37,323 nt of DNA from Gemmatales bacterium (GTDB lineage Bacteria; Planctomycetota; Planctomycetia; Gemmatales; HRBIN36): NCBI GenBank assembly GCA_025056555.1, contig JANWVZ010000017.1, forward strand, positions 1 through 37,323, read 5' to 3'. The stretch's first letter is position 1. Each line of letters begins with the position of its first letter. Shown here in pieces: positions 1 through 37,323 of the stretch. The notes beneath the pieces are model-generated. The model was given only the letters and a program-made list of their open reading frames with translations. It had not been told where the DNA came from and did no database searches. A program made the position numbers and the translations under genes.

Positions 1-105
1 GGGAACCGCAATAGACCGTAAAATGCCAGGTCATGTCGTGCTGAATGTGGATTGGTTACAATGCGATACTGGTTTCTAGCGCGGAAGTCGCCGACTGCCA
101 GAAAC

Positions 106-981
106 CTAGCGAACCAGTTCCTGCCAAAGGGCCTTGTAATAACGTAGGAGGCGTTCGCCGCTGGCGACGTCGGGCATGCCAGGAATCTCGGCCAGAGTGT
201 AGCGGTCATAACCGCATTGGCGTAACAGGCCGAACAATTCGCGCCAGGGATAGTTGGAGTAAAGCTCGTTAATGTGGCAGGATTTGAGCCAGGGGCGTAG
301 CAACTCGAAATACTCGCGAACGGAGCCGTCCTTGATGTCGCTCTGGTTCGAGTTCCAGGTGATGCCGACGTTGGACGCTCCGCAATGTTCCATAATAGTC
401 CGAATGTGCGGCGGGTGAGAAGTTCCGGGACCATGCACTTCGAGCCAGATTTCGATGCCGCGATCCGCAGCCGACTTACCGCATTCCCGCAAGGCTTTGC
501 CGATTTGCTCGAGCGTCTTTTCGATGGGCACTTCCTTAGGCAAAGCATTGGGTCGCACTTTCACGCCTTTGCCGCCCAAGTCGGCCACGAGATCGACGAA
601 ACGCTTGCAGATTTCGGTGTTCCTTCGCACCACGCTCAGATCGGGAGAATGGAATTCGCATACCGTACCGCTGCCCCAAAAGACGATGCCGCTATCGGCA
701 AACTGTTTGCGAACCTCGGCACGTTTGGCCGGGGGAAGATCGGGTTCGACACCGTGGGCGTGCGTCGTCCGTAATTCGACCGCCGACAGTCCCACACTGC
801 GACACACTCGCAAAATCGTCGGCAGGTCCCACGTGGCCGCGATGTTATAGGTCACGATACCTAATTGAAACCGCGCGGGCGGTAGCGGAGTATTCGGGGA
901 TTGGTTCCGTGCAGGCTCGGACGAAATAGCCAAGCCGCTCAGTCCAGCTATTCCCGTAACGATGAATTCGCGCCGATTCAT
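106..981 (-). CDS. Exported sugar phosphate isomerase/epimerase-like TIM-barrel protein
   Basis: This 291-aa protein resembles the xylose isomerase-like TIM-barrel (AP endonuclease family 2) proteins that are abundant in planctomycetes. The N-terminus has a twin-arginine pattern (NRREFIVTG) followed by a short hydrophobic stretch, so Tat export is likely. Possible metal-binding positions are the Glu of IWLEVHG, the Asn/Asp residues of TWNSNQSD, the His of SCHINEL and the Glu of LAEIPG, in the order usual for this fold. The ATG has GGGAG six bases upstream. The substrate cannot be told from sequence. The gene stands alone and is divergent from the ABC transporter genes. Confidence 0.85.
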   Translation of the reverse strand: MNRREFIVTGIAGLSGLAISSEPARNQSPNTPLPPARFQLGIVTYNIAATWDLPTILRVCRSVGLSAVELRTTHAHGVEPDLPPAKRAEVRKQFADSGIVFWGSGTVCEFHSPDLSVVRRNTEICKRFVDLVADLGGKGVKVRPNALPKEVPIEKTLEQIGKALRECGKSAADRGIEIWLEVHGPGTSHPPHIRTIMEHCGASNVGITWNSNQSDIKDGSVREYFELLRPWLKSCHINELYSNYPWRELFGLLRQCGYDRYTLAEIPGMPDVASGERLLRYYKALWQELVR

Positions 982-1106
982 GATGTACTCCCAGTTTTTC
1001 GAGCATTTTATTTATCGAGCTTGGTCCCGACCTAATTGAAGTCGGCCAGGATCGGCGATGTTCGTGCTGAGTACAGTTTTCACGCTGCTACACTATCCTG
1101 CTATTA

Positions 1107-1136
1107 TTGCAAACGCGCACCAAACTGGAATAACTA
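1107..1136 (+). promoter_or_regulatory. Possible sigma-70-type promoter for the ABC transporter genes
   Basis: TTGCAA at 1107-1112 and TAACTA at 1131-1136 are separated by 18 bases and lie about 85 bases upstream of the chosen start of the ATPase gene. The match to the consensus is only partial and I base this on inspection alone. Confidence 0.25.
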
Positions 1137-1220
1137 TCCCAGGAATTGTCTCGCTGCTGCCTTAAGATAACTGAGAGCTTTCGTCGAGAGAAGCAGCTTA
1201 GCAACAATGACGAGCCAACG

Positions 1221-2132
1221 ATGAGTGTGATCATCAAGACCAAAAGTTTGACCAAATGCTATGGTAGCGTGGTGGCGCTGGACGAGCTGAGTTTGCAGGT
1301 CAATGAGGGAGAGATTGTGGGTTTGCTCGGTCCGAATGGTTCGGGCAAGACGACGGCCATTCGGTTATTGCTCGGCTTCTTACGTCCGACTTCAGGACAT
1401 GCTCAGGTAGCGGGATGGGATTGTTGGCGGCAGAGCGTCGAAGTTCGGCGGCGCGTGGCATATTTGCCTGGAGAGTTGCGCCTCTATGAGAACCTCACAG
1501 GTCGGCAGTTTCTGGATTTTCTGGCGGCGCTGCGGGCTCGCCAGCAACCGGACGCAGGGGGGATGTCGAGTTCGGAATGGGCCGGGAGTGTCGAGCAGTT
1601 GGCCGCGCGCTTCGCTCTGGATTTGCAGCGTCCCATACGCACGCTTTCCTCCGGCATGAAACATAAGCTGGCCTTGATTAGCGTGCTGACCGCGCAAACG
1701 CCTATCCTGATCCTGGACGAGCCGACGAACACGCTCGACCCGGCCATGCGCGAAGAATTCCTGATTATGTTGCGGCAATGGCGCAGTGCGGGACGAACCA
1801 TCTTGTTCTCTTCACACGTGCTCAGCGAAGTGGAAGCGGTGTGCGATCGGGTGGCCATCCTGAAACAAGGCCGCTTGGCGGCACTAGAACGTGTCAGCGC
1901 CTTGGCAGAATACCGACGGGTTCGGGTACGGTTGGCTCGACCGCTGACCGAGCCTTGTCCCGTGGTTAGCGTGGTGCCGGAGGAAGACGGTCGGCCTTAC
2001 TACAGCTGGCGCGTGCGCGGTTCGCTCCAACCGTTACTGCGCTGGCTGGCCGAGTTGCCCGTCGAAGACTTGCGCCTGGAACCCGTTGGTCTGGAACAGA
2101 TTTACCGCCGCATTCACGGAGGAAGTCCATGA
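1221..2132 (+). CDS. ABC transporter ATP-binding protein (ABC-2 exporter type)
   Basis: This 303-aa cytoplasmic ATPase would power the membrane protein encoded next. Visible motifs are Walker A GPNGSGKT (about residues 37-44), signature LSSGM (142-146), Walker B LILDEPT with DP after it (162-173) and the switch His in FSSHV (199). At the Q-loop position the sequence reads YLPGELRLYENLTG, with Gly where Gln is usual. The frame is open upstream to 1146, but ATG 1221 begins the normal ABC fold (MSVIIKTKSLTKCYG). The C-terminal 90 residues are a family-variable tail. The stop overlaps the next start as ATGA, so the two genes are translationally coupled. The cargo is unknown. Confidence 0.93.
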   Translation: MSVIIKTKSLTKCYGSVVALDELSLQVNEGEIVGLLGPNGSGKTTAIRLLLGFLRPTSGHAQVAGWDCWRQSVEVRRRVAYLPGELRLYENLTGRQFLDFLAALRARQQPDAGGMSSSEWAGSVEQLAARFALDLQRPIRTLSSGMKHKLALISVLTAQTPILILDEPTNTLDPAMREEFLIMLRQWRSAGRTILFSSHVLSEVEAVCDRVAILKQGRLAALERVSALAEYRRVRVRLARPLTEPCPVVSVVPEEDGRPYYSWRVRGSLQPLLRWLAELPVEDLRLEPVGLEQIYRRIHGGSP

Positions 2133-3031
2133 GCCTCTGGGCGCTCGTCCGCAAGATTCTTTACGATTGGCGCTGGCCCATTGTTTTAGCTGCCGCCGTC
2201 CTGGGCGTGTATGAACTGCTTTGGAGCAAAATTACTGAGCGCATCTATCGCCAATTCATGCCTTTGGTCAATGAATTGTTCGCACTGGCCCAGTTGACCC
2301 CCTGGGCGATCAAGGCCTTGGAAAAGCGTTTTATCGAAGGCCCGGCGCAAATTGTCCACGCCCTACTGGGCGGTGATCTGGTGAACCTGAACGATCCGGC
2401 GACGGTGCTAACCATCGGCTATGTGCATCCCTTTGTGCAATTTGTGCTGTGTCTCTGGGGCGTAGCTCGCGGGGCAGCGGCTATTGCCGGGGAGATTGAC
2501 CGAGGAACTATGGAACTATTACTGGCCCAGCCCATCAGCCGGCGCCAGATTGTCTATGCACATCTTGTGGTCGAATTGCTGACCTTGCCCATTCTGGTCG
2601 CAGCCATGTTAGGTGGCACAGTCTTCGGCGTATGGATGTTCGCGCTTCCGAACATCGTTACGTCGGGCTACCTGATTGCCGCGTGTAACGCCCTGACCCT
2701 GGCCTGGGCAGTGAGCGGACTCACCTTGATCTTTTCCGCATTAGGACGGTCACGCTGGAAAGTAGCGGGCGGAATGTTGCTGGGTCTGCTGGTGATGTTT
2801 TTGATTAACCTGTTCGGCCAACTCTGGCCGGTGTTGGAACCTTATCGGCCCGCCACGCTGTTTTTTTATTACCAGCCACAACTCCACATCCTGCAAAACA
2901 CCTGGTGGCCGGCCATACCCAATTTCTCGTGGACAATTTGCCCGCCGCTGATATTAGCGGGGGTCGGGCTGGGTGGATACATTCTGGCTGCCGAAATCTT
3001 TCACCGTCGGGATATACCCGCCCCGCTCTAA
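2129..3031 (+). CDS. ABC-2 type transporter permease
   Basis: This 300-aa integral membrane protein has about six hydrophobic segments: one near the N-terminus (residues 12-30), four in the centre and one near the C-terminus (GLGGYILAAEIF). The conserved stretch of ABC-2 permeases is present between the second and third segments (AGEIDRGTMELLLAQPISRRQI). It overlaps the ATPase gene by four bases and would form the exporter with it. The transported substrate is not evident. Confidence 0.9.
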   Translation: MSLWALVRKILYDWRWPIVLAAAVLGVYELLWSKITERIYRQFMPLVNELFALAQLTPWAIKALEKRFIEGPAQIVHALLGGDLVNLNDPATVLTIGYVHPFVQFVLCLWGVARGAAAIAGEIDRGTMELLLAQPISRRQIVYAHLVVELLTLPILVAAMLGGTVFGVWMFALPNIVTSGYLIAACNALTLAWAVSGLTLIFSALGRSRWKVAGGMLLGLLVMFLINLFGQLWPVLEPYRPATLFFYYQPQLHILQNTWWPAIPNFSWTICPPLILAGVGLGGYILAAEIFHRRDIPAPL

Positions 3032-3114
3032 TGGCGACCACAACCCACCGCTGAGTATCATCAACATCGAACCGGCTACCCAAACTCGGCGACCAATTCC
3101 AGAACCCATTCACC

Positions 3115-3849
3115 ATGGACATTCGTGAGACGCTGCGCAGGAACTTGGAGAAGATCGAGGAACAAATTACGTCGGCCTGTGAGCAAGCGGGACGCGACCG
3201 GGGCGAGGTTACCCTGGTAGCAGTGACCAAATCGGTGAATATCGAGGTGGCCGCGGCATTGTTGGAATTGGGCGTGAGTAACCTGGGTGAGAGCCGACCG
3301 CAGGAGTTGTGGCGCAAAGCCGCAGCGCTACCCCAAGCACGTTGGCATCTGGTGGGCCATTTGCAACGCAATAAAGTCGCTCGCACTTTGCCCCTGGTGG
3401 TGCTCATTCACTCAGTGGATAGCGAACGCCTCCTACGTGCTCTCGAAGAGGAGGGCCGTGAACGTAACCGCGTCGCTGATGTGCTGCTGGAATTCAACCT
3501 GAGCGGGGAATCGTCGAAGCATGGTTTTGCCGCTGCCGATGAACCACGCCTGCCCGATGTATTGGCCGAAGTGCAGTACGTCCGCGTCAGGGGATTGATG
3601 ACGCTAGCGCCCCTGGGCACCGACCACGAAACTGCCCGTCCCACGTTCGCGCGGCTCCGCGAATTGCGCGACCGGTTAGCCATCCGCTTACTTGGTACGC
3701 CCCATACTCTGCATCATCTTTCGATGGGCATGAGTGGCGACTTTCGCGGCGCCATCCTGGAAGGCGCCACCCTGATACGCATCGGCACCGCTTTGTTTAC
3801 AGGCCTCCCCGACGTGTCCACCACTGAATTACCCAAATCGCTGGACTAA
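3115..3849 (+). CDS. yggS: YggS family pyridoxal phosphate homeostasis protein
   Basis: This 244-aa single-domain alanine-racemase-like PLP protein has no known catalytic activity in its family; homologues buffer free PLP and affect amino acid pools. The PLP-binding Lys lies in LVAVTKSV (about residue 39). Other family hallmarks are LGESRPQEL, WHLVGHLQRNK, GLMTLAPLG and the phosphate-binding end SMGMSGDFRGAILEGATLIRIG. The length matches the family. It follows the permease gene after 83 bases and could be cotranscribed with it, but no functional link is apparent. The start ATG is the first in frame and precedes the usual N-terminal helix. Confidence 0.95.
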   Translation: MDIRETLRRNLEKIEEQITSACEQAGRDRGEVTLVAVTKSVNIEVAAALLELGVSNLGESRPQELWRKAAALPQARWHLVGHLQRNKVARTLPLVVLIHSVDSERLLRALEEEGRERNRVADVLLEFNLSGESSKHGFAAADEPRLPDVLAEVQYVRVRGLMTLAPLGTDHETARPTFARLRELRDRLAIRLLGTPHTLHHLSMGMSGDFRGAILEGATLIRIGTALFTGLPDVSTTELPKSLD

Positions 3850-4639
3850 GCAATTCGCTGAGCAGCAGGAAGTGTGATATCGGAAAACATACGCACTTTC
3901 GACGAGCCGCGATTTGAAAGGAATTCAGGCGGCGAGGCGTTACGAAAACAATCCTGGCAGCCAGACGCTCTAGGGGAAACTGTAACTGTCCGCCTTAAAG
4001 CAGGATTGGCGACGGTTTGTAAAGAACCTGAAGGTCAGAGGCCCCAGTTGAAGCGTTCACGCTCTCCCCCGGAGGCGAAAAACCATATGCGCTTCCGGCG
4101 GAAAGCATGCAACCCGACGCGAGCAGCGAAGTCATTCCACGTGTTCATAGTTATGTCCAAGGTGCTGCCCAGGGAGAGTAGGTAACCGCTCGCCGTCGAT
4201 TTCTCATGACAGGCCAGGGAAGTTTGAAAGACTAAGGCATGCACGACATAGTCCTTGCGTGTGCTCAGGACAGAGCAATGCCCAGCACACGAAAACACGG
4301 CATCTGGCGCAGAGCCACGGGGCATGCCGCGACGTTGGCAAGACATTCCGTAGATCATACGGCAGCGGTGATCTGCAATGGAGCGCGTCCGCGATGCTCT
4401 CGAAAAATTCCGAACGAGCGCCAACACGATAGTTTCAAAAGGCTTGAACATCCCTGGGGCTAGCAGATATGATGCTCGCAAATGCCCAGGGACGGGGCGA
4501 TATCCTCTATCATCACTTCTGTTGCTCCCATGAGGCTGCATGTGGTGCTGGAACATGGGTGTTCTCGTCCAGAGGAATTCGCTCCCATAATTCATTGGGC
4601 AAGGAAAACTTTGCCCGATGTCAGACGACAGGTACTGCT
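3850..4639. other. Long intergenic stretch, no supported gene
   Basis: These 790 bases contain open frames on both strands, but none has a Shine-Dalgarno sequence, a recognisable domain or plausible residue composition. The one structure I see is an inverted repeat at 4451-4492, described separately. It may be the leader of the four-cysteine protein gene. Confidence 0.5.
4451..4492. repeat. Inverted repeat, 8-bp perfect arms
   Basis: TCCCTGGG at 4451-4458 pairs perfectly with CCCAGGGA at 4485-4492 across a 26-base loop. It lies about 150 bases upstream of the small four-cysteine gene and is not followed by a T-run, so it is not an obvious terminator. It could be chance or a regulatory hairpin. 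Confidence 0.3.
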
Positions 4640-4957
4640 ATGCCCATGCCCCCGTATCCAGTGCTCTGTTATGAACCGAATTGTGGCCGGCCTGCGGTCT
4701 ATAAGATCGCTGCTGAATGGAGTGATGGCTACACCCGCGAGTTGAAACCCTACGGCCTCACTTGTGCGGACTGTCTGTGGAAATGGTACCAGCGGGCAGT
4801 GCGTAGTCACCAGTTGCTCCGCCTGGCTCCGGGAGAGTACGTTGGCGAATTGGCGATCTTTCGTTTTGAGCGCGGTAAACGCGATGTCGAGTTGGTGCGC
4901 GACCGCGATCTTGAAAGGCAGCTGGCAGCCCGCTCCGCTCAGGAAGCTCTGTCGTAG
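4640..4957 (+). CDS. Small four-cysteine (probable zinc-binding) protein of unknown function
   Basis: This is a 105-aa soluble protein with Cys10, Cys15 (CYEPNCG), Cys42 and Cys45 (CADC), a spacing that suggests one zinc site. The C-terminal half is charged (VRDRDLERQLAARSAQ). I do not recognise a named family. The open frame extends upstream to 4469, but that part has poor composition. ATG 4640 (MPMPPYPVLCYEP) is preferred, with ATG 4646 as an alternative. No strong Shine-Dalgarno sequence is visible for either. Confidence 0.65.
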   Translation: MPMPPYPVLCYEPNCGRPAVYKIAAEWSDGYTRELKPYGLTCADCLWKWYQRAVRSHQLLRLAPGEYVGELAIFRFERGKRDVELVRDRDLERQLAARSAQEALS

Positions 4958-5095
4958 TCTGATGGTCCTCGACCCAATGCTCTCATTGGTCGAAAGGTTG
5001 TCATCTTGGCTCTGCTACGTTTTCAGAAAATATACTGCAAGTGGGTTTCCCCCTCGCTGGGCCAGACAAACATAAAGCGGACGCCAGCCTCGTAG

Positions 5096-5449
5096 TTAGT
5101 CCTGTGGATTGGCGAGGTCGCGTTCAACTTCATCGCGGAGTTCATGTAAGACGTGCCAGGCAGTGGCCGGGGTCACATCGTCCGGTTGGACAGGTCGAAC
5201 AGCAGGCGTGGATGGAATAATGTTGTCCGACGGATTCTCATCATGGAACCACGACATCCACCGTGTCCATGTTCCCGACCACCAGCTGGGCTGATAGGTC
5301 CGAGCTTCGTCCGCGGAGACAACGCTCCCCCGTACCAGTTGATCATGCAAACCTAACGGCGCAGATTGACAGCCGAACGTGACCACGGAAAGGACAAAGA
5401 AGCAGGCCCGTACACCAGCACGGCCTATTGCAGGCAGCCAAGATGTCAC
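5096..5449 (-). CDS. Small lipoprotein of unknown function
   Basis: This 117-aa protein has a lipoprotein signal: a short basic start, a hydrophobic run (ACFFVLSVVTFG) and a Cys at residue 27 in the lipobox-like VTFGC. The remainder is Trp-rich (PSWWSGTWTRWMSWF) with an acidic C-terminal helix (HELRDEVERDL). The start is GTG and overlaps the stop of the upstream gene as GTGA, so translation is probably coupled. No family is recognised. Confidence 0.6.
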   Translation of the reverse strand: MTSWLPAIGRAGVRACFFVLSVVTFGCQSAPLGLHDQLVRGSVVSADEARTYQPSWWSGTWTRWMSWFHDENPSDNIIPSTPAVRPVQPDDVTPATAWHVLHELRDEVERDLANPQD

Positions 5450-6294
5450 CGTCGTATCTCCTGGTTTGGAGACGAGGGGAATCGAGGAGCCAATTCGACC
5501 ACGGGCAAAGAATGATCAAGTGAACATCCGCGAACGGTATGCATGTCGGTGCGGTCAAGACGTTCATGCGCAGGGATGCCGCGGATTGCCCAATCGGTGC
5601 GGTAGGCTCGACCAGGCGTGACCGAGGTGCCAGATAATGTTGGTTCTTTATCGGCAGATGTTTTCGGGCTGGCAGAGGGATTATTCTGCGGAGCAGTTGT
5701 CGAGCTGGAAGGCACCGCGTCTCTGGAGGTTCCAGGCGCCTTCGGCGAGGCAGGATGGCGAGGTTGTTCTTGCCAGTACCACTGCCAGACGAGGTTTTCC
5801 AAGTCGCTGACCGCCTGTTCTAAGCGAACATCCTTGGTTTCGAGAGCCAGCATCTTGAGGCGGTCACAGACTTCGAGTCGGCGTTGCAGCCGCGCGGACA
5901 CAGATTCAGAGTTGACTACGGCTCTGGAGGGCGAACCAGAATCCCTAGTATGGCCCGACTGCGGTTTGCCCGCAGTTGATGAGCGACGGCTTGTTCCCAG
6001 CCAGGATTGCTGTGCGTCTTGCTCCGTTGAAGAAGCTGCGGACCTTGAGGCTTTGGAGGGAGCCGGGGTACCGGCCGGGAGGTGTGCGGCCAGACCCAGA
6101 TAACCGGCAATCATAAACCCCATCGTGGCCGCGGCAAAGACACTACGTAACGACGCCCGCACCGTGCAACGGTACAATCCTACCCCTGTCTGCCGAAACC
6201 TCCTTGAGAAACCTTGCCCCTCCGAGGAATAACACAGTTTGCGGGTCGCCCAGATACCAGCAAGCTCAGGCTGCTGACTAGCTGAGAAGGCCAT
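5446..6294 (-). CDS. Membrane-anchored low-complexity protein of unknown function
   Basis: This 282-aa protein has one hydrophobic segment at about residues 52-72 (FAAATMGFMIAGYLGL), which would place the long Ser/Pro/Thr-rich remainder outside the membrane. A short helical island (about residues 140-180, LQRRLEVCDRLKMLAL) interrupts the low-complexity part. ATG 6294 is chosen over a GTG at 6333 because it is preceded by a purine-rich GGGGGAA stretch. The stop overlaps the start of the small lipoprotein gene, so the two probably work together at the cell envelope. I cannot assign a function. Confidence 0.5.
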   Translation of the reverse strand: MAFSASQQPELAGIWATRKLCYSSEGQGFSRRFRQTGVGLYRCTVRASLRSVFAAATMGFMIAGYLGLAAHLPAGTPAPSKASRSAASSTEQDAQQSWLGTSRRSSTAGKPQSGHTRDSGSPSRAVVNSESVSARLQRRLEVCDRLKMLALETKDVRLEQAVSDLENLVWQWYWQEQPRHPASPKAPGTSRDAVPSSSTTAPQNNPSASPKTSADKEPTLSGTSVTPGRAYRTDWAIRGIPAHERLDRTDMHTVRGCSLDHSLPVVELAPRFPSSPNQEIRR

Positions 6295-6748
6295 GTCCGA
6301 TTCCCCCGTGATACTACCCCGTAAACCTGGCACGTCTTTTTCCGAAGCGAAGCGACCATATGCCAGCCAACGGGAAACCTGTCTAGTCCATTTCTGATGA
6401 ATCTATTATGAGGTTATCTGGGACACCGTATTTATTGCGTGAATTCTGAATTCTTACGATACTCGTGTGAGGAATACGACAATCGGCTCAGTTCGGCCGC
6501 CGTGGACTGCTCGGATTGCAACTTGACCACTTCGTGGACAGGGTGATAGAAAATGTGATCAAGCCATGGGACTACTTAATAGCTTGCTGTTAGTCAGCTC
6601 CGATAACGATCGTCTAATTTTCACATCTCAATTCCGGCAACAGACTTTGCCCTGGAACACATTCAAAATAAGGAAGCTCGCCATATTCGGAAGGGGGACA
6701 ACCACTTTGCCGGCACTGGGACTCGCTTTCTTAGCTAGGAGAAGGCCC
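6295..6748. other. Intergenic stretch between divergent genes
   Basis: This holds the upstream regions of the membrane-anchored protein (-) and the DUF1559 gene (+). A tandem GAATTCT pair sits at 6441-6454. The pseudopilin frame stays open through part of it (from 6566), but that portion lacks the prepilin start and is taken as noncoding. I found no convincing promoter. Confidence 0.4.
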
Positions 6749-7810
6749 ATGTACACACTTTGGCGAAAGGCTCGCGGATTCACACTCATTGAAGTACTGG
6801 TGGTCGTTGCCATTGTTGGGGTATTAATGGCCCTGTTGTTACCGGCGATTCAACGCGTGCGGGAATCGGCCAATCGCATGCGTTGCCAGAATAACATTAA
6901 ACAGTTGGCCATCGCCGTACATAATTACGAGTCGAACTTCGGCTTTCTTCCGCCGAGCATGCTGGCTCCCATCGGGGCCACTTTCGGCACTAATAACGGC
7001 TCCTGGTCCATCCACGGACGGATTCTGGAATTCATCGAGCAGGGCACTGCGGGCGCTCGCGTCAATCTGGAACTCGGTTGGGATCAACAACTCAATACTG
7101 GCGTGCCCCAGATGCGTATCCCCGTCTTCATGTGTCCGACGGAGATCAATGACACTGTGCGGACGCGAGTGGTCAATGGTGTGTCGCAACCTTACGTCTA
7201 TCCGCTCAACTACGGGTTCAACTTCGGCACCTGGCTTGTCTGGAATCCACAAACTGGCGAGGGAGGTGATGGGGTATTCTTTCCTAATGCGCAATTGACC
7301 ATGGGCCAGATAGCATCCCTCGATGGCACGAGCAATACCCTGATGATTGCCGAGGTGCGTGCCTTCACCCCTTACTCGCGGAACATGAGCACTGATCCTT
7401 GTAGTAGCATTCCCTCGACCGTTGTGGAGGTAGCAAATCTGGTGTTGGCGGCGCCGGACAAACGTATCAGTTTGAATCGGAACGAGAATACGGGACATAC
7501 CGAGTGGCCCGATGGTCGCGTCCATCACTCTGGCTTTACGACGACGCTACCTCCAATGACGGACGTTCAGGTCAACTGGAACGGCAACACGTTCAACCAC
7601 TGCGATTTCAACTCCCGCCAGGAAGGCAGCCATGTGATGATCCGCACTTGTGCTGCGATAACGTCGCGGAGCTATCATACAGGAAGCCTGGTCAACGTTG
7701 GCATGGTGGATGGTTCGGTGCGCGTCGTGCGGGCCGCGATTGACCTGCCCACTTGGCGTGCTTTAGGTACACGGGCTGGTGCTGAGGCTGTCCAGTTGCT
7801 CCAGCACTGA
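6749..7810 (+). CDS. DUF1559 domain pseudopilin-like protein
   Basis: This 353-aa protein belongs to the planctomycete-specific family with a type IV prepilin N-terminus and a DUF1559 body. The prepilin cleavage motif is GFTLIEVLVVVAIVGVLMALL (about residues 10-30), with the conserved Glu five residues after the Gly. It runs into the family signature RCQNNIKQLAIAVHNYE and ends with the typical NVGMVDGSVRVV motif. It would be cleaved and methylated by a prepilin peptidase and anchored or assembled in the cell envelope. ATG 6749 is chosen because AGGAG lies 7 bases upstream and the prepilin signal starts there. No other pilus gene is nearby, as is usual for these scattered paralogues. Confidence 0.95.
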   Translation: MYTLWRKARGFTLIEVLVVVAIVGVLMALLLPAIQRVRESANRMRCQNNIKQLAIAVHNYESNFGFLPPSMLAPIGATFGTNNGSWSIHGRILEFIEQGTAGARVNLELGWDQQLNTGVPQMRIPVFMCPTEINDTVRTRVVNGVSQPYVYPLNYGFNFGTWLVWNPQTGEGGDGVFFPNAQLTMGQIASLDGTSNTLMIAEVRAFTPYSRNMSTDPCSSIPSTVVEVANLVLAAPDKRISLNRNENTGHTEWPDGRVHHSGFTTTLPPMTDVQVNWNGNTFNHCDFNSRQEGSHVMIRTCAAITSRSYHTGSLVNVGMVDGSVRVVRAAIDLPTWRALGTRAGAEAVQLLQH

Positions 7811-7990
7811 GCCACTTTTTCTGTTTCTCATCGGCTACCTTCGGTCAGGCGGTTGACTCTTGAATCTGCGGATAGCTGGCCCAATTCTGAACTGGATGAG
7901 TACGCAAGGCGATTCAGAACGCGTATATTTAGGCATCTGACACGGCGCTGGACTTGAGGCGCCGGACTCCAAAGGGGTTCTGGGTATCCC
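7811..7990. other. Intergenic, no feature recognised
   Basis: This is the downstream region of the pseudopilin gene. No terminator hairpin on the plus strand and no credible gene could be identified before the minus-strand terminator that follows. Confidence 0.4.
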
Positions 7991-8032
7991 AAAAGAAAAG
8001 AGCGTGCGTCGGGTTTGTGACCCTTCGCACGC
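7991..8032 (-). terminator. Rho-independent terminator (minus strand)
   Basis: On the minus strand the arms GCGTGCG (8032-8026) and CGCACGC (8008-8002) form a perfect 7-bp stem, extended by an inner GGGT/ACCC stem. The T-rich tail TCTTTTCTTTT follows at once (8001-7991). On the plus strand the hairpin is not followed by T, so it acts for minus-strand transcription from the small gene at 8073-8237 or the Hsp20 genes above it. Confidence 0.8.
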
Positions 8033-8072
8033 CCCAGCGGGAGGAGACGAACTACCAGCCAGTCCAGTCGCT

Positions 8073-8237
8073 TCAGGGATGCTCGTGGTCGTCGTGGGTT
8101 CTTTTGCCGTCCTGGTCCGGTCGGCAGTTGTCGGGCGTTGTTTGCATTAGACGTTGCATACTATCGGCTGGCGGCCATGGCACTTTGACGGGAGCTGGAC
8201 TTCGGCGGAGTGATTTTTTGTCAGCCCCTTGGCGCAT
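8073..8237 (-). CDS. Probable 54-aa proline-rich small protein
   Basis: This is a short frame beginning ATG at 8237 with AAGGAG seven bases upstream. It encodes a basic, proline-rich N-terminal half (LRRSPAPVKVPWPPAD) and a polar tail ending HDDHEHP, with one Cys and no membrane segment. A TATATT element lies at 8263-8258 and a strong minus-strand terminator begins about 40 bases after the stop. Translation signal, possible -10 box and terminator together argue for a real gene, but I recognise no homologue. It could instead be a structured noncoding RNA in the same unit. Confidence 0.42.
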   Translation of the reverse strand: MRQGADKKSLRRSPAPVKVPWPPADSMQRLMQTTPDNCRPDQDGKRTHDDHEHP

Positions 8238-8528
8238 TCGTTCTCCTTAGACTGGCCAATATAATCCGTTCCTCAGTGTCGCGCCGGGGCCTGCCTTATC
8301 CATCGGGATAATCCCGTTAGTGGAAACTGGTTCTTCGACAGGAACTGGTGGGTTTGATGTAATCAGCTCAACTTACAGACCGTAGCGACGTATTCGATGA
8401 ATCTGAGTTTTTTAGGGTCGGTTCGAGTCGCGGCGGCTAATGTCTCAACTCCTGCCGCTTTCCAGGTTTCCCCATAACTCTGTGCATACACGTTGGCTGG
8501 GCGTAAGCCTAGCCCAAACCGCACCGCG
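8238..8528. other. Intergenic between Hsp20 gene and small gene
   Basis: A minus-strand frame running 8590-8363 overlaps the end of the Hsp20 gene out of frame and has no ribosome binding site, so I do not call it. A perfect TATAAT occurs on the plus strand at 8260-8265, overlapping the minus-strand TATATT, without a clear -35 box for either. Confidence 0.35.
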
Positions 8529-8957
8529 CTAAGACGCGGAAGGTGGCTCAGCCTGGGCAATCTTGACCTCGATCCGCCGCGGCTTGGCACGCGAAACCTT
8601 AGGCAGCATCAGGCGTAATACGCCATGCTGAAATTCGGCCGTTATCGCGTCGGCATCCACCTCTTCTGGCAGAATAAACGAGCGGAAGAAACTGCCTAAG
8701 CGCATTTCTTCGTAAAGCGGTCGCGCGTCCGCAGGAATGGGCCAATTGACCTTGCCGTAGATTTCTAACACATTGCCTTGGACACAGACGCGAAGGTTCT
8801 CTCCACTTACGCCAGGCAAATCCGCTTCCAACACCAAGCCGTTTACCGTTTCATAAATGTCCAGGGGCGGAGTAAAAACGTTTTCCTCGGAGCCCTGAGA
8901 GCGGGGGCGTTCCTGGGAAACCAGCGACTGAACCAGGTGATCATTCCTTTGGCTCAT
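8529..8957 (-). CDS. Hsp20/alpha-crystallin small heat shock protein (second copy)
   Basis: This 142-aa ATP-independent chaperone holds unfolding proteins in cooperation with Hsp70/ClpB. The alpha-crystallin domain runs from about residue 30 (PPLDIYETVNGLVLEADLPG) to the C-terminal strand with GVLRLMLPK (the GxLxxxxPK family motif). It follows the other Hsp20 gene on the same strand. ATG 8957 is chosen, 12 bases after the upstream stop; a GTG at 8969 directly abutting that stop is the alternative. The ACD is intact, and its sequence is clearly different from the first copy, so the two may form mixed oligomers (inference). Confidence 0.92.
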   Translation of the reverse strand: MSQRNDHLVQSLVSQERPRSQGSEENVFTPPLDIYETVNGLVLEADLPGVSGENLRVCVQGNVLEIYGKVNWPIPADARPLYEEMRLGSFFRSFILPEEVDADAITAEFQHGVLRLMLPKVSRAKPRRIEVKIAQAEPPSAS

Positions 8958-8969
8958 AGCAAGTTCCAC

Positions 8970-9413
8970 TCAGGCGGTTCGTATGTGGACTTGGCGAACC
9001 GGTGACTCAGGTAACTTGGCAATTCGCACCATTAATAGGCCGTTGTCCAAGGTCGCCGAAATTCGTTCCGAGTCTGCGCGGTCCGGCAAGCTGAAAGTAC
9101 GGAACCAACTTCCCATCCAACGTTCTTCGCGGCGAAAAGTCTCGTCAGCGCTGATTTGCTGCCGCCGCCGTTCTCCGCGGATACTCAGGCGGTCGCCGAT
9201 CGCAGTTACTTCCAAGTCCTGCGGTTTCAGTCCCGGCACTGGTGCCAGCAAAAGATATTCCTTGTCAGTTTCGTAAACATTGACAGGTGGATATTGCCGC
9301 GATGCTTCCCAAAAGAAACGATTACCGATCAGCGTGAGATTGAATAGGCGTTCCATCTCCCGCTGCAGTTCGTCGAACACCTCCCAGCTATTACGCAGTG
9401 GCCAAATAAGCAT
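8970..9413 (-). CDS. Hsp20/alpha-crystallin small heat shock protein (first copy)
   Basis: This 147-aa small heat shock protein starts MLIWPLRNSWEVFDELQREMERLF, typical of bacterial class A Hsp20. The alpha-crystallin domain covers about residues 40-140 (PPVNVYETDKEYLLLAPVPG to NGLLMVRIAK), with the central RGERRRQ strand. ATG 9413 is preferred; ATG 9425 is possible. The more upstream TTG at 9440 would coincide with the predicted transcription start of the sigma-54 promoter and is unlikely. It heads a two-gene unit with the next Hsp20. Confidence 0.92.
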   Translation of the reverse strand: MLIWPLRNSWEVFDELQREMERLFNLTLIGNRFFWEASRQYPPVNVYETDKEYLLLAPVPGLKPQDLEVTAIGDRLSIRGERRRQQISADETFRREERWMGSWFRTFSLPDRADSERISATLDNGLLMVRIAKLPESPVRQVHIRTA

Positions 9414-9450
9414 GGCTTCACCCATTTCGCTGGATGCCAAAAGTGTCTAG

Positions 9451-9466
9451 AGCAAATGCCGTGCCA
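9451..9466 (-). promoter_or_regulatory. Sigma-54 (RpoN) promoter of the Hsp20 gene pair
   Basis: On the minus strand 9466-9451 reads TGGCACG-GCAT-TTGCT, a full match to the -24/-12 consensus TGGCACG-N4-TTGCW. The expected transcription start, about 12 bases after the -12 GC, is near 9440, leaving a leader of about 27 bases before ATG 9413. Such promoters need an AAA+ activator bound upstream, so the pair is likely switched on by a bacterial enhancer-binding protein rather than only by a heat-shock sigma factor. Confidence 0.75.
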
Positions 9467-9951
9467 ATAGCTTGATTAATTTTCTTCCCGCAACATTCTG
9501 ATGTGCAAAGACTTGCAGCTCGTCTTGATAACACAGGCAAATAGACCAAGAGGGACTGCCATCTTGACAGCATCGTCAGGTGGGAAGCGCGGCTAATTCT
9601 GCTGAGGATTTTACGTAGCTTTGTGAACCTCCTTACATCACAGCTCAGGCCGCAGCATGATGTCAAACTTTGAAAAAAGGCTTCTTGGCTGTCATTCAGT
9701 GTAAGGTCGCATCAAATCTAGGTTTACAGATATGGGATCGCACACTTCCATCGGCCATGATTTACGCCACGTCGGCTTTGCGACAACCGCCAGTTTAGCT
9801 GAGAAATTTTCGCATATAGAGAAGAGATCTCACACTTCAACCGGCTATGTTTACTCCGTCATAGCGTTGGGCTATATCCGAAATTTTGGCACGGGCTATC
9901 GCCGACCACGACATTCTAACCAGGACATTCTAAGCCGATTTTTCTTGAATG
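9467..9951. other. Intergenic stretch upstream of Hsp20 genes
   Basis: About 485 bases between the PVC gene stop and the Hsp20 promoter. It holds imperfect direct repeats (described separately) and would contain any activator sites for the sigma-54 promoter. Short frames on both strands here lack ribosome binding sites and family resemblance. Confidence 0.4.
9731..9862. repeat. Imperfect direct repeats
   Basis: Two copies of a roughly 35-base element start near 9735 and 9826. They share GATC-CACACTTC, then CGGC-ATG, then TTTAC-CC with a few substitutions and one indel. A little further on, ACATTCTAA occurs twice at 9911-9931. They could be remnants of a local duplication or binding sites. 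Confidence 0.4.
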
Positions 9952-12900
9952 TTATTTCAGGGTGCGCAAATAAGCAAAAAGGTCAGCGACCTCGTGGGGT
10001 GTCAGCGCTTCGAGCAAACCTTCGGGCATGACACTTTTGCGTGTGAAACCAGCGCGATAAACGTCGCGTATGGGAATCCGCTTGTCCTCTTCATTGGGCC
10101 TGCGGAGCACGATTTCTTCGTCGGTTTGCTTGACCAGGAAACCTTCGTGCAAGGTGCCTGAACGAGTCTCAACACGGAACAGCCGGTAGCCGTATTCCAC
10201 GGCCGCATTTGGAGTAAGCAAACTGCGCAACAAGGCTTCCGTGGTCATGGCGCCTGCCCCGTTGAGTGTGGGGCCAATCTGTCCTCCTTGTGCTCCTACC
10301 GCGTGGCAAACCAGGCAATGCTTGTCAAAGACGGCCTTGCCTCGGCCCGGGTCACCGACACGTTGTGCCAGGGTACGATAGCGGGCAAACTTCTCTTCCA
10401 GTTGACGCACCTCCTGAGCTGTCAGGATGGGGGGATAATCCGTAGTCCGTGTTACTCGAGCGCCGCCGTGCAACTTACCCCACTGCGCGCCGTGATAATA
10501 CCGTACTAATCCCGGCGGTGGCATGGTATCCGCGAAGCTGCGGTCAAACCATTGGCGAATCTCGTCCGCGCTACGGGCATAATTCCAGATGCGATATTCA
10601 CAAAACGCGGCTGCTGTTCCCTGCGATGGATTACTGTGACCAACCCGCAAGTCCACAAAGTCCTCAGAATAGGGTCGGCCCTGATCATTATCGAGTTCGC
10701 CGTTGATGTAAATGGCAAATCGGCCCTGGGCATCGCGGGTCAGAGCAATGTGTGTCCAGACGTTGGGCGCCACAGCCCGCTTGGCAATGAGAACATCACC
10801 TATTTTCGGGCCGCACCAGACGCGAAATCGCGCTTCGTGAAAATTGAGATCGGCGACCCCCGGCCGGCCCAGGATACTATCGGCGTTGGTGATTGGGGAA
10901 TCGAGTCGGATCCAGGTTTCCACGGTGAAAGGCCCACGGAGTGTAATCGGTTCGTCCACGTAGGAATCGTCGCGCCCATCCAGCCATAAAATGGGCCGTA
11001 ATAGCTCACCGTGCTTTTGCAACAGCCCCAAAAGTTCCGGGTCAGGGCCGAGAACGATTTGCAGTCGTTCCAGCAGGGCAGCATCAAGCCAGTCTTCGTT
11101 CAGGCTGCCGTCCCTCAAGGCACGAACCACCGCCAGAGCACCTGATCGCGTCGAGCATAAGGCCGCCAGCCCGGCCTGGCGTTCCTGCTGATTGAGAATA
11201 TTGACCAGTCCGAAAAAGAACTGGGCTGCACGCGGCTCCTTAGCATTCACAAGCGTCAGTATTGCTTCCAGGCGAAGCGGGCCAGGGGGCAATTGACGGA
11301 TCAGCTGTACAAGAACATCCCCTCCGCCCGTTTGCATTTCCCGCAATGCCCGCAATGCTTCGAGCCTTTCCTGCAATGACGCTTGCGGCGATTGCACCAA
11401 TTCTAGTAAGGGTTTTTCCAGGACTCGGAGGCGGAATGTACTGGCTAGCCTCACGGATAATGGGCGATCCTGATCAGAACCTGACCACAGGCGCAGAGCT
11501 ACCTCTTCGAGTAAGGGCAGGACAGCATCGTGAGTTATGCGGTGGCGAACGCTCAGCAAAACTTCCACAGTTTCGCGGCGCTGGAGTAATTGGCGCAACG
11601 CCTCACGCACTTCTTGCAAGTCCGCCGCTTCCGTCAAGCGAAGTAATTCTTCCTCATCGGGACAGCGGCGCAATTTCGGCAGCAGGAGTGCCAGCTGCTG
11701 GGCCGACTCACGCGCTGGCAGTGCCAGGACGGCTAATAAGCGGTTTTCCAGTGGCATTTGCTGGGCGGCGGGCGAACGGAGCCAGTCAGCCAACTCACGC
11801 GGATGTTGCTCCAGACCAGCGCGAATGAGATAACGCTCAAAATCACGGTCATGAGCTGCGCCCAATTTGGCCAGCACACCACCTTGCTGCAGCTTCATGG
11901 TGGGACCAACGAGCCTTTCTTTGCCCATGGAGATGAGCAGACGAACGGCGTCAGCATGGGCAGGCACGATACTGGTCAAGGTGCGAATAACTTCGGCACG
12001 CACCTGGGGATCGGGATCCTCAGTCAAGGGTTCCAACAGGCGAACAATCTCCCGGGCGGGAAATTCTTGCGTGGCTAAGATGCGCACTGCTTCGCGGCGG
12101 ATATTACGATTGCTGTCGCGCAGACAAACGGCTAGCGTGTCCAGTTCCACACGACGCAAACCTTCCAGAGCCCACAGCGCGCGGATCCGACGGTCGGCTG
12201 GTTTTTCCGCGTCTCGAACCCAGGCTTGCAACTGTGGCGTCAGTGGAATTGCCTGGCGGTCAACAATTTCCTGCCATGCGCTTCGCGCTTCCCACGTGTT
12301 AGCCGAGTCTAAACAGCGCAACAGTTCCTGCTCGGACACCTCCCGGAGATTGACCACCTGACGCAACGCCTGACGTTCGTGGCGGATGCGCCAGATTCGG
12401 CCACGGCTTTTATCCCGTTCTGGATGATTACGGGGAACTTCATTGTGGGAGATGATCTTGTTGTACCAGTCCACCACGTAGAGGCAGCCATCGGGGCCGA
12501 AGTGAATAGCCACGGGGCGAAACCATTCGTCGGAACTCAAGAGGAAATCGGGGAGCTTCTCCAGCCGATAATAAGCACCGTCGCGGATCAGGCGAATCGC
12601 CTGGATCCGCTGCAGAATGGGATTGGCCACGTACATGACGTGCCGGTAAGGCTCCGGCCAACCGTCTTCATCTTCTGCATAAGCCAGTCCGGACAATCCC
12701 GTACCGCCCAATCGAAAGTGGTCACCAATGGCAGGCTGCCACGGGGCATATGGCTTCAACTTTTCCATGCCGTGTCCGGGAAAGTTGGCGCCCAGCGTCA
12801 GCGGTACCACACTGTAACCCAGGTCGTTTGCTTCCTGAATGAACATTTCGCCTTCGCGGGTGATCACGAAGCCCCAGATGTTATTTAGTCCGCAGGCAAC

Positions 12901-13617
12901 GATTTCAAAACGAGTTCCGTCCGGCTGAAATCGTCCCATCTTGCAATAATCAAAACGAACCTGTTGACCATCGCGCGTCTTCACCAGCGAGCGGTTAAAA
13001 GCTCCTTGGGCAAAGTATATCCAGTTCCCCGGACCCCGTGTGAACTGGTGTGGATAAAGATGGGAATCCTGAATCCCGAAACCGCTGAGCACCACCTCAC
13101 GCTGATCGGCACGCCCATCACCATCGCGGTCGCGTAAGAAGAGTATTTCGCTCCCATATTGCACAAAAGCACCGTCGCGGTAGGGCAGCAGGCCCAAGGG
13201 AATGGCCAGACCTTCTGCAAAAGTGCGTGGCTTATGAGGGCCGGGAGAGTAGGGATTATCGAAGACCAACACGCGGTCCCGCCCTCCTTGAGCAAACAAA
13301 GCCTGGGCCTTTTGCAGGTCGTCATTGGCATCCACGGGATATTCCACGGCGGTCATCGTCCACATGCGACCCGCATTATCCCAGACTACCGTTATCGGTT
13401 TCGGAACTTCGGGTTCGCTGGCGACCAACTCGATGCGGAATCCCGGCGGCAGGCTGAAGGTAGCGCGCTCTTCCTCGGGCGTCAGGGGAGATGCTTTTGA
13501 CGGGGGCGGCGGAGTTGCTGCACCAACGAATTTATCTTCCCCCGCCTCGGGAAAGTAACACACCATCATGACTGAGATTCCGCATGCCGCCATTGCTGAA
13601 ATGCTTCGTCTGCTCAT
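9952..13617 (-). CDS. PVC-type dehydrogenase / HEAT / LamG / cytochrome c protein
   Basis: This 1221-aa exported multidomain protein is of a kind largely confined to planctomycetes and relatives. In order: an N-terminal signal-like region (1-35), a PVC-type beta-propeller dehydrogenase domain (about 45-430, with LPPGFRIELVASEP and GPDGCLYVVDWYNKI), HEAT-like repeats (about 440-880, e.g. NIRREAVRILATQEF and DPQVRAEVIRTL), a LamG/concanavalin-like domain (about 885-1040, PFTVETWIRL and IYINGELDN), and a C-terminal c-type haem domain with CLVCH at 1101-1105 and a distal Met candidate in KSVMPEGLLEALT. It is thought to oxidise carbohydrate-type substrates, passing electrons to the haem, but the substrate is unknown. 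ATG 13617 is chosen over the frame's upstream end at 13701 because AGGAGAG precedes it. Confidence 0.93.
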   Translation of the reverse strand: MSRRSISAMAACGISVMMVCYFPEAGEDKFVGAATPPPPSKASPLTPEEERATFSLPPGFRIELVASEPEVPKPITVVWDNAGRMWTMTAVEYPVDANDDLQKAQALFAQGGRDRVLVFDNPYSPGPHKPRTFAEGLAIPLGLLPYRDGAFVQYGSEILFLRDRDGDGRADQREVVLSGFGIQDSHLYPHQFTRGPGNWIYFAQGAFNRSLVKTRDGQQVRFDYCKMGRFQPDGTRFEIVACGLNNIWGFVITREGEMFIQEANDLGYSVVPLTLGANFPGHGMEKLKPYAPWQPAIGDHFRLGGTGLSGLAYAEDEDGWPEPYRHVMYVANPILQRIQAIRLIRDGAYYRLEKLPDFLLSSDEWFRPVAIHFGPDGCLYVVDWYNKIISHNEVPRNHPERDKSRGRIWRIRHERQALRQVVNLREVSEQELLRCLDSANTWEARSAWQEIVDRQAIPLTPQLQAWVRDAEKPADRRIRALWALEGLRRVELDTLAVCLRDSNRNIRREAVRILATQEFPAREIVRLLEPLTEDPDPQVRAEVIRTLTSIVPAHADAVRLLISMGKERLVGPTMKLQQGGVLAKLGAAHDRDFERYLIRAGLEQHPRELADWLRSPAAQQMPLENRLLAVLALPARESAQQLALLLPKLRRCPDEEELLRLTEAADLQEVREALRQLLQRRETVEVLLSVRHRITHDAVLPLLEEVALRLWSGSDQDRPLSVRLASTFRLRVLEKPLLELVQSPQASLQERLEALRALREMQTGGGDVLVQLIRQLPPGPLRLEAILTLVNAKEPRAAQFFFGLVNILNQQERQAGLAALCSTRSGALAVVRALRDGSLNEDWLDAALLERLQIVLGPDPELLGLLQKHGELLRPILWLDGRDDSYVDEPITLRGPFTVETWIRLDSPITNADSILGRPGVADLNFHEARFRVWCGPKIGDVLIAKRAVAPNVWTHIALTRDAQGRFAIYINGELDNDQGRPYSEDFVDLRVGHSNPSQGTAAAFCEYRIWNYARSADEIRQWFDRSFADTMPPPGLVRYYHGAQWGKLHGGARVTRTTDYPPILTAQEVRQLEEKFARYRTLAQRVGDPGRGKAVFDKHCLVCHAVGAQGGQIGPTLNGAGAMTTEALLRSLLTPNAAVEYGYRLFRVETRSGTLHEGFLVKQTDEEIVLRRPNEEDKRIPIRDVYRAGFTRKSVMPEGLLEALTPHEVADLFAYLRTLK

Positions 13618-13729
13618 ACATCTCTCCTGATTGTCCCCGAGCCGAAGCTTTCGGAGAAAACGCCACTCCAGGCGGACCATTCCTCGTCCCCGACAGTCCA
13701 ACGTTATATGGCTTCAACCACCAGGTAAA

Positions 13730-13801
13730 AGCCGGCGGTGGGATTTGAACCCACAACCCCCGCTTTACGAAAGCGGTGCTCTGCCGTTGAGCTACGCCGG
13801 C
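13730..13801 (-). tRNA. tRNA-Thr (anticodon CGU)
   Basis: The minus strand folds as a full cloverleaf: acceptor arms GCCGGCG and CGCCGGC, D-arm GCTC/GAGC, anticodon stem CCGCT/AGCGG with loop TTCGTAA (anticodon CGT, reading ACG), a 5-base variable loop, and T-arm GTGGG-TTCAAAT-CCCAC. The discriminator is T and the CCA end is not encoded. It lies about 110 bases upstream of the PVC gene on the same strand. Confidence 0.97.
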
Positions 13802-14009
13802 GTGAAGGCCCTCTGTGCTATGCCCTATTTTATCTTTCTTCCATGCGATGGCATAGCGCCATAACTCGCCGTTCGCATGTTGCCAGGAATTCTTTCTACT
13901 CAGCGGTCAGTGCCTTTTGGATACAATCTCGCAACCTAAAATAGCCGTTGAGGTGTTCATGCATCTTTGCTGGAAAACCTGCGGGACAATAATTTCAGGA
14001 GCTATGGGA

Positions 14010-14273
14010 ATGAGCGACAATGATCCAAAAGACATAGTGCGTCTGGTGGTGGTGGAAGATTCGCAGGAGGCTTTTGCCATCAAGACGGCTCTGGAAAGTG
14101 AGGGAATCCGTTGCCAGGTGGTGGGCGACTTACTGGACGCCAGTTTTGGCACGCTCAAGACCATTCCGGCCGAAGTATGGGTACATCAGGCTGACTTGGA
14201 ACGTGCTCAGAAACTGTTAGAGGAACTGCGTAGCCGTAGTGCTGGGCCATCGAATAGCAGTAATTCCATCTGA
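14010..14273 (+). CDS. DUF2007-type putative signal-transducing protein
   Basis: This 87-aa protein has the ferredoxin-like pattern of DUF2007: VRLVVVEDSQEAFAIKTALESEGI, then a short loop, then PAEVWVHQADLERAQKLLEEL. The family is described only as putative signal-transducing or substrate-binding. ATG 14010 is chosen because AGGAG (13997-14001) lies eight bases upstream; the ATG at 14004 would be too close to it, and the frame upstream to 13917 has no family similarity. The C-terminus is a Ser/Asn-rich tail. Confidence 0.82.
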   Translation: MSDNDPKDIVRLVVVEDSQEAFAIKTALESEGIRCQVVGDLLDASFGTLKTIPAEVWVHQADLERAQKLLEELRSRSAGPSNSSNSI

Positions 14274-14400
14274 GGGATGGTCAGCTTCTAAATCGGACAG
14301 GCAGATGATTTATGCCAAAGATGGCGGCGGCCACGCTGATAACTCGGATTGCATCAGTCGCGGTCCTTAGATCTACCAAGGTGCAAAGGGAACTTGTTCG

Positions 14401-15543
14401 ATGAGCCAGGCAGTGGAGTTGCTGTCGGAACTGGTACGTCGGCCCAGCCAGAATCCCATGGGCCGGCCCATCTCCGAACCGGATTACTATGAGTCGGCCG
14501 TCACAGATTTCCTGGAGGGGCTCTTTCGTTCTTGGGGAGTCCGTTACGAGCGACAACCTGTAACGGCACGGCGCGACAATATCGTGGCCTATCTGCCTGG
14601 TTCAGCCTCGCAACCCACTTATGTTTGGGAAGCACATCAGGACACTGTACCTGCTCTAGGAATGACCGTAGAGCCATTTGCCGCTCATATCGAAAACGGT
14701 CGGCTTTATGGCCGGGGCGCCTGCGACGTTAAGGGTGGTCTGGCGGCCATGCTTGCGGCGTTTCATCAACTCTTAAACGAACCCATCGAGCGGCGGTGCT
14801 CGATCATTCTGGCTTGTATCGTGGACGAAGAATATACATTTACTGGCATTCGAGCGTTCACTTCTCAGCCGATTCGCGCAGAGGGAGCAATCGTAGCTGA
14901 GCCTACCCAACTGCGGATTATCACCGCGCATAAGGGTATTGTTCGTTGGCGGATACACACGCACGGGCGCAGTTGTCATAGCTCACAGCCCGAGGCCGGC
15001 GTCAATGCCATCTACCGCATGGCACGAGTGGTATCCGCAATTGAAAACTATGCTGCCTGGTTAAGTAGCCATCGGCGGCATAATACATTGGGCCCAGCCA
15101 CGCTCAGTGTCGGACGCATCGAAGGCGGAATCAGCGCCAACATCGTGCCAGAGCGGTGCACCATCGAATTGGATCGTCGCATTCTGCCCGACGAAGACGT
15201 CGAGAGTGTGCCGGATGAATTGGCAGGGTATCTCCTGCAACATCTGGGCCCGGAAAGCTGGGATCAGGAGAAACCGTGGATGGTGTTGCCACCCCTGGAC
15301 GCCGAGGGGAAAGACAAACTCGTGGCCCGACTGCGGCAAGCGGCAGAGCAGGTAATCGGCTGGGCTGAAACGGGGTCAGTTGCTTACGGAACTGACGCTT
15401 CCACTTTACAGGCGGCAGGAATACCTTGCGTCGTCTTCGGGCCAGGCGACATTGCCCAAGCCCATACTGCGGACGAATGGATCGAGCTTCGCCAAGTCGA
15501 ACAAGCTGCCGACATCTTATATCGCTTTGCCCTGATTCGCTGA
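14401..15543 (+). CDS. M20 family metallopeptidase (ArgE/DapE/CPG2-like)
   Basis: This 380-aa di-zinc hydrolase of the acetylornithine deacetylase / succinyl-diaminopimelate desuccinylase / carboxypeptidase G2 group would cleave an N-acyl or peptide bond in the cytoplasm. Zinc and catalytic motifs are EAHQDTVP (first His and Asp), GRGACDVKGG (bridging Asp), DEEYTFTG (catalytic Glu pair), and EPTQ after it; a late His sits in AQAHTADEW. The dimerisation domain lies between residues about 180 and 290. The exact substrate cannot be read from the sequence. Five bases separate it from the MDR gene, so it heads a three-gene operon. Confidence 0.9.
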   Translation: MSQAVELLSELVRRPSQNPMGRPISEPDYYESAVTDFLEGLFRSWGVRYERQPVTARRDNIVAYLPGSASQPTYVWEAHQDTVPALGMTVEPFAAHIENGRLYGRGACDVKGGLAAMLAAFHQLLNEPIERRCSIILACIVDEEYTFTGIRAFTSQPIRAEGAIVAEPTQLRIITAHKGIVRWRIHTHGRSCHSSQPEAGVNAIYRMARVVSAIENYAAWLSSHRRHNTLGPATLSVGRIEGGISANIVPERCTIELDRRILPDEDVESVPDELAGYLLQHLGPESWDQEKPWMVLPPLDAEGKDKLVARLRQAAEQVIGWAETGSVAYGTDASTLQAAGIPCVVFGPGDIAQAHTADEWIELRQVEQAADILYRFALIR

Positions 15544-15548
15544 CCTCC

Positions 15549-16550
15549 ATGCGCGCCCTGGTGTTTGATCGCTTTGGCGAACCGTCAGAAGTACTTCAAC
15601 TGCGCGAACTACCTCCGCCGCGACCCGGGCCGGGCCAAGTGCGCGTGCGCATGATCGCCAGCCCGATTAACCCCTCGGATTTGCTTCTGATTCGCGGGGC
15701 CTATGGTCAGCGCACGCAACCACCTGCCGTGCCGGGATTTGAAGGTGTCGGCGTGGTAGAAGAGAGCGGTGGGGGGTTCCTGGGTTGGCGGGTCTTGGGC
15801 AAGCGCGTGGCTGTGCTCAACAGTCATGGCGGCAATTGGCAAGAGCAAGTCGTGATTCCAGCTCGCCAAGCGGTTCCTGTGCCAGACGATTTGCCCGAGG
15901 AGCAAGTCGCTTCGTTTTTCGTCAACCCGGCTACGGCCCTAGTCATGATCACGCGCGTGCTTCAAGTCCCTCGGGGCGAATGGTTATTGCAAACCGCAGC
16001 TAACTCAGCCCTGGGCAAGATGATCATTCGTCTTGGACACGCCTTGGGATTTCACACTATCAATGTCGTCCGCCGACCGGAGGCTCGGGATGAGTTGAGG
16101 TCGCTGCGACCGGATGCGGTCATTCTCTGGAAAGAAGGCGATGATTTGTCCCAGCAGCTTCGCGACCAATTGCCTCAAGTGAACCTGCGCTATGCGGTGG
16201 ATGCGGTGGGCGGCTTACTCGGTTCCCAGATTATTTCTTGTCTCGGCTTCGGAGGGCGACTCGTCGTTTATGGCACGCTCTCCGGTCAGCCGCTGCAGTT
16301 CAGCCCCCGCGAGCTGATGGTCAATTCCCGCCGAATTGAGGGATTCTGGCTCGCTGAGTGGACGAGAAACCAGGGACCGCTTTCCATGTTACGCCTCTTC
16401 CGTCAAATCGCGCGTTGGATGCGTCGTGGTGTGCTGGTGACTGAGGTTGCTGCTCAATATCCCTTGGAACGGTTTCAGGAGGCTATTCAACGCGCTCAGA
16501 CTTCGGGCCGTAGCGGTAAGGTCCTGCTTCGCTTTGGACCAGTAACATGA
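15549..16550 (+). CDS. MDR family oxidoreductase, enoyl-reductase (MECR)-like
   Basis: This 333-aa medium-chain dehydrogenase/reductase resembles zinc-free 2-enoyl thioester reductases. It opens with MRALVFDRFGEPSEVLQL, has the GroES-like PINPSDLLLIRGAYG, an NADPH-binding Rossmann part (NSALGKMIIRLGHALGFHTINVVRR, given in pieces here: NSALGKMIIRLG then NVVRR) and the MECR-like SRRIEGFWLAEW near the end. There are no zinc ligands of the alcohol dehydrogenase type. It probably reduces a conjugated double bond with NADPH, but the substrate is uncertain. The frame is open upstream to 15426, inside the M20 gene; ATG 15549 is the family start. It overlaps the next gene as ATGA. Confidence 0.88.
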   Translation: MRALVFDRFGEPSEVLQLRELPPPRPGPGQVRVRMIASPINPSDLLLIRGAYGQRTQPPAVPGFEGVGVVEESGGGFLGWRVLGKRVAVLNSHGGNWQEQVVIPARQAVPVPDDLPEEQVASFFVNPATALVMITRVLQVPRGEWLLQTAANSALGKMIIRLGHALGFHTINVVRRPEARDELRSLRPDAVILWKEGDDLSQQLRDQLPQVNLRYAVDAVGGLLGSQIISCLGFGGRLVVYGTLSGQPLQFSPRELMVNSRRIEGFWLAEWTRNQGPLSMLRLFRQIARWMRRGVLVTEVAAQYPLERFQEAIQRAQTSGRSGKVLLRFGPVT

Positions 16551-17278
16551 CTGCTGAACCAGGCGGGGGTACGAAGCGTTGGCGTCTGATTGTCGGCACC
16601 ATGTTCGTTTCGCTTGGCGCTTTATCCTTTCTGCTGAGCAGCATCTTCATGGATGGGCAGACACTGTTGGCTTGGCTTCAGCAACTGCGCGAGTATTGGC
16701 AGGCTCATGTGACCCGCCAGCCGATGCTTAGTAGCGTTATATATTTCATAATCTATGTGCTGTTTGCAGCTTCCGCATTACCCGGAGCCATGGTCCTGAC
16801 CCTTGCCGGCGGTGCGCTGTTTGGCTGGATTTGGGGCGTCGTTCTGGTTAGTTGTGCGTCCACGACTGGAGCGACTCTGGCCATGCTTCTGAGCCGAACT
16901 CTGCTCCGCTCCTGGGTGCGCCAACGGTACAGCAAGCAATTGCAGGTCATTCAGGAGGAACTGGACCGCGCCGGCGGCTGGTACCTGCTTAGTTTACGCC
17001 TGAATCCCGTGGTGCCCTTTTTTCTGATTAACCTCGCCTTCGGTCTGACCAAGATGTCCGTGTGGCGTTTCTGGTCGCTGAGTCAGATCGGCATGCTTCC
17101 CGCCACGCTCATTTATGTGTGGGCTGGCACCGAATTGGATCATGCTGTAGCCACGGGCCGGATCGTACAGCCCCGCCTGCTCCTGGCACTACTCGCACTA
17201 AGTCTTTTGCCCCTACTGCTGCGCTGGTGGACACGGCTCCCTAAGTGTCGAACACAACCGCCGACAGGATTCGTATGA
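16547..17278 (+). CDS. TVP38/TMEM64 (VTT domain) membrane protein
   Basis: This 243-aa integral membrane protein of the SNARE-associated/VTT family is related to DedA. It has an N-terminal helix (residues 12-30), then the VTT core from LPGAMVLTLAGGALFGWIWG to RLNPVVPFFLINLAFGL, and a C-terminal pair of helices ending in a basic tail. The reentrant-loop signature LPG...GALFG and the LRLNPVVPF motif are both present. Members are implicated in lipid handling or undecaprenyl-type phospholipid scrambling, but for this protein that is inference. It is the third gene of the M20-MDR-VTT operon. Confidence 0.92.
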   Translation: MTAEPGGGTKRWRLIVGTMFVSLGALSFLLSSIFMDGQTLLAWLQQLREYWQAHVTRQPMLSSVIYFIIYVLFAASALPGAMVLTLAGGALFGWIWGVVLVSCASTTGATLAMLLSRTLLRSWVRQRYSKQLQVIQEELDRAGGWYLLSLRLNPVVPFFLINLAFGLTKMSVWRFWSLSQIGMLPATLIYVWAGTELDHAVATGRIVQPRLLLALLALSLLPLLLRWWTRLPKCRTQPPTGFV

Positions 17279-17355
17279 TATGCCTGACCTGACGGATGGT
17301 AATGGTGGTATGCCCCCAGTCAAGGTAAAGCTTGGAATTCATCGGGAGATGCTCC

Positions 17356-18594
17356 ATGGAACTTCTCCATCAGCAGGACCCTGCTGTATGGCAAGCCATA
17401 CAAGGTGAGCGCCGCCGCCAGCAGGAAGGCCTGGAAATGATCGCCTCCGAAAACTATACCAGCCCGGCCGTGCTCGCCGCCCAGGGTTCCGTCCTGACGA
17501 ATAAATATGCGGAAGGCTACCCGGGCCGACGTTATTACGGCGGTTGTGAGTTCGTGGACCAAGTGGAACGACTGGCGATTGAGCGAGCGAAACAGCTTTT
17601 CGGTGCAGAATTCGCCAACGTCCAACCCCATTCGGGTGCTCAGGCGAATTTGGCCGTTTATTTCGCCTGTTTACAGCCCGGCGACACCATTCTGGCAATG
17701 GACTTGGCGCACGGCGGACACCTGACTCACGGGATGCGGCTCAATTTCTCCGGGAAACTTTACCGCGTCCTCAGCTACACCGTCCACCCCGAAACCGAGC
17801 GCATAGATTACGATCAGGTGGCCCGGTTGGCTCGCGAACATCGTCCCCGCCTGATCGTGGCTGGAGCCAGCGCCTATCCTCGACACATCCATTTCACACG
17901 GTTTGCCGAAATTGCTCATGAAGTCGAAGCCCTGCTGATGGTAGATATGGCGCACATCGCCGGGCTGGTCGCCGCTCAACTGCACCCCGACCCCGTTCCT
18001 GTCGCTGATTTTGTCACCTCCACCACTCACAAAACGCTCCGTGGTCCTCGCAGCGGCTTCATCTTATGCAAGGAAGCGTGGGGCCAGAAGATCAACCAGG
18101 CAGTTTTCCCCGGCATTCAGGGCGGCCCGCTTATGCACGTGATCGCTGCGAAAGCGGTTGCCTTTGGCGAAGCGATGCGACCGGAATTCCGTGATTATGC
18201 TCGTCAAATCGTCGCCAATGCCCAGACTTTGGCCGAAGAACTTCTCCGCGCTGGTTTCCGCTTGGTCTCGGGAGGTACAGATAACCACCTGATTCTCGTG
18301 GATGTTACTCCGCGCGGGCTGACCGGTAAGATTGCTGAAAAAGCCCTCGAACGGGCGGGCATCACCGTCAACAAAAATCTTATCCCATTTGACAAACGTC
18401 CCCCCCTTGATCCTTCCGGACTGCGTCTGGGAACGCCCGCCATCACGACACGGGGCATGAAAGAAACCGAAATGCGCTTAATCGCCCGCTGGATTGACGA
18501 AGTGCTCAGCAATCCCGACGATGAAGCCGTCCTGATGCGCATCCGTGAACAGGTTCGTGAACTCTGCCAACAGTTTCCTGCCCCGGCGAATTGA
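17356..18594 (+). CDS. glyA: Serine hydroxymethyltransferase
   Basis: This 412-aa PLP enzyme interconverts serine and glycine with tetrahydrofolate, feeding one-carbon units to purine, thymidylate and methionine synthesis. Motifs include [42 protein letters not shown], the DMAHIAGL aspartate for PLP N1, and the Schiff-base Lys226 in [13 protein letters not shown]. The length is as expected for the bacterial enzyme. ATG 17356 has GGGAG seven bases upstream; the frame is open to 17332 but that ATG lacks a ribosome binding site. It stands about 80 bases after the VTT gene and is probably transcribed separately. Confidence 0.98.
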
Positions 18595-19381
18595 ACGTGG
18601 TACTCGCCCCAGTAAGCAGACATGCATCTCATGCTTCTCAGCAGCCAGGGCCCTACCCGTAACTAAACTGCTCCAAACCGCCACACGCGATAATTTTGTT
18701 CCATACCCACCGAAAACCGAAGCGCCAATTCGAACCCCCAACAGGTCCATGACGACGGCCTGCAAAATCGCACGTGGTTGACAATAATCTTTCCCCTTCA
18801 CGCAGATATCCCACGGCTCAAGGCAAACTACCTTTGGCCAGAGACTGGGTAACTGCTGAGCAAGTACTTGCCCCTGATCCATCTCAGGCGACTGCACAAA
18901 CGAGTGTTCACAAGATTGTGGTTTTGCCACAGAGGTAAACGCAGAGGTCGGTCCACCTCGTCCTAGCCCCTCTATCGGTGCAAGTTACTTTTATTAGCCA
19001 TATGGATTTGGTAGACATTCCAATACAGACACGGGCAATGGTTCGCCAGAGGCTAAGTCAATGTCAACCTGACCTCGTGGTTGGGTTTCGGCAAGCAACC
19101 GCGCAATCGGTTCGCGATCACGACACTGACAGTGTGCCCATAATCGGAAAATCATCGAGACCACTGTCCGTTATTCGTAACCTGGATGAGCTTCCTCTGC
19201 GGCTCGGGGGTACACATCGTCAGGGCACCTAGGTTCCTATTGCGCAGCATATGCGTTCGTCTCCGTCATCTGGGATTGAGCACGGTTGAATTATAAACTT
19301 ATGTGTACTGCATGGATGCGATTCTTCTCGTGCCGTGAGGTAGAGTATTTCGCCGGGAAATAAGGTACCGCAAAAGAGCTA
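18595..19381. other. Long intergenic stretch, no supported gene
   Basis: These 787 bases lie between the convergent glyA and selD genes. Frames of 80-150 codons occur on both strands but have no ribosome binding site and no family resemblance, and the longest runs into glyA antisense. No terminator with a T-run was found. It may be decayed coding sequence. Confidence 0.5.
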
Positions 19382-20446
19382 TTAATGTGAGCCGCTGCGA
19401 ACGATTAGCCGACAGTTGTCCTGAGGGGGCAGAACTTCTCCGATGACGGCGGCCAGACAGCCCCCCCTCTCTAATCGCTCCACTAACTCGCTCAAGCGAG
19501 AAGGGGCCACAGCGATGAGCAGGCCCCCGGAGGTTTGGGCGTCGAAAAAGATCTCCAACCGAATCGGGTCAGGCTTACCTTCGAAACGTAGTCCCGGTTC
19601 GACGAAGCTGCGGTTGGTTTGGCTGGCACGGGTGAAGAATCTCCGCTCCACTAGCTCTTTCACCCCTGGCAAAAGAGGTAATCGGTCGAGGAAAATCACA
19701 AAAGTACACTGGCCGGCCTGGGCCATTTCGTAGGCGTGACCTGCCAAGCCAAAGCCGGTGATGTCAGTCATGGCGTGAGCCGCCACCGCTAATGCGGCCT
19801 GAGCCGCCTCGCGGTTTAGTTGAATCATGCTTTGAACTGCCGCCTTGTAAGTTGCTTCTGGGCACTTCTGGGCTTTATGGGCCGTTGTGACAAACCCCGT
19901 ACCCAGCGGCTTGGTCAGAACCAGCTGATCGCCGGGACGCACTCCTGCGTTGGTGATCACCTGCATCGGGTGGATAACGCCCAGCACCGAGAGGCCATAC
20001 TTGATTTCCCGGTCGCGCACCGTGTGGCCACCAATAATAACGCACCCCGCTTCTCGGCAGCGCTCCGCTCCACCGCGCAGGATTTCCTCCAGAATAGTCA
20101 GTGGCAACTCATCGTCGGGAAATCCGACAAGGTTGAGGGCCGTCTTAGGCGTGCCCCCCATGGCGTAAACGTCGCTCAAGGCATTGGCAGCCGCAATTTG
20201 GCCATACACAAACGGATCATCTACCACCGGCGGAAAGAAATCAAGCGTCTGCACAACGGCCAGGTCGTCGCTGAGACGATAGACGCCCGCATCATCAGCG
20301 GTGGCCGTGCCGACCAGGACGTTGGGATCGTTCACCTTCGGCAAATCACGCAGCACCTGCGTGAGGCCAGCGGCCGGCAGTTTTCCTGCTCACCCCGCGC
20401 AGCTGGCATAATCGGTCAGGCGCTTCTTTCGTCCAAAGCTCCACAT
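19382..20446 (-). CDS. selD: Selenide, water dikinase with selenocysteine active site (UGA at 20392-20390)
   Basis: SelD makes selenophosphate from selenide and ATP, the selenium donor for selenocysteine and selenouridine. The uninterrupted frame begins only at 20356 (MLRDLPK), lacking the catalytic N-terminus. Reading through the in-frame TGA restores it: start ATG 20446 (MWSFGRKKR), then LTDYASCAGUAGKLP. Sec19 and Lys22 have the spacing of E. coli Cys17 and Lys20. The product is 354 aa, full family length, with downstream motifs VGTATADDAGVY, TALNLVGFPDDELP, GGHTVRDREIKYGL, DITGFGLAGHA and DAQTSGGLL. A hairpin suited to a SECIS element follows the TGA. It lies 310 bases downstream of a SelW-like selenoprotein gene on the same strand. 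A Sec-containing SelD is known in several bacteria and in animal SPS2. Confidence 0.93.
20346..20364 (-). promoter_or_regulatory. Candidate bacterial SECIS element in selD
   Basis: On the minus strand UCACGCA-GGUGC-UGCGUGA forms a perfect 7-bp stem with a five-base loop containing GGU. The loop begins about 33 bases after the UGA. Bacterial SECIS elements are coding-region hairpins shortly 3' of the UGA with G/U in the apical loop, bound by SelB. The distance is toward the long end of the range I recall, and a smaller GGCC-GCU-GGCC hairpin lies between. Confidence 0.6.
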
Positions 20447-20756
20447 CCTGGTTGCCCTTTATGATTTTTCTCGGCAACTTTCTCAGAACCGACGATAAGG
20501 CAATAAGCGGATACGCCGGCATCGCTCATTGGTGGAAGCGGCTGCAAAAGCGGCTCACTAATGGAAAGAAAATTACTCTCGACCAAAGACACAAAGGCGA
20601 AGTTCGCGCTTCACGGCTTTCAGGCGAGACAGGATGGCAGGGGCGACCTGTGCGGGCGTTTTACAGTAACGTGTCGAGTTTAGGCCAACACGCCAGCGCT
20701 ATGGCCCACAGAGCGCCGGCCACTAGACTACTTACCGCAGGTCGCCTGCGCAGGCG
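20447..20756. other. Gap between SelW-like gene and selD
   Basis: These 310 bases separate the two selenoprotein genes. No tRNA-Sec, gene or clear promoter was seen. A perfect 14-base palindrome, CGCCTGCGCAGGCG (20743-20756), touches the stop codon of the SelW-like gene and could fold into a short hairpin, but there is no T-run after it. Confidence 0.45.
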
Positions 20757-20996
20757 TTAAAGCCCAGCTCTTTTCTTCAGTTGCTCGACTACCCAGGACT
20801 CTTCTGGAAAACTGCCCGTTTGGAGCTTGGAGTGGAGCAGTTCGCCATTGACCGTGATCTCAAAGCAACCGCCGGTCCCTGGCACGAGCACAAATTCCTT
20901 CAGTTTATCCTTCAGGGCAGTGAGCACCTGGCTCGTCAGACTGACGGCCCGCGGTTCGTAGTTTCACTTATAGCAGTATTCAAGCCGTATCTTCAT
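20757..20996 (-). CDS. SelW/Rdx family selenoprotein with CxxU motif (UGA at 20966-20964)
   Basis: This 79-aa gene is missed by ordinary ORF calling because codon 11 is TGA. Read with Sec it gives MKIRLEYCYKUNYEPR, with the CxxU redox motif (Cys8, Sec11) after the first beta strand, exactly as in SelW-type thioredoxin-like proteins of the Rdx family. The later family features follow: LVPGTGGCFEITVNGELLHS and the GSFPEE turn. The start ATG 20996 has AGGAG eight bases upstream, and the frame is otherwise open to TAA at 20757. A hairpin with GUC in its loop follows the UGA. The family is thought to act in thiol/selenol redox reactions, but the partner is unknown. The neighbouring selD supports the reading. 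Confidence 0.9.
20930..20949 (-). promoter_or_regulatory. Candidate bacterial SECIS element in SelW-like gene
   Basis: On the minus strand GGC-CGUCA pairs with UGACG-(A)-GCC, an 8-bp stem with one bulged A and a GUC loop. The loop lies 23-25 bases after the UGA, within the usual distance for bacterial SECIS hairpins, and has the expected GU. Confidence 0.65.
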
Positions 20997-21151
20997 CCGT
21001 TTACTCCTTTCCAGAGGGTGCGTTTCGTCCCTTGTAGGGTGGTGTCACTGTTTCTTACTATTGTATCTTCGACATTATCCTGCCAAGGCAATAACACGAC
21101 TGCTAATTTTTTTGGAGGAAATCTCAACGCGGCGTAATTCGGCGGAAATGG

Positions 21152-22189
21152 TTAGTGACCGTCCGAGGACGTAATGCGCAGCGGTAATTCTGCTTGGCAA
21201 GTGCGCTCGGTGGCCACATCGCGCAGGGTAAACACCAGCTGGTATTGACCAGGACTTAAGTTTTCAGGCAAACGCCAACGGACAAACAGGAAGTGGTCCT
21301 GCCGGGGCGACCGCGCCATGTCGGGTTCAAAGTGAACCTCTTGGTGCCAGACGGTCTTGCTGCGAGCATCACGGATTTCCAATTGACCTTTCAAGGCTAG
21401 ACCGTATTGGTGGGGGCCTAATTCCTGATCCTGCAGGTTTTCTACCTCGCAATAGAGGCCGACTGCTTCCCCCGAGGCAAAACGGTTGGGCACGGGATCA
21501 AATTTCCCATAACCGAGCACCCGCCGGCAGAAGCTGACCTGCCGCATCTGTAACGGCGCCTGCCACTGCAAATCGTTGGTCAAGCTTCGAAGTATCCCCA
21601 GCCACAGCTGACGCTGCGACGATGCGTCCCACGTCGTCTGATGCAGCTGGGCTAACGCTGGGAATAGCCGCAGCAGGAACTGCCGCTCGTGTTCTTCGTA
21701 AGCGCGAAGTGTCTCTGAGGCGGTTTCAGGTTGGCCGAGCAGGTAAGCGCGCAAGGCGGCACAGACAGGGGGCTCCTGGCCGTGGGGTTGAGTGCTGATC
21801 ACACGGGGTGCTGGGGCGGGCTCAGGATCGGCCAACAGTTCCCGCGGTAGAATCTGTGGCTCTAAGTGTGGGGATTGTGCCGGCATTGGAAGGAGTGGAG
21901 GGAGATCTGAAACGGTGCCCGTAAGGTCCGCGTCATTTCGGCCCATTTCGACGTTTGCAGGCGTGATGTTCGATTGGGGAATATTGGCTTCCGCTGAGTC
22001 CTTTAATTGCGGCCCTGGAGCGGCTAGGGGGTTTGCAGCAACACTAGTTGGCAGTAAAGTTACCGTTTCTGCCCCCCGCCACGAGGCAAACGGGGTACAG
22101 GCAGATGCACCTGCGGCTATAAGAAGCGAGAGCGCGCTTCTTAGCCACCGAAATAGCTTTTGGCCACAGACCTGGGGCACCGTTGGCAT
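21152..22189 (-). CDS. Lipoprotein with C-terminal beta-sandwich-like domain, unknown function
   Basis: This 345-aa protein has a lipoprotein signal with Cys31 (SLLIAAGASAC), a Pro/Ala-rich linker (about residues 35-140), a helical middle (HERQFLLRLFPALAQLHQTT, about 175-230) and a C-terminal region of about 120 residues rich in alternating strands (LGPHQYGLALKGQLEIRD, then DHFLFVRWRLPENLSPGQYQ) that looks like an immunoglobulin-type fold. ATG 22189 is chosen because it gives a signal peptide of normal length; ATG 22255, with an AAGG before it, is the alternative. It is probably anchored in a membrane facing the periplasm. No named family recognised. Confidence 0.65.
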   Translation of the reverse strand: MPTVPQVCGQKLFRWLRSALSLLIAAGASACTPFASWRGAETVTLLPTSVAANPLAAPGPQLKDSAEANIPQSNITPANVEMGRNDADLTGTVSDLPPLLPMPAQSPHLEPQILPRELLADPEPAPAPRVISTQPHGQEPPVCAALRAYLLGQPETASETLRAYEEHERQFLLRLFPALAQLHQTTWDASSQRQLWLGILRSLTNDLQWQAPLQMRQVSFCRRVLGYGKFDPVPNRFASGEAVGLYCEVENLQDQELGPHQYGLALKGQLEIRDARSKTVWHQEVHFEPDMARSPRQDHFLFVRWRLPENLSPGQYQLVFTLRDVATERTCQAELPLRITSSDGH

Positions 22190-22419
22190 AAGGTGATAGA
22201 ACGTGGCATACGGTTTGCCGCATTGACTCAGCTGTTGAGGGTTGGTTAGGTACATACCAGCCTTCAAGGGGAGGTCAAGAGAAGATCAAGTATCCCATCA
22301 CATGTCGGGGGATTCGACTGAGCGGGAAATGACAAGGCGCTGTCGAGACGAGCCGCGCGCTTCAGTCGTCGTATGCATTGAGCTGCCCCAGGCCAATGCG
22401 CCAGGAAGGTGCCCCTCCT

Positions 22420-23247
22420 TCAATCCTGCACGGGCAGAATGATCGGCAGAGGCTCGGGACGATACGCACCTTGCTGCACTAAGATGTCGTAATGCTGACC
22501 CAGCCAAGCATGAAAATGGGCTGAGTTGTGTTGGAGACGGTTCTGGTCGAGCCAACCCTGATAGCTGTCGAGCAAGCGGTGCAATTGGCGAGCGCCCTGG
22601 CGCCAGGGCAGTTGGCCAAACCACCAACCGGTCTGTGCTCGCGCCTCCGCCAGACTGGCATCATCTTCCAGTAAGAGCCAAATAACCACCACCATGCTCG
22701 TGCGGTCGGCTCCGGCCTGACAATGAATCAATACCGGTCGGGGCAAGGTACGGTGCCAATGGGCTAAGCGTTGCATATCGGCGAATTGAGGAAGATTGTG
22801 CCGATTCAAAGGCAGGTTCAGGTGGACGACACCACAGCGCCGCGCCGCCTGTTTTTCTGCTTGAAACCAATCCCGTTCGACGCGCTCGCCACGCAGATTA
22901 ATCACCGTGCGAATACCATATTGCTTCAAGATGCTTTCCCATTCCTCATTCGGAAGCTGCCCGCAACGATAAAGTTGCCCCGGTCGCACTTCGTGGAAGT
23001 TGTAGCGGTAATGGGTAAAGACAAGACCCACCACCGCCATGCTGAAGACGAGAATGCCCAGGATTAGACAGCGCTGCCCGCGCGGGGCGTAGGCTGACAA
23101 GAACGGCGGCGCTATGCCCCCCTCTTGGCGACCAGAGTCGTCGAAGTGGGGCTTGATTCTTTCATCCCCGGCCTGGTTCTGTGATTTACCGCGCAGCGAT
23201 ACGGGCTTGAGGGAGTGTAGTGCCCGTAGTTTGTCTTCGCGTAGCAC
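22420..23247 (-). CDS. Membrane-anchored tyrosine/dual-specificity phosphatase-like protein
   Basis: This 275-aa protein has a single transmembrane segment at about residues 59-78 (CLILGILVFSMAVVGLVF) and a phosphatase domain after it. The P-loop is HCQAGADRTS (His175, Cys176, Arg182), matching HCxxGxxR; the general-acid region probably lies in LPLNRHNLP (about 145-153). YRCGQLPNEEWESILKQYGI and TVINLRGE match the start of the DSP/PTP family. The topology would put the catalytic domain on the far side of the membrane from the short N-terminus. The target is unknown. It follows the gluzincin-like gene after only 24 bases. Confidence 0.85.
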   Translation of the reverse strand: MLREDKLRALHSLKPVSLRGKSQNQAGDERIKPHFDDSGRQEGGIAPPFLSAYAPRGQRCLILGILVFSMAVVGLVFTHYRYNFHEVRPGQLYRCGQLPNEEWESILKQYGIRTVINLRGERVERDWFQAEKQAARRCGVVHLNLPLNRHNLPQFADMQRLAHWHRTLPRPVLIHCQAGADRTSMVVVIWLLLEDDASLAEARAQTGWWFGQLPWRQGARQLHRLLDSYQGWLDQNRLQHNSAHFHAWLGQHYDILVQQGAYRPEPLPIILPVQD

Positions 23248-23271
23248 AGGTTCCTAGGGGAAAAGGGTATT

Positions 23272-24366
23272 TCAGGAAGGACCGCCCGAGCGATGGGATG
23301 GCGGAGTAGGCCCACTGGGTACGGGAACCCAACCGTCTTGCGCTGATGTCGTCGGAACGGGAGGCATTAAGCGCACTGCAGGAGTCGGCTGGCTGGCCGA
23401 CCAGATCGGCGAAGCGAAGCGGCTGCGTCCATCGTCGCCACCGCGGCCATCATGACCGTAAGGAACGGGAGGTGTTAGCGAAACACCTGAAGTTTGTGAT
23501 GGCGCCGATGCCGGCATGCCTGCGGGTGCATGGTTTAGCATCAGTGGTGCCGAAACGGCTCGTGCCGCCATCGTGGCACGCGATGCTGCATTAGGCTCGG
23601 GAATGTACCGTGGCCCTGCCCATTGGGGCGCAGGTTGTGCCGATTCTCCCCGCAACCAGGACAACCATCGTTCCTCTAAATCTTCGAGGTTCTTATAACC
23701 GTAAACGCGTTGCACTGCAGTATCCCAGCCGCGATTCATACCTTCAGCCAAGAAGGCCAGAAAAGCAGGCCGTCCCCGTGTTTCTACCAGGAAACGTACC
23801 ACGGAATAACCTTGGGCGTAAAGTGTCAAAATGTCCATGCCCTGGCTCGGATAATCCCGCAAGTGAAACAAGACCCGTAGGCGAAATGCTCGCCCCTGAG
23901 CCAACGCTTGTCGTACCAGCTGATCGTGTCGGCGGCGCTCTGCTTCATCTTCCGACAAGACAGCGCTACCTTCATCAGCCCATCGCGGCAGGGGACAACG
24001 AAAATGGGAAACCAGCACCGTATGGGTGATTTCGTGGGGTAACACACTGTGATAGATCCGCTCTAACGGCCCTTGCACGGTCATCTGCATGTCAAAGATT
24101 TGGCCGTCTATTGGCTGGTAACTGGTGGCCCCCCCAGGACTGCTCGGCAGAACTACTACGCGGATGGGCACTGGCACATTCCAGGTGGGCAATTCGTATC
24201 CAAGCCATTCCCACGCTTTTTCGCGGCGATATCGCTCAGCTAACTGGCCGATCTGCTGCGCTATCTCTGGCGTGGGCGCATGCACCACAAAATTGGTAGT
24301 GCGAAATGTCGCGGCCGTGTTCCACAACGCCAGCCACGCCAAACCGATTGCCCAGTAGCGTTCCAT
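23272..24366 (-). CDS. Exported gluzincin-like peptidase (peptidase MA-like)
   Basis: This 364-aa protein begins with a signal-like hydrophobic stretch (residues 5-20). The zinc motif HEITH lies at 111-115, followed by WADEGSAVLSE with Glu132 in the place of the third ligand, the pattern of the peptidase MA-like family. The helical part continues to about residue 245 (YAQGYSVVRFLVE, then LEERWLSWLRG). Residues 246-364 are Pro/Ser/Ala-rich low complexity. ATG 24366 is the only reasonable start. It lies upstream of the phosphatase gene and is probably cotranscribed with it. Substrate unknown. Confidence 0.75.
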   Translation of the reverse strand: MERYWAIGLAWLALWNTAATFRTTNFVVHAPTPEIAQQIGQLAERYRREKAWEWLGYELPTWNVPVPIRVVVLPSSPGGATSYQPIDGQIFDMQMTVQGPLERIYHSVLPHEITHTVLVSHFRCPLPRWADEGSAVLSEDEAERRRHDQLVRQALAQGRAFRLRVLFHLRDYPSQGMDILTLYAQGYSVVRFLVETRGRPAFLAFLAEGMNRGWDTAVQRVYGYKNLEDLEERWLSWLRGESAQPAPQWAGPRYIPEPNAASRATMAARAVSAPLMLNHAPAGMPASAPSQTSGVSLTPPVPYGHDGRGGDDGRSRFASPIWSASQPTPAVRLMPPVPTTSAQDGWVPVPSGPTPPSHRSGGPS

Positions 24367-24679
24367 TCAGTTCCCTCCATCCAGCTCGGCGCCTCCCAAT
24401 ACTAAGACCAGCTTCCTGGCTGCGACAGATAGCATCTCCCAATATTCGGCCAGGGCTGGCTGCCTCGCTGGCATTGTGCGTAGCCGGCGCAGGTCTTAGC
24501 AGCCGAGCGGCTTCCTTGCCTGTGGAATTGCAGAGCAAAAACCGGGCCACTTTCGTTTGTCGGCTGAAATGCCGCTCAGCGGTCTGTTCCTAAGCTTTTC
24601 ATCGGCTCAATCTAATGACAATTCTGAGTCTTCGGCCAACGAACACCACTTCTGGCCCCCGCGAGCCTTCTTGTAATTG

Positions 24680-25747
24680 TTACAATCCCGAATCTTCATT
24701 CTTCCAATCTCCGCTCTTCATGATTTCGCGTAGCAGGACGGTTGCATAACTTCCGGCCGGCAAGCTAAAGGTGAGAATGACGTCTCCGCCTTCGATTTGG
24801 GCTTGCAGGTCATCCAAGAAAACCAGGTTATCGCGGCGCGTGCCGAGCAGGAGTTTGCCGAAGGATTGGAACATTTCTGAAGTGAGGCCAGCCTGGTGCA
24901 GTATTTCCGACTCGAGCTGTGCTGCCAAGCCATGGGAAGCAAACATCCGACGGCCGTAAATCGGACCGGTGGAAACAACCTCACGTCGGTTCAGTCGCTC
25001 CTGTTCGAGGGCTACGTCCTGAGCCAAGAACATTCCTCCCTGCGGCACCTGATGCAATACATCCCCCGGCACAACACAATGCAACCAACCCCGGTGCATG
25101 CGCTCGGCCAAGTAGCGATTGTACAGCCACGATTGCACTGCCGACAGCGATAACTTCCTAAGAAAACGGTGTCGCTGTAACTTTGGGTCGGCGCGACCGT
25201 GTAGCAGCGCTAAGCCAAGGCGTAAGGTGTCGCCATGGCGGCCGAAGCGCTGTTCACCGTAGTAATTGGGCAGCCCCATATGTCTTAGCCGTTCCATTAA
25301 TGGTGCCAACCGCTTGGCCGTTTCGGCATGAACTTGCCGAATTCGCAAGCAGAAGCGGTTTCCGCGCAGGTGCCCTGCTCGCAGTTTATTTGTGTGCCGA
25401 CTCACTCGTAAAATCACGAAACCGGGAATCCTCACGGCCGCTAATCGGCTTTCCGCTGATGCGGGTATCGAAATCCATTGCCGAGTTACTGCGTGGCGGT
25501 CTTTCAATCCAGCCATGCCGATTTCTTGTTGCGCCACTCCTAAGACCTGTGCCAAACGCTTTACTAACCAATCCGCGGCCAAGCCACGTTTTTCGATCCA
25601 CAAGTACACATGCGGGCCCGTACCACAAGGTTCGTAGGCTGGGATTTCTTCCACCTCGAAATCTTCAGGGACAGCGCGAATACGTCCGCCGATTCCGGGC
25701 AAATCAGCTGTTACCATGGGAAACTTCTCATGCTCCAGGTTCCACAT
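24680..25747 (-). CDS. truD: tRNA pseudouridine(13) synthase
   Basis: This 355-aa enzyme isomerises U13 in the D-loop of tRNA-Glu-type tRNAs. The catalytic Asp83 is in GLKDRHAVTRQW; other family motifs are RAVPEDFEVEEIP, LRGNRFCLRIR, the NYYGEQRFGRHG signature and the TRDN-like GTRRDN near the C-terminus. The frame is open to 25840, but the TruD fold begins around MVTADLPGIGG, so ATG 25747 (with GGAGG further upstream) or ATG 25717 is the likely start. It is divergent from the YbaK-type gene. Confidence 0.95.
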   Translation of the reverse strand: MWNLEHEKFPMVTADLPGIGGRIRAVPEDFEVEEIPAYEPCGTGPHVYLWIEKRGLAADWLVKRLAQVLGVAQQEIGMAGLKDRHAVTRQWISIPASAESRLAAVRIPGFVILRVSRHTNKLRAGHLRGNRFCLRIRQVHAETAKRLAPLMERLRHMGLPNYYGEQRFGRHGDTLRLGLALLHGRADPKLQRHRFLRKLSLSAVQSWLYNRYLAERMHRGWLHCVVPGDVLHQVPQGGMFLAQDVALEQERLNRREVVSTGPIYGRRMFASHGLAAQLESEILHQAGLTSEMFQSFGKLLLGTRRDNLVFLDDLQAQIEGGDVILTFSLPAGSYATVLLREIMKSGDWKNEDSGL

Positions 25748-25833
25748 AACCAATTTCCCACCTCCAGATTCAAGAGTACCGACAATTATTCTTACAGGAT
25801 GCGAACTAGGTGCGAACAAGACGAGGAGGCAGC

Positions 25834-26298
25834 ATGACAATATTGGAACAAGTACGGCAACGTCTGCAAGCCGCTGGTATTGAGGCCTACAGTCTGCTTT
25901 TTCATCGGCCCGTGTTTACGAGTGAGGAAGCGGCGACAGTCCGTGGCACCCCCTTGGCCAGCGGTGCTAAAGCTCTGGTCCTGAAAGCCGACGATCAATT
26001 CCTCCTGGCGGTTCTGCCGGCGGACCGCAAACTGGATAATCGCCAACTTCGGGAGCGACTCGGAGTCAAATCACTGCGCTTTGCCCAGACACAGGAATTG
26101 GTGCAACTCACTGGCGTTACGCCTGGAGCGGTTCCTCCTTTCGGGAGCCTGTTTGGCCTGCCAACTTACTGTGATCCGGCTTTGCTCGAGCAGACAGAGA
26201 TCAATTTCAACGTGGGCGACCATGGCATTTCCATGCATCTGCGCACCGAGGATTACCTTCGCCTAGAGCACCCCATTCAACTACCACTGGCTTGCTGA
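25834..26298 (+). CDS. YbaK/ProX-type aminoacyl-tRNA deacylase
   Basis: This 154-aa trans-editing protein of the YbaK/prolyl-tRNA editing family hydrolyses mischarged tRNA. Family features are ALVLKADDQFLLAVLPADRKLD (including the conserved Lys), GVTPGAVPPFGS and the closing INFNVGDHGISMHL. ATG 25834 has GAGGAGG upstream; the frame runs from 25810. Which tRNA or amino acid is edited cannot be told from sequence. The 3' end overlaps the convergent adenosyltransferase gene by 22 bases. Confidence 0.88.
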   Translation: MTILEQVRQRLQAAGIEAYSLLFHRPVFTSEEAATVRGTPLASGAKALVLKADDQFLLAVLPADRKLDNRQLRERLGVKSLRFAQTQELVQLTGVTPGAVPPFGSLFGLPTYCDPALLEQTEINFNVGDHGISMHLRTEDYLRLEHPIQLPLAC

Positions 26299-26855
26299 CC
26301 GGCGCCAGGACGCCAAAGGAGGTCCCTTCCTTCCTGCTCATTGTAAATCCGCGCTAACACGAACAGAAGATCGGATAACCGATTCAAATAACTCAGCACC
26401 TGGGAATTAATCGCCTCCTGTTGGCTCAACCGCACGACCGCACGCTCCGCTCGCCGGCATACCGTGCGCGCCAGGTGACACCACGCTCCTGCTATCCCTC
26501 CCCCCGGCAGGACGAAGCTCGTCAGGGGCCGCAATCGGCTGTTGAGGCGATCGATTTGTTCTTCCAACCATTGCACTTGTATTGGTTGAACACGCAGGCG
26601 GGGCCGGTCGTCCTCCGCACTGGGACAGCACAAATCGGCGCCGACGTCAAATAAATCGTTTTGAATCCGCCTAATCAGTTCCGCTTCACTCTGCTGTGGC
26701 GCGTGCGCCAGTAACAGGCCCAATACACTGTTCAGCTCGTCTACCTCACCATAAGCCTCGACGCGCGGGTGACTTTTCACCACCCGCCGACCATCACCGA
26801 GGCTCGTTTCCCCCTGATCACCGGTGCGCGTGTAAATTCGGGACAGATACACCAT
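26277..26855 (-). CDS. pduO: Cob(I)yrinic acid a,c-diamide adenosyltransferase, PduO type
   Basis: This 192-aa enzyme transfers the adenosyl group from ATP to Co(I) of the corrinoid, giving adenosylcobalamin. The ATP-binding start YTRTGDQGETSLGDGRR, then HPRVEAYGEVDELNSVLGL, is characteristic of PduO, and the later RRAERAVVRL helix carries the conserved arginines. ATG 26855 gives the normal family N-terminus; the frame is open upstream to 26999, inside aroA. It is seven bases after the aroA stop. No other cobalamin gene is in the window, so the cell may take up and activate corrinoids rather than make them (inference). Confidence 0.93.
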   Translation of the reverse strand: MVYLSRIYTRTGDQGETSLGDGRRVVKSHPRVEAYGEVDELNSVLGLLLAHAPQQSEAELIRRIQNDLFDVGADLCCPSAEDDRPRLRVQPIQVQWLEEQIDRLNSRLRPLTSFVLPGGGIAGAWCHLARTVCRRAERAVVRLSQQEAINSQVLSYLNRLSDLLFVLARIYNEQEGRDLLWRPGAGQQASGS

Positions 26856-26862
26856 GACTCCA

Positions 26863-28260
26863 TTACTCCACGGTTCGCCCTTCACTGTTTCGACCACCAT
26901 TGCTGAAGCACAGGCGTTCCAAGTCTGCAAAAAAATCTGGATACGTCTTCGCCACACACGCGGGTTGATCAATAACGACGCCTGGAACACGTAACCCAAC
27001 TAAGGCCAGACTCATGGCCATCCGGTGATCGTTATACGTATACACCAAAGTGCCCTGCATGGGGCGGGGGAAGATGGTTAAGCCGTCTCCATGTTCCTGC
27101 ACTTCCGCGCCCAGCCGCCGTAATTCACGCGTCAGCGCTGCTAATCGATCCGTTTCCTTATGGCGAATATGAGCGACGTGATAAATCCGCGTTGGCCCCT
27201 CAGCAAAACAGGCCACCGCCGCCAGGGTCATCACTGTGTCGCTGATGGCGTTCATGTCCACTTCGATACCGCGCAACTGTCCGCCCTGCACGGTAATTCG
27301 GTCTGCCCGCCAATCCACCTGGCAGCCCATGCGCTCCAGTAACTCGACAAACCGCACGTCGCCCTGAAGACTATCGCGATTCAGGCCTATTACTGTTACT
27401 GCGCCTCCCGTGATCGCTGCCGCAGCCCACCAGTACGTGGCCGCGGTTGCGTCCGGCTCGATGGTATAGCATCGTGTACCACACGGTTGCTGAGCAGGTA
27501 CGTGAAACTCCCGTGCAACTGCTACCAAGGCCTCGCTTCCTGTCATACTGTGGCATTGCACTCTGGCACCAAATGTCTCCAACATCCGCAGGGTCATGTC
27601 CACATAAGGCTCAGAGACCATTTGACCGACCACACGGAACGTAACTGTTACTCCTGACCAGGGTGCTGCAAGCAACAACCCGCTGATAAACTGACTGGAA
27701 AGTTCTCCACGGACGGTAACCTTATGTGCTGGTTCCCAACCCCGTGCAATTACCCATACGGGTGGACATCCATTTCCTGCTTCGCTATACGCTTCTACTC
27801 CCAGCTGCCGCAACGCTTCCAGCAGATCTTCGATAGGACGTTCGCGCATCCTGGAAACGCCGTCCAACCGATATTTTCCGTGGCCCAAGCTTACCAGCGC
27901 CGTCAGAAACCGCATGGTGGTTCCCGAATTACCACACATCAATTCCGCCTGCGAAACGGGGATCAGGGGCGCGGATGGGATCATCCGCAGCTCAATTCGC
28001 TGAGTTTGTGAGTCCGCGTAAACTTGGAAACCCAGCTGCTTCAAGGCGGACATCATCACTTCGGTGTCTTCGCTGAACAACGCCCCTTCCAGGACAACTG
28101 GTTGCACGTGACTGGCCAGCGCCGACAACACGAGGGCCCGATTGGTAATGCTCTTCGACCCGGGAGGTCGCACGGTCGCAACTAACGGATGCGCCAACGG
28201 TCTAATCGGCCAGGAAGATGGGAAATGCTTCGTCGCTGACAAGGGTTGGCTCCTCGTCAT
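26863..28260 (-). CDS. aroA: 3-phosphoshikimate 1-carboxyvinyltransferase (EPSP synthase)
   Basis: This 465-aa enzyme transfers enolpyruvate from PEP to shikimate-3-phosphate in aromatic amino acid biosynthesis. Hallmarks are PPGSKSITNRALVLSAL (Lys36 region), LMCGNSGTTMRFLTAL, ELSSQFISGLLLAAP, and YTYNDHRMAMSLALVGL near the end. It has a 25-residue N-terminal extension before the first strand compared with the shortest family members. Its start overlaps the 3' end of truA by 59 bases; a start further in would also be possible. It sits between truA and pduO on the same strand. Confidence 0.96.
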   Translation of the reverse strand: MTRSQPLSATKHFPSSWPIRPLAHPLVATVRPPGSKSITNRALVLSALASHVQPVVLEGALFSEDTEVMMSALKQLGFQVYADSQTQRIELRMIPSAPLIPVSQAELMCGNSGTTMRFLTALVSLGHGKYRLDGVSRMRERPIEDLLEALRQLGVEAYSEAGNGCPPVWVIARGWEPAHKVTVRGELSSQFISGLLLAAPWSGVTVTFRVVGQMVSEPYVDMTLRMLETFGARVQCHSMTGSEALVAVAREFHVPAQQPCGTRCYTIEPDATAATYWWAAAAITGGAVTVIGLNRDSLQGDVRFVELLERMGCQVDWRADRITVQGGQLRGIEVDMNAISDTVMTLAAVACFAEGPTRIYHVAHIRHKETDRLAALTRELRRLGAEVQEHGDGLTIFPRPMQGTLVYTYNDHRMAMSLALVGLRVPGVVIDQPACVAKTYPDFFADLERLCFSNGGRNSEGRTVE

Positions 28261-28990
28261 ACCAGACCTGCATCAGGAATAAGCCCTGGGGCGGCGCGGT
28301 CGGTCCGGCCAATCGCCGGTCCCGAGCATGCAGAATCTCAACGACACGCTCTTCCGACCAATAGCCGCGTCCCACATTCACTATCGTTCCCACGATCGCT
28401 CGTACCATGTTATACAAGAAGCCGTCAGCCGCGATGTCCAGCCATATCAGCGGGCCTTTTTGCCGCCACTCTAAATATGTGATATTGCGGACACTAGACA
28501 TACGGTTAGGCCACTCGGTTTCAAAGCTGCGGAAGTCATGCCGACCCAGTAAAGGCTGGCTCGCCGTTTGCATTCGATTAATGTCCAGACGCCAGGTCAC
28601 ATGCCATACATAACGCCGCAAGTACACCGGCCGCACTTCTCCCACGTGGATGTAATAACGATACCACTTGCCCCGAGCGTCGTGATTAGCGTCAAAAGCC
28701 TGGGGCACGTCTTCCGCATGTCGTACCACCACATCTGCAGGCAGATGGGCATTAATCGCGCGTACTAGCCGTTCTGCAGGCAGTTCTGTTTGCGTGAAGA
28801 AATTAACCACCTGCCCCAATGCATGCACTCCCGCATCAGTGCGACCGCTCACTTGGCAGCGAATCCGCTCCTGGGTAACCGCATAGATCGCCGCTTCCAG
28901 GGTTTCCTGCACTGTACGCCGACCCGGCTGCACCTGCCAACCGGCAAAGTCCGACCCATCGTAGCTCAGAATGAGCTTGATATTCCTCAT
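28202..28990 (-). CDS. truA: tRNA pseudouridine(38-40) synthase
   Basis: This 262-aa enzyme forms pseudouridine at positions 38-40 of the anticodon arm. The catalytic Asp52 is in SGRTDAGVHALGQV; other motifs are LSYDGSDFAGWQ at the N-terminus and FLYNMVRAIVGT near the end. ATG 28990 is the family start; the frame is open upstream to 29071. It ends with TAG at 28204-28202, inside the start of aroA, and is the first gene of the truA-aroA-pduO operon. Confidence 0.96.
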   Translation of the reverse strand: MRNIKLILSYDGSDFAGWQVQPGRRTVQETLEAAIYAVTQERIRCQVSGRTDAGVHALGQVVNFFTQTELPAERLVRAINAHLPADVVVRHAEDVPQAFDANHDARGKWYRYYIHVGEVRPVYLRRYVWHVTWRLDINRMQTASQPLLGRHDFRSFETEWPNRMSSVRNITYLEWRQKGPLIWLDIAADGFLYNMVRAIVGTIVNVGRGYWSEERVVEILHARDRRLAGPTAPPQGLFLMQVWYDEEPTLVSDEAFPIFLAD

Positions 28991-29637
28991 GGTCCACGGT
29001 ATAGACGGCCCTTTTTGGTTGCCAAGGCTGCGTTTTTTGTGAGCTATTTTTCTAAGCCTGCACAAGGACAACAGGCGAAATAAGCTGGGACATTCTATAC
29101 CTTGCAGCCCCCAAATTGGCTAACACCCTGGAAACAGTCCGACAAAGCCCATGGCAGTTAGCTTAGACAGTATGTACGAAAGCGACCATCAGCGGTTCGG
29201 TACGGGCAGCAATCGTCAAGAAGTTAAGCTGACTAGCGGACTTTCCGTAAGTGGCCGCTGCGGTGAGTCTCTTTCTGACCATGCCACTAGTATCTATAGC
29301 GCTCCCCCTTACCCTGACTTGGCGTAGGTCCGACGCAGGGAACCTCTTTGTTGTGTCAGGATTTAAGCAGCTGCGAAATCGCACGAAGAGCATGACAGTG
29401 GCAGCAAGCCGGAGAAACTTCAGCAAATCACATTCCGTGAGGGCACACAGGCGTTTGGGTGGCATGTCCAGTGTGGGGATGTTGCATTAGTTGCGTATGT
29501 ACAAAAGCCAAAACAATGGTCATAAGCGTAATATCCCCGTCAATCACTATCTTGCTAAAGTTCGCTATAGGCTGCGCCGATTACATAGTACAGGAACTAT
29601 TCCGCTTCTCAGGAGTGGTCTGGGCGAGGGAGCGCAC
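28991..29637. other. Intergenic stretch between divergent genes
   Basis: About 650 bases between truA (-) and the lipoprotein gene (+). A 100-codon minus-strand frame (29465-29163) and several plus-strand frames have no ribosome binding site or family resemblance. Promoters of both flanking operons should lie here, but I could not place them with confidence. Confidence 0.4.
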
Positions 29638-30216
29638 ATGCCCTGGAAGTGCTGGCTGAGACGATTGGGCTGGTGTCTGGGTTTGGGCATCATATTGGGC
29701 TGTTCCCCGATACACACCCTATCTTTTATCGCGGTCACCGTGCCCGTGCCCCCCTGGGTGCCAGACCGCCTGGACGAAAAGTTCAGCAGCCGCCTCCAGC
29801 ATCGCACCCCCATTATGCCACCGATTCTTCCAGGGACGCGTCCCCCCCGCTGCGAAGATCCGCCTCAGGACGAAGAAATAGTTCGCGCGCTGCCAAAAGT
29901 TATTCGTGGTGTTCCTTACATACTCGAAGAATTCCGCGATATTCAGGACATCCGAAAAGAACTCCTGGTTGACCAGATCGATCCCTGCCGCTTCTATCCG
30001 TTGGTTGGCCCTGCTCAACTGCATCACTGCCACTATAAGTGCACTGTGTATTACAAGCAGATCATTCAGTCGAGTTATCCTTTCCCATTCAAGATCGTCG
30101 AGGACCGAGTTGAGGTAATCTACATTGACAAGGATCACCTGCACGTGTGTGTCGGTCCGGAAGAAGCCATTCAACAGCAGGCGCAAAATGAGCTTTTCGG
30201 AAGCGGCATACGGTAA
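29638..30216 (+). CDS. Lipoprotein of unknown function
   Basis: This 192-aa protein begins with a basic stretch and the hydrophobic GWCLGLGIILGC, with Cys22 as the lipidation site. The mature part has a Pro-rich linker (PPILPGTRPPR), then a compact region with several Cys and His residues (DPCRFYPLVG, LHHCHYKC) that could bind metal or form disulfides. GAGGGAG lies seven bases before ATG 29638; the frame upstream to 29491 is ignored. It is followed on the same strand by a secreted BON-like protein gene. No named family recognised. Confidence 0.7.
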   Translation: MPWKCWLRRLGWCLGLGIILGCSPIHTLSFIAVTVPVPPWVPDRLDEKFSSRLQHRTPIMPPILPGTRPPRCEDPPQDEEIVRALPKVIRGVPYILEEFRDIQDIRKELLVDQIDPCRFYPLVGPAQLHHCHYKCTVYYKQIIQSSYPFPFKIVEDRVEVIYIDKDHLHVCVGPEEAIQQQAQNELFGSGIR

Positions 30217-30333
30217 ACCAGCCCTTACAAGCCTCTGTTCTTGATCGCCAGCGACACTGGCTCTACTTTTTCTGAAATCCTTGTGTCTATTTATGTCGAG
30301 ACTAACTTCCCTCTAAACCATAGGAAGCTTCGC

Positions 30334-31902
30334 ATGTATCGTCTAGGTCGAACGTTCTCAAGCTCCTATATAATGGCCACTCTGCTCTTACTGAATAGTG
30401 GAATCTCGCTTCGGGCAGAAGCTGGATATGAGCACGAATTAGCGGCTCGGATTGAAATGGAATTGCTGGGAGACCCGCTGACATTTCCTTATTTCTGGCG
30501 TGTGCGCGTGGTTTCTTCGGGTGTCGAGATAGCGGCTCTGGTGCCCGGTGAGGATATCCGCGAACGTGCCCTGCACTTGGCAAGGCGCATTGCTCCGGTG
30601 CCAATTTATGATCGCATTCAGGTGCAGCTAAGTCCACGGCCCTCGAGGTTGCCGCCTCGTTCTCCTCGGGAACTGGGTGAAGCGGTGCGTCATCGTTTAG
30701 AGTTGTCTCGACTGGGCACGGAAACGGGCTTCGCTGAAATTGATATCTATCCCGAACCCTCCGGTATTGTGACCTTGCGTGGTTATGTGTGCTCTTTGTC
30801 CGATAAACTCCTGGCAAGCCGTTGCCTGCAGGACCTGGAGTCCTGTATTGCAGTGAGAAATCAAATAGAAGTGAGGCCAGTAGCGGCGCAAGCTGCCCTC
30901 CGCGGGGCTGTACCCCATCAGACCCTGTCGGAGCCGGAGGAGTATCGGCCCGACCCTTTCCATTGGCGTCCCCCTCGACCCCCGTTGGCAGATGCGGGTT
31001 CTGCAGCAGTCGCCCGGCAACCCATGCGTGTGAATGCGTCGGCCTCTTCACCCTTCTATCCCTCCATGCGACAATCCATCAAGGTGGCGTCGAATCTGCC
31101 TATGGGGGTGCTCTTGCCTGTCGCCGAGGGGCTGCGGGAAGGTAGTATAGTTCCCCCAACTAGTTCCCATACGATGCCCACCAACCAGTACGCGAGTTCG
31201 CAGACCGTCCCGATGCTTTTGCCTCAGCCCAACACTTCATTGGCCCCAAGTACGGGAAACTCTTCGAACAGTTCGATTCGTCCCTATCATATTCAGTCCG
31301 CCCCTGGCGCTCCTACACAACCTCTAACGTATCCGTCGCAAAACAAAGGGGCGATTAGACCACCTTGGTCGGTTGCGGATCACGCTGCCAGGTTTTCCGG
31401 CGAGTTCGTAAACGACGCTGCCCAGCATTATCGTCCCGTACCTAACTCAGTGGTATCTGCTCCTTCGCAGGCCAATACTGGAAGAGTCAGTTTTTCCAGC
31501 CAAGATAGCAGTAGTGACCGTTCTGGCACTGGTGGGCCGTTCAGGAACTATGCTTCCATGCGTACACTGCCCTCGGTGCCTCTAAGTACGGCATCGCAGC
31601 AAACTGGGGAAACAACAGGACCTGCTGATTCTTTCAGAAGATCGCCTGCGGGTGTCGAAGGCCGAGCGATGCCCGTTACAGGCGGTTTATCAGCATTACA
31701 GGCACGCCTTACCTCAACCCTGGCGCCAGATGTAACTGATGTGCAGATTCTGGGCGTATCAGGTAACTCCCTGCGACTTCGAGTCAAGGTACCCAACGTG
31801 CAAGCTTTGGAGAGAGTGGCCCCGCGCTTATTTCAGATGCTCGAAGGAGAAGGTTACGAAACGAAGCCCGAATTTGAAATTGTAAACCCGTCGCCTCCCT
31901 AA
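30334..31902 (+). CDS. Secreted protein with BON-like domains and a long disordered middle
   Basis: This 522-aa protein has a signal peptide with probable cleavage after LRAEA (residue 30). Two BON-like alpha/beta units follow, at about 33-100 and 110-183 (the latter with IYPEPSGIVTLRGYVCSLSDK, cited in part: SGIVTLRGYV), and a third similar unit at about 453-518 (TDVQILGVSGNSLRLRV). Between them is roughly 260 residues of Pro/Ser/Gln-rich sequence. BON domains bind phospholipid or peptidoglycan-associated surfaces, so an envelope role is likely but unproven. ATG 30334 is preceded by AGGAAG; the frame is open upstream to 30241. Confidence 0.72.
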   Translation: MYRLGRTFSSSYIMATLLLLNSGISLRAEAGYEHELAARIEMELLGDPLTFPYFWRVRVVSSGVEIAALVPGEDIRERALHLARRIAPVPIYDRIQVQLSPRPSRLPPRSPRELGEAVRHRLELSRLGTETGFAEIDIYPEPSGIVTLRGYVCSLSDKLLASRCLQDLESCIAVRNQIEVRPVAAQAALRGAVPHQTLSEPEEYRPDPFHWRPPRPPLADAGSAAVARQPMRVNASASSPFYPSMRQSIKVASNLPMGVLLPVAEGLREGSIVPPTSSHTMPTNQYASSQTVPMLLPQPNTSLAPSTGNSSNSSIRPYHIQSAPGAPTQPLTYPSQNKGAIRPPWSVADHAARFSGEFVNDAAQHYRPVPNSVVSAPSQANTGRVSFSSQDSSSDRSGTGGPFRNYASMRTLPSVPLSTASQQTGETTGPADSFRRSPAGVEGRAMPVTGGLSALQARLTSTLAPDVTDVQILGVSGNSLRLRVKVPNVQALERVAPRLFQMLEGEGYETKPEFEIVNPSPP

Positions 31903-31965
31903 TGAGAGCACCCACCCGCATCCAAACGTTGCTTCCAAGAGCTATGCCAGGAAGACTTAGTACGT

Positions 31966-33723
31966 TTACATCTGTTCCACGGTGCCTATGCCCAGCAAAC
32001 CGAGGCCCAGCTTAATCGTGCGTGCGGTCAAGTCGCACAGGAGTAAGCGACTTCGCCGTAACGTTTCGTCGGGAGCCTTGAGGATGGGATGGTTTTGATA
32101 GACGGCATGGTAAGCGTTGGCCAACTCCCAGAGATAGGCAGTAATATGATTAGGTCTATATTCGGAGGCAGCATTCTCTATCGCTTCGGACAGTCGCAAT
32201 AACCATAAGGCCAAGTTGCGCTCCTCGGGAGTGCTCAGTCGAGGCATCTCCTGAACACGACGAATTTCTTCCGGGCAGATGTCGCCCTTACGAAATACAC
32301 TGCGGATACGCGCGTAAGCGTATTGCATATAAGTAGCAGTGTTGCCGTCCATAGCTAACATCTTGTCCCAATTGAACACGTAATCGCTGGTGCGGTTTTG
32401 AGACAGGTCGGCATACTTAACGGCGCCGATGCCAACTACCTCGGCGATTTGCGCCCGTTTATCCTCCGGTAACTCTGGACTATTCATGTCCACGATGGCC
32501 CGAGCTCGGCGCACTGCTTCATCTAATAGAGCCTCTAACTCGACAGCACCCCCCTCCCGCGTCTTAATCGGCTTGCGGTCTGGGCCCATCACGGAGCCGA
32601 AAGACACATGCTCCAGACGGACATTCTTATATCCCCATCGGCGTGCGATCTCGAAAAGCTGCTGGAAGTGTAAACTCTGACGAAAATCCACGACATAAAG
32701 GATGGCCTCCGGACGGAATCGTTCCATCCGGTAACGAACCGTGGCCAGGTCGGTCGTCATATAGGTGTAGGCACCATCGCGTTTTCGGATAATGGCAGGG
32801 GGTTGTTGATCATTGAGAAAGACGACCACCGCACCTTCGCTGTAAGTCGCAATACCTCGCTGTAACAAGTCCTGAACGACCTCCGTCAGCATCGGATGAT
32901 AGAAACTCTCTCCCAGCGTATAATCAAACTGAATATGCAGTCGGCGGTAGATACGCTCGAGTTCCGCCAGGCACCAGGGCATCATGCGGCGCCAAAGTTC
33001 TAAGTTTTCGGGGTCGCCCGCATGTAACTTGGCCGTTTCCAATCGGCAGGCCTCGGCCACGGGATTAGCGGCTTCTTCTTCATCTTCCTCGGCAGTGTTG
33101 CCAGCCTCGCGGATTTTTTCGCGAACCAGAACGTAAAGGCGGAGCATCTCACGAACCGGATCTCGTCGTAGGGCTTGTTCATCGCGGTAGTGCTTGTAAC
33201 CGTAAATGAGCATGCCGAATTGTGTACCCCAGTCGCCGAGATGGTTATCGGTGATGACCCGATGTCCGAGAAAGCGCAAGGTGCGCGCCAAACAGTCGCC
33301 GATGATGGTGCTCCGCAGGTGTCCGACGTGCATGGGCTTGGCAACGTTCGGGGAGCTATAATCAAGGACAAAGGTCTGCGGCACGGAGACAGCGGTCACG
33401 CCGAGACGGTCGTCTGGCGCTACATGGAGCAGCTGGCGCGCCAGCCAGTCGGAACGTAACCGCAGGTTGATGAATCCGGGTCCAGCGATTTCCGGCGGTT
33501 CCGTAGCCTCGTCCAGCGCAAGATGGGCAATGATCTCCGCAGCGAGAGTCCGAGGAGGTCGGCCCAAGGCCTTACCTAAAGGCATGGCCAAGTTTGCCTG
33601 GTAATCGCCAAAGCGCGAATCGCTGGTTGGCCGAATCAGATCGAGATACTGCTCCGGCTCCGAAATGTTGAGAGCCAGCAGAGCCTGGCGAAAATGTTCG
33701 CGCAGTAGCCGTAGCACATTCAT
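31966..33723 (-). CDS. argS: Arginyl-tRNA synthetase
   Basis: This 585-aa class I synthetase charges tRNA-Arg. The N-terminal Add1 domain contains FGDYQANLAMPLGK; the HIGH motif is HVGH at 132-135 in SSPNVAKPMHVGHLRST; VDFRQSLHFQQLFEIARRWG and the KMSK-equivalent region GPDRKPIKTREGGAVEL follow. The C-terminal anticodon-binding helices end with GLGLLGIGTVEQM. An insertion with Glu-rich sequence (NTAEEDEEEAANP) lies near residue 225. Length and motif order are normal. Confidence 0.98.
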   Translation of the reverse strand: MNVLRLLREHFRQALLALNISEPEQYLDLIRPTSDSRFGDYQANLAMPLGKALGRPPRTLAAEIIAHLALDEATEPPEIAGPGFINLRLRSDWLARQLLHVAPDDRLGVTAVSVPQTFVLDYSSPNVAKPMHVGHLRSTIIGDCLARTLRFLGHRVITDNHLGDWGTQFGMLIYGYKHYRDEQALRRDPVREMLRLYVLVREKIREAGNTAEEDEEEAANPVAEACRLETAKLHAGDPENLELWRRMMPWCLAELERIYRRLHIQFDYTLGESFYHPMLTEVVQDLLQRGIATYSEGAVVVFLNDQQPPAIIRKRDGAYTYMTTDLATVRYRMERFRPEAILYVVDFRQSLHFQQLFEIARRWGYKNVRLEHVSFGSVMGPDRKPIKTREGGAVELEALLDEAVRRARAIVDMNSPELPEDKRAQIAEVVGIGAVKYADLSQNRTSDYVFNWDKMLAMDGNTATYMQYAYARIRSVFRKGDICPEEIRRVQEMPRLSTPEERNLALWLLRLSEAIENAASEYRPNHITAYLWELANAYHAVYQNHPILKAPDETLRRSRLLLCDLTARTIKLGLGLLGIGTVEQM

Positions 33724-33825
33724 GGGAATACTCGTCGTCAGGCTCGAAAAAATGTACCGGCCTGCCCGTGGGCGAGCAGCTTAGTAACGCTTTATAAGAA
33801 CTCTGGTCGGCAGAGACCAAGGCGT

Positions 33826-34230
33826 TCAGGGCTGATCGTTGGTCGTTTGCCAAGCCACGTGGGGAGCATCTGCCCAGAGGTGCTCTAGAGCGTAATATTC
33901 GCGAGTCGGCGGGTCAAAGATGTGTACCACCACATCGCCGTAATCTTCAATGACCCACTTGCCCGTTTCATAACCTTCCAGACCTATCCGCTGATCGCCT
34001 ACCGCTTGCATTGCCGCATCTATTTCCTCGACCAGAGCATGAAGTTGCCGACGGCTCTGTCCAGTAACGATGACCATGAAGTCGTACAACGGTGTCAGTC
34101 GGCGCATGTCCAGGACGAGGATATCCCGGGCTTTTTGCTGATCAGCAATACGGGCACATAACAACGCACGTTCCAACGCAGTGGGCAGGTGGGACTTCAC
34201 GACACGACGCTTAGTAAGCGTTTCACTCAA
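33826..34230 (-). CDS. rsfS: Ribosome silencing factor RsfS
   Basis: This 134-aa protein of the Iojap/RsfS family binds L14 on the large ribosomal subunit and blocks joining with the small subunit when nutrients run low. Family motifs are ARDILVLDMRRLTPLYDFMVIVTGQSRRQLHAL, the DYGDVVVHIFDPPTREYYALEHLWAD end, and the conserved GYETGKWVIED (each cited in part: YDFMVIVTG, GKWVIEDYGDVVVHIF). The start is probably TTG at 34230, because AAAGGAGG ends nine bases upstream; the open frame to 34290 adds sequence without family similarity. It lies about 100 bases upstream of argS. Confidence 0.92.
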   Translation of the reverse strand: MSETLTKRRVVKSHLPTALERALLCARIADQQKARDILVLDMRRLTPLYDFMVIVTGQSRRQLHALVEEIDAAMQAVGDQRIGLEGYETGKWVIEDYGDVVVHIFDPPTREYYALEHLWADAPHVAWQTTNDQP

Positions 34231-34752
34231 CCGTTTTACCCTCCTTTCTTGTCTTCTTGGGCGACCGAATTTATCCGCCTGCTCCCACACTTTATTTTAT
34301 CCCGACAGCACGGCAAAAGGAAGAAAAATCCTTGGAAGCGAGTCCTAGCCGCACTGAAGTGGGAGAGCGGGTGCGCTGCGCCACTCTGGATGCAGTGAGA
34401 TTCCAGGGGTGTCACAACCTCATTCAGTGCAGCTCTGAACACCATTATGAAGGTTGTAATCTAGGCTCGCCACTGTCGTTCCTGGAGGTTGTCCTGTTGG
34501 CACGCCCAAGTGCGGTCTCCGCGAATGCTGATGGAAGTGTGAAATGGCACTGTAGGCGAGCTGAGCCCTTCTTACGGCTGAAATGTAGACGGATGGCGGG
34601 AAAAATGCACCGTGCGCAAATGGAAGCCGTCATGAAATTGCTGCGTTCGGCGGATCAATACCGCGGGGGTTACGAGGGGTTAGTTCAAAGGTTCGTAGAC
34701 GTGGAACTGAACAAAGCGACTTAGAAAGCAGAGATGTCGCATCGCCAAAGAA
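34231..34752. other. Intergenic stretch between rsfS and prmC
   Basis: A 155-codon plus-strand frame (34257-34724) spans most of this but has no ribosome binding site, odd composition and no family resemblance. It begins inside the ribosome binding region of rsfS. I see no structured RNA or terminator. Confidence 0.4.
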
Positions 34753-35637
34753 CTATGGGCCATTCAATTTCCGGGCAGCAATCACGCGGGGATAGCGGTC
34801 TGTATCATAAATGGTGGGTTCGAGTAGCAAGGGACTTAACGTCTCAATGAGATGACGGACGGGTCGTTCCTGGTCAGCGCCGATTTCCAGCAAGAGGTAA
34901 CCGCCGGGAAGCAGGAAGTTAGCAGCGTCGAGGATAATGCGTCGAACGATAGCTAAACCTCCCGGCCCGCCTCGATAAGCAACCTCCGGCTCATAGTGGC
35001 GAACACCGACCGGAACTCGGTCCAGTTCCTCGTCGGCGATATAGGGAGGGTTGCTGAGTATAGCGTCAAACTGTGTATGGGCAGGTAATGGGGCAAACAA
35101 GTCACCGTGCAGGTAAGTGATGCGGTCAGCCACACCGTGTCGCTCAGCATTGCGGCGGGCAACGGCCAGAGCTTCGGCACTGAGATCTACGGCAGTAACG
35201 CGGGCCGAAGAAAGGTATTTCGCCAAAGTAATAGCAATGTTCCCGCTGCCGGTGCCCAGGTCCAGGATTTGCGGTTGAACCTTGCTGCGCAGGCGGTTAA
35301 TCGCCTCGACTATAAGCGTTTCAGTGCTGGGGCGGGGGATGAGCACCGCAGGACTCACCTCGAATTCCAGTGAGAAAAACTCTTTACGTCCGACCAAGTA
35401 AGCAACGGGACAACCTTCCGCACGTTGCCGCACCAGTTGGCGAAATTTATCCCGCACCTCCTCAGAGGCGGGTTCATCAAAACGTGCGTAAAGATCAATT
35501 CGCCGGCATCCTTGAGCATGAGCCAGTAAGACTTCCGCGTCCAGACGAGGCGTTTCGAAGCCACGTTGCGACAGAAACTGCGTCGTCCATTGCAACAATT
35601 GCCCGAGCGTCCAAACCGTTTCGTGAGTCAATGCCAT
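34753..35637 (-). CDS. prmC: Release factor glutamine methyltransferase
   Basis: This 294-aa SAM-dependent enzyme methylates the Gln of the GGQ motif in RF1 and RF2, raising termination efficiency. The SAM site is ILDLGTGSGNIAITLAK (about 124-140) and the catalytic NPPY is at 196-199 in ILSNPPYIADEE. The N-terminal helical domain contains GFETPRLDAEVLLAHA. ATG 35637 is the expected start; the frame is open to a TTG at 35694 inside prfA. An AGGAGG at the prfA stop is too far from the ATG to be a normal ribosome binding site. It ends with TAG. Confidence 0.95.
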   Translation of the reverse strand: MALTHETVWTLGQLLQWTTQFLSQRGFETPRLDAEVLLAHAQGCRRIDLYARFDEPASEEVRDKFRQLVRQRAEGCPVAYLVGRKEFFSLEFEVSPAVLIPRPSTETLIVEAINRLRSKVQPQILDLGTGSGNIAITLAKYLSSARVTAVDLSAEALAVARRNAERHGVADRITYLHGDLFAPLPAHTQFDAILSNPPYIADEELDRVPVGVRHYEPEVAYRGGPGGLAIVRRIILDAANFLLPGGYLLLEIGADQERPVRHLIETLSPLLLEPTIYDTDRYPRVIAARKLNGP

Positions 35638-35665
35638 GGCGTGTACCTGGGGAATCCGTTCGTGA

Positions 35666-36769
35666 TTAATCCTCCTGCGAGCTGGCAGCGACAACTTTTT
35701 CCAGGGAGAGTTGTTCGAATTGTTGCCTGCGGTCGTATTCGATCAAAGCACGGATCAATTCGTGAAGTTCGCCGTTCATAATGGCATCGAGTTTATACAG
35801 AGTCAGGTTAATGCGATGATCGGTAACGCGGTTCTGCGGGAAATTATAAGTACGAATACGGTCTGAGCGATCTCCCGTGCCGATCAGGTCGCGGCGTTCC
35901 TGCGCCCGCTCGGCCTCTTTCTGCTGGGCGAAATGCTGATAGAGTTTGGCGCGGAGCATACGCCAGGCAGTAGCCTTATTCTTGTGCTGACTGCGCTCGT
36001 TGCGGCATTCCGCCACGATGCCCGTAGGTAAGTGAACGATCCGCACGCCGCTCTGGGTCTTGTTCTGATGTTGGCCCCCGGGGCCACCCGATGCGAAGGT
36101 GTCAATGCGGACTTCATCGGGCTTGATATCGATCTCGATTTCTTCAGGTTCGGCCAGGACCGCTACCGTAGCCGCAGAAGTATGGATTCGGCCCTGTTGC
36201 TCGGTCTTGGGAACGCGTTGAACCCGATGTCCCCCCGATTCATAGCGCAGCTCCCGATAGACGTTTTCGCCTGTAACGCTGCAGATGATTTCCTTGAACC
36301 CGCCCAGATCCGTGGCGTTAAAGTCCAAAATCTCAACCTTCCAGCCCCGCGAGTTAGCGTATTTTTCGTACATGCGAAACAGGTCGGCTGCAAATAACGC
36401 CGCCTCCTCACCCCCTGTACCCGCGCGGATTTCCAGGATCACACTGTCCCGGTCTTCGGCAGGGTCCACGAGCAATAGTTCCTCGAGGTGATGGCGCAGT
36501 CGAAGTTGCTGCTCGCGGAGATTCCGCACTTCTTCCTCGGCATAAGCACGCAACTCCGGGTCGGCCTCGGCCGCAGCCAAACGTTCTGCCTGGGCCAATT
36601 CTTCCTCGATGCGACGGTATTCCAGATAAGGCTTGGCCAATCGCGCTAACTGACCATGCTCTCTCGCCAACTGGCTGGCACGCACGCCATCACCAGCCAC
36701 GGCCGGGTCGCTCAGCTGCCGCTCCAATTCACGGAATCGTTTCAGGATTTCTTCCAGTTTCGCCCACAT
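35666..36769 (-). CDS. prfA: Peptide chain release factor 1
   Basis: This 367-aa release factor ends translation at UAA and UAG. The GGQ motif is at 231-233 in [19 protein letters not shown] and the stop-reading tripeptide is PKT at 187-189 ([15 protein letters not shown]). [16 protein letters not shown] and the [15 protein letters not shown] segment are standard. Length is normal for RF1. The gene is followed at once by prmC, which modifies its product, and preceded by rpmE. The rpmE copy here carries an in-frame UAG, the codon this factor reads. Confidence 0.98.
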
Positions 36770-37030
36770 GGTTAGTTCGCGGGAGTCTGCAATAAGTTGC
36801 CTTGTGATGAAATTACTGGGCTAGAGTCATGAACCAGACATCCATTTTCCAGAGGACCTATCTACCTGCAGGGGTTGCGGTACTGCAGAGTGATGGTATT
36901 CCTCAGCGGTGCCTGGAAGCCTCAGCGTGCAAAAGCATGCACTTCTTACATAAGTCTTTGTGCTTGGGAAGATCAACGGAAATCAGTCGGGCGCGACAGA
37001 CAATGACCAACGGGCCGGAGGCAAACGCGC
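36770..37030. other. Gap between rpmE and prfA
   Basis: These 261 bases hold no gene I can support on either strand. It is longer than most gaps inside this operon and could carry a leader for prfA; I see only short inverted repeats with CTGCAG arms around 36870-36890. Confidence 0.35.
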
Positions 37031-37255
37031 CTACTTCTTCCCTGGCTGGGTCTCGTTATTGCGACGATACTTCCGCAGGAAACGCTCGACACGCCCTGCC
37101 GTGTCTACATATTTCATCTTGCCGGTGAAAAACGGATGGCACGCCTAGCAAATCTCTACATGTATTTCCCGCTTCGTGCTGCGGGTCTTGAAAGTGTTGC
37201 CGCAACCGCAGGTTACCGTCGCCTCCACGTATTGGGGATGAATGCCTTTTTTCAT
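37031..37255 (-). CDS. rpmE: 50S ribosomal protein L31, with an in-frame UAG at 37147-37145
   Basis: The 75-codon frame starts [20 protein letters not shown] and, past an internal TAG at codon 37, continues [22 protein letters not shown] to the natural end [13 protein letters not shown]. Without the stop it is a full-length L31 of the zinc-binding type: Cys16, Cys18, Cys36 and Cys39. The TAG falls between Cys36 and Cys39, where L31 nearly always has Ser; TCG to TAG is one base change. AAGGAG stands upstream of the ATG. As read, the product would be a 36-aa fragment lacking the last zinc ligand. It may be a pseudogene, a sequencing error or a suppressed or regulatory stop. It is followed by prfA and prmC. 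Confidence 0.85.
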
Positions 37256-37323
37256 GCTCCTGCTCCTTCATGATTACGTTTCTGCTAGCGTTTGAGTTCG
37301 CCCTGGGAATGGATTTGCTTTTT
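37256..37323 (-). promoter_or_regulatory. Leader and ribosome binding site of rpmE
   Basis: On the minus strand AAGGAGCAGGAGC directly precedes ATG 37255, a strong Shine-Dalgarno region. No promoter is visible before the window ends. The retained strong site argues that translation of rpmE is still selected for. Confidence 0.5.

Follow-up and report, generated by a model that had tools for sequence, protein, structure and literature searches.

A selenoprotein W-like (Rdx) gene with an in-frame UGA and a SECIS-like hairpin beside selD in a Gemmatales bacterium

Introduction

Selenoprotein W-like (SelW-like) proteins with a CxxU motif formed the most abundant selenoprotein family in the Sargasso Sea set, where bacterial SECIS elements were present (PMC1088965). 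Counts of SelW-like selenoproteins in genomes followed in 2006 (PMC1794560), and in the GOS marine samples these proteins were the most abundant (PMC2398784). Gemmata obscuriglobus and Isosphaera pallida are among the planctomycetes for which machinery for selenocysteine (Sec) was reported in 2016 (PMC4807772). The locus analyzed here lies in a stretch of 37,323 nt from a Gemmatales bacterium (contig JANWVZ010000017.1 of assembly GCA_025056555.1), hereafter the window. An earlier note, made from the letters alone, had proposed in it a SelW/Rdx-family selenoprotein gene that ordinary gene finding misses.

Results

The gene and its product

The SelW-like gene is on the minus strand (20757..20996), running from an ATG at 20996 to a TAA at 20757, and codes for 79 residues followed by the stop, with a single internal TGA as codon 11. 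Translation bears out the reading frame described in the earlier note, including the position of the TGA within the motif CYKU (20964..20966, minus strand), and gives the product MKIRLEYCYKUNYEPRAVSLTSQVLTALKDKLKEFVLVPGTGGCFEITVNGELLHSKLQTGSFPEESWVVEQLKKRAGL. An AGGAG ribosome-binding site is present upstream as had been claimed (21004..21008, minus strand), with a spacer of 7 nt before the ATG instead of the eight bases given then. The mechanical list of open reading frames is empty here on the minus strand. The gene assignment draws on the Rdx profile match, on selection past the TGA, and on the fold.

Family membership and fold

Read with C in place of U, the protein matches the Pfam family Rdx (PF10262) at 74.9 bits, against a cut-off of 22.6 (E 5.8e-21), and TIGR02174 (CXXU_selWTH) at 70.5 bits, against a cut-off of 34.2. 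An AlphaFold2 model, built from 42 aligned proteins of the window and the loci, has a mean pLDDT of 95.9 and the predicted order strand-helix-strand-strand-strand-helix, in which C8-Y-K-U11 lies at the junction between strand E2-8 and helix H14-31. Among the 42 relatives, C8, G42, G43, and F45 are invariant, and both the CxxU motif and the GGxF-type second half are present. A Foldseek search of the PDB places SelW-related proteins best (TM 0.86-0.90), mouse SelW and MIEN1 next, and then thioredoxins, while the solved relatives retrieved by sequence search are bacterial SelW-related proteins, MIEN1, and mouse SelW. Sequence score and predicted fold thus agree on membership of the Rdx family. 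In three alignments with solved relatives of the Cys form (3dex, 2fa8, 2ojl), a Cys occupies the position of U11. Motif and modeled fold together suggest that this member of the selenoprotein W (Rdx) family is a small redox protein.

Conservation of the TGA and selection beyond it

A profile search finds Rdx in 81 of the 102 genomes of the same order. The 94 order-wide matches contain one in-frame TGA in 87 cases, two in three, and none in four, the last being a Cys paralog (L018), a Gly variant (L057), a frameshifted gene (L061, the first half of which does have the TGA), and a weak partial match in genome G052. Given the Pfam score and an in-frame TGA in 90 of these 94 matches, the locus is far beyond chance. 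Across the phylum, Rdx occurs in 143 of 392 genomes, with one TGA in all but 11 among the matches listed, and C-x-x-U is found in all 20 loci sampled elsewhere in the phylum. The objection that relatives might end at the TGA, or lack Sec or Cys there, which the earlier note had entertained, finds no footing: relatives keep the TGA, and none of those examined ends at it.

The window protein is mostly 41-63% identical to its order relatives of the first subtype outside its own genus. Against the same-genus locus L039, dN is 0.097 and dS 1.43 (dN/dS about 0.07), and the codon differences located after the TGA are 29 synonymous and 11 nonsynonymous. This low ratio and the predominance of synonymous differences indicate that the part past the "stop" is under purifying selection. 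The TGA at 20966-20964 is almost certainly read as selenocysteine.

Several variants accompany this pattern. The Gly variant (L057:3966-4205, minus strand) has GGT at the Sec position and largely keeps the hairpin core GTCAGTTTG; it lies close to the end of a contig, in a genome that is 75% complete. At L061 (about 3757-3990, plus strand), in a single-contig genome, the Sec TGA is present and an apparent frameshift lies in mid-gene. The Cys-form Rdx at L018:1501-1770 (plus strand; CTMC, 111 bits) belongs to a different subtype, and its genome (G048) also has a Sec-form copy. A second Rdx subtype, with CTSUGYR, is found in several genera (L072, L089, L092, L093, L095, L034, L037, L041), often alongside a first-type copy in the same genome, and has its own compensated SECIS stem.

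Relatives with two Sec codons

In three genomes (G037, G038, and G067), the first motif position is also TGA, giving UxxU. These genes lie at L058:3958-4200, L059:3947-4186, and L060:3993-4229, on the same contigs as L108, L109, and L107, respectively. The genes of G037 and G038 have diverged (dS about 0.52, dN about 0.07) and both TGAs are retained, while the gene of G067 hardly differs from that of a CxxU relative (L097), which points to a recent change or to an error. The pattern used for the UxxU scan was tuned to the sequence of this order, and more distant cases would escape it. A 2026 review gives SELENOW-like proteins only as CxxU, with one Sec (PMC13188914), and no report of UxxU in the SelW-like family was found in the literature available without subscription.

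A hairpin downstream of the UGA

A bacterial SECIS-like hairpin is found at about 20930..20949 (minus strand), in agreement with the hairpin with GU in its loop that had been noticed after the UGA. Its apical loop, AGUCU, is closed by an A-U pair and contains a GU whose G is at loop position 2, and 21 nt separate the UGA from the loop. The bSECIS model of the 2026 review has an apical loop of 3-9 nt, an upper stem of 4-16 bp, 16-37 nt from the UGA to the loop, and, at loop position 1 or 2, a G that in most cases precedes G or U (PMC13188914). Compared on loop, stem, position of the G, and spacing, the hairpin fits this model, of which minimum free energy is a further criterion. A scan of the window with Rfam at gathering thresholds returned only tRNA-Thr, with no match to a SECIS family.

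The hairpin is strongly conserved in relatives. The loop G and U are invariant, and at a fixed distance from the UGA (the loop starting after 21 nt), in all 64 TGA-containing sequences examined; the five inner stem pairs are all kept in 61 of these and four are kept in the other three. In the 61 aligned sequences, 90% of the cells of the 7-bp stem are paired, and for five of the seven pairs there is at least one relative in which both bases differ, with 20 two-sided change cells observed against 4.0 in shuffles. The covariation score of the stem is 0.245 (0.150 when shuffled, with none of 500 shuffles reaching the observed value), and covariation is lost when the pairing partners are slid out of register. 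RNAalifold, unaided, recovers the inner five pairs of the same stem. Coding constraint was controlled with a synonymous null, in which proteins were kept fixed and codons were redrawn 500 times by the codon usage of the window: the inner five pairs average 4.95 per sequence, against 3.23 in the recodings (maximum 3.58). For the hairpin of the window alone, one of 200 synonymous recodings folds equally well. The amino acids encoded by the stem shift together while the pairs are preserved, as in V-S-L-T, A-S-L-A, T-S-L-V, and L-S-L-R.

Selenocysteine machinery

All of selA, selB, and tRNA-Sec, on which the earlier note had made its reading depend, are present in the window's own genome, an assembly of 374 contigs that is 87.5% complete. 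The tRNA-Sec has anticodon TCA (75.5 bits with Infernal, with which ARAGORN agrees), selB scores 396 bits in a profile search, selA (566 bits) directly follows selB on contig C18, and selD (387 bits) is inside the window, downstream of the Rdx gene. Four genomes of the order (G040, G070, G078, and G083) have a TGA-containing Rdx gene without a detected selA, and three more have only a sub-threshold selA; most of these assemblies are incomplete. The association between presence of Rdx and of selA across the order is weak (Fisher p = 0.12) because nearly all of its genomes have selA, and this co-occurrence is not counted among the main lines of evidence. Two genomes of the same family, G100 and G101, have neither Rdx nor selA, as would be consistent with the Sec trait having been lost jointly in that family.

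The selD neighborhood

The adjacency of selD was correctly recognized in the earlier note: the gene for selenide, water dikinase (19382..20446, minus strand) is on the same strand as the Rdx gene, 310 nt downstream. It has its own in-frame TGA (20392-20390, in SCAG-U-AGK), which explains why the list of open reading frames starts it about 30 codons late, at a GTG (20356). A hairpin with GGU also follows the TGA of selD. In the gap between the two genes there is one weak terminator-like match, at 20614-20597; the region has three terminator-like sites, where shuffled sequences average 1.2 (sd 1.1).

Within the order, selD lies closely downstream of Rdx on the same strand in 26 genomes. The distance from start to start is 243-550 nt in 25 of these, so that at the short end of this range one gene almost touches the next. 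The selD gene beside Rdx keeps Sec except at L065 and L071, which have Cys, and the match at L056 covers only the part past that position. No selD was found near any of the 20 loci elsewhere in the phylum. The Rdx gene is thus often next to selD in this order, and the two are possibly transcribed together. No report of a SelW-like gene adjoining selD was found in the nonsubscription literature.

Discussion

With the gene, its recoding signal, the machinery, the fold, and the conservation established by computation, we infer that SelB with Sec-tRNA-Sec, guided by the hairpin that follows the UGA at 20966-20964, would insert selenocysteine at residue 11. The locus is very probably a genuine SelW-like (Rdx) selenoprotein gene decoded in this way, as the Rdx profile match, the predicted fold, the Sec machinery, and the TGA kept in relatives all argue, in line with the identification first proposed for it. 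The product would be thioredoxin-like and 79 residues long, its C8-x-x-U11 redox motif set between strand 1 and helix 1, and most likely a small thiol/selenol oxidoreductase in which U11 provides the attacking selenol and C8 the resolving thiol.

Other readings of the locus have to be weighed against this one. TGA is one base away from TGC and TGT, and the relatives include a frameshifted gene (L061) and a Gly variant (L057), so one might imagine a CxxC Rdx gene of the ordinary kind in which TGC had become TGA, whether as a pseudogene or through a sequencing error. The same TGA in 90 of 94 matches from many genera and in 20 of 20 loci elsewhere in the phylum, the purifying selection that persists past it, and a hairpin kept by compensatory change leave such a reading next to no probability; TGA conservation and the selection after the TGA lead us to reject it. 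If nonspecific read-through or a changed code placed tryptophan or some other standard amino acid at the UGA, a full-length protein would likewise result, and nothing specific favors such a decoding. This is very improbable in a genome with complete Sec machinery, where the UGA aligns with the redox Cys of solved relatives and is then followed by a hairpin of the SECIS model. The only open reading frame that the mechanical finder lists here is on the opposite strand (20781..21137, plus strand), and the true gene might be sought there. This frame has no Pfam match and is interrupted by an in-frame stop in the same-genus L039, whose similarity to it is essentially limited to the overlap with Rdx and ends at about the boundary of the Rdx gene. 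That it codes for a protein is therefore exceedingly unlikely; it is rejected as a real gene and, on the comparison of sequences, is a spurious antisense shadow of the Rdx gene, the false gene that the earlier note had taken it for.

The selD neighborhood raises the different question of what a real selenoprotein would do. It might be mainly a selenium carrier or a partner of SelD rather than a general redox enzyme, considering that in 26 genomes of the order selD starts no more than about 550 bp after the start of Rdx, on the same strand, and that the 2026 review describes the donor system of SelD as incompletely known (PMC13188914). However, selD is near none of the 20 loci elsewhere in the phylum, the linkage is explicable by shared selenium dependence or by vertically inherited gene order, and in two relatives the selD beside Rdx is of the Cys form, so we regard this role as unlikely. 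Similarly doubtful is the bolder proposal that the Rdx and SelD selenoproteins form a dedicated unit, in which Rdx would reduce selenium or deliver it to SelD, and that some lineages upgraded the motif to UxxU, with a predicted diselenide. The oxidoreductase reading remains the preferred one, while the selD neighborhood and the UxxU variant provide testable leads on the role of bacterial SelW-type proteins.

Ordinary gene finding overlooks this gene throughout a whole lineage, and the identification puts that annotation right. Among the sampled Planctomycetota-type genomes, Rdx is nearly always of the Sec form and not of the Cys form. The tight conservation of the hairpin, with amino acid changes that keep the base pairs, would let it serve as a clear lineage model of the bacterial SECIS.

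Comparison with known systems

The match to the Campylobacter SelT/SelW/SelH family (NF041051, the SelTWH_Campy equivalog) is significant (E 5.3e-20), yet its score of 71.5 is under the cut-off of 88, which places the window protein outside that narrower group. Mouse SelW and human MIEN1 (2npb, 2ljk), found by both sequence and structure, have the thioredoxin-like fold in common with the window protein but are distant from it (TM 0.75-0.77, 26-34% identity). In addition, the SECIS of eukaryotic SelW is in the 3′ UTR (PMC1088965), whereas the hairpin of the window is within the coding sequence. The Cys-form bacterial Rdx proteins (2fa8, 2obk, 3dex, 2p0g, 2oka, 2ojl) are the best structural matches (TM 0.86-0.90, rmsd 1.1-1.4); they have CxxC and no Sec, as alignments show for 3dex, 2fa8, and 2ojl, whereas the window protein has CxxU. 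With the bacterial SelW-like selenoproteins (PF10262), the window gene shares the CxxU motif, the Rdx domain, the in-frame UGA, and a bacterial SECIS directly downstream, and it differs from them in belonging to a planctomycete-type genome, in being often beside selD in its order, and in its strongly conserved AGU-loop hairpin. Bacterial SelW-like selenoproteins have been known since 2005, and the window gene is a well-supported addition to this established family.
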